Source of the DNA: an uncultured Myroides sp.
GTDB taxonomy: Bacteria; Bacteroidota; Bacteroidia; Flavobacteriales; Flavobacteriaceae
Direction of reading: 5' to 3'
Length of the DNA: 58,666 nucleotides
Assembly: GCA_913777665.1 (NCBI GenBank)
Contig: CAJYTF010000032.1
Coordinates: forward strand, 1-58,666
The notes beneath the pieces were generated by a model, which had not been told where the DNA came from, did no database searches, and saw nothing but the letters and a program-made list of their open reading frames with translations. Within the stretch, counting starts at the first letter, position 1; each line of letters opens with the position of its first letter. The position numbers and the translations under genes were made by a program. Positions 1 to 58,666 of the stretch are shown one piece after another.

Positions 1-21
1 TATAATTGTATATCAAGTAAT

Positions 22-621
22 ATGATGAAATATTTTATTAGATTTTTTTTGTTTTTAAATGTTTGTTATTGCAATGCACAAATTGTAACTGATTCTATTG
101 TAACAGCAGGACGTGATTTTTCTATTACAAAATCAAATACTAAAGCTCTGATAAACTTTGATTCAAAAATGCCTGTTAAAGCTGATGACCAAATAATTCT
201 CTACAATAAATATCAATTTGAATTACCGTTAATTGAAATTAAATGGTGGATGCAACTTGATAAAAATCTTACAATTCTTTACGAAAATGATCAATTAATT
301 AGTATTGATGCTGGAAGAAAAAGTGATATTGAGAAAGCAAAACTTCCAAAATGGAAATTAAAAAAATATAAAAGAAACAAAAAGCATATAGTAGAAGAAG
401 ATCCTATCGATTTACTTGACGAAGGATTAGTAGGAAGTTTCAAGTCTTATGAGGAACTTTTGTTTGAGAATAATATTTATATAGAATCATTGGATAAGAA
501 AATTGAGGTAAATGAAATTTATTATTACTCCAATGGAATGGTAGATATTTTAGTTATAAATAAAGGAGAGTTAAATGATTTCATAAAGAAAAATATTGAC
601 AGTTTTAGATTTGTAAACTAA
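22..621 (+). CDS. secreted protein of unknown function
   Basis: I do not recognise this 199-residue protein. Residues 1-20 form a signal peptide (MMKYF start, hydrophobic FFLFLNV core, cut after CNAQ), so the mature protein is probably periplasmic or outer-membrane associated. After that there is no further membrane segment; there is a lysine-rich stretch around residues 110-125 and an acidic section after it. The start could equally be the second Met three bases downstream. It is convergent with the methyltransferase gene to its right and separated from it by a shared hairpin terminator. The gene is AT-rich and looks like a lineage-specific gene. Confident it is coding, no function assigned. 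Confidence 0.7.
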   Translation: MMKYFIRFFLFLNVCYCNAQIVTDSIVTAGRDFSITKSNTKALINFDSKMPVKADDQIILYNKYQFELPLIEIKWWMQLDKNLTILYENDQLISIDAGRKSDIEKAKLPKWKLKKYKRNKKHIVEEDPIDLLDEGLVGSFKSYEELLFENNIYIESLDKKIEVNEIYYYSNGMVDILVINKGELNDFIKKNIDSFRFVN

Positions 622-631
622 CAGAAAAATT

Positions 632-659
632 CCAGCCAAACGGCTGGGATCTATTTTTT
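632..659. terminator. bidirectional intrinsic terminator
   Basis: Stem CCAGCC / GGCTGG (632-637 and 642-647) with an AAAC loop. A T-run follows on the + strand and A-runs precede it, so it can end both the secreted-protein gene and the convergent methyltransferase gene, whose stop codon lies just beside it. Confidence 0.75.
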
Positions 660-1367
660 ATGAATAATAAAGATACACGGACGTTTGTGTAAATCTATTT
701 TATGTTTTTTCCAGAAACTAATAGGTTTTGTCAGCATAATTTCGGTTGGTAAAGTTAAATCGCAGGCAACGCATAATAAGGTGTTTGGATTTAAGGTTTG
801 AACCATTTCTTCCGTAAGTTGATTGTTTCTGTATGGAGTTTCGATAAAAAGTTGCGATTGATTTCTTTCAAACGACCATTTTTCAAGATTTTTCAACATC
901 GTCTTTTTGTCTGATTTATCAATAGGAAGATATCCGTTAAAAGTAAACGATTGTCCGTTCATACCAGATCCCATCAATGAAAGTAGAATAGAAGACGGAC
1001 CCGTAAGCGGAACAACTTTAATACCTTTTTCGTGCGCCATTGCAACAATTACCGCACCAGGATCGGCAACACCCGGGCAACCGGCATCGCTCATTAAGCC
1101 CATATTTTTACCTTCTAATAAAGGTTGAATAAATGCTTTTAATTCTTTAGCATCGGTGTGTTTGTTTAGCTCAAACAAATTTAAAGTAGCCTGAACTTTA
1201 GTTGGATCAATTGCTTTAATAAACTTGCGGGCAACTTTGCTGTTTTCAACCACATAAGTATCAATCAGTGAAACGGCGCGCATTACACTTGCAGGTAAGA
1301 CATCTGCAGCAGGAGTTTCGTCTCCTAACATTACGGGAATTAAATATAAGGTGCCTAATGTTGTCAT
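651..1367 (-). CDS. RsmI-like SAM-dependent tetrapyrrole-methylase-fold methyltransferase
   Basis: A 238-residue member of the tetrapyrrole (corrin/porphyrin) methylase fold, closest to the RsmI branch that 2'-O-methylates C1402 of 16S rRNA. Visible motifs are SDAGCPGVADPG at residues 93-104, corresponding to the SDAGTPxISDPG signature of RsmI, and TGPSS at 122-126. It is shorter at the start than classical RsmI (about 280 residues): the usual GTLYVVATPIGN start appears here as GTLYLIPVMLGD. Bacteroidetes carry this short form as a separate subgroup, so exact rRNA target is an inference. It is the last gene of the dnaA - phosphatase - methyltransferase string on the minus strand, with a hairpin between it and the phosphatase gene. 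Confidence 0.8.
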   Translation of the reverse strand: MTTLGTLYLIPVMLGDETPAADVLPASVMRAVSLIDTYVVENSKVARKFIKAIDPTKVQATLNLFELNKHTDAKELKAFIQPLLEGKNMGLMSDAGCPGVADPGAVIVAMAHEKGIKVVPLTGPSSILLSLMGSGMNGQSFTFNGYLPIDKSDKKTMLKNLEKWSFERNQSQLFIETPYRNNQLTEEMVQTLNPNTLLCVACDLTLPTEIMLTKPISFWKKHKIDLHKRPCIFIIHKK

Positions 1368-1377
1368 ATCTGTAAAT

Positions 1378-1403
1378 ATAAAAAAACGCCTTTAAGCGTT
1401 TTC
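1378..1403 (-). terminator. intrinsic terminator overlapping the phosphatase stop codon
   Basis: Read on the minus strand, a short AACGC / GCGTT stem is followed by a run of seven T. The hairpin includes the stop codon of the tyrosine phosphatase gene (1392-1394), so transcription from dnaA may be partly ended before the methyltransferase gene. Confidence 0.6.
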
Positions 1404-1850
1404 TAATTTAATTTTTATTTGCTCGCAAGCATCATTCAACATATTGTAAACATCGTCAAAACCATTATCGCCACCATAATATGGGTCGGGAACTTCTAGG
1501 TTTTTATCAGGATGAATTTCGTTTAAAATTAATTGTACTTTGCTAATTGCTTCGGTATTTGGTGCCAAACGGCATACATTTTTATAATTACTTTGATCCA
1601 TTACATAAATATGATCAAATTTTTCAAAATCTTCCACCAAAAATAAACGTGCACGTTGATTGGTTAAATCGATACCATATTTTTTTGCAACGGCAATAGA
1701 TCTTTTATCGGGTAATTCGCCAGAGTGCCAAGCACCGGTTCCGGCAGAATCTACAAAAAACGCATCAGATTTTAATTTAGATTTTAAAATGCCCTCAGCC
1801 AACGGCGATCGACAAATATTCCCCAAACAAACCATTAATATTTTCGCCAT
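1392..1850 (-). CDS. low-molecular-weight protein-tyrosine phosphatase
   Basis: A 152-residue cytosolic phosphatase that hydrolyses phosphotyrosine through a cysteinyl-phosphate intermediate. The active-site loop CLGNICRSP starts at C8 (CX5R, with C8 nucleophile, C13 and R14), and the general-acid loop DPYYGG sits at 122-127 with D122. Length and architecture are exactly those of the family. Its start codon overlaps the dnaA stop by one base (TAATG arrangement at 1850), so the two are translationally coupled. Bacterial members act on tyrosine kinases of capsule synthesis, but no such kinase is in this window, so its substrate here is unknown. Related arsenate reductases share this fold; the DPYYGG loop favours phosphatase. 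Confidence 0.93.
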   Translation of the reverse strand: MAKILMVCLGNICRSPLAEGILKSKLKSDAFFVDSAGTGAWHSGELPDKRSIAVAKKYGIDLTNQRARLFLVEDFEKFDHIYVMDQSNYKNVCRLAPNTEAISKVQLILNEIHPDKNLEVPDPYYGGDNGFDDVYNMLNDACEQIKIKLENA

Positions 1851-3289
1851 TACATTGATAGTTTTTTGTTGATATCTTCAAAATGCGCTTTAAACTCCTT
1901 ATCAGTTTCTAATAAATTATCAACCGTTTTGCAAGCGTGTAAAACCGTAGCATGATCGCGGTCGCCAATTTGCGAACCAATATTTGCCAACGACGATTTT
2001 GTATATTTTTTTGCAAAAAACATAGCTAATTGGCGTGCTTGAACAATGTTTCGCTTGCGCGATTTTGAACAAAGCGTTTCAATATCCAACTCAAAATAAT
2101 CGGAAACTATTTTTTGGATGTAATCTATAGAAATATCTTTACGAATATTTTTAACGAATTTTTCAATAACGTTTTTAGCCAGATCAACCGTGATTTCTTT
2201 TTTGTTGAAAGACGATTGTGCAATTAACGAAATAATCGCTCCTTCTAATTCACGAACATTTGTTTTAACGTGTTTTGCAACGTACTCAACCACATCGTTA
2301 TTCATTTCAACACCATCGCGGTATAGAATATTCTTTAAAATGTTCACTCTAGTTTCAAAATCGGGGTGCATGATTTCTGCCGAAAGTCCCCATTTAAAAC
2401 GAGATAACAAACGTTGTTCGATATCCTGCATATCAACCGGAGCTTTATCAGAAGTTAAAATAACTTGTTTTCCGTTTTGGTGCAAATAGTTGAAAATGTG
2501 GAAAAATACATCTTGCGTACCTGATTTTCCAGATAAAAACTGAATATCATCAACAATCAAAACATCGATCAATTGATAGAAATAAATAAAATCGTTACGG
2601 GTTTGTTTTCTAACAGAATCAACATATTGCTGTGTAAAAACTTCTGCCGAAATATATAATACGGTTTTTTCCGGATGTTTCTCTTTAATCTCTACACCAA
2701 TAGCGTGTGCCAAGTGCGTTTTTCCCAAACCAACACCACCGTAAATCAATAACGGATTAAAAGCGGTTCCGCCAGGTTTGTTAGCAACTGCCATACCAGC
2801 ACTACGAGCCAAACGGTTCGATTCGCCTTCCAAGAAATTATCAAAACTGTAGTTAGAATTTAACTGCGATTCTATCTTAACATTTCTAATTCCGGGAATT
2901 ACAAACGGATTTTTTAATTCGGGATTTTTTGTTTGTACAGGAACATCTAATTCCTGGGTTTTAACAGGTTCTCTCTGGGTACTAGGTAATTGCTCGGTAA
3001 ACGGTTGCTTTGTTCCCGAAGTATTCTCCATTTTAATTTTGTAAAGTAACTTTGCTTTAGAACCAAGTTCCTTTTGTAATGCAGATTTTAATACCTTTAC
3101 ATAATGTTCTTCTAGCCATTCATAGAAGAATTTACTAGGAACTTGAATATACAAAGCATTTTCAGTTAACTCAATAGCCTCAATTGGTTCAAACCAAGTT
3201 TTGAACGCCTGGTCGCCAATGTTGTCTTTTATGAATTGCAGACAACGATTCCAAACAGATATTGCGGTTTCTTGTGTATAATCAAGCAT
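1850..3289 (-). CDS. dnaA: chromosomal replication initiator DnaA
   Basis: The 479-residue AAA+ initiator that binds DnaA boxes at oriC and opens the duplex. Domain I occupies about residues 1-85, followed by a variable proline/glutamine-rich linker (about 90-140). The AAA+ core carries Walker A GGVGLGKT at 184-191 and Walker B LIVDDIQ at 244-250. The C-terminal DNA-binding domain has the signature GDRDHATVLHA at 442-452. Full length and intact. It heads the operon with the tyrosine phosphatase (one-base overlap) and the methyltransferase. The 5' end contains two DnaA boxes and a direct repeat (listed separately), suggesting autoregulation. A near-consensus -7 box (CATATTTG, minus strand, 3364 to 3357) may be its promoter. 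Confidence 0.98.
   Translation of the reverse strand: MLDYTQETAISVWNRCLQFIKDNIGDQAFKTWFEPIEAIELTENALYIQVPSKFFYEWLEEHYVKVLKSALQKELGSKAKLLYKIKMENTSGTKQPFTEQLPSTQREPVKTQELDVPVQTKNPELKNPFVIPGIRNVKIESQLNSNYSFDNFLEGESNRLARSAGMAVANKPGGTAFNPLLIYGGVGLGKTHLAHAIGVEIKEKHPEKTVLYISAEVFTQQYVDSVRKQTRNDFIYFYQLIDVLIVDDIQFLSGKSGTQDVFFHIFNYLHQNGKQVILTSDKAPVDMQDIEQRLLSRFKWGLSAEIMHPDFETRVNILKNILYRDGVEMNNDVVEYVAKHVKTNVRELEGAIISLIAQSSFNKKEITVDLAKNVIEKFVKNIRKDISIDYIQKIVSDYFELDIETLCSKSRKRNIVQARQLAMFFAKKYTKSSLANIGSQIGDRDHATVLHACKTVDNLLETDKEFKAHFEDINKKLSM
3273..3281 (-). promoter_or_regulatory. DnaA box inside the dnaA 5' coding end
   Basis: On the minus strand the sequence is TTATACACA, a perfect match to the TTATNCACA consensus. 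It lies within codons 3-6 of dnaA. A single nonamer can arise by chance, but a second box lies about 90 bp upstream. Confidence 0.5.
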
Positions 3290-3301
3290 TTTTTAATGAG
3301 A

Positions 3302-3325
3302 TAATAGTGTTTACTAATAGTGTTT
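3302..3325 (-). repeat. 13-bp-period direct repeat upstream of dnaA
   Basis: Two copies of an 11-mer (AAACACTATTA on the minus strand; 3302-3312 and 3315-3325) separated by two bases, giving a 13-bp period, immediately 5' of the dnaA start codon. Could be an operator or an AT-rich unwinding repeat; which is unknown. Confidence 0.6.
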
Positions 3326-3362
3326 TAGAGAGTTACATAAAACACATTTACATTTACAAATA

Positions 3363-3371
3363 TGTGAATAA
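3363..3371 (-). promoter_or_regulatory. DnaA box in the dnaA upstream region
   Basis: Minus-strand TTATTCACA, matching TTATNCACA, in the 179-bp gap between dnaA and the divergent thioesterase gene. It overlaps the candidate -7 promoter element of dnaA, which is the expected position for autorepression. Confidence 0.5.
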
Positions 3372-3468
3372 AAATCATCAAAAAAAATGATTTTACTATT
3401 TGATTTTTAGAAATAATATTGTAAGTAATTTTTTATTCGAATTATAAAATTTTTGAAACTATTTTTTT

Positions 3469-3867
3469 ATGCAAGAACACAAAATTAGCATACGTGTGCG
3501 ATACGCAGAGACCGACCAAATGGGGGTGGTTTATCATGGAAATTATGCCCAATATTTTGAGATGGGACGTGTGGAATGGCTTAGAAATAAAGGGGTTTCG
3601 TACAAAGAGCTTGAAGATGGCGGAGTAATGCTTCCGGTGGTTTCTTTAAACATGAATTACAAGAAACCTGCGTACTACGACGATGAACTAACTGTAATAA
3701 CCAAACTGGCTTTTTTAGGTGGCGTAAAGATTGAATTTACCTATGAAATTATCAACCAAAAGGGCGAGTTATTAACAACTGCGCAAACAGTTTTGGTATT
3801 TGTTGATGTGAAAACAAAACGACCAATTTCGGTACCCGATTACCTTGAAAAATTAATAAACGGGTAA
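3469..3867 (+). CDS. YbgC/FadM-type acyl-CoA thioesterase (hotdog fold)
   Basis: A 132-residue hotdog-fold thioesterase hydrolysing acyl-CoA thioesters in the cytosol. The N-terminal motif YAETDQMGVVYHGNY (12-26) is the 4HBT signature, with D16 as the catalytic aspartate and H23 conserved. Length is typical for the YbgC group. It is transcribed divergently from dnaA and is followed after three bases by a secreted-protein ORF region on the same strand. The physiological acyl chain cannot be read from sequence; family members range from short-chain to phospholipid-related acyl-CoAs or acyl-ACPs. Confident on family, not on substrate. Confidence 0.9.
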   Translation: MQEHKISIRVRYAETDQMGVVYHGNYAQYFEMGRVEWLRNKGVSYKELEDGGVMLPVVSLNMNYKKPAYYDDELTVITKLAFLGGVKIEFTYEIINQKGELLTTAQTVLVFVDVKTKRPISVPDYLEKLING

Positions 3868-3939
3868 ATATTGTTAAAAGCAAAAAATCTTTTTTACGAA
3901 CAAACAAAAAATCGTAAATTCTACAAAAAAATTACAACT

Positions 3940-4644
3940 ATGAAAAAGTATATTTTACTGCTATTTTTGTTTTGTTCGGGATTTTTAATGGCACAAACAC
4001 CTGTTGTTTTAAAAGCACGAGTTTACAACCCAACTCAAGAAGTGCAAATTGCAATTAAGCATAATAACGATCCGATTATGGAACTGGGACAAAATGTTTA
4101 TAAAACCATTCCTTTAAATGTAAACGATAAATTAACGTTTTATGTAAACGGAACAATTGTAGAAACGATTGATGTTTCGCAAAAGGTAATTGATAGAAAA
4201 AGTTTAAACGTGCTTTTGACCGATTCTACTGTTTTAGATGAAGTAGAAATTGAATATACCAACATGAACAGCAAATTAGGTTTAGGAACTTCGCCCAATT
4301 TAACCAAAACAGAGCGTGCCGTTAAAAAAGACAATCAGATTACCTACAAGGATAATTATTCTGCAACAGGAAATATTAAACTTGATGGTTTTGTAAATAA
4401 ACTTACTGGTAGGGCAAAAACAAATAAAAAAGCATTGTCGGTAGAACGTGAAATACAAGTTATGGAACGATTTTTAAAGGTTTATTCTGCCGATTTTCTG
4501 TATGAAAATTATAAGTTACCTAAAGCAAAAGCGCCTTATTTTGCTTTACACATGATGGATTTTATTAACGATGGAACTAAAATAGATTCAGATGGATTTA
4601 GAATGCTGGTTGAAGAACAACTTTTGAATTTTAAGTACGATTAA
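3940..4644 (+). CDS. secreted carboxypeptidase-regulatory-like protein
   Basis: A 234-residue exported protein. I placed the start at 3940, where an ATG opens a classic signal peptide (lysines, then a Leu/Phe-rich core, cleavage after FLMAQ); an open frame extends upstream to a TTG at 3871 but adds an unlikely charged leader. The section with LTDSTVLDEVEI resembles the carboxypeptidase D regulatory-like proteins common in Bacteroidetes, where a short beta-sandwich precedes a helical part; no catalytic motif is seen. It ends convergently with and overlaps by four bases the YigZ gene. Function unknown; a cell-envelope role is inferred from export. Confidence 0.7.
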   Translation: MKKYILLLFLFCSGFLMAQTPVVLKARVYNPTQEVQIAIKHNNDPIMELGQNVYKTIPLNVNDKLTFYVNGTIVETIDVSQKVIDRKSLNVLLTDSTVLDEVEIEYTNMNSKLGLGTSPNLTKTERAVKKDNQITYKDNYSATGNIKLDGFVNKLTGRAKTNKKALSVEREIQVMERFLKVYSADFLYENYKLPKAKAPYFALHMMDFINDGTKIDSDGFRMLVEEQLLNFKYD

Positions 4645-5249
4645 TCCTCTTTTTCTGTAATGGAAACTTCAAAAATATGATTGAACGCATTAAAGATTTC
4701 CTCTTTTTGAGTCAATCTGCAGGATATTTCAATTAAACAATCTAATTCTAAAACCTGATTTATAACATTCAGGTTTTTTTCTTTAATAACGCGCATTACT
4801 TTATTCATGTTTTTATAATCAAACCGAATAAGATAATGCGTATTTATTGTTTTTTCTACAATTTCAACCGTTTCTAAAGCCATTTGTGCAGCCGTTTTAT
4901 AAGCTGTAACCAAACCGCCAACGCCTAACTTTACACCACCAAAATATCGAACTACAACTACCAGAACATTTGTAACATCGAACGATTGTATTTGTCCGTA
5001 AATAGGCATTCCTGCACTGTTGTTGGGTTCGCCGTCGTCATTAGCGCGATAAATTTTTGTTTTTGTACCAATCTGGTACGCGTAACACCAATGCCTTGCT
5101 GTGTAATGTTGCTTTTTTAGTTGATCTAAAATTTCTTTCACCTCATTTTCTGACTGAATAGGAAAAGCGTAACCGAAAAACTTGCTGTTTTTTTCTTTAA
5201 ACAACACTTCATCGCTTGGTTTTTCTATTGTTTTGTAAGTATCAGTCAT
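4641..5249 (-). CDS. YigZ/IMPACT family protein
   Basis: A 202-residue member of UPF0029 (YigZ in bacteria, IMPACT in eukaryotes). The family signature is seen as YRANDDGEPNNSAGMPI around residues 67-83 and RYFGGVKLGVGGL at about 101-113. The C-terminal half is the DUF1949-type ferredoxin-like domain. The biochemical role is unsettled; IMPACT proteins bind the GCN1/ribosome system in eukaryotes and bacterial members are thought to bind nucleic acid. The start overlaps the end of ribD by eight bases (5242-5249), so it is translationally coupled to riboflavin synthesis. Family call is firm, function open. Confidence 0.88.
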   Translation of the reverse strand: MTDTYKTIEKPSDEVLFKEKNSKFFGYAFPIQSENEVKEILDQLKKQHYTARHWCYAYQIGTKTKIYRANDDGEPNNSAGMPIYGQIQSFDVTNVLVVVVRYFGGVKLGVGGLVTAYKTAAQMALETVEIVEKTINTHYLIRFDYKNMNKVMRVIKEKNLNVINQVLELDCLIEISCRLTQKEEIFNAFNHIFEVSITEKED

Positions 5250-6291
5250 TATTTGGGTTTTTGTAGTAGGTTAAAATGTTGTTCTGAATTTTTTGTGTAG
5301 AAATCTGCACAGCATTTTTTAATTCAACAGATTTTATGCCTTCTTTCAAAATTACATCGCTTTTAAAAACTCTGGCTTCGTTCCAAAAATTAGCATCAAT
5401 GAACTGCTGTAAGGTTTGCGATCCACCTTCAATAATTATCGATTGAATATTTTCTTCCACACAAATTCTATTCACTTCGGCAGGTAAATTATCAAAATCA
5501 ATCTTTTTATAAATGATTTGATCGATCGGATTTAAAGGAAATTCCACACACAAACAAATTGTTTTACTTTCTGAATTCGCAATTGCAAACGATGCATCAA
5601 TTTTATGATTTCGATCTAAATAAATTCTAACCGGATTCTTTCCAACAAAATCTCGAGTTGTAAGGGAAGGATTATCATCAAAAATTGTTTTTGTTCCAAC
5701 CAAAATGCTCATTTCTTCACTGCGCCATTTGTGCGTCAGTTGTCGGGAATAATTGTTCGAAATCCAAACAGGTTTTTGTTCGTTCTTTTCTGTCGGAGCA
5801 ATAAATCCATCTGCCGATTCTGCCCATTTTAAAATAATATAAGGTCTTTTTTTCTGAATAAATGTAAAAAAACGGATGTTACTGTCGATACATTCCTTCT
5901 CTAAAATTCCAACAATCACATTTACACCGGCATTTTTCAGTTTTTCGATGCCTTTTCCAGCAACTTCCGCATAAGGATCCACACAACCAATCACCACATT
6001 TGGAATCTGCATTTTTACGATTAAATCTGCACAAGGCGGTGTTTTTCCAAAATGACTACAAGGTTCCAGCGTAACATAAAGGGTGCTTTCCTTTAACAGC
6101 TCTTTATTTTTAACCGAATTTATTGCGTTTACTTCGGCATGCGATCCGCCAAAAGCACTCGTTGAACCTTCGCCAATAATTGTATCTTTGTGAACAATTA
6201 CCGCACCAACCGACGGATTTGGCATGGCAGCGGGCAAACCTTTCTGTGCAATAAACAAAGCGCGGTACATAAATTGTTCGTGTGTGTGCAT
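5242..6291 (-). CDS. ribD: bifunctional riboflavin biosynthesis deaminase/reductase RibD
   Basis: A 349-residue bifunctional enzyme of riboflavin synthesis: deaminates diaminohydroxyphosphoribosylaminopyrimidine, then reduces the ribosyl side chain with NADPH. The N-terminal cytidine-deaminase-like domain carries zinc ligands HAE (51-53) and PCSHFGKTPPC (77-87, C78 and C87). The C-terminal reductase domain (about 147-345) includes the GTKTIFDDNPSLTTR region and IEGGSQTL. Both halves are intact. The gene is divergent from prmC with only 28 bp between starts and is followed by yigZ in overlap. No FMN riboswitch is recognisable in the short upstream gap. Confidence 0.95.
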   Translation of the reverse strand: MHTHEQFMYRALFIAQKGLPAAMPNPSVGAVIVHKDTIIGEGSTSAFGGSHAEVNAINSVKNKELLKESTLYVTLEPCSHFGKTPPCADLIVKMQIPNVVIGCVDPYAEVAGKGIEKLKNAGVNVIVGILEKECIDSNIRFFTFIQKKRPYIILKWAESADGFIAPTEKNEQKPVWISNNYSRQLTHKWRSEEMSILVGTKTIFDDNPSLTTRDFVGKNPVRIYLDRNHKIDASFAIANSESKTICLCVEFPLNPIDQIIYKKIDFDNLPAEVNRICVEENIQSIIIEGGSQTLQQFIDANFWNEARVFKSDVILKEGIKSVELKNAVQISTQKIQNNILTYYKNPNND

Positions 6292-6319
6292 GGCGAATTT
6301 TTTACAAAATTAAAAAAAG

Positions 6320-7162
6320 ATGACGGTAAACGATTATAAAAAACGATTTCTAAACCAACTTCCTGCTTTTTATGATGAAACAGAGCGATTGAATTTGTTC
6401 TACATGGCAATGGAATTTGCATTGAAATACAGTAAAGCCGACCTTGTTTTGAATGGAAATGAATCGATTTTGATTGAAAATCAGCAAAAAATAGACGAAG
6501 TTTTCAATCGTTTACAAGATAATGAACCCATACAATATATTACGCAACAAGCGAATTTTTTTGGATACGATTTTAAGGTTTCGCCTGCAACATTAATTCC
6601 ACGACCAGAAACTGAAGAATTGGTAGATTGGATTTTAACCGAAATGAAAAAGCAGCCGGAAAAAAACTGGCACGTTTTGGATATTGGAACCGGAACGGGC
6701 TGTATTCCAATAACCATTAAAAAAGAATTTCCGCTGGCAATTGTTTCTGCGATTGATGTTTCGGTTGAAGCTTTAAAAATTGCAAAAGAAAATGCAGTGA
6801 ATTTGCAGACAGACGTTACTTTTATTCAGCAGGATATTTTACAAACAGAAGGTTTAGATGCTTATGATATCATTATATCCAATCCGCCATACGTTCGCAA
6901 TTTAGAAAAAGCAGAAATAAACGAAAATGTATTGCAGCACGAACCACATTTGGCATTGTTTGTTGATGATAACGATCCGTTGATTTTTTACCGAAAAATT
7001 ACGCAATTAGCACATAAAAGTTTGAATGAAAAAGGCATGTTGTTTTTTGAAATCAATCAATATTTAGGGAATGAAATGCAAGAAATGGTTTCGGAATATT
7101 TCAAAAAAATCGAACTAAAAAAAGATTTTATACAGAACGACCGAATGATGAAAGCTTATTAG
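6320..7162 (+). CDS. prmC: release factor glutamine methyltransferase PrmC
   Basis: A 280-residue SAM-dependent methyltransferase that N5-methylates the glutamine of the GGQ motif in peptide release factors, improving translation termination. It has a helical N-terminal domain (1-85), the family motif IPRPETEELV at 93-102, the SAM-binding DIGTGTGCI at 121-129 and the catalytic NPPY at 188-191. Length is normal. Divergent from ribD; hisS follows on the same strand after 77 bp that contain a likely promoter element, so hisS is probably transcribed separately. Confidence 0.95.
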   Translation: MTVNDYKKRFLNQLPAFYDETERLNLFYMAMEFALKYSKADLVLNGNESILIENQQKIDEVFNRLQDNEPIQYITQQANFFGYDFKVSPATLIPRPETEELVDWILTEMKKQPEKNWHVLDIGTGTGCIPITIKKEFPLAIVSAIDVSVEALKIAKENAVNLQTDVTFIQQDILQTEGLDAYDIIISNPPYVRNLEKAEINENVLQHEPHLALFVDDNDPLIFYRKITQLAHKSLNEKGMLFFEINQYLGNEMQEMVSEYFKKIELKKDFIQNDRMMKAY

Positions 7163-7214
7163 TTTATATTCAGACTTTACGACTTTAGTCTTTTAAACTT
7201 TAGACTTTTCAGTT

Positions 7215-7222
7215 TATATTTG
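7215..7222 (+). promoter_or_regulatory. Bacteroidetes -7 promoter box for hisS
   Basis: TATATTTG fits the TAnnTTTG -7 consensus of the Bacteroidetes housekeeping sigma factor, 18 bp before the hisS start. I do not see a convincing -33 TTTG at the usual spacing. Confidence 0.45.
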
Positions 7223-7239
7223 CATAAATAAAAATTAAA

Positions 7240-8613
7240 ATGGCACAAAAACCAAGTATTCCAAAAGGAACAAGAGATTTTTCTCCGATCGAAGTAGCAA
7301 AGCGTCAATACATCATGTCCGTTATAAAAAAGCATTTTGAACGCAGCGGTTTTCAACCAATTGAAACGCCTTCATTTGAAAATTCTGAAACCTTAATGGG
7401 AAAATACGGGGAAGAAGGCGACCGTTTAATTTTTAAGATTTTAAATTCGGGCGATTTTTTAGCGAAGACGAACGAAGAATTTCTGCAAACTAAAAATAGT
7501 TTAAAAATCACTTCACAAATATCCGAAAAAGCATTGCGTTACGATTTAACCGTTCCGTTTGCTCGTTTTGTGGTTCAGCACCAAAATGAATTGGAGTTTC
7601 CTTTTAAACGATACCAGATTCAACCGGTTTGGCGTGCCGATCGTCCGCAAAAAGGTCGTTTTCGCGAGTTTTACCAATGCGATGCAGATGTAGTTGGATC
7701 AACATCTTTATGGCAGGAAATAGAATTGGTGCAGTTGTATGATGCTGTATTCAGCGATTTAAAGATAGAAGGAGTTACCATTAAAATCAACAATCGAAAA
7801 ATATTGTCGGGAATTGCCGAAGTTATTGGTGCAAGTGATAAACTAATTGATTTTACTGTTGCTTTAGATAAGTTAGATAAAATTGGCGAAGATGGTGTTA
7901 AAACCGAAATGTTGGCTAAAGGAATTTCAGAAGAAGCGTTGGTTAAAATACAACCGTTATTTAATTTTAATGGATCGTTAACCGAAAAACTGAATCAGCT
8001 ACGCGAATTATTAGCATCATCGGTTGAAGGGACTAAAGGAGTTGACGAGCTGACATTTATCTGCGAAACCGTGGAAGAATTAGGTTTGAAATCAGCAACA
8101 TTGAATTTAGATGTTACGTTAGCACGTGGTTTAAATTATTATACCGGAGCCATTTTTGAAGTTACAGCACCAGAAACCGTTAAGTTGGGATCAATCGGTG
8201 GCGGTGGTCGTTACGATGATTTAACAGGAATTTTCGGTTTGAAAAATATGAGTGGTGTTGGTATTTCGTTCGGTTTAGATAGAATTTATCTGGTTATAGA
8301 AGAATTGAATGTTTTCCCTAAAACCGTATCAAATGTTACTGATGTTTTGTTCCTGAATTTTGGCGATAACGAAGCTAAATACTGCTTAAAAGTTATTCGC
8401 GAATTGCGTGAATCCGGAGTGAATGCTGAATTGTATCCTGATAAAGCGAAAATGGCAAAACAATTTCAGTTTGCTGAGAAAAAAGGAATCAACTACGCTG
8501 TTATAGTTGGTGAAACTGAAATGCAGCAGAATATTTTTGCTTTGAAAAACTTAAATTCAGGCGAACAACAAAACGTTACTTTACAAGAATTACAACAAAT
8601 ATTAATGAAATAA
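7240..8613 (+). CDS. hisS: histidyl-tRNA synthetase
   Basis: A 457-residue class II aminoacyl-tRNA synthetase charging tRNA-His. Class II motif 2 is seen at [17 protein letters not shown], the histidine-binding loop as ARGLNYYTG, and motif 3 around GGGRYDDL plus GISFGLDR. The last roughly 100 residues form the anticodon-binding domain. The loop reads RGLNYYTG where many HisRS have RGLDYYTG; this is common in Bacteroidetes. The gene ends with a strong hairpin terminator shared with the convergent nuclease gene. Confidence 0.97.
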
Positions 8614-8643
8614 AAAACTCCGATCAGTCGATCGGAGTTTTTT
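8612..8643. terminator. strong bidirectional terminator between hisS and the nuclease gene
   Basis: A perfect 14-bp stem (core ACTCCGATC / GATCGGAGT, extended by A/T tails) with a four-base loop, flanked by A6 and T6. It serves hisS on + and the nuclease gene on -. Confidence 0.9.
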
Positions 8644-8644
8644 G

Positions 8645-9754
8645 TTATTTAACTATAAATTTCTTTGTAGTTGACTTCTTACCACTTTTTAGTTTAAGAA
8701 TATAAGTTCCACTTTTTAAATGATCAATAGTGAAAACTTCATCGTTAAATTCTGGGTTCGATACTTTTTTGACTAACTTTCCTTCTAAATTATAAACTGT
8801 TATTAAATCGATTTTTTCTTTAGTAGAGATGAATATCGTGTTTTTTGGTGCCGGATTCGGATACACATTAAACTCAACCAATTCAGCTTTTGGATTGCTT
8901 AACAAGTGCGGAAACCAAACAGCTGTTACATAAGTAGGATTATCAATGTAAGGATTTCTGTTGCCTTGCTCACTGTAGATGTAATTATTCAAATCTGTTT
9001 CACGAGCACTTACCGGATCTTGTAAATGCCACTGATACAATACATCTAAAAAGCCTGTGTTGAATACTTTATCGGTAGATCCATCAAACATAGCACGGAT
9101 TTCTGCATTAGGATGATCTGAATAAAAATCATCCATTAAATCTTCATACCTTGTAGCAAAGTAAAAATAAGCACGTGCAATATCTCCTTTAAACTCATTG
9201 ATAGGTTCCACAACAGTTCCCGTAAAGCCGGCTACGCCACTCGTTCCTCTTTTTGTTCCACTTTGTGATGTGTAGCTAGCTGTAGCAACTTTTCCAAACG
9301 GCAAATTTCCACGTTCTCCATTAACTTTTCCGTCGGTTGGCCAAACATGAAAAGCGTCTGTTCTCATTGGAGAATGTTGGTCAAAATAGGATTGAGGAAT
9401 TAAATGTTCGCGATTATAGCAATCACCTTCTTTACTATAATTGCCACATTGATCAGTAATTACAGTAAAATTGTAAGGATCTGCAGCAGTCGGTCTTTCA
9501 GAATAAATATCTAAAATGGTATTATCGTTTTCATAATATTTGTCACGAAAACCGTTATTGGAAACATTAGAACTATATAAGTTCCATAATCCTCCATAAG
9601 TTAAATCAGTATAATTTGCTGAAATGATTGTTTTTAATTGCGATTTTAATGTGTAGCCCGTTGCAGTAGCACTGTTATAATAATTCGCCGGTGCCTGCGC
9701 AAAAATTGTAAATGAACAACAAACAGTTACAATAAATGATGTAATTTTTTTCAT
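8645..9754 (-). CDS. secreted endonuclease I with T9SS sorting domain
   Basis: A 369-residue exported nuclease. Signal peptide 1-19 (cleavage near FAQ), then an EndA/endonuclease I domain with the His-Me motif NREHLIP at 114-120 and cysteines at 103 and 112. The last 75 residues form a type A type-IX-secretion C-terminal domain: a YPNPAP start, the VYNLEGKLV strand, LKSGTYILKLK and a basic KKFIVK end. So it is probably moved over the outer membrane by the Por/T9SS system and then released or anchored. It would degrade extracellular DNA or RNA for nutrients. Transcribed alone; rsmB-like gene lies six bases upstream on the same strand. Confidence 0.93.
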   Translation of the reverse strand: MKKITSFIVTVCCSFTIFAQAPANYYNSATATGYTLKSQLKTIISANYTDLTYGGLWNLYSSNVSNNGFRDKYYENDNTILDIYSERPTAADPYNFTVITDQCGNYSKEGDCYNREHLIPQSYFDQHSPMRTDAFHVWPTDGKVNGERGNLPFGKVATASYTSQSGTKRGTSGVAGFTGTVVEPINEFKGDIARAYFYFATRYEDLMDDFYSDHPNAEIRAMFDGSTDKVFNTGFLDVLYQWHLQDPVSARETDLNNYIYSEQGNRNPYIDNPTYVTAVWFPHLLSNPKAELVEFNVYPNPAPKNTIFISTKEKIDLITVYNLEGKLVKKVSNPEFNDEVFTIDHLKSGTYILKLKSGKKSTTKKFIVK

Positions 9755-9760
9755 ATTTAA

Positions 9761-10975
9761 TTATTTTATGCGTTCCATTAAACACATGTAAAAACCATCG
9801 AAACCAGATTGCGATGCCAATACTTTTTCGTCTGTTACAAACTTAAAGTTTTTACCAAAATCGGTGTTTAAGAAATGGTTAATTTGTTTTTCGTTTTCCG
9901 ATGGTAGAATTGAACAAGTTGCATATACCAGTTTTCCGCCCACTTTTACCATTTTAGAATAATTTTCTAAAACTTCTTGCTGTGTTTGTTTTATATTTTC
10001 GATAAATTCAGGTTGAAGTTTCCACTTACTGTCCGGGTTGCGTTTTAAAACGCCCAAGCCCGAACAAGGTGCATCAATCAAAACTCGATCTGCTTTATCA
10101 TGTAATTTTTTTATTACTTTGGTTGAATCTATAATGCGGTATTCCACATTAAAAACGCCGTTACGTTTGGCACGAATTTTTAACTGCTTTTGCTTGCTTT
10201 CATATAAATCCATGGCAATAATTTGCCCTTTGTTTTCCATTTTAGCAGCAATGTGTAATGTTTTACCACCTGCACCTGCACAAGTATCCACAACACGCAT
10301 TCCCGGCTGAACATCTAATAAAGGAACAACTTTTTGTGAAGAAGCATCTTGCACTTCAAAGAATCCTTCCTTAAAAAGCGGTGTCATAAAAACGTTTGCA
10401 CGTTCCTTCAAAATTAAAGCATCTGGATATTTATCATGAAATTCCGTTTCAATATCTAAATCCATTAACTGTGCACGCAATTGCTGTTTCGTTGTTTTCA
10501 ACGTATTAACCCTTAAAACAACATTGGCTTGTTGGTTTTGTGCGGCTAATTCTTTTGTCCAAACTTCTTCGCCCAATTCTTTCACACCTAATTCATCCAT
10601 CCAATCAGGAATCGATTCACGGTATTTTCTAATTTTAGAAAGCTCATCGAATTTTCCTTTGATTCTACGAACAGGAGTGTTTTCAAAATATTTCCAATCG
10701 GGTAGGGTAATACCACGCAAAACTGCCCAAACGGCAAAAGTGCGCCAAATATCTTCACGGGTAAAAGGATCTTTAACCTCTGCAATTTCAGTATATAATC
10801 TTTTCCAACGAACAATTTCATAAATCGTTTCGGCAACAAACTTACGGTCTTTAGCCCCCCAACGAGGATCTCTTTTTAAAGCTTTTGCAACTTCTTTATC
10901 GGCATATTCCCCATCGTTAAATATGTATAAAAGTGAATCTATAACTGCAAAAACCAAATTTCTGTGTAAACGCAT
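9761..10975 (-). CDS. RsmB/NSUN-type RNA m5C methyltransferase
   Basis: A 404-residue RNA (cytosine-5) methyltransferase. The N-terminal helical NusB-like domain (1-140) is followed by a Rossmann catalytic domain with SAM-binding DTCAGAGGKT at 230-239 and the two catalytic cysteines of the family in DAPCSGLG (C304) and YATCS (C354). This is the RsmB/RsmF family; 16S C967 is the classical RsmB target but the exact target is inferred. A minus-strand TAACTTTG box sits 22 bp before the start. Confidence 0.92.
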   Translation of the reverse strand: MRLHRNLVFAVIDSLLYIFNDGEYADKEVAKALKRDPRWGAKDRKFVAETIYEIVRWKRLYTEIAEVKDPFTREDIWRTFAVWAVLRGITLPDWKYFENTPVRRIKGKFDELSKIRKYRESIPDWMDELGVKELGEEVWTKELAAQNQQANVVLRVNTLKTTKQQLRAQLMDLDIETEFHDKYPDALILKERANVFMTPLFKEGFFEVQDASSQKVVPLLDVQPGMRVVDTCAGAGGKTLHIAAKMENKGQIIAMDLYESKQKQLKIRAKRNGVFNVEYRIIDSTKVIKKLHDKADRVLIDAPCSGLGVLKRNPDSKWKLQPEFIENIKQTQQEVLENYSKMVKVGGKLVYATCSILPSENEKQINHFLNTDFGKNFKFVTDEKVLASQSGFDGFYMCLMERIK

Positions 10976-10996
10976 TTTTTTATTTAAATAAGCCTA

Positions 10997-11004
10997 CAAA
11001 GTTA
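10997..11004 (-). promoter_or_regulatory. -7 promoter box for the rRNA methyltransferase gene
   Basis: Minus-strand TAACTTTG matches TAnnTTTG, 22 bp upstream of the start codon. The -33 element is not clear. Confidence 0.45.
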
Positions 11005-11051
11005 CGATTTATATGTTGGTTGTGAAATACTTTTTTTACGATAGCTTTGCG

Positions 11052-11059
11052 TACCTTTG
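11052..11059 (+). promoter_or_regulatory. -7 promoter box for the HAD hydrolase gene
   Basis: TACCTTTG, 19 bp before the chosen ATG at 11078. Its position argues against the in-frame TTG start at 11057, which falls inside the box. Confidence 0.5.
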
Positions 11060-11077
11060 CATAAACGTTTGATAATT

Positions 11078-11734
11078 ATGGTTAAAACCGTTATTTTTGA
11101 TATGGACGGGGTGATTGTTGATACAGAACCTGTACATAAATACGCTTATTTTAAGCATTTTGAAGAATTGGGAATTGATGTTTCTGAAGAATTATATGCT
11201 ACTTTTACAGGAAATTCAACAAGAAATGTATTTCAAAAGATAAAAGATCAGTTTGGATTGGATCATGAAGTGGAAGATTTAATACAGAGAAAACGTTCTC
11301 TTTTTAATGATGCTTTTGATACAAAACCCGATTTGGAACTGATTGCCGGAGTTGAAAATTTAATTAAGGATTTGCATGCAAGTGATGTAGAATTGATTTT
11401 GGCATCATCGGCTTCTAAAAATACTATAAGTCGTGTTTTTAATCGATTTAATTTGAACGATTATTTTACGCATAAAGTGAGTGGAGAAGATTTTGTAAAA
11501 TCAAAACCCGATCCTACAATCTTTATACACGCTGCTTCGTTATCTAAAAATAAAATTGAAGAATGTATTGTAATTGAAGACAGTACAAACGGAGTTAAGG
11601 CTGCCTGTGCTGCCGGAATTTATTGTTTGGGATACAACAGTGAAAACTCAAAACTCCAAAATTTAGAAGGAGCCAGCTTTTTAGTTGACGACTTTTTTAA
11701 GGTTGACGCCAATTTTATAAAGAATTTGAAATAA
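11078..11734 (+). CDS. HAD-superfamily phosphatase, beta-phosphoglucomutase-like
   Basis: A 218-residue cytosolic HAD hydrolase. Motif I is FDMDGVIVDTEP with nucleophile D8 and acid D10; motif II is the ASSAS region and motif III/IV the KSKPDP and IEDSTNG segments. The helical cap inserted after motif I is of the C1 type seen in phosphoglycolate phosphatase and beta-phosphoglucomutase. The substrate cannot be told from sequence, probably a small sugar phosphate. Start chosen at 11078 because a -7 promoter element covers the alternative upstream start. A terminator is shared with the convergent ndk gene. Confidence 0.88.
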   Translation: MVKTVIFDMDGVIVDTEPVHKYAYFKHFEELGIDVSEELYATFTGNSTRNVFQKIKDQFGLDHEVEDLIQRKRSLFNDAFDTKPDLELIAGVENLIKDLHASDVELILASSASKNTISRVFNRFNLNDYFTHKVSGEDFVKSKPDPTIFIHAASLSKNKIEECIVIEDSTNGVKAACAAGIYCLGYNSENSKLQNLEGASFLVDDFFKVDANFIKNLK

Positions 11735-11735
11735 A

Positions 11736-11761
11736 AAAATCCACCTTTACGGGTGGATTTT
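11736..11761. terminator. bidirectional terminator between HAD gene and ndk
   Basis: Stem AAAATCCACC / GGTGGATTTT with a six-base loop, A-run on one side and T-run on the other. Confidence 0.88.
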
Positions 11762-11780
11762 AAATATCTGTATCAGTTGA

Positions 11781-12200
11781 TTAAAACTGTTCTCTTCCTG
11801 CAAAGTGGAAAGCTGCTTCAATTTCAGCATTTTCGTCAGAATCTGAACCGTGAACTGCATTTTCACCGATTGATTTTGCATATTTTTTACGGATTGTTCC
11901 TTCTGCAGCATCAGCTGGGTTTGTAGCACCAATTAATGTACGGAAATCTTCCACAGCGTTATCTTTTTCTAAAATTGCTGCAACGATTGGTCCTCTTGAC
12001 ATGAACTCTACTAATTCACCATAAAACGGACGCTCTGCATGAACTTCGTAAAATTTCTTAGCATCAGCAACTGTTAATTGCGTTAATTTCATTGCAACGA
12101 TTCTGAAACCGCCTTCAGCAATCATATTTAATATTCCACCAATACTTCCAGCTTCTACAGCGTCTGGTTTAATCATTGTAAATGTTCTTGTACCTGCCAT
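11781..12200 (-). CDS. ndk: nucleoside diphosphate kinase
   Basis: A 139-residue kinase moving the gamma-phosphate of ATP onto nucleoside diphosphates through a phosphohistidine. The active-site motif NAVHGSDS places the catalytic histidine at H117; the N-terminal TFTMIKPDA strand and the loop ERPFYGELV are canonical. Full length. Monocistronic: convergent with the HAD gene, divergent from the haemoglobin gene. A minus-strand TATTTTTG at 12230 to 12223 is a plausible -7 box. Confidence 0.97.
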
Positions 12201-12222
12201 TTTTTTAAGTTTAATTTGTTTG

Positions 12223-12230
12223 CAAAAATA
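12223..12230 (-). promoter_or_regulatory. candidate -7 promoter box for ndk
   Basis: Minus-strand TATTTTTG fits TAnnTTTG, 23 bp before the ndk start. In AT-rich DNA such matches are not rare. Confidence 0.35.
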
Positions 12231-12299
12231 AGTATTTTATAAAAATATAAACCATTTTAATTTAAATACTTTGTAAATTTATAGAAACTTATTTACGCA

Positions 12300-12695
12300 A
12301 TGAAACACGATGTTGAAAACAGGGAAGATTTAGAAAAATTGGTTCGATTTTTTTATGATAAGGTACGAAATGATGCAGAAATTGGTCCGATTTTTAATTC
12401 GATAATTTCCGATTGGGAACCTCATTTACAAAAGATTACCGATTTTTGGGAACAACATGTTTTCGGAGTTCAAAAGTATAAAGGAAACCCGATTGAAGCA
12501 CATAATAAGGTTGACGCCGAAACAAACCATAATGTAACGGCACACAATTTTGGAACTTGGTTGTTTTACTGGATGCAGACTTTAGACGAACTTTTTGACG
12601 GACCTAATAAGGAAGTTTTAAAGTTTAAAGCCCGTAAAATGCAAACGGTTTTCTTTGTAAATATGGTACAGGCAAGATCAAAAACCGATTCTTAA
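12300..12695 (+). CDS. group III truncated haemoglobin
   Basis: A 131-residue 2-on-2 globin of group III (trHbP/ctb type), the form usual in Bacteroidetes. The proximal haem ligand is H68 in PIEAHNKV; the B-helix aromatic region VRFFYDKV and the C-terminal helices with GTWLFYWM are visible. Such proteins bind O2 and NO and have been linked to NO tolerance or microaerobic respiration, but this role is inferred. It is divergent from ndk, and its stop overlaps by four bases with the end of the convergent DUF2971 gene. Confidence 0.88.
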   Translation: MKHDVENREDLEKLVRFFYDKVRNDAEIGPIFNSIISDWEPHLQKITDFWEQHVFGVQKYKGNPIEAHNKVDAETNHNVTAHNFGTWLFYWMQTLDELFDGPNKEVLKFKARKMQTVFFVNMVQARSKTDS

Positions 12696-13387
12696 ATCAA
12701 AATATCACTTTCTAAATCAGATTTTTCAATCAAAAATTCAAAACCTAAACGTTCAACTACTTCAATTACCAGTTTTTTGTACCAGTTTTCTGATTTTGGG
12801 TGAATATACAAACGTTCAATCATCTCGTTAACATCAATCAATACCTTAACACCTTCGTTTACGTGAAGATCTAAATGGGTAACATCTGTAATTACTCGGA
12901 CTTCGTGTTCGTACTGAAAACTTTTTCGCTTGAAAAGGAACGGAAAAAAATCATCATCAAACGGAATGTGTTCTTTTTTATAGTCGATATAATTTACCTC
13001 GCCGATAAACTGATCGGCTCTCGGTTCAATCAACGCTTTCTTTAAACTGCCGATGGTTGACTGTATCGCCAAACCTTCGTTATTCTTTGTGAAAACCTGC
13101 CACATGGCATAACTTTCGTACGAATTGGCATGCCAACTGCTTATAACAATATTCTTTCGTTTTGATTTGTAGGTATCTAAATATTCCGGGTTATCTGCTA
13201 AAAGCTTTTTAATTTCTTCGTATGTAGGTTCGCTAAAAGTTCCTTCAAACTGGTCCTCAAACTTATCAGATCGAGCCATAAACATACGTTTAGACAGCAA
13301 TAGATCCAGAAATTTAGAAAGATCTAAATACTTCCAGATTATGGTGTCGTTTTCAGGAATATGTAGTTTTTGGTTTTCTTTAAACAT
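12692..13387 (-). CDS. DUF2971 domain protein
   Basis: A 231-residue soluble protein matching the DUF2971 pattern: an N-terminal WKYLDLSKFLDLL stretch with ARSDKFEDQFEG at about residues 38-49, and a central SSWHANSYESYAMWQVF segment in the middle. DUF2971 proteins are often carried in accessory or defence-related loci but have no settled biochemistry. No signal peptide or membrane segment. Followed on the same strand (upstream side) by an unrelated secreted protein 17 bp away, so possibly co-transcribed. Confidence 0.8.
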   Translation of the reverse strand: MFKENQKLHIPENDTIIWKYLDLSKFLDLLLSKRMFMARSDKFEDQFEGTFSEPTYEEIKKLLADNPEYLDTYKSKRKNIVISSWHANSYESYAMWQVFTKNNEGLAIQSTIGSLKKALIEPRADQFIGEVNYIDYKKEHIPFDDDFFPFLFKRKSFQYEHEVRVITDVTHLDLHVNEGVKVLIDVNEMIERLYIHPKSENWYKKLVIEVVERLGFEFLIEKSDLESDILI

Positions 13388-13404
13388 TTTCGAAGCGTTT
13401 AATT

Positions 13405-14520
13405 TTAAGATTGGTCTCTTAATTCAATTTTTTTTAATTCTTCAAATAGCTCTTTCATTTCGTCAGAAAATGGATTTAAAACAATTTCTTTATTCAATTC
13501 ATTGGATATTTTAGAACTAATTTGACAGAAAATTCTATCATTTTCTTTATAAAAATTAAATTGTAATTCTTCATAATCTGTTTTTCCTAAATAAATAAAG
13601 ATTTCAGTATATGTAAGTTCTTCGCCATAGTTAATATTCAATTTATATATTCCTTTTGATTTTGGTAATGATTTAATATCTAATTCATTATTTAAAAAGA
13701 TGTTGTAAATAGTTGTATGCCAACCACCCAAACCATCAATCATTTTTATATCTAATTTTGATGGATCGATATTTTCATCAAATGAAATCGTGATTTTTTG
13801 TTTCTTTAATGCTTTTGAAATGGTATTTATTTTTTTTAAATCAATCATGTCCTTGAAAGAATCAATTGAAAATTCAAGTTTAATGTTTTCTTCTTTATTA
13901 TTTTCTTTAGAGTTTTTAAATTCTAATACTATTTTCTCATCATTTAACATTGAACTATCAAAAATTTCTATTAAATATAAAGGATTTGAATTTTCCACAC
14001 TTTTATCAATTATTTCTGCTGGTAATTTCTGTTGTTTTAATTGATTTGAATTTTTATCGAAAAGAATGATATAAAAATCATCTCCATAAAAATTTACAAA
14101 AACAACATAATCTTCATTTTGTATTAACTCATTTCCTAAATATTTAATCTTTTCGCCCGAATTTTTATCAAATAAAATATATTCAGCAGGTTGACTCCCT
14201 GATGAGGGTTTGTTGGTAATCATAAAGTAATTTTTAAATTCTTGCCAATATGTATATCCCAATCTTCCAGTAAGCTCAATTAGTTCTTTTTCCAGATCAA
14301 ACAAAATTTTACTACCTTCTTTATTTTCAAAAATCAAATATGATCCATTGCAGTCATAAGTCCAATTAATACTATTGCCATTACTGAAATAGTATTTTTC
14401 GCAATTTATGATTGAGCTTAATTCTTTTTTATCCTTACAATAGCAACTCTGACCATAACTTGTATAACTCAAAAATATAAATGAAAAAATTTTAAGTTTC
14501 AGGAAATTTCTTAAACACAT
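13405..14520 (-). CDS. secreted protein of unknown function
   Basis: Not recognised. A 371-residue protein with an N-terminal signal peptide (basic MCLRNFLKLK, then a Phe/Ile core, cut around SYGQ), after which comes a CYC cysteine pair. The mature part is rich in Lys, Glu, Asn and Ile and has repeated beta-strand-like segments, with an EELKKIEL helix near the C-terminus; no sorting domain is seen. Very AT-rich compared with its enzyme neighbours, as other lineage-specific genes in this window. Probably periplasmic or surface bound. Confidence 0.68.
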   Translation of the reverse strand: MCLRNFLKLKIFSFIFLSYTSYGQSCYCKDKKELSSIINCEKYYFSNGNSINWTYDCNGSYLIFENKEGSKILFDLEKELIELTGRLGYTYWQEFKNYFMITNKPSSGSQPAEYILFDKNSGEKIKYLGNELIQNEDYVVFVNFYGDDFYIILFDKNSNQLKQQKLPAEIIDKSVENSNPLYLIEIFDSSMLNDEKIVLEFKNSKENNKEENIKLEFSIDSFKDMIDLKKINTISKALKKQKITISFDENIDPSKLDIKMIDGLGGWHTTIYNIFLNNELDIKSLPKSKGIYKLNINYGEELTYTEIFIYLGKTDYEELQFNFYKENDRIFCQISSKISNELNKEIVLNPFSDEMKELFEELKKIELRDQS

Positions 14521-14546
14521 TTTTCTATAAAATTAGTAAACTAATT

Positions 14547-14759
14547 TTAATCTGTATCAGGAATATACTCTAAAATATCACTTGGCTGGCAGTTTAGTTC
14601 TTTGCAAATGGCTTCTAAAGTAGAAAAACGAATGGCTTTGGCTTTACCTGTTTTTAAAATAGATAAGTTGGCAGTTGTTATACCGATTTTGTCTGCCAGT
14701 TCTTGCGACTGCATTTTGCGTTTTGCCAGCATAACATCAAGGTTTACTATTATTGCCAT
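14547..14759 (-). CDS. small XRE-family (YozG-type) transcriptional regulator
   Basis: A 70-residue single helix-turn-helix protein. The start MAIIVNLDVMLAKRKM, the HTH ELADKIGITTANLSILK, and KAIRFSTLEAICKEL followed by CQPSDILEY are hallmarks of the small Cro/CI-like regulators that nearly always sit beside DUF2975 membrane proteins. Its start lies inside the 3' end of the serine-hydrolase gene (23-bp overlap, different frame), so translation is coupled. Likely DNA-binding repressor or activator of this cluster; whether a DUF2975 protein controls it is inference. Confidence 0.9.
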   Translation of the reverse strand: MAIIVNLDVMLAKRKMQSQELADKIGITTANLSILKTGKAKAIRFSTLEAICKELNCQPSDILEYIPDTD

Positions 14760-15846
14760 TTATTATTTTTTTTATTTGGGAAATTAACTGTTGCTGCATA
14801 TCGTAAATTGCTTTTACATGATTTTCATCGGCAGCGTTTGCAAAAATCGTGATTCCTAATTTACTTTCAGGGATTAAAATGGCGTGCGTGTAAAAAGTTC
14901 CTGTTGACCCATCGTGAAAACTCAATTTTTGGTTTCCTTGAACGGTATTTCCCCAACCATAGCTGTAATTATAAACATCAAAGTGCATTTTTTTAAAGTT
15001 TTCTGATTTTAATATACCAATTTCAGAATTATATCCTTTTAAATGCAGTTGCAACCACGCAGCATAATCGGTAATGTTCATTGATAAATCACCCGCCGAA
15101 AGCATAAAATCTTCTAACTTGTACGAATGCGTTGGCGGCAAAGCTGTTAATTCATTGTTTTCAACCCAATGACCCCAAGCATGATTCAAGTTTTTTTTGT
15201 TTGGAAATCCAAAACTGTAATCCCAATTTTGTTGCTTCATAAAATCTGCCAATAAATCTTCGTACGATTTTTTTGCCGATTTTTCAATCATCATGGCTGC
15301 CAAAACATATCCCGCGTTGGAATAGGTTCCTTTTTCTACGGTTGGTTGTGCCAAAACTTGTTGCGCAAATTCAACTCGTTTTAATTCGGTAGTCTTTGCA
15401 TCTATTTTTAATGAAAGAAATTCTTCATCTGCTGTGAAAGGCTGAACTTGGGCGTTGTGCGACAATAAATCTTTTAATGTTATGGAATGATATGCCGAGT
15501 TTTCATCATTTTTCAATTCAGGGAAAAGCGAGAAAAAAGGAGTTTCTAATGATAAATTTCCTTTTTCGATTTGTTGAAATACTAGAAATGATGTAAACGC
15601 TTTGGTGTTTGATCCTATATGAAACAAGGTTTTGTTAGTAACAGCCTCGTTGCTTTTGTTTGAAATTGTTCCGGCTGTTCCGTAAAACACGTTATCGCCA
15701 TTAATTACAGCGGCTGCCATTGCTGGAATATTATTTTCTTTTATTGATGCCTGCAACAAGCTGTCGATAACTTTGCTGTGTTGTGTATTTTGTGCTAACA
15801 TTATTGTTGTAGTTAATGTAAAACAAAGTGTGATTATTTTTTTCAT
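14737..15846 (-). CDS. class C beta-lactamase-fold serine hydrolase
   Basis: A 369-residue exported hydrolase of the beta-lactamase/D-alanine carboxypeptidase fold. Signal peptide 1-19 (cut near MLAQ). The three active-site motifs are present: SNTK (S79xxK82), YSN (Y175-N177) and HDG (H311-G313). This family includes esterases, DD-peptidases and peptide hydrolases as well as AmpC; sequence alone does not support antibiotic resistance. It is placed between the three DUF2975 genes and their XRE partner, an unusual insertion into a normally adjacent gene pair, and starts four bases after the neighbouring DUF2975 stop. Confidence 0.87.
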   Translation of the reverse strand: MKKIITLCFTLTTTIMLAQNTQHSKVIDSLLQASIKENNIPAMAAAVINGDNVFYGTAGTISNKSNEAVTNKTLFHIGSNTKAFTSFLVFQQIEKGNLSLETPFFSLFPELKNDENSAYHSITLKDLLSHNAQVQPFTADEEFLSLKIDAKTTELKRVEFAQQVLAQPTVEKGTYSNAGYVLAAMMIEKSAKKSYEDLLADFMKQQNWDYSFGFPNKKNLNHAWGHWVENNELTALPPTHSYKLEDFMLSAGDLSMNITDYAAWLQLHLKGYNSEIGILKSENFKKMHFDVYNYSYGWGNTVQGNQKLSFHDGSTGTFYTHAILIPESKLGITIFANAADENHVKAIYDMQQQLISQIKKIINGNNSKP

Positions 15847-15850
15847 GATA

Positions 15851-16363
15851 TTATATAGTTAGTTCGTTTTCTTGTTGTTGTTTTAAACCTAATTCAAAGG
15901 CTTTGCCGATTCCTAGTAAAAATAAGCCAATAATTAATTTATAAAATGTAGAAAGCATCAAATCAAAAGGATTGAAATCTTCGAACCAATTGAAATTATT
16001 ATAATTGTTTATAAGTGGAAAAATGTATTGACATAGTATATTTTCTATAAAATATAATGCAATAAAGTAATAACCAATTTGTGTAAGATAAATTGAATTC
16101 TCAATGCTGAAATAAATTTTATTTGAGAAATTAATTGATATTAATTTCATTTTTTTTACCATCACTAGAAAAATAGGAACACTTAACAATTCTATGAAAA
16201 ATGAAAATTTAAAGATGTATTCTAAGTCAAAATCTTCTTTTATTGCCTTTGTAAATACAGGTATTAGATTAAACCACAATGGTATTAAAATAAGTAACAT
16301 CAGTACAATACTTACTACTATAAAATAATATGTTACACTTAGTAAATTTTTTAATGTTTTCAT
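15851..16363 (-). CDS. DUF2975-type membrane protein (copy 3)
   Basis: A 170-residue protein with four predicted membrane segments (about residues 10-32, 50-66, 90-112, 137-157), matching the DUF2975 plan. The C-terminus is QQENELTI, the same tail as in the next two genes. It is the most distal of three tandem paralogues on the minus strand, with only three bases to the preceding copy. Function unknown. The conserved cytosolic-looking tail suggests a contact site, possibly for the XRE regulator of the cluster; that is inference. Confidence 0.78.
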   Translation of the reverse strand: MKTLKNLLSVTYYFIVVSIVLMLLILIPLWFNLIPVFTKAIKEDFDLEYIFKFSFFIELLSVPIFLVMVKKMKLISINFSNKIYFSIENSIYLTQIGYYFIALYFIENILCQYIFPLINNYNNFNWFEDFNPFDLMLSTFYKLIIGLFLLGIGKAFELGLKQQQENELTI

Positions 16364-16366
16364 AAG

Positions 16367-16888
16367 TTATATAGTTAATTCGTTTTCTTGTTTTAGTTCT
16401 ATGTTTTCTTCTTTTTGGAATTTGGCTATTTGAAACACTTTACTTAATACTAAAAAAAATAACCCAATGACTAATCCGTTTAGCGGAAAATTAAAGAAAT
16501 CTTGATATTGACCAATTTCGATTTTTATATCTTGCCTGAATAAAGGAACAATTAATGATGAGATAATATAACTTGCTATATAAATTACCCCCATGATCTT
16601 AAAGTTTTTTATAACCTGATTGGTAAATAGTTTAAATTTAATAAAGGATGAAATATTTTGTTTGAACAAATAAATTGAGTAAACATAAGCCGAATAAAAG
16701 ATAAATATGCTAAATAGCAACAAATACATAGTTACTTTGCTTTTATCTGAAAAAGTTGTTGATGTTTTAATTCCTAAATCAATTCCAAATAAAAGAAGAG
16801 TAAATACACCAAAGGTTATTATTCCTATTCCTAACATAGAATAGAAAAGTATCGTTATGATTAAATCTAATAAGCGTAATGTTCTCAT
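16367..16888 (-). CDS. DUF2975-type membrane protein (copy 2)
   Basis: A 173-residue paralogue with about four membrane segments (10-35, 50-72, 95-118, 135-157) and the shared terminal KQENELTI. The body has diverged strongly from its neighbours while the tail is kept, so the tail is under separate constraint or gene conversion. Four bases from the first copy, three from the last. Confidence 0.78.
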   Translation of the reverse strand: MRTLRLLDLIITILFYSMLGIGIITFGVFTLLLFGIDLGIKTSTTFSDKSKVTMYLLLFSIFIFYSAYVYSIYLFKQNISSFIKFKLFTNQVIKNFKIMGVIYIASYIISSLIVPLFRQDIKIEIGQYQDFFNFPLNGLVIGLFFLVLSKVFQIAKFQKEENIELKQENELTI

Positions 16889-16892
16889 AAAG

Positions 16893-17447
16893 TTATATAG
16901 TTAAGTCGTTTTCTGATTGAATTTCAATTCCTTTTTTAATAATCTGGGTAATTACCAAAAGAATAATAGCCATAAAAAACCACACATCTGCCCCCGTTAA
17001 GTTTAAAGACTCCAAACTTACTATTTTGGCACCTTGACTTGTTAACCATAAGCAGAATTGAGATCCGCAATGCGTAAACAGACCAATCCCGAATGACAAA
17101 TACGATAGTTTTAAAATGAAATCTTTTAAATGCGTATTGAATGGCTTTGTGAAATCTAATTTCTTTTCTGAAAGCAGTTTAAGAATCAAATAAAACATGA
17201 TGGCTTTTAATACGGCTATAATAATCATTACAATTGCCAGAGCTGTAAAATGATTGATATCAAACTGATAAATCGACAAAATATCTGCACCTTCCCAAAA
17301 ATTCTTCACTGCATCGGGATTAATAAACAACGTGATAAAAGTATTAACGATGATTGCACCGGCTTCTACACACAAACCAATAAAAATGATCCACGTTAGC
17401 AAAAGCAATGCTTTTAAAATATGACTTGTAGTAATTCTAATTTCCAT
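16893..17447 (-). CDS. DUF2975-type membrane protein (copy 1)
   Basis: A 184-residue member, the copy closest to the usual DUF2975 sequence: four membrane segments (about 10-35, 60-85, 105-130, 148-168), the LSEKKLDFTKPFN loop between segments 2 and 3, a GADVWFFM segment, and the tail QSENDLTI. First gene of the cluster on the minus strand, so the promoter is likely in 17448-17530. In other bacteria this family is found next to a small XRE regulator as here. Confidence 0.82.
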   Translation of the reverse strand: MEIRITTSHILKALLLLTWIIFIGLCVEAGAIIVNTFITLFINPDAVKNFWEGADILSIYQFDINHFTALAIVMIIIAVLKAIMFYLILKLLSEKKLDFTKPFNTHLKDFILKLSYLSFGIGLFTHCGSQFCLWLTSQGAKIVSLESLNLTGADVWFFMAIILLVITQIIKKGIEIQSENDLTI

Positions 17448-17535
17448 ATCTTTAAATTTTTAAATTAATGATAAAAAACATTTATTTATTGACAAAGATA
17501 TATAAATTATCGAAAAACAATAATTTTATAAATAA

Positions 17536-17562
17536 AAAAAATCACTCAATTGAGTGATTTTT
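17536..17562 (-). terminator. terminator downstream of the ABC exporter gene
   Basis: Perfect palindromic stem AAAAATCACTC / GAGTGATTTTT centred on CAATTG, followed by T/A tracts. It lies just after the ABC exporter stop and upstream of the DUF2975 cluster, insulating the two. Confidence 0.8.
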
Positions 17563-17578
17563 GAATATTATTTTATAT

Positions 17579-19417
17579 TTAACTTTCAAATGATTGCAAC
17601 GAAACTAACTTGGAATACGTACCGTTTTTAGCTAATAATTCGTCGTGTGTACCTTGTTCGGCAATTTCGCCACGATTCATTACCACAATTAAATCGGCTT
17701 TTTGAATGGTTGATAAACGGTGTGCAATAACAACAGATGTACGGTTTGCCATCATTTTTTCTAACGCATCTTGTACCAATCGTTCGCTTTCTGTATCTAA
17801 TGCCGATGTTGCTTCATCTAAAACCATAATCGGTGGATTCTTTAAAACTGCTCGAGCAATAGAAATACGTTGTTTTTGTCCGCCCGAAAGTTTTCCGCCG
17901 CCATCGCCAATATTTGTATTTATTCCTTCTGGCAAATGTTGCACAAACTCAAAGGCATTGGCGATTTTTAAGGCATCAATCACTTCGTCATCGCTAGCAT
18001 TTAATCTTCCAATTCTAACATTATCAGCAATACTGCCGTTAAACATAATGCTGTCTTGCGTTACCAAACCTAACTGATCGCGCAATGACACTAATTTAAT
18101 ATCCTTAATATTTGTACCGTCAATTAACAATTCGCCTTGTTCAACATCATAAAAACGCATCAGTAAATTGGCAATAGTACTTTTACCAGAACCCGACTGA
18201 CCAACCAATGCAACGGTTTTTCCTTTAGGAATTTCCAGATTGAAATTCTTTAAAACATCGTACTCGCCGTTGTAAGAAAAGGTAACATTTTTTATAGCGA
18301 TTTTATCATTGAAATTTTTTAATTCAACCGATTGATCTGTATCTCTGATAACATTTGGTGTATCCAATATTTCAAAAACACGTTCTGCAGCTGCCATACC
18401 GTTTTTAACCTGATAACTTGCTTTTGAAATAGCTTTTGCAGGAGTTAAAATATTGTAAGCCAAGCCAATATAAGCAATAAAATCAGATCCTTTTAAAGAT
18501 CCTTCTACCAAAACCAAATTTCCGCCATAAATTAGCAAAACACCAATAACCACAATTCCCATAAACTCGCTCATGGGCGATGCTAAATTATTTTTTTTGG
18601 CGATGGCATTTGTTAGGTTGTATAAACGATTAATAGAATCGTTAAAAATTTTTGAAAAATAGTTTTCTGCATTATACCCTTTTACCACTTTTAAGCCGGA
18701 AAGTGTTTCTTCGGTAATAGATATTAAATAACCGTTTTCTTGTTGTGCTCTGGTTGATTTTCCTTTTAAACTTTTACCAATTACCGAAATAATTAATGCT
18801 GATACTGGAATAAATATAAAAACGAAAATAGTTAGTTTCCAGCTTAAGGAAATCATTGCAATTAATGAGAAAATGATAGTCAAAGGTTCTTTTACGATTA
18901 ATTCTAAAATCATAAAAAACGAATTTTGAACTTCGTTCACATCGCCCAACATACGCGCCATCACGTCACCTTTACGCTTCTCGGAATAATAAGACACGGG
19001 TAACGAAATAATTTTAGTGAACATTTTTTCGCGTAAATCTCGCAAAACTCCGTTTTTAAGCTTGGTTAAATTTTGAAGGGCAAAATAATTCGATAAATTT
19101 TTAAGCAAAAAAGTAACTAATACCAAACCAACGGTTAGCATTAAGCCATATTGCACGCCATATTCGGTAGAATATTGATCTACATAGTACGAAATGTAGG
19201 TTTTCCAGTTTCCTAAAGCATCAAAAAATCCTTCGTATTTGGGTAAGGTAATTACTTTTTTTTTCTGCTCATCAAAAAGTACCGAAAGAACCGGCATGAT
19301 AAAAACCATTCCTAAAGTTCCAAACAGCGCGTATAGAACGTTAAACCCAATATTTGCAACAACATTGAATTTGTAATTTTTAGCAAATGGAAAAATCTTT
19401 TTTAAATTATCGTCCAT
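17579..19417 (-). CDS. MsbA-like ABC exporter (fused permease and ATPase)
   Basis: A 612-residue half-transporter: six-helix type I exporter domain (about 15-340) followed by an ATPase with Walker A GQSGSGKS at 406-413, signature LSGGQ at 510-514 and Walker B IMVLDEATS at 530-538. It would work as an inner-membrane homodimer. The similarity to MsbA and its operon with a phosphosugar mutase and, further upstream, a glycosyltransferase suggest export of a lipid or glycolipid; other substrates such as drugs or peptides cannot be ruled out. Its start overlaps the mutase stop by one base. Confidence 0.9.
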   Translation of the reverse strand: MDDNLKKIFPFAKNYKFNVVANIGFNVLYALFGTLGMVFIMPVLSVLFDEQKKKVITLPKYEGFFDALGNWKTYISYYVDQYSTEYGVQYGLMLTVGLVLVTFLLKNLSNYFALQNLTKLKNGVLRDLREKMFTKIISLPVSYYSEKRKGDVMARMLGDVNEVQNSFFMILELIVKEPLTIIFSLIAMISLSWKLTIFVFIFIPVSALIISVIGKSLKGKSTRAQQENGYLISITEETLSGLKVVKGYNAENYFSKIFNDSINRLYNLTNAIAKKNNLASPMSEFMGIVVIGVLLIYGGNLVLVEGSLKGSDFIAYIGLAYNILTPAKAISKASYQVKNGMAAAERVFEILDTPNVIRDTDQSVELKNFNDKIAIKNVTFSYNGEYDVLKNFNLEIPKGKTVALVGQSGSGKSTIANLLMRFYDVEQGELLIDGTNIKDIKLVSLRDQLGLVTQDSIMFNGSIADNVRIGRLNASDDEVIDALKIANAFEFVQHLPEGINTNIGDGGGKLSGGQKQRISIARAVLKNPPIMVLDEATSALDTESERLVQDALEKMMANRTSVVIAHRLSTIQKADLIVVMNRGEIAEQGTHDELLAKNGTYSKLVSLQSFES

Positions 19418-21147
19418 TAATTTAAATTCATATCGTTAATAATGCGTTGAATTTTATGGGTTAGATATTCATCGGCATCTTTTATTTCTTCAACGTTTTC
19501 AATAGGTGTGTTGGTGCTAAAGTAGAATTTGATCTTAGGCTCGGTTCCACTTGGGCGTGCGCAAATTTTAGATCCGTCTTCTAAATAATAAATCAACACG
19601 TTAGATTTTGGTAAGAACAAAGGCTCAGTTTCATTCGAAAACAAATTAGTAGCTATTGAACTTTGATAATCTTCTACAAAAACAACACGCTCACCAGCAA
19701 TTTCTTTAAGCGGATTGTTGCGTAATTCGGTCATCATTTTTGCGATTTCTTCGGCTCCGTCTTTTCCTTTTTTGGTTAACGAAATTAAATGTTCTTTGTA
19801 ATAACCAAAATCAGCATACAGGTTTTGCAGTTCTTTGTAAACCGATGAACCCGATGCTTTTGCAATAGCGGCAATTTCACAGATTAACAAGGTTGATGCA
19901 ACCGCATCTTTATCGCGAACGGCATCGCCTACCATGTAGCCGAAACTTTCTTCGCCGCCGCCGATAAACTTCTGCTCTGGGAAATCTTTAATAAATTTGG
20001 CAATCCATTTAAAACCGGTCAATCCAACTTTACAATCCACTTCGTAAGCTTCGGCAAGTGCCAAAATCATTGGAGTTGATACAATGGTTGATCCTACAAA
20101 ATGCCTTTTACCTTCTAATTTTCCGTCGCGTTTCCATTGTTCCAACAAAAAGGCAGTCATAACAACCATTGCCTGATTTCCGTTCAACAAAATCATTTTT
20201 CCTTCATTATCGCGAACCGCAATTCCCAATCGGTCAGAATCCGGATCTGTACCAATAACAATATCGGCATTTGTTTCGTTTGCCAGATCAATTGCCATTT
20301 TCAAAGCTTCAGGTTCTTCTGGGTTTGGCGATTTAACCGTAGGGAAATCTCCGTTTGGTTCAGCCTGTTCTGCCACAATAGACACATTAGTGTAACCCGC
20401 TTTTTCTAAAACATTCGGAATAGCTTTGATCGATGTACCGTGTAACGACGTGTAAACAATTTTTAAGTTTTCACGCGCACCTTCAGGAAGATTAAACGTA
20501 GCATTTTCTATTGATGATTGGGCAAAAGCTTCATCGATTTCTGTACCGATGTATTCGATTAATTCCGGATTTGATTCGAACAAAATATCCGAATAATCCA
20601 AACTGTCAATTACCTGAATAATTTCCTTGTCTTGCGGTGGAACCAACTGTCCGCCATCTTGCCAATATACTTTGTAACCGTTATATTCCGGTGGATTGTG
20701 CGATGCTGTTAAAACAATCCCTGCATGACAATTTAAGTATCGAACCGCAAAAGATAATTCCGGCGTAGGACGTAAATCTTCAAACAAAAAAACGTTGATT
20801 CCGTTTGCAGAAAAAACATCGGCAACAACTTTTGCCAACGATTTACTGTTGTGGCGGCAATCGTAAGCAATTGCTACTTTTATTTGTTCGTTTGGAAAAC
20901 TCTGTTTTAAATATTGAGATAATCCTTGTGTGTTTTTACCTAATGTGTATTTGTTGATTCGGTTGGTACCAACGCCCATAATTCCGCGCATTCCGCCGGT
21001 TCCGAATTCTAAATTGCGGTAAAAAGCGTCTTCTAATTCTTTTGGAGAAGAAGTCAGCAATTCTTTTACCAGGTTTTGCGTTTCAACATCAAAAGGATCT
21101 TGAATCCATTTGTTGCTGTGTTCTAATATGTTTTTTGGGATTTCCAT
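19417..21147 (-). CDS. phosphosugar mutase (phosphoglucomutase/phosphomannomutase family)
   Basis: A 576-residue alpha-D-phosphohexomutase that moves phosphate between C1 and C6 of a hexose. The active phosphoserine is in TASHNP (147-152, S149); the Mg-binding loop is GTDPDSDR (299-306); the sugar loop GGGEESFGY and the phosphate-binding RPSGTEPK follow. The length and long N-terminus are those of the PgcA-type branch, which handles glucose-1-phosphate. Supplies sugar-1-phosphate for glycan and envelope synthesis. One-base overlap with the downstream ABC exporter gene. Confidence 0.93.
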   Translation of the reverse strand: MEIPKNILEHSNKWIQDPFDVETQNLVKELLTSSPKELEDAFYRNLEFGTGGMRGIMGVGTNRINKYTLGKNTQGLSQYLKQSFPNEQIKVAIAYDCRHNSKSLAKVVADVFSANGINVFLFEDLRPTPELSFAVRYLNCHAGIVLTASHNPPEYNGYKVYWQDGGQLVPPQDKEIIQVIDSLDYSDILFESNPELIEYIGTEIDEAFAQSSIENATFNLPEGARENLKIVYTSLHGTSIKAIPNVLEKAGYTNVSIVAEQAEPNGDFPTVKSPNPEEPEALKMAIDLANETNADIVIGTDPDSDRLGIAVRDNEGKMILLNGNQAMVVMTAFLLEQWKRDGKLEGKRHFVGSTIVSTPMILALAEAYEVDCKVGLTGFKWIAKFIKDFPEQKFIGGGEESFGYMVGDAVRDKDAVASTLLICEIAAIAKASGSSVYKELQNLYADFGYYKEHLISLTKKGKDGAEEIAKMMTELRNNPLKEIAGERVVFVEDYQSSIATNLFSNETEPLFLPKSNVLIYYLEDGSKICARPSGTEPKIKFYFSTNTPIENVEEIKDADEYLTHKIQRIINDMNLN

Positions 21148-21205
21148 TGTATTTTTATTTGTCTATTCGTTTAACTGTTGATTCGTTTATTCGTCAGTTC
21201 GAGCT

Positions 21206-21224
21206 TGTCGAGAACTTCTCGACA
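21206..21224. repeat. short palindromic intergenic repeat (GTCGAGAA family, copy 1)
   Basis: Perfect inverted repeat TGTCGAGAA-C-TTCTCGACA. With its left flank (TCGTCAGTTCGAGC from 21191) it matches, in the opposite orientation, the element at 32384-32412. It sits in the 163-bp gap between the mutase and glycosyltransferase genes, which otherwise shows nothing. Confidence 0.65.
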
Positions 21225-21310
21225 CAATTTTCTTCGTTTTCACTACCAAAAATCAATCGAAGTAACGAAAGTTTAAAGACTTTTAATAATCATTTTTCCA
21301 GTTTTTTTTC

Positions 21311-22267
21311 TTAAATATTTAATTTTCCTGAAATTTTATAACGCGGTTCGTTGTTTTTTGTTCTAAGGATGATTTCGCCCAAGAAACCTGCCAAAAACAG
21401 CTGCGTACCTAATATCATTGCGGTAAGCGATATGTAAAACCACGGATTGTTTGCTACCAAAATTGCGGGTTCGTGCATAGAAAGCTTATACAATTTGTAA
21501 ACGCCGATAAACGCCGCACTGCAAAAACCTACAATGAACATGATAACGCCCAAAGCGCCGAACAAATGCATGGGTCTTTTGCCGAATTTTGATAAAAACC
21601 AAATGGTGATTAAATCTAAAAAGCCATTTACAAACCGACTCATTCCAAATTTTGAAACACCGTACTTGCGAGCCTGATGCTGTACTACTTTTTCACCGAT
21701 TTTATTGAAACCTGCATTTTTTGCCAACACAGGAATGTAACGGTGCATTTCGCCATAAACATCGATATTTTTAACCACTTTATTGCTGTAAGCCTTTAAA
21801 CCACAGTTAAAATCGTTTAGTTGAACGCCCGATGTTTTGCGTGCTGCCCAATTGAATAATTTTGAAGGAAGGTTTTTGGATACGATGGAATCATAGCGTT
21901 TCTTTTTCCAACCCGAAACTAAATCGAAATTTTGGTTGACGATCATGTGGTATAAATCGGGAATTTCATCGGGACTGTCCTGCAAATCGGCATCCATTGT
22001 AATAACAACATCGCCATTTGCAATGGCAAAACCTGCATGCAACGCTTGTGATTTTCCAAAGTTTTTCTGAAAACGGATTCCTTTTACATTGGCATCGTTT
22101 TTAGAAAGATCATCAATAATATCCCAAGACTCATCGGTGCTTCCATCATCAATAAAAACAACTTCGTACGAATAGTTGTGCTGCTGCATTACCTTTGTAA
22201 TCCAACGGTACAATTCGGGCAGCGATTCAGCTTCATTCAATAAAGGAATTAAAATCGTAAGGTTCAT
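21311..22267 (-). CDS. polyprenyl-phosphate-type glycosyltransferase family 2
   Basis: A 318-residue inner-membrane GT2 enzyme. The N-terminal GT-A domain carries VFIDDGSTDES (DDGSTD 40-45) and MDADLQDSPDEIPDL around 92-106, then two C-terminal transmembrane helices (about 235-260 and 275-300). This plan is that of DPM1/GtrB/ArnC, which load a sugar onto polyprenyl phosphate. The sugar is unknown. Its start overlaps the DUF4199 stop by one base, so they are coupled. Confidence 0.9.
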   Translation of the reverse strand: MNLTILIPLLNEAESLPELYRWITKVMQQHNYSYEVVFIDDGSTDESWDIIDDLSKNDANVKGIRFQKNFGKSQALHAGFAIANGDVVITMDADLQDSPDEIPDLYHMIVNQNFDLVSGWKKKRYDSIVSKNLPSKLFNWAARKTSGVQLNDFNCGLKAYSNKVVKNIDVYGEMHRYIPVLAKNAGFNKIGEKVVQHQARKYGVSKFGMSRFVNGFLDLITIWFLSKFGKRPMHLFGALGVIMFIVGFCSAAFIGVYKLYKLSMHEPAILVANNPWFYISLTAMILGTQLFLAGFLGEIILRTKNNEPRYKISGKLNI

Positions 22268-22815
22268 TATTGGTTTCTTGGTGTTGAAAGTTCTGATTTG
22301 TTTTTAAATGTCAATGCAATTAACAAACCTGCAATTGATGAACCTAAAATGGTTTGCGCGTAACTGAAAAATAATGTTTTTAATGAAAAATTATCATCGG
22401 CATTATTATTAACAACGCTGATTTTATCGTTAATTTCAGCTTCAGATAAATTTAAATCTTTACCAATTTTCTGCGTCATTTCAATCATTAGTTCATTGTT
22501 AACTATCTTTGCTTCTGGGTTTACAAAGTTGAACAAAATATATTGTATAATGTAGTTTGCCAGAAATCCTAAAACAATCATTATAAAAAAAGCGGTAAAA
22601 CCTTCTTTAAAAGTAATAAGGTTATTTAAGCGTCTTTTGGTAATCCAAACGCAGCAAATTCCTAAAATTAAGACAACAACCATATTTACAATGGTTAGGT
22701 ACGATTTTACGAATAACGTATAATCTGCAAAGAAAACAATTAGGTTAACCAATGCGTAGTAAGCCATTAAAATATAGCCAAATGTTAAACCTGTTGTTTT
22801 ACTGATAGTATTCAT
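22267..22815 (-). CDS. DUF4199 membrane protein
   Basis: A 182-residue protein with four predicted membrane helices (about 12-32, 40-58, 70-92, 146-168) and a soluble insertion rich in Glu/Lys/Asn between helices 3 and 4 (95-140). Matches the DUF4199 family, which in Flavobacteria is typically next to a GT2 glycosyltransferase as here. Function unknown; a helper in membrane glycan assembly is inferred only from the neighbour. A TATATTTG box lies on the minus strand at 22849 to 22842. Confidence 0.8.
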   Translation of the reverse strand: MNTISKTTGLTFGYILMAYYALVNLIVFFADYTLFVKSYLTIVNMVVVLILGICCVWITKRRLNNLITFKEGFTAFFIMIVLGFLANYIIQYILFNFVNPEAKIVNNELMIEMTQKIGKDLNLSEAEINDKISVVNNNADDNFSLKTLFFSYAQTILGSSIAGLLIALTFKNKSELSTPRNQ

Positions 22816-22841
22816 GGTTTTATGAATTTTATAAAATCTTA

Positions 22842-22849
22842 CAAATATA
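22842..22849 (-). promoter_or_regulatory. -7 promoter box for the DUF4199-glycosyltransferase operon
   Basis: Minus-strand TATATTTG, a full match to TAnnTTTG, 27 bp before the DUF4199 start. No clear -33. Confidence 0.45.
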
Positions 22850-22906
22850 CAAAAATAGGCGGTAGAAAATTTTGCTGTTTCATGATAAAAAAAGTATAAA
22901 GTTATG

Positions 22907-22937
22907 TTTGCAGATTAAAAATATGTTATTAAATTTG
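22907..22937 (+). promoter_or_regulatory. complete Bacteroidetes promoter for rpmE2
   Basis: TTTG at 22907-22910, 19-bp spacer, TAAATTTG at 22930-22937: the full -33/-7 pattern. It predicts a 5' leader of about 105 nt ahead of the L31 gene. Confidence 0.8.
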
Positions 22938-22967
22938 CATTCTGAAAAATAAACAATTACATAAAAA

Positions 22968-23023
22968 GCTGTTGTTTTGTTTATACCTTTTTGAAAGATA
23001 AAAGCATCAGAACAAGAAACAGC
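22968..23023 (+). ncRNA. candidate structured leader of the L31 mRNA
   Basis: Within the predicted rpmE2 leader, a GCTGTTGTTTTGTT arm (22968-22982) can pair, with one bulge, with AACAAGAAACAGC (23011-23023), enclosing an inner CTTT / AAAG stem. Ribosomal-protein leaders with such structure often bind the encoded protein. No covariation evidence is available to me. Confidence 0.4.
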
Positions 23024-23048
23024 CAATTAATTTAAAACAAGATTTACA

Positions 23049-23300
23049 ATGAAACAAGGTCTTCACCCAGAAAATTACAGATTAGTAGCGTTTAAAGATA
23101 TGTCTAACGATGACGTATTCATCACAAAATCAACAGTTGATACAAAAGAAACAATTGAAGTTGATGGAGTAGAGTACCCAGTTTATAAAATGGAGATTTC
23201 GCGTACATCGCACCCATTCTACACAGGTAAATCTAAATTAATTGATACAGCAGGTCGTATCGATAAATTCAAAAACAAATACGCTAAATTCAAAAAATAA
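23049..23300 (+). CDS. rpmE2: 50S ribosomal protein L31, zinc-free type B
   Basis: An 83-residue L31 of the type B (C-minus) form: it lacks the CxxC zinc motif and has the family start [11 protein letters not shown] and the [20 protein letters not shown] core. L31 bridges the two ribosomal subunits. In bacteria with two forms, type B replaces the zinc form under zinc shortage; in Flavobacteria it is commonly the only form, so zinc control should not be assumed. Own promoter, structured leader and terminator. Confidence 0.97.
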
Positions 23301-23322
23301 TTTTTGGATTCATCAAAATATC

Positions 23323-23350
23323 AAAGCCTTACTTTTTAGTAGGGCTTTTT
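23323..23350 (+). terminator. rpmE2 terminator
   Basis: AAAGCCTTACT / AGTAGGGCTTT stem with one G-U pair, followed by T5. Confidence 0.82.
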
Positions 23351-23412
23351 GTTTATATTTACCTTAACTTAATAAAAACTTTGTAACTTTAAGCCTTTAA
23401 AAAAGCATAAAA

Positions 23413-24585
23413 ATGAACTACATATTATACGACGGATCTGTGCGTAACAACCTGTTGCCGTTTACATTTACCCGACCTGTAGCCGATATCCGTATTGGAA
23501 TTTTAACCATTCGCGAAAAGTGGGAAAAGTATTTGGGAACTACAACAACTACGGTAACCGAAGAATATTTGTCTGATAAATTTCCGATGGTTGAAATGGC
23601 AGAAAACGTGATGATTAACGCATCGTTTTGTCCGAATGAAGTTTTGGTGGAGATGATTCAGTTTTTACAGCCAAATCAGGCAATTGTTCAAAACGATGAA
23701 ATTATTGCTTTTTACACCACAGATGAACAAGAAGAAGTAGTTTTTGATGATTATGATTTATTAGAAATCGAAGAAGATTGTTTACAGATAGAACATACCT
23801 GGGATATTTTTCAAAAGAACGATCAGGCAATTCGCGATGATTTTGAACTGCTTACACAAGACCGTAAATCGCAACCCATTCCTTCAACCGTAAATGTTTT
23901 AGGAGCCGAGAATATTTTTATTGAAGAAGGTGCTGTTTTAAACTTTTGTACCTTAAATGCCACAACCGGACCTATATATATTGGAAAAGATACCGAAATT
24001 ATGGAAGGATCTGTAATTCGCGGACCGTTTGCGTTGTGTGATCATGCGCAAGTTAAATTGGCGACAAAAATTTACGGTGCAACAACAGTTGGTCCGCATT
24101 CTCGTGTAGGTGGAGAAGTGAACAATTCGGTTCTTTTTGCGTATTCAAACAAAGGGCACGATGGATTTTTAGGAAATGCCGTTTTGGGCGAATGGTGTAA
24201 TATTGGTGCAGATAGTAACAATTCTAACCTAAAAAATAATTACGAATCGGTTAAATTATGGAATTACGATACCGAACGTTTTGAAAATACCGGTTTGCAG
24301 TTTTGCGGTTTAATGATGGGCGATCACAGTAAATGCGGAATCAACACCATGTTTAATACAGGAACGGTGGTTGGCGTTGCTGCAAACATATTTGGAGCAG
24401 GTTTTCCAAGAAATTACATTCCGAATTTTACATGGGGTGGCGCACAAGGAACACAACCATATTTGCCGGTAAAAGCTTTTGAAACCGCTAAAATTGTTAT
24501 GAGTCGCCGTAATATTGATTTTACCGATTTAGATGAAGATATTTTAACCCACATTTTTAACGAAACTAAAGAGTGGCAGAAATAG
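23413..24585 (+). CDS. GlmU-like sugar nucleotidyltransferase
   Basis: A 390-residue protein of the GlmU-family group found throughout Bacteroidetes. The N-terminal part (to about 170) is a degenerate nucleotidyltransferase domain, with LLPFTFTRPVADIRIG near residue 14 in place of the classical G-G-x-G-T-R-L loop. The C-terminal half is a left-handed beta-helix of hexapeptide repeats (about 175-340), as in acyltransferases. Because the GlmU loop is altered, the real reaction (nucleotide-sugar synthesis or acetyl transfer) is open. Likely part of envelope sugar metabolism. Confidence 0.85.
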   Translation: MNYILYDGSVRNNLLPFTFTRPVADIRIGILTIREKWEKYLGTTTTTVTEEYLSDKFPMVEMAENVMINASFCPNEVLVEMIQFLQPNQAIVQNDEIIAFYTTDEQEEVVFDDYDLLEIEEDCLQIEHTWDIFQKNDQAIRDDFELLTQDRKSQPIPSTVNVLGAENIFIEEGAVLNFCTLNATTGPIYIGKDTEIMEGSVIRGPFALCDHAQVKLATKIYGATTVGPHSRVGGEVNNSVLFAYSNKGHDGFLGNAVLGEWCNIGADSNNSNLKNNYESVKLWNYDTERFENTGLQFCGLMMGDHSKCGINTMFNTGTVVGVAANIFGAGFPRNYIPNFTWGGAQGTQPYLPVKAFETAKIVMSRRNIDFTDLDEDILTHIFNETKEWQK

Positions 24586-24595
24586 ATAATTGAGT

Positions 24596-24715
24596 TGCCT
24601 AAAGAGTTCTTTACATGTCAAGCTGAACTTGTTTCAGCTTCGCACATTTTTTCATATCTAAATAATGAGATTACGGATCAAGTCCGGAATGACAAAAGGA
24701 AATGCTTTTTAGGCA
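24596..24715. repeat. MITE-like intergenic element with terminal inverted repeats
   Basis: Bounded by TGCCTAAAGAG (24596-24606) and CTTTTTAGGCA (24705-24715), a 10-of-11 inverted repeat. Inside are an AAGCTGAA...TTCAGCTT hairpin (24618-24640) and a CGGA-TCAAG-TCCG hairpin next to GGAATGACA, both like the short palindromes scattered in Flavobacteria genomes. No coding sequence. Confidence 0.6.
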
Positions 24716-24722
24716 GCTGCTT

Positions 24723-25226
24723 TTATTTTTCTATTTTATAAATTACAGCTTCTTTATTTTCAAACACGCAATCGGTTTCATAAACCAAACCAATTTTTTC
24801 CAATACTTTTATTGATGCTGTATTTTCTTTCATTGCACGTCCAATTATTCGGTTTAATTTTAAAACTTCAAAACCATATTGTAAACAAGCAGTTGCACTT
24901 TCGGTAGCGTAACCTTTGTTCCATTCTTCTTCAAAAAAGCGAAAACCTATATCCGTTTCATTTTCTAATTTGTCATACTTCAGCCCACACCAACCTATAA
25001 ATTCATTATTACTTTTATTAATCACAGCCCATCGACCATAGCCATTTGTCTTATAATCGTTGTAGTTTTCTAAAAACGATTTTGCTTCATCAATACTTTT
25101 AAAGGCAGTATTTCCGGTATATCTAATTACATTTGGATTTAAATTCAGTTGATAGAACTTTTTTTCAGCATCATCTAAAATAAATTCCCTTAAAAGCAAT
25201 CTTTCGGTTTCAATAATAAATTTCAT
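24723..25226 (-). CDS. GNAT-family N-acetyltransferase (RimJ/RimL-like)
   Basis: A 167-residue acetyltransferase. The N-terminal ETERLLLREF motif is that of the RimJ/RimL group, followed by IGFRFFEEEWNKGYATE with the acetyl-CoA pyrophosphate-binding loop (EWNKGYATES), and the catalytic region NTASIKVLEKIG at about 137-148. Substrate cannot be deduced. Seven bases separate it from the outer-membrane protein gene upstream on the same strand, so probably co-transcribed. Confidence 0.9.
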   Translation of the reverse strand: MKFIIETERLLLREFILDDAEKKFYQLNLNPNVIRYTGNTAFKSIDEAKSFLENYNDYKTNGYGRWAVINKSNNEFIGWCGLKYDKLENETDIGFRFFEEEWNKGYATESATACLQYGFEVLKLNRIIGRAMKENTASIKVLEKIGLVYETDCVFENKEAVIYKIEK

Positions 25227-25232
25227 ACTACA

Positions 25233-27074
25233 TTAATTATAAGGCACTAATTCCGGTTTACCGTAGTTAAATTGTTGTAAGTCGAAGTTAGTGTTACGCA
25301 AATTGTTTGTTTTAAAAATATTATGCCCATTACCCGGAATACTTGGATAAAAAGCAAGCGATAACTGAAAGTTGTTAAACACCAAATAATCGTTACTAAT
25401 TACCACACCCAAACCAATTTTACTGTACATCTCTTTAGTTACAAAACGGTTATGGTTATCACCCATAAATCCTATCGAAGTACTAAAAAACGGACTAAAA
25501 CGAAAGCCTAAAACTTCGTATGGTGCGTACGATTGCAATTGTAAATTCAGTAAAACTTTCTTTGTTCCACGCAATTCGTAACTGTCAAAACCATCAATAC
25601 CATAAGCTCCATTTAAGGTGATTTTATCCATTGCATAATCCCAACGGTTTAATCCAACCACAATTTCCGGATTAAAAAAATGTCTGAAACGCCATTTTCC
25701 CCAATGATACAATTTAGAAAAATATAAACCTTCGATTCTTAAAACACCTTCTTCAAAATGGTTTCCGTTCATAAATGTTCCCCATTGGATATCGCCCCCA
25801 AAATAACCTGAATTGGTATATTTTCCCAATGAAAATTTTGCGCCGATATACGGTCGGTTTATGTTGTTTTTTTGCTGAATACCTGCAGTAACCATAAATG
25901 TTTTACCAACGGCAATATCTTCAATCACATCATAATAAAAAATATAACGGTCTTGTACATAATTTAACGACGCCAAACCCACAGTCGCCAAATAAAGTTT
26001 TTGATTGGTGTAATAGTTATACGGATCGTATTCGCCAATGGGATGTTCAGTATAATTTCGAGAAAAATAACGCAACGATGTTACCAGATTTGTTTGAACT
26101 TTGTGCAGGTTGTTATAACGGTAATAAAGCGGCATGGAATGCCCCAACCAAAGATCCAGATCATTGGATTTAAAACTTTGAAGTCTGCGTAAACCTTCTA
26201 AATTGGGTACCGAATCTCTGTACGAATTTTGCAACAGCGTAAAACCACCGGCTAACCGCGTCATGGGCGTAAAAAACCTACGGTTGGCATAAATTTGCTT
26301 GGTGTAATTTTCTGCCAGATCTAAATTGTAGAAAACTCCGGCATCAATAAACGTTTGTCCGATATTATTTACCTGATATTGTGTTCTGTACGCATGTCTG
26401 CCTTCTTTAAAACGTGTACGGTATTGGTTGTTGAAATAATGACCCAATCCGCCAAAATTACGGGTTGTCAAGTTTAATCGCGCGCTTGATGTTGATAATG
26501 AGCCGGTGGGATACCAGCTCCAAGAATCTAATACTTTAATTTCAATATCAACAGAATCATTGTTTTCTGAAAGATTGATAGGTTTAACCGAAACCCTACG
26601 AATATACCGCTGGGTACGCAATAAACGTTCAGATTCTTTCAATTTAATGGAATCTAAAGGTTGGTTACGTTTAAAAAGCAGCAAACTGCGAACGGTAAAC
26701 TGTTTGGTTTTTAAATGAAGCCTATTTCCTAATTTTTCTATTTGTTTGGTAGGTACACGGGTAGAATCCTGAATAGAAAATCCAAAAGGATCGTAGGTTT
26801 CAATATTGATGTTGCGAATAATCTTACCTTGAAATTTTTCAAAATCGTAGTCAATATCTGCTTGCTTTACCGCCTGTACGTTGGTATTTACATTTGTTGC
26901 CTTTTTGCGGACAAGCAGTTTGTGCAGTTGTCTTGTAAATTTTCCTTTTTTAGAAAGTTCTTCCAATTTTTGCATTTGCTGCTGTGTAGTTACAATGCTG
27001 TCTTTCGTTTGCGAAAAACCACTGCAACAACATAAAAATGCAAACAACACTAAAAACTGATAATATCTTTTCAA
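25233..27074 (-). CDS. outer-membrane beta-barrel protein with N-terminal POTRA-like domain
   Basis: A 613-residue outer-membrane protein of the BamA/TamA (surface antigen) type. Signal peptide 1-22 containing a run of cysteines; a helical linker (30-75); a single POTRA-like domain at about 80-175 (GKIIRNINIETYDPFGF start, ESERLLRTQRYIRRVSV end); then beta-strands with aromatic alternation to the C-terminus. Only one POTRA is visible against five in BamA, so it is an accessory Omp85-like protein. Role in insertion or export of outer-membrane material is inferred. Transcribed with the GNAT gene. Confidence 0.82.
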   Translation of the reverse strand: MKRYYQFLVLFAFLCCCSGFSQTKDSIVTTQQQMQKLEELSKKGKFTRQLHKLLVRKKATNVNTNVQAVKQADIDYDFEKFQGKIIRNINIETYDPFGFSIQDSTRVPTKQIEKLGNRLHLKTKQFTVRSLLLFKRNQPLDSIKLKESERLLRTQRYIRRVSVKPINLSENNDSVDIEIKVLDSWSWYPTGSLSTSSARLNLTTRNFGGLGHYFNNQYRTRFKEGRHAYRTQYQVNNIGQTFIDAGVFYNLDLAENYTKQIYANRRFFTPMTRLAGGFTLLQNSYRDSVPNLEGLRRLQSFKSNDLDLWLGHSMPLYYRYNNLHKVQTNLVTSLRYFSRNYTEHPIGEYDPYNYYTNQKLYLATVGLASLNYVQDRYIFYYDVIEDIAVGKTFMVTAGIQQKNNINRPYIGAKFSLGKYTNSGYFGGDIQWGTFMNGNHFEEGVLRIEGLYFSKLYHWGKWRFRHFFNPEIVVGLNRWDYAMDKITLNGAYGIDGFDSYELRGTKKVLLNLQLQSYAPYEVLGFRFSPFFSTSIGFMGDNHNRFVTKEMYSKIGLGVVISNDYLVFNNFQLSLAFYPSIPGNGHNIFKTNNLRNTNFDLQQFNYGKPELVPYN

Positions 27075-27127
27075 GGCTTAATTTTAAAAACATTAAAGTA
27101 CTAAAAGTTTTTATATGTGTAGATTTG

Positions 27128-27574
27128 TTAGGTGTTAATTTCTAAATCTTTAATATAATCTTCGTATTCGTAGAAAAACATCTCAAAATTACTCATTTTC
27201 TCTGCGAAAAAATCATAAATTTCCTGCCATGTGTTTTTATTGTTCACACTTACGCTTTTATCCATATCAACCCAAATTCTGCTGATTAATTTTCCGTTTG
27301 GCAGGTAATAATTCCGTTCAAAAACCGCATCGGGTAAAAATTCTTCTAACAAAATTGCTTTTAATGATTCTATCTTTTCAAAATAAATAATACGTTTTTC
27401 ATCGTCTTTCGGTTCAATTTCTAAAGCAACCTGTGCTGTTTTGTTGTCCACAAAAAATTTAAAAGTAACATCTTTAATCTTGGTGTTATGCAACAGCCAT
27501 TTGCGCGGATAAGCATCGGCAAAACCGGTCCAGAAATCTTTTTTTATTTGTAGGGCTTCTTGTTTACTAAACAT
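27128..27574 (-). CDS. DUF4268 domain protein
   Basis: A 148-residue soluble protein matching DUF4268: N-terminal FSKQEALQIKKDFWTGFADAYPRKW, then a LEIEPKDDEKRI region. The family occurs alone or fused to nuclease-like domains and has no proven activity. Divergent from the NUDIX gene with 30 bp between starts. No signal peptide. Function not assigned. Confidence 0.8.
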   Translation of the reverse strand: MFSKQEALQIKKDFWTGFADAYPRKWLLHNTKIKDVTFKFFVDNKTAQVALEIEPKDDEKRIIYFEKIESLKAILLEEFLPDAVFERNYYLPNGKLISRIWVDMDKSVSVNNKNTWQEIYDFFAEKMSNFEMFFYEYEDYIKDLEINT

Positions 27575-27604
27575 TGAGTATATTTAAAAATATTTTTGTG
27601 AACT

Positions 27605-28243
27605 ATGCAATTTGAACAGTTTTTAGATAAAATAAGCGTTGTAGCAAAACAACCGTTATTTGCCTTGGATGCCCATTTAAAAATGGCTCCGTTAGAGCGT
27701 GTTCAATACCTTCAAAATTACGATTATTCTGCAAAAAATCCTAAAGCATCGGCAGTTTTAAGTTTGTTCTATCCTAAAAACGGTTTGGCGCATTTGCTTT
27801 TAATTGTTCGATCGTCTTATCCGGGGGTGCACTCTTCGCAAATTGCTTTTCCGGGCGGTAAGAAAGAATTAGAAGATTTAAATTTACAAGAAACCGCTTT
27901 GCGTGAAGCAAATGAAGAAGTAGGTATCAGTCCGACAGAAATTGAAATTGTGAAGCAATGGAGCGATTTATACATTCCACCGAGTAATTTTATGGTTTCT
28001 GCCTTTATGGGAATAGCGCAACAGCCCCAAAATTTTGTGATGCAACCCGATGAGGTAAGCGGAATTATAGAACTTCCCGTGGAAGATCTGCTGAACGATT
28101 CGTTGGTACAAAACGTGAGAATGACTACATCGTACGCAACCGATATCGAAGTGCCGGCTTTTGTAATTAACGACCATATTGTTTGGGGGGCAACTGCCAT
28201 GATTTTGAGTGAAATTAAAGAAACTTTCAGAGCCGTTTTTTAA
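27605..28243 (+). CDS. NUDIX hydrolase, CoA pyrophosphatase-like
   Basis: A 212-residue NUDIX enzyme. The NUDIX box starts at FPGGKKELED (GGKKE at about 86-90) and ends with REANEEVGI (about 102-110), supplying the metal-binding glutamates. The preceding SYPGVHSSQIAFPGG sequence is the CoA-binding motif of the PCD1/NudL branch, so it probably cleaves coenzyme A to phosphopantetheine. A TATTTTTG box (27591-27598) lies only seven bases before ATG, so transcripts would have almost no leader. Confidence 0.88.
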   Translation: MQFEQFLDKISVVAKQPLFALDAHLKMAPLERVQYLQNYDYSAKNPKASAVLSLFYPKNGLAHLLLIVRSSYPGVHSSQIAFPGGKKELEDLNLQETALREANEEVGISPTEIEIVKQWSDLYIPPSNFMVSAFMGIAQQPQNFVMQPDEVSGIIELPVEDLLNDSLVQNVRMTTSYATDIEVPAFVINDHIVWGATAMILSEIKETFRAVF

Positions 28244-28253
28244 ACAAATAATT

Positions 28254-28610
28254 ATGAAGAAATTAGTTTTGTTGTGTTGTATTATAATTGTAAGCAGCAT
28301 GATTTTTATCGTTTCAAGAAAGCCAAAAATAGATAGCTTTCAAGATCATATTTTTAGCCTGTTAAATAAAAGCGACACAAAATATTCGGAAGAATATACC
28401 GATGAAAGGTTTATGCAAATAAAATCCGGAATGAAGTTAGAAGAAGTTTATAATTTGTTAGGAGAACCTCTTTACAAATCAAACAAAGAAAATAATATTT
28501 TAGGTTTACAATATTCTGAATCACCTACAGATACCCATTACTTTATACGATATGTATCTATAAAGAATAATAGAGTAAAAGAAGTAATTAACTATTTTTA
28601 CATCGACTAA
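28254..28610 (+). CDS. small exported BamE/SmpA-like protein
   Basis: 118 residues. The ATG at 28254 opens a membrane-inserting hydrophobic stretch (MKKLVLLCC... to about residue 22); an open frame goes up to 28209 but overlaps the NUDIX gene. The MQIKSGMKLEEVYNLLGEP segment (about 60-78) is the typical start of the BamE/SmpA-OmlA fold, with a strand-rich end. Could be a periplasmic or lipoprotein binding domain; C9/C10 are not in a good lipobox. Function unknown. Two bases before the hydrolase start, so an operon. Confidence 0.7.
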   Translation: MKKLVLLCCIIIVSSMIFIVSRKPKIDSFQDHIFSLLNKSDTKYSEEYTDERFMQIKSGMKLEEVYNLLGEPLYKSNKENNILGLQYSESPTDTHYFIRYVSIKNNRVKEVINYFYID

Positions 28611-28611
28611 A

Positions 28612-29250
28612 TTGAACAAAATCTATATTTTTAGTGGATTAGGAGTTGATAAACGAGTGTTTGATAACATTGATTTTTCAGGTTTGAACATTTCTTTTGT
28701 TGATTGGATCGATCCATTAAAAAACGAAACATTTGAAAGGTATGCATTTAGAATTTCTAAAGATTTTGAAAAAGACAGTATTTTAATAGGATTGTCTTTC
28801 GGTGGCATGTTAGCTGTTGAAGTTTCTAAAATCATTCCCGTAAAAAAGGTTATCGTAATTGCATCTGCCAAAAATAAAAACGAATTGCCTAAATGGTTTC
28901 TGATTGCCGGGAAATTAAAATTGAATAGAATAGTTCCAACTTACTTATTAAAAACAACAAATTTTATTACCAACTGGCTTTTCGGCGTAACCACTTCAAC
29001 AGAAAAGTTGTTATTGAAAAATATTATAAAAGATACCGATTCGAATTTTTTAAAATGGGCAATCAATCAAATTGTTAACTGGAACAATTTATCTGTACCA
29101 CAGAACTGCATTCACATTCATGGTACAAACGATCGTATTCTTCCCGCGAAATTCCTAAAAGCTGACTACCAAATTAAAAACGGCAGCCATTTTATGACGG
29201 TTAATAAAGCGAAAGAAATTGAACGTATTATTAAAAAGCTATGTTCTTAA
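28612..29250 (+). CDS. alpha/beta hydrolase
   Basis: A 212-residue short alpha/beta hydrolase starting at a TTG (28612) one base after the stop of the small gene before. Nucleophile elbow GLSFGG at 60-65 (S62), acid in HGTNDRILP, and histidine in NGSHFMT near the end complete the triad. Soluble, no signal peptide. Substrate not deducible. Confidence 0.83.
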   Translation: MNKIYIFSGLGVDKRVFDNIDFSGLNISFVDWIDPLKNETFERYAFRISKDFEKDSILIGLSFGGMLAVEVSKIIPVKKVIVIASAKNKNELPKWFLIAGKLKLNRIVPTYLLKTTNFITNWLFGVTTSTEKLLLKNIIKDTDSNFLKWAINQIVNWNNLSVPQNCIHIHGTNDRILPAKFLKADYQIKNGSHFMTVNKAKEIERIIKKLCS

Positions 29251-29305
29251 TGATTTATTCATTTTCGTGTTTGTTAAAAACCAAAAATCTATAATGTTTA
29301 AAATG

Positions 29306-29313
29306 TATCTTTG
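29306..29313 (+). promoter_or_regulatory. -7 promoter box for the acyltransferase gene
   Basis: TATCTTTG, exact TAnnTTTG match, 18 bp ahead of the ATG at 29331. -33 not evident. Confidence 0.5.
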
Positions 29314-29330
29314 TTCTTTCAAACGAAAAT

Positions 29331-30146
29331 ATGAGCTTGTTTAAAAAGGATCCGTTCGGACATATAATATTTATCAAAAAGTGGTTAATCAGGGTGTTTG
29401 GTTTTCTTACGCATAAACGCTACCGTGGCTTTAACCAGTTGGTAATTGATGGATCTGAAATCATAAAAAATCTTCCCGAAAACAACGTACTTTTTATATC
29501 GAACCACCAAACCTATTTTGCCGATGTGGTTGCAATGTTCCATGTTTTTAATGCCAGTTTAAAAGGTAGGGTAGATAATATTAAGAACGTATTTTATATA
29601 TGGAATCCTAAATTGAACTTGTATTACGTTAGTGCGAAAGAAACAATGGAATCGGGTATTTTACCAAGAATTATGGGTTATACCGGAGCAATAACTGTTG
29701 AAAGAACCTGGCGCGCAAAAGGAAAAGATGTTGAAGAAAAGAAAGCGGTAAACCCAAACGATACCGAAAATATTAAAAAAGCCTTGCAAGACGGTTGGGT
29801 AATTACGTTTCCGCAGGGAACAACCAAATCGTTTAAACCGGTGCGTAAAGGAACGGCTCATATCATTAAAGAACATAAACCTATTGTGGTGCCAATTGTT
29901 ATTGATGGATTTCGACGTTCGTTCGATAAAAAGGGCTTATGGCTAAAGAAGAAAGGAATCTTACAGACTTTTACCATTAAAGAACCTTTGCAGATTGATT
30001 ATGAAAACGAAACCATTGAACAGATTGTAGAAAAAATCGAATATGCTATTGAACAGCATCCGTCGTTTTTAAAAGTAATTCCTACCGAAGTTATAGAAAG
30101 CGATAAAAAACTGAATAAAGAACGTCGTTTTCCGTTTGATTATTAA
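29331..30146 (+). CDS. PlsC-like 1-acyl-glycerol-3-phosphate acyltransferase
   Basis: A 271-residue acyltransferase of the PlsC fold. The acyl-binding motif reads SNHQTYFADV (H59 to D65, five intervening residues instead of four), and motif III is FPQGTTKSF rather than FPEGTR. Membrane-associated N-terminus. Phospholipid acylation is probable, though the altered motifs may signal another acceptor, e.g. an ornithine-type lipid. The gene ends in a large intergenic repeat. Confidence 0.82.
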   Translation: MSLFKKDPFGHIIFIKKWLIRVFGFLTHKRYRGFNQLVIDGSEIIKNLPENNVLFISNHQTYFADVVAMFHVFNASLKGRVDNIKNVFYIWNPKLNLYYVSAKETMESGILPRIMGYTGAITVERTWRAKGKDVEEKKAVNPNDTENIKKALQDGWVITFPQGTTKSFKPVRKGTAHIIKEHKPIVVPIVIDGFRRSFDKKGLWLKKKGILQTFTIKEPLQIDYENETIEQIVEKIEYAIEQHPSFLKVIPTEVIESDKKLNKERRFPFDY

Positions 30147-30158
30147 TAAAATCTGATT

Positions 30159-30343
30159 CCCACAGATGCACAGATTTTCCAAATCATAAAATTATGCAGC
30201 TTATTGAATGCAACGCATTCAAAATCTGTGAAATTTAATTAGTTATCTGAGTTCGATTAAAACCAAATAGACACATAGAAAAGTAGCGTTAAGCAACAGA
30301 TGATAAAACTTTAACCTGTAAAAATATATCTGTGTATCTGTGG
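30159..30343. repeat. CACAGAT/CACATAGA repeat family, element A
   Basis: Left arm CCACAGATGCACAGAT (30160-30175) and right arm ATCTGTGTATCTGTGG (30328-30343) are 15-of-16 inverted, about 150 bp apart. The inside includes ACACATAGA, shared with the other family members. It fills most of the convergent gap 30147-30394. Confidence 0.65.
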
Positions 30344-30394
30344 TAAAAAATCACTCAATAGCATTTTTAAGATAAATTTATACGGAAAAGTTAA

Positions 30395-30838
30395 TTAAAA
30401 AGCATTCAACGGAATATTAAATCCTAACGAAAAAGTAAAGCCTTCAATTGGTTTTAAGTCTTGTTTTGTTTTAATGTCGAAACCGTATCCAAAACCAAAC
30501 TCCACAATACTTGCGACTGATAATCCTACTTTTGGCGTGGCAGTGTACGGAGTTAATTCGCCTTCTACAAACGGAACTATTAAATTATTAAACGTAGGGT
30601 AAAACGTAAAACTCCCTTCTGGAATCACCAAAAACTGATCTCTAAAATACGCCAAGTTAGCATTTGCTTCCAGCTTAATACCCACCGCATTGCCCGCCAA
30701 CGGCTGTAAATAATAACCGCCCACTTTTAGCATGTTTCCTGCCTGTGACTGATAAGCCACCGACGGACCAACTAAAAAGTCTTGCGCATTTGCTAATAAA
30801 GGAAATGCTAAAGTTATGATGTATAAAATTTTTTTCAT
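30395..30838 (-). CDS. small outer-membrane beta-barrel-like protein
   Basis: 147 residues with signal peptide 1-18 (cut after ANAQ) and a mature part of alternating hydrophobic beta-strands ending in FTFSLGFNIPLNAF, a terminal pattern like outer-membrane barrels. Not matched to a named family. Rather short for a barrel (about 8 strands). Preceded on its strand by a repeat tract. Coding is supported by codon pattern and clear secretion signal; function unknown. Confidence 0.68.
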   Translation of the reverse strand: MKKILYIITLAFPLLANAQDFLVGPSVAYQSQAGNMLKVGGYYLQPLAGNAVGIKLEANANLAYFRDQFLVIPEGSFTFYPTFNNLIVPFVEGELTPYTATPKVGLSVASIVEFGFGYGFDIKTKQDLKPIEGFTFSLGFNIPLNAF

Positions 30839-30875
30839 TTGTAGATATTTAATTTAGCCGTTTTGTTTGAATTTA

Positions 30876-30908
30876 AGACCTCACAGGTTTTTAAAACCTG
30901 TGAGGTCT
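30876..30908. repeat. perfect 16-bp-arm palindrome
   Basis: Arms AGACCTCACAGGTTTT (30876-30891) and AAAACCTGTGAGGTCT (30893-30908), one base apart, no mismatch. It resembles palindromes scattered in Flavobacteria genomes and could also end transcription of tpiA on the minus strand. Confidence 0.75.
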
Positions 30909-30919
30909 GCTTTAATTAA

Positions 30920-31007
30920 AAGCTTCTCGTTCATAAAAACCAAGCTTCTTGTTTATAAATTAGAAGCTTCTTGTTACCCAACGAGAAGCTTCGTTTTTAT
31001 ATCGCAT
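30920..31007. repeat. 22-bp-period tandem repeat (four AAGCTTC units)
   Basis: AAGCTTC begins at 30920, 30942, 30964 and 30986, exactly 22 bp apart. Units 1-3 read AAGCTTCTCGTT or AAGCTTCTTGTT; unit 4 is AAGCTTCGTTTT and runs into the tpiA stop codon. Bases 30920-30931 and 30980-30991 are also inverted copies of each other. Confidence 0.8.
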
Positions 31008-31746
31008 TAATAATCGCAGTAAAATCTGCTGTGTTTAAAGCGGCACCGCCAATTAAACCGCCGTCAACATCGGGTTGTGAAAAAATGGTTTGTGCATTGT
31101 CTGGTTTAACGCTGCCACCGTATAAAATGGTTACGTTGTTTGCCAAACTGCCGTAATGGTGTGCAATTTGTTCGCGGATAAACTGGTGCATTTCTTGTGC
31201 TTGTTCCGGCGTAGCAGTTTCGCCTGTACCAATTGCCCAAACAGGTTCGTAGGCAATAATAATGTTTTCCCAAGCTTCTTTTGGTAAATGAAACAATGAA
31301 TCTTTTAACTGATAAAACACCACATTTTGAAACTGTTTGCTTTTACGGTCTTTTAATTCTTCGCCTACACAAAAAATCACGCGCATTTTATGGCGTAACG
31401 CCGTATCAACTTTATTTGCTAAAAGTGCCGGAGTTTCCTTAAAATACTGTCTGCGTTCGCTATGACCCAAAATAACGGTTTCAACACCCACACTTTTTAG
31501 CATATCGGCAGAAATTTCGCCTGTAAAAGCACCGCCTTCTGCCTGGTGCATATTTTGTGCAGCTACCGTAATATTGGTGTCTTCTAAAATTTGCGTTGCC
31601 AGCATTAAGTTGGTAAAAGCCGGCGCAACCATAACTTCAACCTGTTTGCCGGTTGGCATATTGTTGACTAAATCGTTTAAAAAAGTTGTTGTTTCTGCGG
31701 CATTTTTATGCATTTTCCAGTTTCCTGCAATAACTTTATGTCTCAT
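30997..31746 (-). CDS. tpiA: triosephosphate isomerase
   Basis: The 249-residue TIM-barrel enzyme interconverting glyceraldehyde-3-phosphate and DHAP in glycolysis. Catalytic residues are visible: N9 and K11 (AGNWKMHK), H95 in GHSERR and E167 in AYEPVWAIGTG. Length and motifs canonical. Its start follows the TlpA gene stop by one base on the minus strand, indicating an operon. The 22-bp repeat lies across its 3' end. Confidence 0.98.
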   Translation of the reverse strand: MRHKVIAGNWKMHKNAAETTTFLNDLVNNMPTGKQVEVMVAPAFTNLMLATQILEDTNITVAAQNMHQAEGGAFTGEISADMLKSVGVETVILGHSERRQYFKETPALLANKVDTALRHKMRVIFCVGEELKDRKSKQFQNVVFYQLKDSLFHLPKEAWENIIIAYEPVWAIGTGETATPEQAQEMHQFIREQIAHHYGSLANNVTILYGGSVKPDNAQTIFSQPDVDGGLIGGAALNTADFTAIINAI

Positions 31747-31747
31747 A

Positions 31748-32329
31748 TTAAGGTTGTAATTTATCTAATGTTTTAATTAAAAGGGTATCGTTTGCTACAA
31801 TGGCTTTTTTAAGGGCGATGTTTCCTTGGGCGTCGACTAAAATATAACGCGGAATCCAATCTAATTGAATTGACTGACCGAATTCGTCTTTCATTTTTTC
31901 GTTCAGATAATAATGATCGCCTTTTAAATCGTATTTTTTAATCGCTTCGGTCCATTTGTCTTTTGTTTTATCTAACGATAAAAATACGTAAGAGGCCTTT
32001 GGATATTTCTGCTGAAGATTCTTTAATTCGGGAAATCCTTTGATACAATCGGGGCACCATGATGCCCAAACATCAATAACGATAGGCGATCCTTTATGCT
32101 TCTCTAAAATATTTTTGAACGAAATTTTGTTTCCTGAAACATCATCAAATTCTTTGTTTAAAGTAATTGATTGAAATTTATTATCTTCAACAGAAACGGT
32201 ACCACTTTTAATAGATAACGAATCTTTAAGATTATCAATTTCGGTTGCAATTTCTTTGTCAACTTTTTTAGTATCACAACTTATTGCGATAAACCCTAAA
32301 GCTAAAAGGGTTATAAAAATCTTTTTCAT
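31748..32329 (-). CDS. TlpA-like thioredoxin-fold lipoprotein
   Basis: 193 residues. Signal peptide with lipobox ending at C18 (AISC), so anchored to the outer face of the inner membrane or periplasmic side. The thioredoxin domain (about 60-190) has WASWCPDC with C92 and C95 as redox pair. Likely a periplasmic thiol reductase/oxidase of the TlpA/ResA type. It precedes tpiA by one base. BT_3928-like gene nearby also carries Cys pairs, suggesting a redox circuit. Confidence 0.88.
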   Translation of the reverse strand: MKKIFITLLALGFIAISCDTKKVDKEIATEIDNLKDSLSIKSGTVSVEDNKFQSITLNKEFDDVSGNKISFKNILEKHKGSPIVIDVWASWCPDCIKGFPELKNLQQKYPKASYVFLSLDKTKDKWTEAIKKYDLKGDHYYLNEKMKDEFGQSIQLDWIPRYILVDAQGNIALKKAIVANDTLLIKTLDKLQP

Positions 32330-32383
32330 ATAATATTTTTTTAATGATTATATCAAATGTATGAACCAATCTGTCTTTTGAAT

Positions 32384-32412
32384 AAGTTCTCGACTTCGCT
32401 GGAACTGACGAA
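32384..32412. repeat. GTCGAGAA repeat family, copy 2
   Basis: Reverse complement reads TTCGTCAGTTCCAGCG-AAGTCGAGAACTT, matching the copy at 21191-21215 apart from a few bases in the centre. Confidence 0.65.
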
Positions 32413-32478
32413 GATCTATTTAATATAAATTTTTAATAATCACAACCCATTTGGTGTAATTCAAAATAAATAAAAATT

Positions 32479-32623
32479 AACCACATAGACGAATAGAATT
32501 ATCACTAATTGCCAAAGATGGGATAGAAAATTATATTATTTTTCACATAGTTTGCTATGCGAAAAGTAACACTTCTATTATAATCTTTTAAAAACATAAG
32601 AAAAATCTATGTTTTTATGTGGT
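32479..32623. repeat. CACATAGA repeat family, element B
   Basis: Left end ACCACATAGACGAATAGA and right end TCTATGTTTTTATGTGGT are inverted copies (14 of 18), 145 bp long, AT-rich inside. Confidence 0.6.
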
Positions 32624-32653
32624 AGAAATAGTTACACCAAAAGGTTAATCACT

Positions 32654-33730
32654 CTATTTCAATTTAATTCGTGGATCTAAATAAGCGTAGATTAAATCTA
32701 CTAAAATGGTAATTACTACAAATGTGGTGGCTACAACAATAACAGATCCCATGATTACGGGAAGGTCTAAATTGTTCAGCGCATCAACTATTTCTTTCCC
32801 TAAACCGTTCCATCCGAAAATATATTCCACAAAAACCGCTCCAGCCAACATAGATGCAAACCAACCCGACATTGCCGTTACCACCGGATTCATTGCGTTT
32901 TTTAAGGCGTGTTTGGTAATGATTTTATAGGTTGATAATCCTTTGGCTCTTGCCGTACGAATATATTCTTGGTTCAAAACTTCTAACAGCGAATTTCGCA
33001 TTAACTGTATCACAACACCCAATGGACGTATACCTAAAACTACTGCGGGAAGTATCGCATTTTTCAATGCTAAATGCGTGCCTTCGCCAAAATCATCTAC
33101 TTCGTACAAACTGCCGGTCATGTTTAAACCGGTGTAATTGTGTAGCACGTAGCCAAAAATCCAAGCAAATAAAATGGCACTGAAAAACGATGGAACACTC
33201 ATACCCAATGTACTTATTAAGGCAATGATTCTATCGAAAAAACTATTGGCATATAAAGCCGATAAAATTCCTAATACCACGCCAATAAGCAACGCAATTA
33301 CAATGGAAAGTACGGCTAAAACTACGGTACTTGGTAGGGTGTGTAAAATAATATCGGTTACTTTTTTGCCGTTTTTCTGAAAACTTTCACGCAGATAAGG
33401 TGTTTTTAAAACTACATCGTACTTTTTTGTGCTGAATAAAACGTTTCCGCCATATTTTTCTTCGGCATAAAACGTATAATGATCGTTTTGAGTTTTATGG
33501 AACGATAGCGGCGATAAATCGTTCAAATAATAAAAATATTGATTTAAAACGGGTTGGTCAAAACCATACTTCTTTTTAATTAAAGCCAATTGTTCCGAGT
33601 TTTCGTTTTGATCTAACATCATTCTGGCAGGATCGCCCGGCAAAATGTTGAACAATATAAACACAACGGTTACTACGCCAAAAAGCGTAAAAAACGAATA
33701 GCCTAATTTATTTAGAAAGTACGAAAACAC
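32654..33730 (-). CDS. DppB/OppB-type ABC permease, apparently without partners
   Basis: A 358-residue inner-membrane permease of the peptide/nickel binding-protein-dependent type: one N-terminal helix, a large periplasmic loop (about 30-130), then five helices with the EAA loop ARAKGLSTYKIITKHALKNA around 245-265. No DppC, ATPase or binding protein is within the window. Coupled by one-base overlap with the BT_3928-like gene. Such stand-alone copies are seen in Flavobacteria; the ATPase is probably elsewhere. Confidence 0.87.
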   Translation of the reverse strand: MFSYFLNKLGYSFFTLFGVVTVVFILFNILPGDPARMMLDQNENSEQLALIKKKYGFDQPVLNQYFYYLNDLSPLSFHKTQNDHYTFYAEEKYGGNVLFSTKKYDVVLKTPYLRESFQKNGKKVTDIILHTLPSTVVLAVLSIVIALLIGVVLGILSALYANSFFDRIIALISTLGMSVPSFFSAILFAWIFGYVLHNYTGLNMTGSLYEVDDFGEGTHLALKNAILPAVVLGIRPLGVVIQLMRNSLLEVLNQEYIRTARAKGLSTYKIITKHALKNAMNPVVTAMSGWFASMLAGAVFVEYIFGWNGLGKEIVDALNNLDLPVIMGSVIVVATTFVVITILVDLIYAYLDPRIKLK

Positions 33731-34818
33731 TATTTTTTAATTTCGGAATAATTCTTCTTCAAAATGGATTTTAGTTCTGATCCAACGAATTTTTTCTCGT
33801 TAATTCCGTCCCATTCTTTGATTTTGTTCCCATTCCAAAAATAGATGATTCCCGGCGTATCTTTACCGCTTCCCAATAATTTCCAAAACGGAATTACTTC
33901 AATAATTTTGTACGGATATGTAGCTCCTGCAAACGAAAAGAAATCAGGAATTTTCTCTGGTTCTTCGTTCATAAAAACAATCTGGATTTTTGGAAAATTT
34001 TTATCCTTTGCTTTCATCTCTGTCAGTTCTTTTGCTACATCTCTACAATGCTCGCAACCAGGAACAAATAACGCGAATATCTTTTTATCTTGATCGATAT
34101 TCGAAAAATACTGCGCATAACCCGATTTTACTTTTGCAGGTTCATCAACAACCGGTTTAGCTGTTTCAGTAGGAACTTCTTCAGTAACTGTTGTTTCAGC
34201 CGGAGTTATAGCAATAGTTTCAGTTGGTGTTTCAATCGTTTCTGTGTTTTCTAAAGGCGTTTCAATTTCTTCCGTAGCAACTTCTGCAACTTTTGGCTGA
34301 ATTGGAGCCAACATAAACAATGCTAAAATGGATGCAAATGTTATGGTTGATAAAACCCAGAAATTACTACCTTCTTTTGCCGTTTTAGGTGTAACGTATA
34401 AGTAAATGATCAATAAAATAATGGCTACAACGTTTTTAATAATTGCTTCAATGGGTGTCATTGGTAACAAACTTCCAAAACATCCGCAGTTTCCTGAATT
34501 TCCGCCAGTTTGAATAGTATCAATCGTTAAATGAACTGTAAAAACTACCAACATTAACATGGTTGCAGGAACCACAATTCTACGTAAAAAGTTATTTTGT
34601 AATAGTAAGATTCCCAATGCTAATTCAATTCCAATTAAAATTCGAGAGAAAAACACTGCAAAATCTTCCGAAAATCCCATTGGATACAATTGCTTTACTT
34701 CAAAAGTTGAAATTGCGAAATACGGACTCGGGTATAATTTGGCAACGGCAGAAATCAAGAATAAAAACGAGATGATTATTCTAATTGTCCACGGTAAATA
34801 TTTTTTAAAGTTTTCCAT
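33730..34818 (-). CDS. BT_3928-type DoxX/MauE membrane protein with thioredoxin-like tail
   Basis: A 362-residue fusion. The N-terminal half has four helices of the DoxX/MauE type (about 10-28, 55-75, 82-104, 125-142) with a GNCGCFG cysteine pair (C111, C113). A Thr/Glu/Pro-rich linker (about 178-232) leads to a thioredoxin-like domain with VPGCEHC (C255, C258). This resembles VKOR/MauE systems feeding electrons to periplasmic thiols. It sits in the same operon group as a TlpA lipoprotein, which supports a redox role; this is inference. Confidence 0.85.
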   Translation of the reverse strand: MENFKKYLPWTIRIIISFLFLISAVAKLYPSPYFAISTFEVKQLYPMGFSEDFAVFFSRILIGIELALGILLLQNNFLRRIVVPATMLMLVVFTVHLTIDTIQTGGNSGNCGCFGSLLPMTPIEAIIKNVVAIILLIIYLYVTPKTAKEGSNFWVLSTITFASILALFMLAPIQPKVAEVATEEIETPLENTETIETPTETIAITPAETTVTEEVPTETAKPVVDEPAKVKSGYAQYFSNIDQDKKIFALFVPGCEHCRDVAKELTEMKAKDKNFPKIQIVFMNEEPEKIPDFFSFAGATYPYKIIEVIPFWKLLGSGKDTPGIIYFWNGNKIKEWDGINEKKFVGSELKSILKKNYSEIKK

Positions 34819-34855
34819 TTTTTATTTTCAAAATAGGGTTTGTAAAAAGTTATTC

Positions 34856-35398
34856 TTATTGGGCAAAATCCATTAAAATTAGAGCAAAAACCGCGTAATT
34901 TATCATGTCTTGGTAATTCGCATCCAATCCTTCAGAAACAATGGTTTTCCCGTTATTGTCTTCAATTTGTTTAACGCGCAACAATTTTTGTAGAATAATA
35001 TCGGTGTGCGATGAAATGCGCATATCGCGCCAAGCCTCGCCGTAATCGTGGTTTTTATTCAGCATTAATTCTTTGGTAATCGCCAAATGTTTATCGTACA
35101 AATCAATAGCTTCTTCATTTGTTAAATCGGCTTCTTTAGAAACGCCTTTTTCCAGCTGAATCAACGCCATAATGCTGTAATTGATGATTCCTATAAATTC
35201 TGACGTTTCATCTTCATCAATCTTTCGGATATCATTTTCCTGTAAAGATCTAATTCTGCAGGCTTTAATGTAAATTTGGTCGGTTAACGATGGTAACCTT
35301 AAAATGCGCCACGCACAACCGTAATCTTGTAATTTTTTAATGTATAATTGTCGGCAAATGGCAATTATTTTATCATATTGTTCCGCTGTAGAAAGCAT
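34856..35398 (-). CDS. DUF1599 domain protein
   Basis: A 180-residue soluble protein with an internal duplication: IKKLQDYGCAWRILRLPSLTDQIYIK near the start and NHDYGEAWRDMRISSHTDIILQK in the second half, both DUF1599 repeats. I chose the ATG at 35398 (MLSTAEQYDK); an upstream Met at 35437 lies in a hydrophobic non-conserved leader. Probably an all-helical nucleotide-binding-like fold; function unknown. Divergent from folP, followed by BT_3928-like on the same strand. Confidence 0.85.
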   Translation of the reverse strand: MLSTAEQYDKIIAICRQLYIKKLQDYGCAWRILRLPSLTDQIYIKACRIRSLQENDIRKIDEDETSEFIGIINYSIMALIQLEKGVSKEADLTNEEAIDLYDKHLAITKELMLNKNHDYGEAWRDMRISSHTDIILQKLLRVKQIEDNNGKTIVSEGLDANYQDMINYAVFALILMDFAQ

Positions 35399-35484
35399 AT
35401 TCAAGTATCTTTGTGTAAATTTTATCAAAAATAACAATCTGTTTTCAGAATAAAAATAAAAGCAGGTATTTATTCCAATAAATA

Positions 35485-36315
35485 ATGAAATCGATCAACT
35501 GTAAAGGCAAATTAATCACGTTTGAAATTCCAAAAGTAATGGGGATTTTAAACGTTACACCCAATTCTTTTTTCGATGGCGGATTGCATCATTCGTTAGA
35601 GAAAATTGAACAACAAACCGAGAGAATGTTGTTGGAAGGTGCTGATATTATTGATATTGGTGCGTATTCTACCCAACCAAATGCACCTTTTGTTTCGGAA
35701 GATGAAGAGTTGGAACGAATCACGCCTGTGGTGAAACATTTGGTAAATAAATTTCCCGATATTATTTTATCTGTCGATACGTTTCGGTCTGAAGTTGCCA
35801 AACAGACGTTGGATTTGGGTGCAGCAATGATAAACGATGTTTCGGCAGGCAATTTAGACGATAAAATGATACCCGTTGTTGGTAGTTTTAAAGCGCCGTA
35901 CATTATGATGCACATGAAGGGAACGCCGCAAAACATGCAGCAGTTTACGGATTATGATGATGTAATGCATGAAATGATTTATTATTTTTCTGATAAAATG
36001 GCGCAGGCACAACAGCACGGAATTGTTGATGTAATTGTAGATCCTGGTTTTGGATTTTCGAAAATGTTGGATCAAAATTACGAAGTTTTAAACAAATTGG
36101 ATTTGTTGCAAAATTTGAATGTTCCTGTATTATCGGCACTTTCAAGAAAATCGATGATTTATAAATTTTTTGAAACCACACCGCCAGAAGCCTTGAACGG
36201 AACATCGGTTTTAAATACCATTTCATTAATAAAAGGAGCTAATTTATTGCGCGTGCACGATGTGAAAGAAGCCGTAGAATGTGTAAAACTATATACGAAA
36301 ACATATGAAAACTAA
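35485..36315 (+). CDS. folP: dihydropteroate synthase
   Basis: The 276-residue TIM-barrel enzyme joining dihydropterin pyrophosphate with p-aminobenzoate in folate synthesis, target of sulfonamides. Motif 1 is MGILNVTPNSFFDGG at 19-33, the second MINDVSAGN, and DPGFGFSK near 189 plus SRKSM around 217 bind the pterin. Full length. A TATCTTTG (35406-35413) on the + strand is a possible -7 box. It overlaps the next lipoprotein gene by 11 bp. Confidence 0.96.
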   Translation: MKSINCKGKLITFEIPKVMGILNVTPNSFFDGGLHHSLEKIEQQTERMLLEGADIIDIGAYSTQPNAPFVSEDEELERITPVVKHLVNKFPDIILSVDTFRSEVAKQTLDLGAAMINDVSAGNLDDKMIPVVGSFKAPYIMMHMKGTPQNMQQFTDYDDVMHEMIYYFSDKMAQAQQHGIVDVIVDPGFGFSKMLDQNYEVLNKLDLLQNLNVPVLSALSRKSMIYKFFETTPPEALNGTSVLNTISLIKGANLLRVHDVKEAVECVKLYTKTYEN

Positions 36316-36757
36316 AATCCTAATTATTTTATTCTCATTGGTTTTAACTATAGGTTGTTCAGAAAAACTTCCCAATGAAGTATATTTTTTTGAGAATTAT
36401 GAAGTTGAAAATGGTAAATACAAATTGTTCGTAATTGGAACTGAAGGCGAATGGATTGATGATTATAAAGATTTTTATATTGATGATATTGAAACATTAA
36501 AGAAAATGAAAACTCAATGGGTTTTTAGTGAGAAATCAGAGGTTATGCCTTGCGGATATGGATATATTATATATTTAGTAAATGAAAAAGAAGTATTGAA
36601 AAGCGAGGCTATAAATATAGAATGCGAATATATGTCGGGTTGGATAAAATTTCCTAAAAAATATATTACTGAATATAAAGATAAATTTGTAAGAATGAGT
36701 GAATCTGAAAAACTGAATTTTGAAAATAAATATCTTAATAATGAAAACGTTAAATAA
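36305..36757 (+). CDS. lipoprotein of unknown function
   Basis: 150 residues starting with a lipoprotein signal (MKTKILIILF..., lipobox LTIGC, C18). The start lies within the last codons of folP (11-bp overlap). The remaining sequence is rich in Glu, Lys and Tyr with no known motif, AT-rich. Probably on a membrane facing the periplasm. A second small lipoprotein follows after 22 bp. Confidence 0.7.
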   Translation: MKTKILIILFSLVLTIGCSEKLPNEVYFFENYEVENGKYKLFVIGTEGEWIDDYKDFYIDDIETLKKMKTQWVFSEKSEVMPCGYGYIIYLVNEKEVLKSEAINIECEYMSGWIKFPKKYITEYKDKFVRMSESEKLNFENKYLNNENVK

Positions 36758-36779
36758 GAATTAAAGTTTATTAATGATT

Positions 36780-37367
36780 ATGAAAACTAAACTGTTTACT
36801 ATGATTTTTGGTATGATCTTATTAGCATCGTGCCAACAAAAAGAAATGAAAATCAGTCGGTCTGATTTTTCTGTTGTAACCGAAATGACTGATTTTAGTC
36901 CGGCTTATATTCTTAAAAATGAAGAAGGAAAAGTTGAAATCAAAAAAAACAGCTTAATAGGAAATACGCATTGGGTACTTTCTGTTGATAGAGATTTAAC
37001 GATGAATGAAGTCGCTCCGTTTTTACATGAATTAACAGAAAAAAAACATAAAGTTGGTGGTATGCACGAAGATACCAAAGATATTTATTTTGTTTACAGC
37101 GATACCATTCACAAGCAAAATGCGTATGTAAAAGTACCCTTTAAAAGTTTTGCTTTAGGCGAACAACCGGTTTATGAATTGGGAGAAGGCGTTCAAAGTT
37201 TGTTTTTAAAATCGGTTGCCGATGCTAAAAATCCTTTAGATAAAACGCAAACTTATTTGGTAAGAATCGATGAAAAAATAAGCGTTGAAACCTTTGTGAA
37301 TATTCTAATTGAATTAGAAAAACAAAAGATTTCAGAAAGCGTGAATAGTGAAGTTTATGTGAATTAG
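36780..37367 (+). CDS. lipoprotein of unknown function
   Basis: 195 residues beginning with a lipoprotein signal (lipobox LLASC). I prefer the ATG at 36780 over 36774. It contains a FLHELTEKKHKVGGM region and ends with a helical part; no catalytic motif recognised. Together with the lipoprotein before it, it forms a small folP-linked tandem of secreted proteins. Function unknown. Confidence 0.7.
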   Translation: MKTKLFTMIFGMILLASCQQKEMKISRSDFSVVTEMTDFSPAYILKNEEGKVEIKKNSLIGNTHWVLSVDRDLTMNEVAPFLHELTEKKHKVGGMHEDTKDIYFVYSDTIHKQNAYVKVPFKSFALGEQPVYELGEGVQSLFLKSVADAKNPLDKTQTYLVRIDEKISVETFVNILIELEKQKISESVNSEVYVN

Positions 37368-37401
37368 ATCTACTTTATAATAGAATTTATTTAAACTTTT
37401 C

Positions 37402-37451
37402 AAACCACATAGGTTCATAGTTCTAAAAATATCTATGTGTCTATGTGGTTT
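37402..37451. repeat. CACATAGA repeat family, element C (short)
   Basis: AAACCACATAGGTTCATAG (37402-37420) and CTATGTGTCTATGTGGTTT (37433-37451) form a 16-of-19 stem with 12-base loop, in the convergent gap before rlmH. It may double as a terminator. Confidence 0.7.
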
Positions 37452-37541
37452 ACTTTCTTTAGTTTTATTATCTATGAACTTTTAAAATAGTTTAATAATC
37501 ATCGAACTAAGTTCGACGTAATTTAACTTCAAACCAAAAAC

Positions 37542-38015
37542 TTACTGATGATGATACGGTTCATTCTTTAAAATAGTAAAGCCGCGGTAAATTTGTTCAA
37601 TAACAAACAAACGAACCATTTGGTGCGAAAACGTCATTGCCGATAGCGAGATTTTACCGTTTGCTTTTTTATAAACATCGTCCGAAAAACCATAAGGTCC
37701 ACCAATTAAAAATACCAAAGTTTTAATACCTGCATTCATTTTCTTTTGTAGTTCATCGGCAAAACCAACGCTCGAAAAACTTTTCCCGTTTTCATCTAAC
37801 AAAATCAAATGATCGGTAGCAGTAAGTTTACTTAAAATCAATTCGCCTTCTTTTTGTTTTTGTTGCGCTTCCGAAAGGTTTTTTACGTTTTTAATATCGA
37901 CAATAATTTCTAAATCAAACTTAATGTAAAAGCCCAAACGCTTGGTGTACTCGTCAATTAACGCTTGCAGATTTTTATTATCGGTTTTACCAATTGCCAA
38001 AAGTTTGATGTTCAT
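37542..38015 (-). CDS. rlmH: 23S rRNA pseudouridine-1915 N3-methyltransferase
   Basis: The 157-residue SPOUT methyltransferase that methylates pseudouridine 1915 in helix 69 of 23S rRNA. The start was placed at the ATG at 38015 (MNIKLLAIGKT, the family start). The trefoil-knot SAM site is FLIGGPYGFSDDV and the conserved tail MTFSHQMVRLFVIEQIYRG ends with NEPYHH. Intact and normal length. Confidence 0.97.
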   Translation of the reverse strand: MNIKLLAIGKTDNKNLQALIDEYTKRLGFYIKFDLEIIVDIKNVKNLSEAQQKQKEGELILSKLTATDHLILLDENGKSFSSVGFADELQKKMNAGIKTLVFLIGGPYGFSDDVYKKANGKISLSAMTFSHQMVRLFVIEQIYRGFTILKNEPYHHQ

Positions 38016-38088
38016 AGAAATTCGTTTTTGCAAAAATAGCTTTAATACACAACAAAAAGAACAATGATATTGAAAAACATACCATTTA

Positions 38089-38232
38089 ACAACATAGACA
38101 AATAGATTTTAACTTTAAAGGCAGGAAAGCTTTTATCTTTGATAAAACAAATAGTGCAACAAAGCTATGTTTTTGTCAATGACGAACTATAAAACGTTTA
38201 TGCAGCATTTATAGCTATGTTCTATGTGTTTT
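38089..38232. repeat. CACATAGA repeat family, element D
   Basis: Left end AACAACATAGACAAATAG (38089-38106), right end CTATGTTCTATGTGTTTT (38215-38232): inverted, about 14 of 18, 144 bp long. It is of similar length to element B. Fills the gap 38016-38251. Confidence 0.6.
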
Positions 38233-38251
38233 GAATAAAAAATAGTTTAGT

Positions 38252-38593
38252 TTAGCCAATTGCCAAACCATTTTCTACAGCTTTTCCCGGAGCCAGCAAT
38301 GTAACTTCTTTATCACTGCCAACAACACCCAAAACCAGACATTCACTCATAAAATCGGCAATTTGTTTCGGCGGAAAATTAACCACAGCAATAATCTGTT
38401 TGCCAATTAAATCATCAATGCCATACAAAACGGTAATTTGTGCCGATGTTTTTCTGATGCCTATTTCTGACCCAAAATCAATCCACAACTTATAAGCCGG
38501 ATTTTTAGCTTTTTCAAACGGTTGTGCATCAATGATGGTTCCAACACGCATATCGATCTTTTCAAAATCGTTCCAAGTTATTTCTGTTTTCAT
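38252..38593 (-). CDS. CsaA-like tRNA-binding protein
   Basis: A 113-residue OB-fold protein matching CsaA: EKIDMRVGTIIDAQPF, then RKTSAQIT, and the end NFPPKQIADFMSECLVLG. CsaA binds tRNA or acts as an export-related chaperone; a free-standing domain of the tRNA-binding type seen in MetRS. It is joined to the TPR gene with a one-base TAATG overlap, so translationally coupled. Confidence 0.92.
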   Translation of the reverse strand: MKTEITWNDFEKIDMRVGTIIDAQPFEKAKNPAYKLWIDFGSEIGIRKTSAQITVLYGIDDLIGKQIIAVVNFPPKQIADFMSECLVLGVVGSDKEVTLLAPGKAVENGLAIG

Positions 38594-39555
38594 TATTGTT
38601 CTCTCATTTCAATGTTGTTCTCCTTCAAAATTTTATAGAAAACATCGGTTTTATTTTCTTTTTCTAACTCGGTAAAAGTATGGTTGATAATGCTTTCAGC
38701 ATCAACACGATACGGAGAATTGGTTTCGATATACTTTAGATAAGCCTTACACATATAATCTAATCCCTTCGGAATGTCGTTTTTGTAAAAAATATAAATT
38801 CTTCCCATACCATAATCAGCCTCGGCATTTTTAGGATAAACTTTAGTAATGTTTTGGTAGGCTTCAATAGCTTTGTCGTAATCTTCCATAAGTTCATAAA
38901 CTACAGGAATATTCTGCAAAGGCATAAAGCCATTAGGTTCTAATTTTAGTGAGTTGTTGTAAGCTTCTAATGCTAAATCATACTTTTCAAGTTTACGGTA
39001 ACTTAAACCTAAATTATCCCATGCAAAAGAAAAAATAGGGTCGGTTTCAACTGCATTTTTATAAGCTTTTGCAGCTGCTTTATAATCTTTCTTTCCCATG
39101 AAAGCATCACCTTTTCGGTAATATTCTATAGCTTTTGGATCGTTCGAAAATGAATTTGGAAAAATATAATCATGTGAATTTACCAATACCTGCATACTTT
39201 CGCAATTCTGCATTAAATAACGTTCTACGTCAAAATAAAACGGCGTACCATACATTTTTTCATTAGTATTGTAAGTAATGTTAATCTCTTTTTTTGTAGG
39301 ATCTTTTTCGATTTCTTTAGAAGCCGCTGTTAACTGATCCAGTAAATTGTAAGGGCGAATAGTGTCTTCTATACAATCTCTAATTTCAACGTTTTTATCT
39401 TCAGAAGTTATTCCTGCAGAATCTATTTTATCAAGACAATCGCATATTTTTTTTGATGATTCTACAATTCTATTTTCATATTTTTTATCATTTTCTTGAG
39501 AAAATCCTGATAAACCGAAAATTGCAATACATAAAATTGTAAATGTTGATTTCAT
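38593..39555 (-). CDS. exported TPR-repeat protein
   Basis: A 320-residue exported protein; start chosen at 39555 (MKSTFTILCIAIF... signal, cut after GFSQ). After a cysteine-bearing N-terminal segment (KKICDCLDKI) come three to four tetratricopeptide repeats (about 128-260; e.g. AIEYYRKGDAFMGKKDYKAA, WDNLGLSYRKLEKYDLALEA). Likely scaffolding in the periplasm. Partners unknown. Coupled to the CsaA-like gene downstream. Confidence 0.83.
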   Translation of the reverse strand: MKSTFTILCIAIFGLSGFSQENDKKYENRIVESSKKICDCLDKIDSAGITSEDKNVEIRDCIEDTIRPYNLLDQLTAASKEIEKDPTKKEINITYNTNEKMYGTPFYFDVERYLMQNCESMQVLVNSHDYIFPNSFSNDPKAIEYYRKGDAFMGKKDYKAAAKAYKNAVETDPIFSFAWDNLGLSYRKLEKYDLALEAYNNSLKLEPNGFMPLQNIPVVYELMEDYDKAIEAYQNITKVYPKNAEADYGMGRIYIFYKNDIPKGLDYMCKAYLKYIETNSPYRVDAESIINHTFTELEKENKTDVFYKILKENNIEMREQ

Positions 39556-39627
39556 AAGTAAAATGGTTTTATTATTGTTTTCAAAAATACCAAAATTTCG
39601 TACTTTAGCCATTAAAGATAGAAAAAA

Positions 39628-40488
39628 ATGATATCGAAAGAACAGTTTAATAAAGAATTAGAATTAATTATAGAAAATGCCATACGTGAAGACGTGGGCG
39701 ATGGCGATCACAGTTCGTTAGCCTGTATTCCTGCAACGGCAATGGGAAAAGCAAAATTGTTGGTGAAAGACGAAGGTGTTTTAGCCGGAGTTGATTTTGC
39801 CAAAATGGTTTTTAATTATGTGGATCCAGAAATGGAAGTAGAAGTTTTGATAAACGATGGAACTCCCGTAAAATATGGCGATATCGCTTTTTATGTCACA
39901 GGTAAATCACAATCAATCTTAAAAGCAGAACGTGTGGTTTTAAATGCTATGCAGCGTATGAGTGCCATTGCAACCAAAACCAAGTTTTTTGTGAATTTAG
40001 TTGAAGGGACTAAAGCAAAAGTGTTAGATACCCGCAAAACTACACCCGGTATTCGAGCTATTGAAAAATGGGCGGTAAAGATTGGCGGAGGCGAAAATCA
40101 CCGTTTTGCGTTGTATGATATGATTATGCTGAAAGACAATCATATTGATTTTGCAGGCGGAATTACTCAAGCAATCACTAAAACCAAACAATATTTAAAA
40201 GACAATAACACAGACTTAAAGATTATTGTTGAAGCCAGAAATTTAAGTGAAATTGAAGAAATTCTTACAAATGATGGTGTTTATCAAATTTTAATCGATA
40301 ACTTTAATTATGAAGATACCAAAACAGCTGTTGCAATGATTAACGGTAAGTGTTTTGCAGAATCTTCGGGAAACATTAACGAAAAAACCATCCGTAATTA
40401 TGCAGAATGTGGTGTAGATTTTATATCAAGCGGCGCGTTAACACATTCGGTTTACAATATGGATTTAAGTTTAAAAGCTGTTCTATAA
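39628..40488 (+). CDS. nadC: nicotinate-nucleotide pyrophosphorylase
   Basis: A 286-residue quinolinate phosphoribosyltransferase of NAD synthesis. Active-site motif LDTRKTTPGIRAIEKWAVKIGGG followed by NHRFALYDMIMLKDNH is diagnostic. Normal length. It is followed immediately (zero-base gap) by a TTG start of the YihY gene, and the pair with DUF2147 looks like an operon. Other NAD genes are not in the window. Confidence 0.97.
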   Translation: MISKEQFNKELELIIENAIREDVGDGDHSSLACIPATAMGKAKLLVKDEGVLAGVDFAKMVFNYVDPEMEVEVLINDGTPVKYGDIAFYVTGKSQSILKAERVVLNAMQRMSAIATKTKFFVNLVEGTKAKVLDTRKTTPGIRAIEKWAVKIGGGENHRFALYDMIMLKDNHIDFAGGITQAITKTKQYLKDNNTDLKIIVEARNLSEIEEILTNDGVYQILIDNFNYEDTKTAVAMINGKCFAESSGNINEKTIRNYAECGVDFISSGALTHSVYNMDLSLKAVL

Positions 40489-41418
40489 TTGGGGAAATCA
40501 TCAGTTAAAATAACAAAACTGCCGGTTATTGGCAAATTGATTAAGCTTTCTATGCGGACAAAACTGCCCGGTTTAGAAGGCTTAACTTTATATGAATTGC
40601 TGCGAATTTATATTGCCGGAATCGTAGAAGGTGCCTTGAATTACAAAGCAGGATCTATTGCTTTTACCTTTTTTATGGCGCTTTTTCCGTTTGCGTTATT
40701 TTTGCTGAATCTTATTCCGTATATTCCAATCGATAATTTTCAGCAGAGTTTTTTGTTGTTCGTAGAAGAAAATGTTCCGCCGAATACGTATGATGCTATT
40801 GAGTTGATTTTGGTAGATATTATGAGTAATTCGTACAAAAGCTTGATATCAACCGGGGTAATCATGTCGGTTATTTTCATGGCAAACGGTGTAAATGCTA
40901 TTATCAACGGATTTCAGTCTTCATCGCATTTATCAATCTCTCGAAATTTTTTCAGACAATATTTAATAGCAATTGTTTTATCGGTATTGTTAAGTTTAAT
41001 GTTGGTACTTTCGGTAGCTGTATATTTATCGGTAGAAGTATTGATGCATTTTTCAGAATATCCGTATTTGGCTGATATCGGCAGAAATATTTTCGTGGTT
41101 TTAATGATCTTGTTAACAGTATCCATTCTTTATAAATTCGGAACAAAAGAAACCAAACATTTGGCATTTATTTCCTACGGATCTGTTTTTACAACCGTGC
41201 TAATGTCTTTAACTTCGGTAGCTTTCGGGTTTTATGTATCAAAATTTGCAAAATATAACGAGTTGTACGGATCAATTGGTACACTTTTGGTTATAATGAT
41301 TTATATTTGGATTAACTGTATGATTTTATTGTTGGGTTTTGAATTAAATGCAGCGATTTATACAGCAAAAAGAAGAAATTTGTATATTAGTAACAGTAAA
41401 ACAAAAAATAACGTATGA
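40489..41418 (+). CDS. YihY/BrkB-type inner-membrane protein
   Basis: A 309-residue membrane protein with six helices (about 55-76, 122-142, 162-185, 200-220, 230-255, 260-285). YihY features include GALNYKAGSIAFTFFMALFP in the first helix region and the YGSIGTLLVIMIYIWIN segment. Starts with TTG directly after the nadC stop; the next ATG would remove the amphipathic N-terminus. The family was once named RNase BN by error; its role, likely transport or cell-envelope, is not established. Four-base overlap (ATGA) with the next gene. Confidence 0.87.
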   Translation: MGKSSVKITKLPVIGKLIKLSMRTKLPGLEGLTLYELLRIYIAGIVEGALNYKAGSIAFTFFMALFPFALFLLNLIPYIPIDNFQQSFLLFVEENVPPNTYDAIELILVDIMSNSYKSLISTGVIMSVIFMANGVNAIINGFQSSSHLSISRNFFRQYLIAIVLSVLLSLMLVLSVAVYLSVEVLMHFSEYPYLADIGRNIFVVLMILLTVSILYKFGTKETKHLAFISYGSVFTTVLMSLTSVAFGFYVSKFAKYNELYGSIGTLLVIMIYIWINCMILLLGFELNAAIYTAKRRNLYISNSKTKNNV

Positions 41419-41840
41419 AAAATGTAATTGCAACTTTTGTATTAACAGCATTTGCAGCTTTAAGCATGCAGGCGCAAACAGTAACGGGTAAGTGGAAAAC
41501 AATTGACGATGAAACCGGTAAACCAAAATCTATTGTAGAAATTTCTGAAAAAAACGGAAAAATTTATGGAAAAGTAGTCGAGATTTTAACCGATAAAAAA
41601 GATGCTAAATGCGATAAATGTCCGGGTGCCGATAAAGGCAAACCAATTAAGGGTTTAACAATTATTAAAGGACTTTCTAAAGATGGCAAAGAATATTCGG
41701 GTGGAACGATTACCGATCCTTCGTCAGGGAAAGAATATAAATGTGCCTTAAAATTAAACGGATCCGATAAATTAGACGTTCGCGGCTATGTTGGTATCCA
41801 AGCTTTAGGACGCACACAAACTTGGGTACGCGTTAAGTAA
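41415..41840 (+). CDS. DUF2147 secreted protein
   Basis: A 141-residue exported protein of the DUF2147 family: signal peptide 1-20 (cut after MQAQ), VTGKWKTIDDETGKPKS start, a KCDKCPGADKGKPI cysteine segment and a LDVRGYVGIQALGRTQTW tail. A small lipocalin-like beta-barrel. Function not known. Overlaps the YihY gene by four bases. Confidence 0.88.
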   Translation: MKNVIATFVLTAFAALSMQAQTVTGKWKTIDDETGKPKSIVEISEKNGKIYGKVVEILTDKKDAKCDKCPGADKGKPIKGLTIIKGLSKDGKEYSGGTITDPSSGKEYKCALKLNGSDKLDVRGYVGIQALGRTQTWVRVK

Positions 41841-41858
41841 TTTTCAAGTAAACAATTT

Positions 41859-41898
41859 AAAAGCACTTCTTTAACATATTTTAATGAAGTGCTTTTTA
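41859..41898 (+). terminator. terminator of the nadC-YihY-DUF2147 operon
   Basis: AAAAGCACTTC / GAAGTGCTTTT with 16-base loop and T5. Confidence 0.82.
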
Positions 41899-41981
41899 TT
41901 TTAACAACAGTTTATATTTTATTACTTCTAACATACTTACCTAAAATATTAGATTTGTCATAACCTTTAAAAACTTAAATT

Positions 41982-43124
41982 ATGACAAAATATTTGTTTG
42001 GCTTTCTATTGCTATTTAATTACTCGTTTAGCCAAAATATCAATTATCCAATAAATAAAACCATAGCGACTTCTATTCCCAATGAAGTTAAAATTATAGG
42101 GCTTGGAGATCCTACGCATCAAGAAAACACCATAACAAAGTACCGGATAGATTTAATTAAAGAATTAGTTCAAGAAAAAGACTTCTCTATAATAGCGATT
42201 GAAGGTAATTTCTATGAAATTTATCATGGTTTTAAAAGTTTCTTAAAAACCAAAGATTATTCGTATATAGAAAAAGCAATGTACAGCCAATTAAATGCTG
42301 ATATTATGAAAGAGTTTTATGACTTTTTATATGAGCAGAATAAAAAGGGGAAAACCGTTTTATTTACAGGGTTTGATGTGCAATTTTCAGGGTCTGTATT
42401 TAGCACTTATTTAAAAGAAGATTTAAAAAAAGTAAGCAGCTTATCTGCAGAAGAAAAAGAAGATTTTGTCAATATAGTTGAGAAAGGCTCACATTCAGAT
42501 CTTAGAGGTTTTTTTAGAAATAATAAAAAATTAACCTCTAAAGTTCGTTCCTATTCTAAAAAAATTCTTGAAACTTTTAATCCTATTACTATAGATGATA
42601 AATATTTTGTTCAGGCACTTACCATATTATCTTATGATCCTGAAAATCTATCTGGAGATTATGATAATAACAGAGATTTTATAATGGCAAAAAATGTAGG
42701 CTTTTTAAGAAAAAACTTTGCAGATAGTAAAATTATTCTCTTTGGATCAAGTTCGCATCTAGTTAAATCACCTAAAGATATTTATACTCCGGGTTATTTG
42801 GATAATAGATATCCGTTAGGTTGGTATTTAAACGAAGCATTTTCTTCAGAATACTATTTTTTAGCTTATTCAGCACTATCAGGCAATAAATTAAGCATGT
42901 TTAATAAACCTGTTAAAATAGATAAGGTAATAGGTAATTCAATCGAAGGTCTTGTCAGCAAAGAACGTAAGCATGAAAACTTTGTAACTTCGCAAAATTA
43001 TCCACTTAAAAATACTATTCATTCAAGATTGTTAGGGCACACATTTTACAATATGAATTTATGGAATGTTGTTGACGGATTAGTTTTAATTGATAATGTT
43101 GAACCTTTTAGAATTATAAGATAA
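41982..43124 (+). CDS. erythromycin-esterase-like secreted protein
   Basis: A 380-residue exported protein: signal peptide 1-18 (cut after SFSQ). The body matches the erythromycin-esterase (EreA/Succinoglycan-biosynthesis) fold: IIGLGDPTHQENTITKYR resembles LGEATHGTREF, then FSIIAIEGNFYEIYHGF, and FGSSSHLVKS in place of the HNGHVAR motif. Key histidine H43 is kept, other ligands altered. Export and variation of the motifs argue against antibiotic resistance. Substrate unknown. AT-rich compared with its neighbours. Confidence 0.75.
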   Translation: MTKYLFGFLLLFNYSFSQNINYPINKTIATSIPNEVKIIGLGDPTHQENTITKYRIDLIKELVQEKDFSIIAIEGNFYEIYHGFKSFLKTKDYSYIEKAMYSQLNADIMKEFYDFLYEQNKKGKTVLFTGFDVQFSGSVFSTYLKEDLKKVSSLSAEEKEDFVNIVEKGSHSDLRGFFRNNKKLTSKVRSYSKKILETFNPITIDDKYFVQALTILSYDPENLSGDYDNNRDFIMAKNVGFLRKNFADSKIILFGSSSHLVKSPKDIYTPGYLDNRYPLGWYLNEAFSSEYYFLAYSALSGNKLSMFNKPVKIDKVIGNSIEGLVSKERKHENFVTSQNYPLKNTIHSRLLGHTFYNMNLWNVVDGLVLIDNVEPFRIIR

Positions 43125-43169
43125 AGCAATTCTAATACAAAACAATGTCAGAGTTTTTTGTTATTATTA

Positions 43170-43177
43170 TATCTTTG
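43170..43177 (+). promoter_or_regulatory. -7 promoter box for priA, close to the start codon
   Basis: TATCTTTG ends four bases before the chosen ATG (43182), which would give a nearly leaderless mRNA. Confidence 0.45.
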
Positions 43178-43181
43178 TTTT

Positions 43182-45632
43182 ATGGACTATTTTATAGATG
43201 TTATTGTACCCATAGCAGTAACAACTACTTTTACATATAGGGTTTCGCAGGCAGAATATAATTTTTTGCAGCCGGGCATGCGCGTTGCCGTTCCGTTTGG
43301 CAAACGTTTAGTTTATACCGCATTGGTGTTGAACAAACACAACCAGAAACCACAGCTTTACGAAGCTAAAGATATTCATACCATTATAGATGAAAAACCG
43401 ATTGTAACTCAAATTCAAATAGAATTTTGGCAATGGATTTCGCAATATTATATGTGTTCGTTAGGCGAAGTTTATAAAGCTGCACTGCCGAGTGCTTTTT
43501 TGTTGGAAAGCGAAACAATCTTGAGTTTAAACCGAGATTTGGTTGTTGATTTAAGATCATTGAACGATGATGAATTTTTGTTGTACGAAGCTTTTGAACA
43601 GCAGCCAATTCTTCGGTTTGATGAGGTTCAGAATATTCTAAACAAAAAGAAGGTTTTTGGTGTTATTGATGAATTATTGAAAAAAGATATTATTTATTTA
43701 AACCAGTACATTCACGAAAAATACAAACCTAAACTGGTTAAATACGTTGCATTACACGATAATTATAAAGAAGAAAAAAACTTAATAAACCTTTTAGATA
43801 ACGAATTAAAAACCGAAAAACAACGAGCGCTTGTTCTAAAGTATTTTCAGTTAAGTACGCAAAAAGCAACAATCGAGTTAAAAGAATTATTAAAAGAAGC
43901 AGAAGTTTCAACTGCTATTTTTAGTAATCTGGAGAAAAAACAGATTTTCACGATTTATACGTTAGCCGAAGACCGTGTACAATTTTCCGATGCTTTTTTG
44001 AACGATATTCAGTTTACTGATGCACAAACAACGGCTTTTCAATCAATAAAAAATCAGTTTGAAAAGCACGATGTAACCTTGTTAAACGCTGTAACGGGTG
44101 CCGGAAAAACCGAAATCTACATTAAATTGATACAAGAATGTATCGAAAAAAATCAGCAAGCCTTATTTTTAGTTCCCGAAATTGGTTTAACTACTCAATT
44201 GGTGCAGCGTTTAACGGCTTATTTTGGTAACAAGGTCGCTGTGTATAATTCTAAATATTCCGAAAACGAAAGGGTAGAGGTGTACCAGCATGTGTTGAAT
44301 CATACCGAAAATGCCCAAGTTGTCATAGGTTCTCGTTCATCGATCTTTCTTCCTTTTAAAAACCTGCAATTAATTATTGTCGATGAAGAACACGAAGCAA
44401 GCTACAAACAGGTCGATCCTGCACCACGTTTCCATACGCGCGATGCTGCTATTGTTTTGGCAAAAATGTTTCAAGCAAAAGTTTTGTTGGGATCGGCAAC
44501 GCCAAGTTTAGAAAGTTACTACAATGCGTATCAACAAAAATATGGTTATGTAGAATTAAACCAGCGTTTTACAAATGTGCAATTGCCTGAAATTGTTTTG
44601 GTCGATCTAAAAGAAGCACGCAGAAAAAAAGAAGTAAACGGAATTTTCAGCATAAAATTGATCGATGCCATTACCGAAGCACTTTACAATGGCGAGCAGG
44701 TTTTATTGTTTCAAAACCGTAGAGGATATTCACCTGTATTAGAGTGTTTAACCTGCGGAAATGTACCGCATTGTACGTCGTGCGATGTAAGTTTAACCTA
44801 TTATAAACGTCAAAATTATTTAAAGTGTCATTATTGCGGCTATACCATGTCAATTCCTACAAAATGCCATAGTTGTCATAGTACTGAATTGACTACCAAA
44901 GGTTTGGGAACCGAACAAATTGAAGATGCTTTACGTGCGATTTTTCCAAATAAACAAATTGCCCGAATGGATCAGGATACCACCCGAGGAAAATTTGCTT
45001 TTGAACGATTGATAGATGGATTTAAAAACCGTGAAATTGATATTATGGTGGGAACGCAAATGTTGGCAAAAGGTCTCGATTTTGATAATGTAACACTTGT
45101 AGGTATCATGAATGCCGATAGTATGCTGACCTTTCCTGATTTCCGAGCTTATGAACGTGCGTATCAGTTAATGACTCAGGTTGCAGGTCGTGCAGGTAGA
45201 AAAAACAAACAAGGAAAAGTATTGATCCAAACTTATAATCCGTACCACAACACCATACAACAGGTTACTCAAAACGATTTTAAAGCAATGTTTAAAGAGC
45301 AGATGTACGAACGATTGAACTTTAAATATCCACCGTTTTACCGTTTGATACGTTTGCAAATGAAACATACTGATTATAATAAAGTAAAAGAAGCATCAAC
45401 TTGGTTGGCAACAAATATGCGGAACAATATAAACGGAATTTTAGTTTTAGGTCCGCAGGAACCATCAATAAACAGAATTCGAAATCAGTATATCCAGATT
45501 GTTTTAATAAAACTTCCGCTTAACAAACCCGTGAATGTTCTAAAAACAGCTATTCAAAAAAGCATCAACAGCTTAGAAACCATTGGTATGTATAAAGGCG
45601 TAAAAACAACCATAAGTGTTGATTTTTATTAG
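43182..45632 (+). CDS. priA: primosomal helicase PriA
   Basis: An 816-residue (from the ATG at 43182, MDYFIDVIVP) replication-restart DNA helicase. N-terminal 3'-DNA-binding domain (to about 100), winged helix, helicase core with Walker A GAGKT at about 306-310, DEEH box IIVDEEHEAS, and zinc-binding cysteines in the CLTCGNVPHCTSC and CHYCG...CHSC stretch. The motif QVAGRAGR is helicase motif VI. Complete. Start is preferred to the upstream one because of the promoter box. Confidence 0.96.
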   Translation: MDYFIDVIVPIAVTTTFTYRVSQAEYNFLQPGMRVAVPFGKRLVYTALVLNKHNQKPQLYEAKDIHTIIDEKPIVTQIQIEFWQWISQYYMCSLGEVYKAALPSAFLLESETILSLNRDLVVDLRSLNDDEFLLYEAFEQQPILRFDEVQNILNKKKVFGVIDELLKKDIIYLNQYIHEKYKPKLVKYVALHDNYKEEKNLINLLDNELKTEKQRALVLKYFQLSTQKATIELKELLKEAEVSTAIFSNLEKKQIFTIYTLAEDRVQFSDAFLNDIQFTDAQTTAFQSIKNQFEKHDVTLLNAVTGAGKTEIYIKLIQECIEKNQQALFLVPEIGLTTQLVQRLTAYFGNKVAVYNSKYSENERVEVYQHVLNHTENAQVVIGSRSSIFLPFKNLQLIIVDEEHEASYKQVDPAPRFHTRDAAIVLAKMFQAKVLLGSATPSLESYYNAYQQKYGYVELNQRFTNVQLPEIVLVDLKEARRKKEVNGIFSIKLIDAITEALYNGEQVLLFQNRRGYSPVLECLTCGNVPHCTSCDVSLTYYKRQNYLKCHYCGYTMSIPTKCHSCHSTELTTKGLGTEQIEDALRAIFPNKQIARMDQDTTRGKFAFERLIDGFKNREIDIMVGTQMLAKGLDFDNVTLVGIMNADSMLTFPDFRAYERAYQLMTQVAGRAGRKNKQGKVLIQTYNPYHNTIQQVTQNDFKAMFKEQMYERLNFKYPPFYRLIRLQMKHTDYNKVKEASTWLATNMRNNINGILVLGPQEPSINRIRNQYIQIVLIKLPLNKPVNVLKTAIQKSINSLETIGMYKGVKTTISVDFY

Positions 45633-45737
45633 ATTGATATGCTATTTATTTTGAAATAAATTTGTCTATTCAAGTAGGTTTTCGAAGCAAGTTGAAGACA
45701 ATAAATCAAAGTGAACTAGTTTTTATTCTTAATGAAA

Positions 45738-45764
45738 AAAAACAGCCCTTTAAAGGCTGTTTTT
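45738..45764. terminator. bidirectional terminator, priA/lipoprotein
   Basis: AAAAACAGCC / GGCTGTTTTT stem with a seven-base loop between two convergent genes. Confidence 0.87.
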
Positions 45765-45774
45765 AATGTTAAAA

Positions 45775-46539
45775 TTATTCTCTTAAATAATCTCTTTGCA
45801 ATTGGATATTTAATCTTGATAAATAATCAATTTCATTTTTTGGTAACTTATCCCAAGTTTTCTTTGAGTTAAAAACTTGCTTACTCAATTGTTTTTCTGA
45901 TATTTCACCTGCTCTAAATTTTTCTAAAACAATCATATTGTCAAAAAAAAGTCTAATTCCTTTTTTAAATTCACCTGATTTTGTTGGTAATGAAGTTTTC
46001 GAAATTTCCAAAATATTAAAATTAAACCAATTATTAACAATTTCTTCTCTTAAGCCATAATTAGATTTCTTTAAATAATTGATAGTTCCATCATAATTTT
46101 TACTAATAAATCCATCAAAATAAACTAATTCATTATTTTCAAAAGTTTTTACGATTTGATAAATACTATCGTTAGCAATATTGCTTTTAGAAATAATATA
46201 AGAACATTGAAATTCAATATTGTCAAAATTATCTTTATAATAATCAGGTTTTAATTTAAATTCCAAATAAACAGTTTCATCGAATTCTTTTTTTGAAATA
46301 TCAGATATCTTACCTTTCCAATTTTCAAAAAAATAAACACTATCGATTTTTTGTAAAAGTTTAGATTCATAATCCTTTTTTAATTCGTCCTGTTCTAATT
46401 CATTTTTATAGGTTACTAATTGCCATGATTTTACAAAATCAATAAAATTTTGTTGAATTTCATTTTCATATTTTTTTGGTTCTTTTTTATCACAAGAAAC
46501 TAAAACAACAACAAAAAACAATAGTAATGCATTTTTCAT
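45775..46539 (-). CDS. lipoprotein of unknown function
   Basis: 254 residues; lipoprotein signal with lipobox LVSC (C16). The rest is soluble, Lys/Glu/Asn rich, with a FIDFVKSWQLVTYKNELEQ helix near the start and a terminal LNIQLQRDYL segment. Not recognised. AT-rich lineage-specific gene between priA and the ribosomal operon. Followed upstream by a 46540-46772 gap. Confidence 0.7.
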   Translation of the reverse strand: MKNALLLFFVVVLVSCDKKEPKKYENEIQQNFIDFVKSWQLVTYKNELEQDELKKDYESKLLQKIDSVYFFENWKGKISDISKKEFDETVYLEFKLKPDYYKDNFDNIEFQCSYIISKSNIANDSIYQIVKTFENNELVYFDGFISKNYDGTINYLKKSNYGLREEIVNNWFNFNILEISKTSLPTKSGEFKKGIRLFFDNMIVLEKFRAGEISEKQLSKQVFNSKKTWDKLPKNEIDYLSRLNIQLQRDYLRE

Positions 46540-46634
46540 ATTTAATTATTTTGTAAAATTTGTTACAAAAATATCATTTAATAACATAATAAAAAATAGA
46601 TAAACCCAAAATCAATTGATTTCAGATGAAAATT

Positions 46635-46674
46635 GAGATTCTTCATTCCACTTCGTTTCATTCAGAATGACAGG
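46635..46674. repeat. short intergenic palindromic repeat
   Basis: GATTCTTCATTCC ... TTCATTCAGAATGACAGG contains an ATTCT/AGAAT inverted pair and resembles the common Bacteroidetes repeats ending in AGAATGACA. Confidence 0.5.
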
Positions 46675-46706
46675 TTTAATTATGTCAAAAATAAATCTAC
46701 AAACCA

Positions 46707-46738
46707 TTTGCTAATAAAAATAAACTGTTATATATTTG
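46707..46738 (+). promoter_or_regulatory. complete Bacteroidetes promoter for the rpsF operon
   Basis: TTTG at 46707-46710, 20-bp spacer, TATATTTG at 46731-46738. The leader to the rpsF ATG is only about 30 nt. Confidence 0.83.
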
Positions 46739-46772
46739 CACCCAATTTTATAACAAATTAAATAGAATTATT

Positions 46773-47114
46773 ATGAATCATTATGAAACTGTTTTCATTT
46801 TGAATCCCGTTTTATCTGAAACTCAGGTAAAGGAAACAGTACAGAAATTCGAAGATTTTCTTGCTTCAAAAGGGGCTAAAATGATCTCTAAAGAAGATTG
46901 GGGCTTAAAAAAATTAGCTTACGAAATTCAAAACAAAAAAAGTGGTTTTTACCATTTATTCGAGTACACTGTACCAGGTGATGCAATCATTGGTTTAGAA
47001 ACAGAATTCCGTCGTGACGAAAGAATCATGCGTTTCTTAACAGTAGCATTAGACAAACATGCTATTTCTTGGGCAGAAAGAAGAAGAGAAAAATTAAAAA
47101 CTAAAAAAGCGTAA
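46773..47114 (+). CDS. rpsF: 30S ribosomal protein S6
   Basis: 113 residues, starting [10 protein letters not shown], with the RNA-binding ferredoxin-like fold and [22 protein letters not shown]6 forms a heterodimer with S18 on the platform of the small subunit. First gene of rpsF-rpsR-rplI, five bases before rpsR. The promoter with a short leader leaves little room for the S6:S18 autoregulatory leader known elsewhere. Confidence 0.98.
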
Positions 47115-47119
47115 CTATC

Positions 47120-47416
47120 ATGTCAAACATTGAGCAATCTGCAAAAGGTAAAAAAGACGGAGATATCAGATATTTAACGCCTTTAAACATTGAAACTAAC
47201 AAAACTAAAAAATATTGTCGTTTCAAAAAATCTGGAATCAAATACATCGATTATAAAGATGCTGATTTCTTATTAAAATTCGTTAACGAGCAAGGTAAAA
47301 TTTTACCACGTCGTTTAACAGGAACTTCTTTAAAATACCAAAGAAAAGTATCTGTAGCTGTAAAACGTGCACGTCACTTAGCTTTAATGCCTTACGTTGC
47401 AGATTTATTAAAATAA
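47120..47416 (+). CDS. rpsR: 30S ribosomal protein S18
   Basis: 98 residues with the [22 protein letters not shown] core and [31 protein letters not shown] tail of the family; the N-terminus carries an extra acidic-basic leader. Partner of S6. Second in the ribosomal operon, with a 63-bp spacer to rplI that holds a folded element. Confidence 0.98.
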
Positions 47417-47428
47417 TAACAAATTAAA

Positions 47429-47479
47429 GTTGTTGCCTCGCTACCGGCGGGCTAACTTCTTATTAAAAAGGACAACAAC
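47429..47479 (+). promoter_or_regulatory. structured RNA element controlling access to the rplI start
   Basis: GTTGTTG (47429-47435) pairs with CAACAAC (47473-47479), the base just before ATG. Inside, GCC-T-CGC / GCG-GGC with loop TACCG (47435-47452) forms a GC-rich hairpin striking in this AT-rich genome. The Shine-Dalgarno AAAAAGGA lies in the remaining loop. Seen in sequence; regulatory role is inferred. Confidence 0.55.
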
Positions 47480-47920
47480 ATGGAAATTATCTTAAAACAA
47501 GATGTTCAAAAATTAGGATTTAAAGACGATGTAGTAACTGTAAAACCAGGTTACGGTCGTAATTTCTTAATTCCTCAAGGTATGGCTGTATTGGCTACAC
47601 CTTCTGCTAAAAAAGTTTTAGCAGAAAACTTAAGACAAAGAGCTCACAAAGAAGCTAAATTAATTGCAGACGCTAACGCAGTTGCTGATGCATTAAAAGC
47701 TTTAGAGATCAAGATCGCTGTTAAAGCTGGTGGTGAAAAATTATTCGGTTCGGTAACGAACGCTGATATTGCTGCTGCTTTAGAATCTAACGGTCAGTCA
47801 ATCGACAAAAAATTCATTACTTCAGGTACAATCAAACGTTTAGGTAAATATGCTGCAAACGTACGTTTACACCGCGATGTAATTGTTGAATTACCATACG
47901 AAGTTGTTGCTGCTGAGTAA
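47480..47920 (+). CDS. rplI: 50S ribosomal protein L9
   Basis: 146 residues: N-terminal MEIILKQDVQKLGFKDDVVTVKPGYGRNFLIPQG with the long central helix and C-terminal domain (about 80-146). L9 stabilises the L1 stalk base and affects translation fidelity. Last of the operon. It has a clear ribosome-binding site (AAAAAGGA), uncommon in Bacteroidetes, with an inverted repeat around it. Confidence 0.98.
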   Translation: MEIILKQDVQKLGFKDDVVTVKPGYGRNFLIPQGMAVLATPSAKKVLAENLRQRAHKEAKLIADANAVADALKALEIKIAVKAGGEKLFGSVTNADIAAALESNGQSIDKKFITSGTIKRLGKYAANVRLHRDVIVELPYEVVAAE

Positions 47921-47942
47921 TTAGTTGCAAAATAGTATATTG

Positions 47943-47972
47943 AAAACCTTCTTTTTAAAGAAGGTTTTTTTA
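47943..47972 (+). terminator. terminator of the rpsF-rpsR-rplI operon
   Basis: AAAACCTTCTTT / AAAGAAGGTTTT stem with T-run. Confidence 0.87.
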
Positions 47973-47985
47973 TTAAATTTATCGA

Positions 47986-48555
47986 ATGAATTTTACAGAT
48001 TTAAACAAAAAACTTATCGGTAATTCCAGCCACATTACTATAACAACCTACGATTCTCCGTTAGGTTTAATGTTTTTGGGTGCTACCGAAAACGGAATTT
48101 GTCTGGCTGAATTTTATGATCGAATTCATTTAGAAAAAACACTTTTAAAGTTAGCCGAAAATTTAAAGGCACAGTTTGTTGTGGAAGAAAATCAGTATTT
48201 AATTCAATTAAAAGAAGAACTTGCTTTATATTTCGATAAAAAACTCCATGAATTTACTGTTCCGTTGGTATTAACAGGAACCGATTTTCAGCAGAAAGTG
48301 TTTCAATCCTTAATTAAAATTCCGTACGGAAGCACATCAACCTATAAAAATCAGGCTATTGTTTTGGGCGATTTAAAAGCTATTCGTGCCGTTGCAACTG
48401 CCAATGGATTAAATAAAATTGCCGTTGTAATTCCGTGCCATAGAATTATTGGAAGTGATGGTTCAATGGTTGGTTACGCCGGGGGGATACACAGAAAAGA
48501 AGCGTTATTGCATCTTGAAGGCGCTTTGCAGCAAACACAACTAAGTTTATTGTAG
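47986..48555 (+). CDS. O6-methylguanine-DNA alkyltransferase
   Basis: A 189-residue suicide DNA repair protein taking alkyl groups from O6-alkylguanine. Active site IPCHRIIG with C151, the DNA-binding helix IPYGSTSTYKNQA at about 112-124 and VGYAGGIHRKEALL. The N-terminal part is a typical Ogt domain without an Ada Cys-rich region. It starts close to the ribosomal terminator; the WYL regulator gene follows three bases later. Confidence 0.94.
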   Translation: MNFTDLNKKLIGNSSHITITTYDSPLGLMFLGATENGICLAEFYDRIHLEKTLLKLAENLKAQFVVEENQYLIQLKEELALYFDKKLHEFTVPLVLTGTDFQQKVFQSLIKIPYGSTSTYKNQAIVLGDLKAIRAVATANGLNKIAVVIPCHRIIGSDGSMVGYAGGIHRKEALLHLEGALQQTQLSLL

Positions 48556-48558
48556 TTT

Positions 48559-49521
48559 ATGAGCGAGCTTGATGTAAAGAAATTTAATCGTATTTTAAGC
48601 ATTTATGTGCAGTTGCAATCGCGAAATTGGATTACGGCACAACAATTTGCAGATCGTTATCAGGTTAGTATTCGAACTATTTATCGAGATATAAAAGCGT
48701 TGGAAAATGCCGGGGTTCCTATTTATAACGAGCAAGGGAAAGGTTATGCTTTGGTTGAAGGATACAAAATTCCACCGACCATTTTTACAAAAGATGAAGC
48801 GTTTAGTTTTGTAATTGCTGAAAAGTTGATGGAAAAGTATGCCGATAAAAAAATGAGTTTCAATTTTTCATCAGCCTTACATAAAATGAAAGCGGTTTTA
48901 CGATCTAGCGAAAAAGAAAATGTGGCTTTAATTGAAGATCAGTTTTTAATATTTGATACTGCATCAAACGAAACATCAAACGAAGTTCTTTCAATTTTGT
49001 TGGAAAGTATCGTATCGAAAAAGCAGATAGAAATTTCATACCAAAAACCTGGAGAAAGTAAAGCTGATAAGCGACTTTTAGAACCCATCGGAATTTTTTA
49101 CGAACATGATTATTGGTACTTTATGGCTTTTTGCTATTTGCGGAATGATTACCGTCAGTTTAGAATTGATCGTGTAAAGCAAATTTTAAATACTGATGTT
49201 TCTTTTAATTGCGAACACAAACAGTTAGATTATTTTCTGAATGCAAAAAAACAAGCGGAAATTATAAAAACAACGGTTAAAATTTTAGCACCTAAAAAAT
49301 CGGCACATTATTTTAATTGGGATCGAAATACGTATGGTTTTGTATCGGAAAAAGAACTAAATGATAAAATGGAATTAACATTTGAAACCATTACACATCT
49401 ACAGTATTTTGCCCGCTGGTTTTTAATGTTTTCTGCCGAAGCTGAAATCACTGAACCTTTAGAATTGAAACAGATTGTTGCCGATTTATTACAAAAGGCG
49501 ATTGAAAATACTAGAAGCTAA
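48559..49521 (+). CDS. YafY-type HTH/WYL-domain transcriptional regulator
   Basis: 320 residues: N-terminal winged helix (about 8-65, with WITAQQFADRYQVSIRTIYRDIKAL) and a WYL domain (about 145-230 with ISYQKPG, LLEPIGIFYEHDYWYFMAFC and DYRQFRIDRVKQI), ending in a WCX-like segment. WYL domains sense single-stranded nucleic acid or small ligands and often control stress or defence genes. It is coupled to the alkyltransferase gene, so may respond to DNA damage; inference. Confidence 0.9.
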   Translation: MSELDVKKFNRILSIYVQLQSRNWITAQQFADRYQVSIRTIYRDIKALENAGVPIYNEQGKGYALVEGYKIPPTIFTKDEAFSFVIAEKLMEKYADKKMSFNFSSALHKMKAVLRSSEKENVALIEDQFLIFDTASNETSNEVLSILLESIVSKKQIEISYQKPGESKADKRLLEPIGIFYEHDYWYFMAFCYLRNDYRQFRIDRVKQILNTDVSFNCEHKQLDYFLNAKKQAEIIKTTVKILAPKKSAHYFNWDRNTYGFVSEKELNDKMELTFETITHLQYFARWFLMFSAEAEITEPLELKQIVADLLQKAIENTRS

Positions 49522-49561
49522 ATGATAAGTTTGAAAAGTATTAAAGTGTCATATACTGAAA

Positions 49562-49906
49562 TTAAATCTTTCTTAAAGCCTTTTCAACAGCAACAATCAT
49601 TAAAATACTACCACTAATCATACAAAACATACCAATTGCTAAATCTATATTTTCGTTGGTTTTAAACAATCCTTTTGATGGAGCGATCAATGTAAAAATT
49701 AAACCGGTAAACATCATTATTTTGGCGCTGTATGTTTGTGCGAAATCCCATTTTTGCTGACTTTGCATTGATGTTTGGGTTCGGTATCCATACAAACCAT
49801 TGATATTTTTTGGTGGAAAAACATATAGTATTATTCCGGCAAGTATAAAAACAATGCCTACACAAAGCAGCATTTGGTTACAGTATTCTAAAATAGTATT
49901 TATCAT
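49562..49906 (-). CDS. SdpI-family membrane protein
   Basis: A 114-residue protein with three helices (about 12-30, 61-80, 86-106). The YGYRTQTSMQSQQKWDFAQ loop (39-57) is the SdpI signature. SdpI in Bacillus gives immunity to the SdpC toxin and sequesters the SdpR regulator; no sdpC is here, so the function is unknown. Last of the DUF2089-led operon; overlaps the preceding DUF3784 gene by four bases. Confidence 0.83.
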   Translation of the reverse strand: MINTILEYCNQMLLCVGIVFILAGIILYVFPPKNINGLYGYRTQTSMQSQQKWDFAQTYSAKIMMFTGLIFTLIAPSKGLFKTNENIDLAIGMFCMISGSILMIVAVEKALRKI

Positions 49907-50334
49907 AAGTTATTAGATGTTAATTCGTTTAAAGGTGTTGTGTAAATAAGGTAAGTGACAAATAATCCGCCAAAAAATAGAAAAGCTAGCATAAATCGTT
50001 GAAACCATAGTTCCCAAGGTTTATAAACGTTTTTATCGTAATTTGATCCTAAAAAGAACAATGGAATAAATCCCCAGCTTAATCCTAATGTCATGGCAAT
50101 GAACATAAATTTTAAGTTGTCTATGAATAGATTTATCAAACTAACAACAACCAGATAAGCGGAAATGCTGTAAAAAATAATTTTGTGAATTTTTACAATT
50201 CCTTTAAAATTTACCTTCTTTTTTCGCTCATCACTCATGGTATTGTAACCAGAAAGTAAACTGCCTGCGTTTTCTTCGTTTAAAAGACTTGTTAAAAAGC
50301 AAAGAATAAAAGCAATGATGAAACCTGCGTACAT
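49903..50334 (-). CDS. DUF3784-type membrane protein
   Basis: 143 residues with four helices (about 1-15, 52-70, 76-97, 114-134). Contains the DUF3784 motif GYNTMSDERKKK at about 29-40, which resembles the cytosolic loop of the SdpI group. Overlap of one base with the PH-domain gene and four with the SdpI gene. Function unknown. Confidence 0.78.
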   Translation of the reverse strand: MYAGFIIAFILCFLTSLLNEENAGSLLSGYNTMSDERKKKVNFKGIVKIHKIIFYSISAYLVVVSLINLFIDNLKFMFIAMTLGLSWGFIPLFFLGSNYDKNVYKPWELWFQRFMLAFLFFGGLFVTYLIYTTPLNELTSNNL

Positions 50335-50786
50335 TATTTAGTGTTTAATTGTTCTACTACATTTTCTAATTCTTTTGGTTTCTGCGTGCCAATCACCAGC
50401 TGTTTTCCGTTTTTTAATTTTATGTACAACCCTTTCTTACCACGTACATTGTAAACTGTTCCGTAGCTTGTCCACAAGCGAATTCCCCAACCACCGACAA
50501 AACCGTAGTTTATGACTTTCATTGTTTCGATATCTGCCAAATTAATGGTTTTCCAAACAAACGGGAAGTACGTTAATTGAATGTTTTGTTGTGTAATTGT
50601 AGTTTTCATTCGCATTATTACAAAAAGTATAATGACCAAAACGATTATTATTAGCCCCGAAAAACCACCTGATTTTTGGGTTGTTTCTTTAAAAAGTAGT
50701 ATTGCAGGAACTGCTAAACTTGTCGCTAACAAAAGCCACAACCACCATTGGTTAAAGCGTTGGTTTTCTGTGAATAGGGGTTTCAT
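50334..50786 (-). CDS. bacterial PH-domain membrane protein
   Basis: 150 residues: two N-terminal helices (about 14-32 and 40-58) and a cytosolic strand-rich domain (about 60-148) of the bacterial pleckstrin-homology type, including a LADIETMKVINYG and KGLYIKLKNGKQLVIGTQKPKEL pattern. Overlaps the hydrolase gene by four bases. Ligand unknown. Confidence 0.8.
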   Translation of the reverse strand: MKPLFTENQRFNQWWLWLLLATSLAVPAILLFKETTQKSGGFSGLIIIVLVIILFVIMRMKTTITQQNIQLTYFPFVWKTINLADIETMKVINYGFVGGWGIRLWTSYGTVYNVRGKKGLYIKLKNGKQLVIGTQKPKELENVVEQLNTK

Positions 50787-52018
50787 AGATTGTTTTGTTT
50801 TAAGAAGCTTACAATTGTTGGCACTAAGTCTTTGTGTATAGGTAATTCTGGCTTATTGTATGAATCCATATTTTGTTGGTCATTTTCGACTTCTTTAAAA
50901 ACATGATTCATTTTTTCTATGATTATCATTGAAGATTTTGGATTGGCTTTGTGTAATAATTCTGCTTCTTTTTGACCTACTTGCAGATCTTTGGTACCAT
51001 TAATGATTAAAATTGGAATATTTAATTTTGCAATTTCTGTTTGTGGATTTCTACTGATCCAATCAATTAAAAAAGGTTGGTTCTGCTCTCCGAATAATGA
51101 TTGAAGCGTTGGGTTAACGTCTTTCACTATTTTTCCTTCTTTTAATTGAGTTAGAATATTATTTATATCATTACCTAACATTGGCGCTTGCTTGTTTAAT
51201 TGTTCTTTAAGAATAACATCAATTGAATTGCCAGCACCAGCAAGTGATATAAAAGCAGCAACATCCTTATTAGACGCACTCATGCCGACTAAAGAACCTT
51301 CGCTATGTCCGGCAACAATAATGTTTTTATACCCCAAAGTATTCTTTAAATATTGAATAATGGTTTGTGCATCATCAATTCCATGTTGAAAATCAAATGA
51401 AGGTATTTGTTCTTGGTTTTTAACAGAATAAACAACACGTTTATCATAAGTAAAAACATTGTAATTTTTTTCTGCTAAACCTTCAGCTAAATGTTTAAAA
51501 GAATTGCTTCCTGCCGTGCCTAAAGTATTTCCGTTTCGATCTGTTGGTCCTGATCCTGCAATTAATAAAATAACAGTTTCTTTATTGGTTGTTTTATAAA
51601 GATCACCGTAAAGTTTTTCTGAAACTTTTATTTTTTTAATATTTGAATTTTTTGGTTGCACAGAAACATTCTTGTTATCTTCTTTTTTCAAATTCAATGT
51701 AAAAGAATGAGTTCCTTGTGTAAATGTTCCTTTAATATTTTGGTCATCAGTTAATGTACCTTCATAGGTCATATTCATTTGATCATGTGATAAATACAGA
51801 ATATTCTTTTCAAAGCGAATTGATGACATTTCTATATCAAAAACACCTTGATTCGGACTGTCTGATGTTGCTTTGTATTGACCATTTTCTTTGGTTACAT
51901 GCAATACAAAAGGCAGTTTTTGATTTGGAATTTCAATGTTTCCGTTCCATGTTCCTTCTATTTGAGCAAATGAAGTAAAGCTGAATAATAATGTAATAAG
52001 TAAAATAAAGTTTCTCAT
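50783..52018 (-). CDS. exported alpha/beta hydrolase (acyl-peptide/esterase type)
   Basis: 411 residues from the ATG at 52018 (MRNFILLITLL..., signal cut after SFAQ); an in-frame upstream Met at 52099 is inside the neighbouring gene. A beta-rich N-terminal part (about 20-120) precedes the alpha/beta hydrolase with oxyanion region LIAGSGPTDRNGN, the nucleophile elbow GHSEGS, acid in NGTKDLQV and histidine MNHVFK. A periplasmic esterase or peptidase. Middle gene of the DUF2089 operon. Confidence 0.87.
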   Translation of the reverse strand: MRNFILLITLLFSFTSFAQIEGTWNGNIEIPNQKLPFVLHVTKENGQYKATSDSPNQGVFDIEMSSIRFEKNILYLSHDQMNMTYEGTLTDDQNIKGTFTQGTHSFTLNLKKEDNKNVSVQPKNSNIKKIKVSEKLYGDLYKTTNKETVILLIAGSGPTDRNGNTLGTAGSNSFKHLAEGLAEKNYNVFTYDKRVVYSVKNQEQIPSFDFQHGIDDAQTIIQYLKNTLGYKNIIVAGHSEGSLVGMSASNKDVAAFISLAGAGNSIDVILKEQLNKQAPMLGNDINNILTQLKEGKIVKDVNPTLQSLFGEQNQPFLIDWISRNPQTEIAKLNIPILIINGTKDLQVGQKEAELLHKANPKSSMIIIEKMNHVFKEVENDQQNMDSYNKPELPIHKDLVPTIVSFLKQNNL

Positions 52019-52023
52019 AAAAG

Positions 52024-52602
52024 TTAAATTGAGTTGATTAAACCAGAAGTTAAAATGTCTGTAATAATAAGAAGAACGAAAAATAGCGTATAGTGCCATA
52101 TTTTCTTTGAGTTTGTTGCTGTCTTAAAACCGATAAATAGTAAATAAATATAATATATAAAAAATACAAGACCGGCAAGTCCTACAAAAATGAATAATAT
52201 AGGTGGTGATTGTGAATAAATACTTCCGTCTTTTAAAGCGTTGAGCATTTTTGAAGTTTCTTCGGTTAGAAAATTATTAAAATTTTGGAAAAATGTAATA
52301 TAAATGGGGATTAATGCAATGAGAACGGTATTTAAAATATCGATAAATCTAGTTTTTTTATTAATTATTTTTCCTAAAATCAAATAGACAATCGTTAATG
52401 AAGCAACAATTATTACATGCCATATAATGACTTGTTTTAAATTAGGTGTTTCTGATATATTTAACCTTAAGATCTGTTGCTGTAGTTGAAAATAATAAGC
52501 TAAGAAAATACCTACGATGAAAGTAGAGATTCCAACAAGAAACAATTTCTTATCTTCAACAAGGGCAAAAGGGTTTTTCAGTAGTTGTAGTAATTTCTTC
52601 AT
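52024..52602 (-). CDS. polytopic (Yip1-like) membrane protein
   Basis: 192 residues with five helices (about 20-40, 60-80, 88-110, 125-150, 165-188). The N-terminus MKKLLQLLKNPFALVEDKK and layout resemble Yip1-domain proteins. Two bases after the DUF2089 gene; five bases before the hydrolase. No known activity. Confidence 0.72.
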   Translation of the reverse strand: MKKLLQLLKNPFALVEDKKLFLVGISTFIVGIFLAYYFQLQQQILRLNISETPNLKQVIIWHVIIVASLTIVYLILGKIINKKTRFIDILNTVLIALIPIYITFFQNFNNFLTEETSKMLNALKDGSIYSQSPPILFIFVGLAGLVFFIYYIYLLFIGFKTATNSKKIWHYTLFFVLLIITDILTSGLINSI

Positions 52603-52604
52603 AG

Positions 52605-52877
52605 TTAAATATTAAGGTCTTTAATGTGCTGAATCATATCGTCTAACTGGTTACGAACCGTTGGGTAGCTTATTCCTAATTGCGATGCCATTTCTTTTAA
52701 GCTGCCGCTTGTTAAAAAGAACTGCAAGATAAATTCCTGTTCTTTGGGTGACAGTTGAAGGAATATTGGCAAAGGATAATTTCCCTGAACCACCGTTTGA
52801 CAACTTTCGCAGGTTAATTGCGTTACACTTAATAAGGTTTCGCAACTAGGGCATTGAGTCGGTAATTTTGCTTTCAT
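52605..52877 (-). CDS. DUF2089-type zinc-ribbon/HTH regulator
   Basis: 90 residues. Zinc ribbon CPSC (C9, C12) and CESC (C23, C26), followed by a sigma-70 region 4-like HTH (LSPKEQEFILQFFLTSGSLKEMASQLGISYPTVRNQLDDMI). DUF2089 proteins are regulators beside membrane stress genes. First of the operon, hence an autoregulated control gene. DNA target unknown. Confidence 0.88.
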   Translation of the reverse strand: MKAKLPTQCPSCETLLSVTQLTCESCQTVVQGNYPLPIFLQLSPKEQEFILQFFLTSGSLKEMASQLGISYPTVRNQLDDMIQHIKDLNI

Positions 52878-52946
52878 TTGAATAAAATTAAAATATAGTT
52901 TAATTTTGTTGATACGAATATAAATAAAATTTAGATTTTATGCAAT

Positions 52947-52981
52947 AAAAAATCCATCAAAATGAAATTGATGGATTTTAG
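52947..52981 (-). terminator. terminator of the EamA transporter gene
   Basis: AAAATCCATCAA / TTGATGGATTTT with seven-base loop, then T6 on the minus strand. Confidence 0.85.
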
Positions 52982-53004
52982 TTTAATAATATTAAAGTAA
53001 GCTA

Positions 53005-53931
53005 TTACTTTCTGCTGATTAAATTCCAATTGATTAATAACACTGCACCTAGAATTATTAAAATTCCGATCCATTGTGAAAACAATACCTGTTCTTGTAA
53101 AAAAATGAATGCAAATGTTACCGAAACAGGAAGTTCAACTGCCGAAACAATACTGCCCAAACCAACGCCCGTTAAAGGAAATCCTTTGTTTAATAGAATA
53201 GGAGGTAAGACCGTTCCAAAAACCGAAAGTAAAATTCCCCAGGTATATAGAATGGAAGCATCGAACGTTTTTACCGAAATAAATTCTTCGCCAATCAAAT
53301 GCAAATCAAAATAGGTTGGTAGTAATTGCGTAAGTAAACTAAAAATCAATACAATAGTTCCGCCACCAAAAAGCATAAACAAACTGCGTTTGTAGGCATT
53401 TAACTCTTTTGCAACGCTGTTGGTACTATATAAGGTTATAGAAAAAGATACCGCTGCAAGAAATCCAAACAAAAATCCCTTGAAATCAAACTTAATTTCG
53501 CTACCAAAAATACTGGTTGCCAAAGCTGTACCCAATAATACAAACACAACAGCGATTATTTTTGCAAATGATGGAACTTTTCTACTGATAAAAGCTTCAA
53601 TCAACACACCAATCCAAACCGATTGCATTAACAGTACCACCGCTATTGATGCGTTGATGTATTTTACGCACAAGTAATACAAAACACTTGTAAAACCCAT
53701 TGATGTGCCGCTTAATATCAGTTTAAAGATGTTTTTCTTGGTTGCAGTTTGTGTGTTTTTAATGAAAAAGTTTATTACAAGCAGACAGATAATCGCAAAA
53801 ACGTATTGCGATATGGTAACTTCGGCAGTAGTAAAGCCTTGTTTGTAAGCCATTTTTACAAACGATGCCAGCATACCGTAACTGCTGGCTCCCAAGGCTA
53901 CAAACAATATTCCTTTTAATGTTGCATTCAA
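53005..53931 (-). CDS. EamA/DMT-family transporter
   Basis: A 308-residue inner-membrane protein with ten helices in two EamA repeats (about 5-140 and 150-305). Related to drug/metabolite exporters such as RhaT/YdcZ; substrate not predictable. Transcribed alone with its own terminator. Confidence 0.87.
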   Translation of the reverse strand: MNATLKGILFVALGASSYGMLASFVKMAYKQGFTTAEVTISQYVFAIICLLVINFFIKNTQTATKKNIFKLILSGTSMGFTSVLYYLCVKYINASIAVVLLMQSVWIGVLIEAFISRKVPSFAKIIAVVFVLLGTALATSIFGSEIKFDFKGFLFGFLAAVSFSITLYSTNSVAKELNAYKRSLFMLFGGGTIVLIFSLLTQLLPTYFDLHLIGEEFISVKTFDASILYTWGILLSVFGTVLPPILLNKGFPLTGVGLGSIVSAVELPVSVTFAFIFLQEQVLFSQWIGILIILGAVLLINWNLISRK

Positions 53932-53962
53932 AATGTTGGGTCTTAATTTAATGATTGAACAA

Positions 53963-53996
53963 AAAAGCCTGAAGATTTTTTTCCTTCAGACTCTTT
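53963..53996 (-). terminator. terminator of the TonB-receptor-like gene
   Basis: Minus strand: AGTCTGAAG / CTTCAGGCT with one G-U, then T6. Confidence 0.8.
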
Positions 53997-54013
53997 TTAT
54001 AATAATTTAGATT

Positions 54014-56476
54014 TTACATCATTTCATCCATATCTTCAGACGACGATTGTCTTTTTTGATCTTTTTGTCGGTCTGTTTTGGTTTGGTTAAAACGGTACGT
54101 AAACGATAAGTTTATGGTACGTTCTCTCCATTGCATTTCGGCATAAGAATTTACCTGTGCAATATTGGTTTCCATAATACGTTTTCTTGAATTAAATACA
54201 TCTTGAACGTTTAAGGCAATGGTACCTTTATCTTTTATAACATCTTTGCTTAACGCCGTATTTAACGATCCTACACCTAAAATTTTACCTTGTGCCGTTT
54301 TTTGTCCGCCGCTATACATATAATTTGCCTGCCAGTTAATTTTTGCAGGTAAGGTAATGGTAGAGTTAATTCTACCGTTCCATGTAAAGGCATCATTATC
54401 AAAATTTTGAGTTTGTGTAGTTCCTTCAAAATCAACATACGAATAATCGCCGCGTGTTGAAACCTGGAACAGATTGGCATTGGCATTAATACGCCACCAA
54501 CGCAACGGACTGTAATTGGCGTTCAATTCTAAACCATAACGGTATTCGGTAGCTAAATTTATAGGACTGCTAATTGTAACCGGAATTCCTTCTTCGTTTA
54601 CACCATCAACTCTGCGTACAAACTGCGTAGCATCGGTAGTATGGTTGAAATATAACGAGGTGTTTAATGTAAGACGACCAATTCGTTTCATGTATCCTAA
54701 ATCGATTGCATTTGTGAACGATGGATCTAAATCAGGATTACCCATGAAGAAATTAATCGAACTTGAATAATTTGAAATTGGATTCAACATACGTCCGCGA
54801 GGTCTGCGTACACGTCGGCTGTAACTTGCCGTAACGTTTTCGGTGTCGCTGAATTCATAATTAACAAAAGCACTCGGGAAAAAGTTGTTGTACTTTTTCT
54901 TGTTGAAATCCATGGTTGTCATTTGGTTAACATCAATTTCGGTATATTCCCAACGTAAACCTAACATATAGCTGAATTTGTTCAACTTATCGCCAAATTG
55001 AGTGTAAAAAGCATGAACTTGTTCTTTATACTGTAAATCGTTTCTAAACAAATCGTTCGGCTCTAAATCGCCATCTTCGTTTAAGGTATTTATGTTGAAT
55101 TTGGTATTTAAATCGTTGAAATTTCCTAAATATCCGGCTTCAAACTGACTATTTTCATTGAAAGGTAAAACGTAATCAACACGGGCAATATGGCGTAGTT
55201 CGTTTTCGGTTGCTCTGGTAACATCTTGCGCCAAAACAGCATTTGCCTCATTCGTTGTTGTAATTGCCGAATCTTCGATATCGCGGTTTTTGTTGATACT
55301 TCCCGAAACAAACAATTGATGTCCGCTTTCGTTGAACTTATAAGTAAAATCGGTATTGTACTCTACACTTTCTTTAAAATCGTCTTCTTCGGTCTGGCGA
55401 ATATTTCTATACAATAAATTTCTACCGGAATCATAGTTAGAATAGTTCAGCGTTCGCGGATTATCTCCCGTACTTTTTCGGTAGGTAAGATTATTTGTCC
55501 ACGTTAATTTATCGGTTAAATTATAATCGATACCAATGTTTCCGTTGATGCTTTCACGTTCGCGGGTACTTTTAGAATATTCGTCAACAAAGCTTGAAGT
55601 ATTTCCGTTTTCATCAAAATACTGTGATTCGTTTAACGAGTTTCCAAAGGTTTTATTTTTAGCATAACCAAGACTTGAATATAAATTGAATTTGTCTTCG
55701 CGGTAGTTAACCGTTGCGTTGGCACCGTAACTTGTAGGATCGCCCACATTTGCAGTTACACTTCCGTTGATACCCGCATTGCTTCCTTTTTTAAGGATGA
55801 TGTTAATGATTCCGGCACCGCCTTCGGCTTCGTAACGTGCAGACGGATTTGTAATAACTTCCACACGATCTAAAGATTCTGATGGAATCATTTTCAACGC
55901 ATCGCCAATATTGGCAGCCATTCCCGATGGCTTTCCATCAATTAAAACTTTAACCGATTCGTTTCCACGCAAACTTACGTTTCCTTCCGAATCTACTTCA
56001 ACAGATGGGATATTATCTAAAACATCGCTGGCATTTCCACCTTTAACAATGGCATTGTCGCCCACATTGTAAATACGTTTGTCTAACTTCAGTTCAACGG
56101 CAGCACGCTGCGTTTCAATAACAACGCCTTCTAAAACTTCGGCATCGCCTTCAATTTTTATCGTTCCTAAATCAAGTGTAGAAGTAATTTCTTTCGCATC
56201 AATAATAAAAGTTTTGTAACCCAAATATTCAATACGAATTTGGTAGGTGTCTGGCGTAACAGGAATATTAAATTTACCCGAACCATCGCTCATATCACCC
56301 GTAATATTATTTGCATCGGTAGTACTTTCAATAGTAATACTTGCGTATTCAAGGGGCGTATTGCTGCTTTTTTCTACAATGGTTCCGGTAACGAAAACCT
56401 GATCTTTTTCTTGCGAATATGCAGCAGAAGTGGCTAAAGCAAAAACGGTAAAATAAACGTAATTTATTGCTTTCAT
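54014..56476 (-). CDS. TonB-dependent-receptor-like outer-membrane protein
   Basis: An 820-residue outer-membrane protein: signal peptide 1-21, carboxypeptidase-regulatory-like domain (about 28-115), plug domain (about 120-235: NASDVLDNIPSVEVD, VLIDGKPSGM), then a 22-strand beta-barrel (OMP_b-brl_3 type) to residue about 800. The acidic tail after the last strand is unusual: the protein ends in SSSEDMDEMM. No TonB box is obvious. Stand-alone, without SusD, so probably not a classical polysaccharide receptor. Confidence 0.9.
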   Translation of the reverse strand: MKAINYVYFTVFALATSAAYSQEKDQVFVTGTIVEKSSNTPLEYASITIESTTDANNITGDMSDGSGKFNIPVTPDTYQIRIEYLGYKTFIIDAKEITSTLDLGTIKIEGDAEVLEGVVIETQRAAVELKLDKRIYNVGDNAIVKGGNASDVLDNIPSVEVDSEGNVSLRGNESVKVLIDGKPSGMAANIGDALKMIPSESLDRVEVITNPSARYEAEGGAGIINIILKKGSNAGINGSVTANVGDPTSYGANATVNYREDKFNLYSSLGYAKNKTFGNSLNESQYFDENGNTSSFVDEYSKSTRERESINGNIGIDYNLTDKLTWTNNLTYRKSTGDNPRTLNYSNYDSGRNLLYRNIRQTEEDDFKESVEYNTDFTYKFNESGHQLFVSGSINKNRDIEDSAITTTNEANAVLAQDVTRATENELRHIARVDYVLPFNENSQFEAGYLGNFNDLNTKFNINTLNEDGDLEPNDLFRNDLQYKEQVHAFYTQFGDKLNKFSYMLGLRWEYTEIDVNQMTTMDFNKKKYNNFFPSAFVNYEFSDTENVTASYSRRVRRPRGRMLNPISNYSSSINFFMGNPDLDPSFTNAIDLGYMKRIGRLTLNTSLYFNHTTDATQFVRRVDGVNEEGIPVTISSPINLATEYRYGLELNANYSPLRWWRINANANLFQVSTRGDYSYVDFEGTTQTQNFDNDAFTWNGRINSTITLPAKINWQANYMYSGGQKTAQGKILGVGSLNTALSKDVIKDKGTIALNVQDVFNSRKRIMETNIAQVNSYAEMQWRERTINLSFTYRFNQTKTDRQKDQKRQSSSEDMDEMM

Positions 56477-56576
56477 ATATTATCTTTTAGTTTCTATTTC
56501 TTTGTTTCACAAAAGTAACACCACTTTAAACATTAATTCTAAATTAATTGTTAAATGGTCTTAAAAATGCGGTGAA

Positions 56577-56918
56577 TTATAAGATTTCGTCGATTTTCTC
56601 AATCGGTCTTGCAATAACTGCTTTGTTGCCGTTTACAACAATTGGTCGTTCAATGAGTTTAGGGTTTGCCACCATGGCTTCGATAATTTCCTCATCGGTT
56701 AAACTTTTATCCTTAAAGTTTTCTTTCCAGATAGCTTCTTTTACACGCACCAATTCAATAGGTTTTATGCCTAAAAGTTTAATAATATTTTTTAATTCGC
56801 TAACAGTTAACGGATTATTTATGTAGTTTATAATTTCGATTTCTTTGTTTAAATCTTGCAGCGTACAAAGTCCTTCGCGCGATTTGCTGCATTTTGGGTT
56901 ATGGTAGATTTTAATCAT
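56577..56918 (-). CDS. ArsC/Spx-family thioredoxin-fold protein
   Basis: 113 residues. HNPKCSKSREG places the single catalytic cysteine at C10, followed by INNPLTVSELK and ERPIVVNG, as in glutaredoxin-type arsenate reductases (YffB/ArsC). No other arsenic genes are near, and the family also includes YffB proteins of unknown reaction. Called as ArsC-like only. Confidence 0.88.
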   Translation of the reverse strand: MIKIYHNPKCSKSREGLCTLQDLNKEIEIINYINNPLTVSELKNIIKLLGIKPIELVRVKEAIWKENFKDKSLTDEEIIEAMVANPKLIERPIVVNGNKAVIARPIEKIDEIL

Positions 56919-56979
56919 TTTTTGCTGTTATTTTCTTTTTACAAATTTAGTTAACTTCGTATATAAAAAATCGCGATTT

Positions 56980-57864
56980 ATGTATTTAGAACAATTCAAC
57001 AGAGATTCTTCAAGCATTTTAAAATACCTGCCGTTTGTAGTTTGCTTTCTGGGTTTTATGGCATTAAACATTATTGTATCAAGCTTAATGAATTTAGATT
57101 CAAGCACAATGATTCAGGATTCTATAGATCAATGGGGCAAAAATTTTACTTTTTTTACGTTTGTGGTTCCGTTTGTGTTTTTTCTTGCTTTGCTGTTTTT
57201 ATGGTGGAAATTTATCCACAGGTATTCCATTACAAAGTTGACAACCGCTCGTGAAAAGATCGATTGGAGTCGCTTTTTTTTCTCGTTTGGAGTTTGGGCA
57301 GGCATAAATTTAATCGTCCTTTCGGTAGGATATTTTATAGATCCCGATAGTTTTCAATTTCAGTTTAATTTAAAAGCATTTTTGCCGCTACTTTTTATAG
57401 CTCTTATTTTTATTCCGATACAGACTAGTTTTGAAGAATATTTTTTCCGTGGATATTTTATGCAGTTTACAGCCTATCTGTCAAAAAATAGGGGAGTGGC
57501 GTTGGTTGCAACATCGGTAATTTTTGGGTTGATGCACTTAAGCAATCCCGAAGTTTCAAGCATGGGCTTAACCGTTATGATTTTTTACATAGGTTGTGGT
57601 TTACTTTTGGGAATAATGACATTAATGGATGATGGTTTGGAACTGGCATTGGGATTTCATGCGGCAAATAATTTATTAGGGGCTTTGTTGATAACCTCTG
57701 ATTCTGCTGTTTTTCAGACCGATGCACTTTTTATTACAACCGCCGATTCAAATATTTATGAATTATTGATACAGGTATTCATAATTTTTCCTATCTTGTT
57801 ATACATTTTTTCAAAAAAGTACAATTGGGCAAATTGGAAACAAAAATTATTTAAATCTGTTTAA
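56980..57864 (+). CDS. CPBP-family intramembrane metalloprotease
   Basis: 294 residues with eight helices. The CPBP motifs are seen: EEYFFR (E152, E153, R157), the FGLMHLSNP histidine (H186) and GFHAANN (H227, N231). Family includes CAAX prenyl protease and bacteriocin-immunity homologues. Its gene is two bases before menE, so an operon. Substrate unknown. Confidence 0.9.
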   Translation: MYLEQFNRDSSSILKYLPFVVCFLGFMALNIIVSSLMNLDSSTMIQDSIDQWGKNFTFFTFVVPFVFFLALLFLWWKFIHRYSITKLTTAREKIDWSRFFFSFGVWAGINLIVLSVGYFIDPDSFQFQFNLKAFLPLLFIALIFIPIQTSFEEYFFRGYFMQFTAYLSKNRGVALVATSVIFGLMHLSNPEVSSMGLTVMIFYIGCGLLLGIMTLMDDGLELALGFHAANNLLGALLITSDSAVFQTDALFITTADSNIYELLIQVFIIFPILLYIFSKKYNWANWKQKLFKSV

Positions 57865-57866
57865 TT

Positions 57867-58666
57867 ATGGAAAAGAAGCTTTGTATACATCCCGATTTTA
57901 AACTTAATGGACACACTTACAATAAAGAAAGTATCAGCGAACTGGCAATTACTTTGATCCGTGACGGTGAAGCGCACGAAAAAGATCTGGGTAATTTAAT
58001 TTTGCAGTGGTTTGATGATTACGATTACATAACCTTAACAACTTCGGGTACAACCGGCAAACCAAAAGAAGTAAAATTAAGCAAAGAAGCCATGGAAGCA
58101 TCGGCTTTGTCAACTGGCGAATTTTTTAAATTGCAGCCAAAAGATAAAGCATTACTTTGTTTGCCAACGCATTACATTGCAGGCAAAATGATGTTTATTC
58201 GAGCAGTTGTTTTAGGATTGGAGCTCGATTTTGTAAATCCCACCAAAGAGCCGCTTAAAAATAACGACAAAATTTACGATTTCGTGGCGATGGTTCCTTT
58301 GCAGGTACATAATTCAATAACGCAGATCGAACAATGTAAAACACTCATTGTGGGCGGAGCCAAATTGAATGATCGTACAAAAGATATTTTAAACGAAATG
58401 ATGGTAAATGTGTACGAAACTTACGGTATGACCGAGACCATTACGCATATTGCTGCTAAGCGTATTAGTGAGAATTATTTTACCGTATTGCCACACGCCA
58501 ATATTTCGCAAGACGAACGCGGTTGTTTGGTAATTGAAGCGCCGTTGGTTTCAAATCACTTAATAGTTACAAATGATTTGGTAGAAATGCCGAATGATAT
58601 TCAGTTTGCCTGGATTGGAAGATATGATAATTTGGTAAACAACGGCGGCGTAAAACTGGTTCCCGA
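57867..58666 (+). CDS. menE: o-succinylbenzoate-CoA ligase, partial at window end
   Basis: An AMP-forming ligase; 266 codons are visible and the gene runs off the window. Recognised by TTSGTTGKPKEV (the ATP-binding P-loop, about 58-69), YETYGMTETITH near 187-198, and WIGRYDNLVNNGGVK at the end. Short N-terminus typical for Bacteroidetes MenE. It activates o-succinylbenzoate for menaquinone synthesis. Other acyl-CoA ligases share these motifs, but the length and context fit MenE best. Confidence 0.82.
   Translation, partial: MEKKLCIHPDFKLNGHTYNKESISELAITLIRDGEAHEKDLGNLILQWFDDYDYITLTTSGTTGKPKEVKLSKEAMEASALSTGEFFKLQPKDKALLCLPTHYIAGKMMFIRAVVLGLELDFVNPTKEPLKNNDKIYDFVAMVPLQVHNSITQIEQCKTLIVGGAKLNDRTKDILNEMMVNVYETYGMTETITHIAAKRISENYFTVLPHANISQDERGCLVIEAPLVSNHLIVTNDLVEMPNDIQFAWIGRYDNLVNNGGVKLVP

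What the first reader, a model, noticed from the sequence alone, without database searches (positions are those of the whole stretch)
14547..17447. Three tandem DUF2975 proteins with one invariant tail, split from their XRE partner by a serine hydrolase
Three membrane paralogues with strongly diverged bodies all end in EN(E/D)LTI, and the DNA around each stop (TATATAGTTAA on +) is also similar. A small YozG-type XRE regulator, the normal neighbour of DUF2975, is present but separated by an exported serine hydrolase. The preserved tail on diverged bodies suggests a docking peptide, perhaps for the regulator or a protease, making a membrane sensor with three inputs and one output.
Basis: partly seen in the sequence, partly recalled or inferred. 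Interest (0 to 1): 0.7.

Follow-up and report, generated by a model that had tools for sequence, protein, structure and literature searches.

The report
Membrane-protein tail code docks a repressor
In three bacterial phyla, predicted membrane proteins of unknown function end in a short tail whose next-to-last residue changes in step with one residue of the small DNA-binding regulator encoded beside them, so the tail is likely the plug by which the membrane protein grips its own repressor.

Summary
Three diverged DUF2975 genes, a PF00144 hydrolase gene and a YozG-type XRE gene form one tight run, and all three DUF2975 proteins end EN(E/D)LTI. The docking idea now has strong support. (1) Of 285 DUF2975 proteins, 262 of 269 with an XRE gene downstream keep the tail, against 5 of 16 without. 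(2) The constraint is on protein, not DNA: the four Thr codons are used about equally. (3) Tail residue -2 covaries with XRE residue 42: Thr/Val with Ala42, Phe/Tyr/Ile/Met with Gly42, in 237 of 238 pairs. It is the top pair of 7314 inter-protein column pairs and held in 36 of 36 new pairs. On a tree, all 10 changes at residue 42 fall on branches where the tail changes, against 111 of 1672 at other XRE columns. (4) A palindrome, TTATYG-N5-CRATAA, lies upstream of these operons (0-1 mismatches in 187 of 232; shuffles 1.2); in the window it is at 17507-17523, the genome's only A/T-spacer copy. Most likely a membrane-held antirepressor circuit resembling CylR1/CylR2. Its direction and signal are untested.

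The parts
14547..14759 (-). Small XRE regulator (70 aa, HTH_26/YozG type), Ala at residue 42
   Evidence: ORF; PF13443 86.8 bits; alignment; XRE part of a relative's fused model is closest to CylR2
14622..14645 (-). XRE residues 39-46 (KAKAIRFS), loop between the recognition helix and helix 4: predicted docking site; Ala42 codon at 14634-14636
   Evidence: Covariation; an isolated bridge residue at the equivalent of residue 43 in the fused model of a relative
14737..15846 (-). Exported-looking serine hydrolase of the PF00144 family (SNTK, YSN and HDG motifs), overlapping the XRE gene by 23 bases
   Evidence: same place in L022 and L062; motifs read from the sequence, their meaning recalled
15851..16363 (-). 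DUF2975 protein D3 (170 aa)
15854..15871 (-). D3 tail ENELTI
   Evidence: PSSM
16367..16888 (-). DUF2975 protein D2 (173 aa)
16370..16387 (-). D2 tail ENELTI
16893..17447 (-). DUF2975 protein D1 (184 aa)
16896..16913 (-). D1 tail ENDLTI
17507..17523 (.). Predicted XRE operator, TTATCGAAAAACAATAA on + (TTATTG-N5-CGATAA on -), 59 bases between it and the D1 start
   Evidence: such a palindrome with 0-1 mismatches is upstream of 187 of 232 such operons
17493..17500 (-). Possible -7 element TATCTTTG (TAnnTTTG type) of the operon's promoter, close behind the operator
   Evidence: Read from the sequence; the consensus is recalled, not from a call

Best explanation
The operon encodes three DUF2975 proteins with one conserved C-terminal tail that is predicted to dock onto the small XRE regulator made by the operon's last gene, and this would pull that regulator off a palindrome that lies upstream of the operon. 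Shown by the calls: the gene order, the tail, the palindrome, the tail's dependence on an XRE partner, and the residue-for-residue covariation of tail position -2 with XRE position 42. Inferred: (a) the XRE dimer represses its own operon at the palindrome TTATYG-N5-CRATAA; (b) the tails sit on the cytosolic face and bind the XRE between the recognition helix and helix 4 (residues 28, 34, 40, 42, 46), small Thr/Val packing on Ala42 and bulky Phe/Tyr/Ile on Gly42; (c) because that surface adjoins the DNA-reading helix, docking competes with DNA binding, so the membrane proteins act as antirepressors that hold the repressor at the membrane; (d) a membrane or envelope condition changes how well each DUF2975 body presents its tail, so three bodies give three inputs to one repressor, and the output is more of the same membrane proteins and the exported hydrolase. 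The tail -2 / XRE 42 match would also keep sister systems in one genome apart.
For: Partner dependence: tail in 262 of 269 DUF2975 with XRE within 2.5 kb downstream vs 5 of 16 without (Fisher 6e-12; leaving out every gene from the XRE-first loci, which include the 71 training genes, 177 of 182, 5e-11). XRE-first sample: of 80 loci found by the XRE alone, 76 have a tail-bearing gene directly upstream; the four misses are L062 (hydrolase between, three tails further up), L101 (contig start) and L121, L132 (Band_7 gene instead). Protein-level constraint: Thr codons ACG 65, ACA 64, ACC 61, ACT 48 at -2. Covariation: T/A 207, V/A 4, F/G 12, I/G 8, Y/G 5, M/G 1, L/A 1 in 238 pairs; top of 7314 column pairs, z 10.4, with seven of the top twelve pairs involving the tail. 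New pairs: 36 of 36 fit. Tree: 10 of 10 residue-42 changes on tail-change branches vs 111 of 1672 for all other XRE columns, including a reversion (L208). Of 15 genomes that I tabulated because two systems had been seen, 11 show both classes, each operon self-matched. Copies not next to XRE keep the match: 46 of 50 T/A or V/A. Palindrome: perfect in 150 of 232 upstream regions, one mismatch in 37 more; base shuffles 0.2 and 1.0; one A/T-spacer site in the own genome; 59 of 79 DUF2975 genomes vs 29 of 217 others carry a site. Read-through fusion model of a relative: the tail leaves the helix, and its last residue and the equivalent of XRE residue 43 are both isolated bridge residues. Fold as CylR2/SinR puts 42 between the DNA-reading helix and helix 4 (fold knowledge recalled).
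Against: No experiment. Direction (antirepressor or corepressor) is not tested. The fusion model shows no partner list, has pLDDT about 70 over tail plus linker, and uses an unnatural 6-residue link; without XRE the tail is modelled as helix to residue 155 at pLDDT about 94, so the model is weak support only. Exceptions: L290 (L with A42), L052 (M with A42, tandem copy). Seven paired proteins score below the tail threshold: L204 (likely frameshift), L136 upstream copy (ends at END), L087 upstream copy (weak match, no Pfam hit), and L236, L292, L289, L290, which end in variant tails. Orphans L250 and L149 keep a palindrome but have I at -2 in genomes whose paired systems have T tails and A42. 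45 of 232 upstream regions lack a 0-1 mismatch site; 20 of 79 DUF2975 genomes lack an exact A/T-spacer site, and 32 of the 75 listed sites are not near a DUF2975 match. Covariation could in principle pass through a third partner. Sequences are related; only the branch counts guard against that.
Confidence: 0.66

Rival explanations
1. Corepressor version: the tail binds the XRE at the same place but steadies it on the operator, so the membrane proteins report their own abundance and shut their operon down (negative feedback).
For: All covariation evidence speaks at most for contact, not its sign; a palindrome upstream of the own operon with one A/T-spacer copy in the genome.
Against: The covarying surface adjoins the recognition helix, where a bound peptide would more likely get in the way of DNA (inference); the nearest characterised kind, CylR1, is required for induction (PMC3709268, passages read).
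Confidence: 0.24
2. Toxin-antitoxin-like pair: DUF2975 is a membrane-active protein and XRE its antitoxin/repressor, the tail being the antitoxin-binding element.
For: Tight two-gene pairing and a palindrome at the own promoter; Makarova et al. 2009 listed 32 Xre/YoaS-like pairs in their screen (PMC2701414, passages read).
Against: The same authors set such membrane pairs aside because no type II system with a membrane part was known; 16 of 285 DUF2975 genes have no XRE in the flank examined, though some of those genomes have an XRE elsewhere; two to four copies per XRE recur.
Confidence: 0.07
3. The tail is a degron, protease tag or PDZ-type ligand for a housekeeping factor and only happens to travel with XRE.
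For: C-terminal Leu-Thr-Ile/Val looks like a general terminal ligand (recalled).
Against: Does not explain covariation with one XRE residue (10 of 10 changes shared), nor loss of the tail together with XRE and palindrome.
Confidence: 0.03
4. The likeness is at the DNA level: recent duplication, gene conversion or a translation-coupling signal at each stop/start junction.
For: The three window junctions share GAAAACGA..TAACTATATAA, and the genes are 3-4 bases apart.
Against: Across the family the codons vary while the residues do not; tails persist when the next gene is not XRE or is far away.
Confidence: 0.03

Closest known systems
CylR1/CylR2 of Enterococcus faecalis
   Same: A membrane protein plus a small XRE repressor form a regulator pair; the XRE part of the fused model matches CylR2 best in the PDB (2xiu, 1utx, chains of 65-66 residues; E 7e-3, TM-score 0.88 on the target). 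CylR1, with three predicted membrane helices, is required for induction (PMC3709268, passages).
   Different: CylR2 controls an effector operon beside its own genes; here the palindrome is upstream of the pair's own operon. DUF2975 is modelled with four long helical stretches and has a conserved tail; kinship of DUF2975 with CylR1 was not tested. How CylR1 signals to CylR2 was described as not understood in that review.
YoaS/YozG-type pairs (DUF2975 PF11188 + HTH_26 PF13443)
   Same: This is the family itself; the pair Xre/YoaS-like (32 cases) is in Table 2 of Makarova et al. 2009 (PMC2701414, passages).
   Different: That table calls the protein 'likely permease' and sets the pair aside; in the passages read it does not mention a tail, an operator or a contact. 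That YoaS is the B. subtilis DUF2975 protein and YozG its XRE is recalled.
SdpI/SdpR and other membrane-sequestered repressors
   Same: A membrane protein takes a repressor off DNA and thereby induces its own operon (recalled, nothing read).
   Different: SdpR is an ArsR-type protein and SdpI another membrane family (recalled).

Membership tests
DUF2975 (PF11188) | Score over the curated cut-off (27 bits) and match to the model's end | tested here: met
   32.7 (D2), 29.9 (D1), 29.4 (D3) bits, all to position 130. One search gives D3 25.4, just below the cut-off.
HTH_26 (PF13443), YozG type | Score over the cut-off, full-length small XRE | tested here: met
   86.8 bits, residues 6-68; alignment to relatives 57-97% identical
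YoaS/YozG-type pair | DUF2975 and XRE in one gene run | tested here: met
   separated by one hydrolase gene, as in L022 and L062
CylR1/CylR2 kind | CylR2-like fold of the small XRE | tested here: met
   on a relative's fused model: best PDB match CylR2, though E 7e-3; SaPI2 Stl, SinR and others follow closely
CylR1/CylR2 kind | XRE represses a separate effector operon | tested here: not met
   in the own genome the only A/T-spacer site is upstream of D1, and two other N5 sites lie inside ORFs; sites that depart from the pattern would be missed
CylR1/CylR2 kind | Membrane partner homologous to CylR1 | not tested
   CylR1 sequence was not fetched
CylR1/CylR2 kind | Membrane partner needed for induction | not testable with these tools
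   Needs expression data
Type II toxin-antitoxin | Partner protein toxic when unpaired | not testable with these tools
   Only indirect: 16 of 285 DUF2975 have no XRE downstream in the flank examined

The most novel reading that the evidence does not exclude
DUF2975 and its XRE partner are a widespread, unstudied membrane-to-gene switch with a readable two-residue docking code: a free C-terminal tail plugs into the repressor beside its DNA-reading helix, Thr/Val matching Ala42 and Phe/Tyr/Ile matching Gly42. The code has flipped repeatedly, in both partners at once, and insulates two or more sister switches inside one genome, while arrays of two to four membrane proteins share one repressor.
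Probability: 0.72. Interest if true: 0.82.

Novelty: new variant of a known kind. Interest (0 to 1): 0.72.

Why it matters
DUF2975 occurs in about a quarter of the sampled Bacteroidota genomes (79 of 296) and Bacillota genomes (59 of 249); Pfam calls it a protein of unknown function, and the library held only two papers with the name (listing only). The tail code turns it into a testable signalling family. One swap experiment (tail T to F with XRE A42G) would test contact and specificity, and one EMSA the operator. It also offers a concrete guess for how CylR1-like membrane proteins may talk to their small XRE repressors, described as not understood in PMC3709268 (passages).

Tried and rejected
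Protease or serine-hydrolase link: the hydrolase has no such tail and was seen between DUF2975 and XRE in three loci only (window, L022, L062); I did not search for others. A lineage-specific passenger or effector is likelier.

DNA-level explanation of the conserved stops: disfavoured by free codon choice.

Unrelated membrane families carrying the same tail: of four candidates missed by the body HMM, L078, L137 and L138 give sub-threshold DUF2975 matches and L141 none, so no clear second family. XRE genes beside Band_7 genes (L121, L132) have no tail on that neighbour.

Wider regulon: the two other N5 sites of the own genome lie inside an 854-aa and a 596-aa ORF; in the window, matches with up to two mismatches are no more than chance gives (22 found, 29 expected).

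Fold of DUF2975: no PDB match at E below 1. Natural DUF2975-XRE fusion: none among the 120 listed of 2871 homologues.

Rows dropped: one pair with a likely frameshift (L204, gene at 2539) before the count of 238, and four pairs from L305, L309, L310, L314 added. The 285 proteins leave out about 20 tail-bearing ORFs that the body HMM missed (listed), which also sit in the control set that gave the threshold; those directly before an XRE were added to the covariation set. Of 43 loci fetched for the second test, five showed no upstream partner by the rule (37 distinct pairs counted) and four by the rule; with three repeats removed, 36 pairs were new. One search drew nearly the same genomes as and added little.
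Full report
What is there. On the minus strand, 17447 down to 14547, lie five genes with 3-4 base gaps and one 23-base overlap: D1, D2, D3 (DUF2975), an exported-looking PF00144 hydrolase and a 70-residue XRE regulator. D2 and D3 are 22% and 18% identical to D1, and all three end EN(E/D)LTI. The genome search shows no other DUF2975 match. The same kind of operon occurs in two further genomes: L022 (same neighbour, an ABC transporter; D2, D3, hydrolase, XRE; no D1) and L062 (three DUF2975, hydrolase, XRE, at a different genomic place).

Is the tail tied to XRE? I collected DUF2975 genes in Bacteroidota and Bacillota (Pfam searches; regions) and, independently, 80 loci found by the XRE alone; phylum names of the genomes follow from record titles and recall. 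In the XRE-first set, 76 of 80 loci have a tail-bearing gene directly upstream. DUF2975 was then recognised with an HMM built on bodies with the last ten residues cut off. Of 285 distinct proteins, 269 have an XRE gene within 2.5 kb downstream on the same strand and 262 of these carry the tail; of 16 without XRE, five do (the threshold is the 99th percentile of C-termini of other ORFs; the PSSM was trained on 71 of the XRE-first genes). The 16 fall into ten pure clades on a tree, so the loss is not one event. Among them, five keep a palindrome with 0-1 mismatch and four of these keep the tail; of the eleven with two or more mismatches, ten have lost the tail and the eleventh ends ENDSTG. The tail therefore tracks membership in the XRE circuit.

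Protein or DNA? In tails of paired genes the penultimate Thr uses ACG 65, ACA 64, ACC 61 and ACT 48 times, so selection is on the residue. The similar DNA at the three window stops is local.

Contact. In 238 tail-XRE pairs, tail -2 and XRE residue 42 pair as T/A 207, V/A 4, F/G 12, I/G 8, Y/G 5, M/G 1 and L/A 1; there is no T/G and no F, Y, I or M with A. Against 7314 DUF2975-column by XRE-column pairs (near-invariant XRE columns left out), with sequence weighting and background correction, this pair ranks first (z 10.4), and tail positions supply seven of the top twelve, pointing at XRE 28, 34, 40, 42 and 46. Ranks two to four pair DUF2975 body columns with XRE 17-18, which may be a second contact or background. 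The rule was then tried on a further draw of genomes, in Desulfobacterota and in a Bacillota order: 37 of 37 counted pairs fit; 36 pairs were new, all fitting (16 T/A, 15 I/G, 3 F/G, 2 Y/G). The I/G rows come mostly from one lineage, because the Bacillota query was an XRE of that lineage. On a tree of DUF2975 bodies without the tail (274 pairs, 546 branches), tail -2 changed class 11 times and XRE 42 changed 10 times, all 10 on the tail's branches; for all other XRE columns it is 111 of 1672. One change is a double reversion (L208). The first tree gave 7 of 7, and a DUF2975-plus-XRE tree 5 of 5. Of 15 genomes picked because two systems had been seen, 11 show both classes, each operon matching itself (the other four lack a second class in the de-duplicated list). 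Copies not next to XRE keep the match: 46 of 50 T/A or V/A; the rest are a truncated gene, two probable non-members and one M/A.

Structure. A fused read-through of a Ruminiclostridium pair (62-row alignment) gave mean pLDDT 88.5 and pTM 0.75. The last membrane helix ends at residue 153, three residues into the six-residue tail (151-156); residue 156 (the tail's last) and residue 205 (XRE 43) are each isolated bridge residues. That they pair with each other is my reading, since the tool lists no partners; confidence over tail and linker is about 70. The same DUF2975 alone is modelled with helix up to residue 155, pLDDT about 94. This is weak support and is told as such. The XRE part is closest to CylR2; DUF2975 has no PDB match at E below 1.

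Operator. Upstream of the first DUF2975 gene of such operons lies TTATYG-N5-CRATAA: perfect in 150 of 232 distinct upstream regions (up to 250 bases) and with one mismatch in 37 more, against 0.2 and 1.0 in base shuffles. It occurs in Bacteroidota and Bacillota alike. In the window it is 17507-17523, followed on the minus strand by TATCTTTG (17500-17493), which fits the Bacteroidota -7 consensus as I recall it. With an A/T spacer it occurs once in the own genome; two further N5 matches lie inside ORFs. Over 296 Bacteroidota genomes, 59 of 79 with DUF2975 and 29 of 217 without have an A/T-spacer site (123 sites in all), and 43 of the 75 sites that the capped list shows lie within 1.6 kb of a DUF2975 match. 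So the XRE seems to serve mainly its own operon. That the XRE binds this palindrome is inferred from its place and conservation.

Mechanism. The evidence supports contact well and autoregulation fairly. The sign of regulation is inferred: a peptide between the recognition helix and helix 4 should hinder DNA binding, and CylR1 in the nearest known kind is needed for induction (PMC3709268, passages). I therefore favour membrane capture of the repressor by the tails. What the membrane bodies sense is unknown.

Novelty. The gene pair is in print: Makarova et al. 2009, Table 2 (PMC2701414, passages). I found no account of the tail, the operator or the code in searches for DUF2975, YozG/YoaS, PF11188/COG3655/HTH_26/PF13443, and XRE with membrane antirepressor terms (listings only). 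The library lacks most subscription journals.

Noticed in passing
L310, L314, L360, L117: Longer DUF2975 relatives (307-322 aa, 8-11 predicted membrane stretches) with the tail at the end and a cognate XRE; tails RLII, QLFI and DLFI (L310, L314, L360) go with Gly42, DYTI (L117) with Ala42. Pfam was run on L117 only; the body HMM missed L310 and L360.
   Followed up: partly
L121:2600-4216 and L132:2574-4216: YozG-type XRE directly behind an SPFH/Band_7 gene in two Bacteroidales genomes that show no DUF2975 match: a possible partner switch.
   Followed up: partly
L183 (four copies), L190, L204, L067 (three or more): Arrays of three or four tandem DUF2975 genes with one XRE, nearly all with matching tails; the copy next to XRE in L204 looks frameshifted.
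   Followed up: partly
XRE residues 17-18 versus DUF2975 body columns: Covariation ranks two to four join XRE residues 17-18 to DUF2975 body columns; may be a second contact with a cytosolic loop.
   Followed up: no
window 14737-15846: The PF00144 hydrolase gene overlaps the XRE start by 23 bases in the window and in L062 and by 17 in L022, so XRE translation may be coupled to it.
   Followed up: no
window 13405-14520: 371-aa secreted-looking protein without a Pfam match, 26 bases behind the XRE stop on the same strand; a different gene follows XRE in L062.
   Followed up: no
window 12692-13387: DUF2971-like protein, just below the Pfam cut-off (21.2 vs 22 bits).
   Followed up: no
L199, L260, L261: Two DUF2975-XRE operons of opposite tail class about 5 kb apart in the same genome; in L199 (G328) both have much the same palindrome half-sites: possible cross-talk on DNA but not on the tail.
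   Followed up: no
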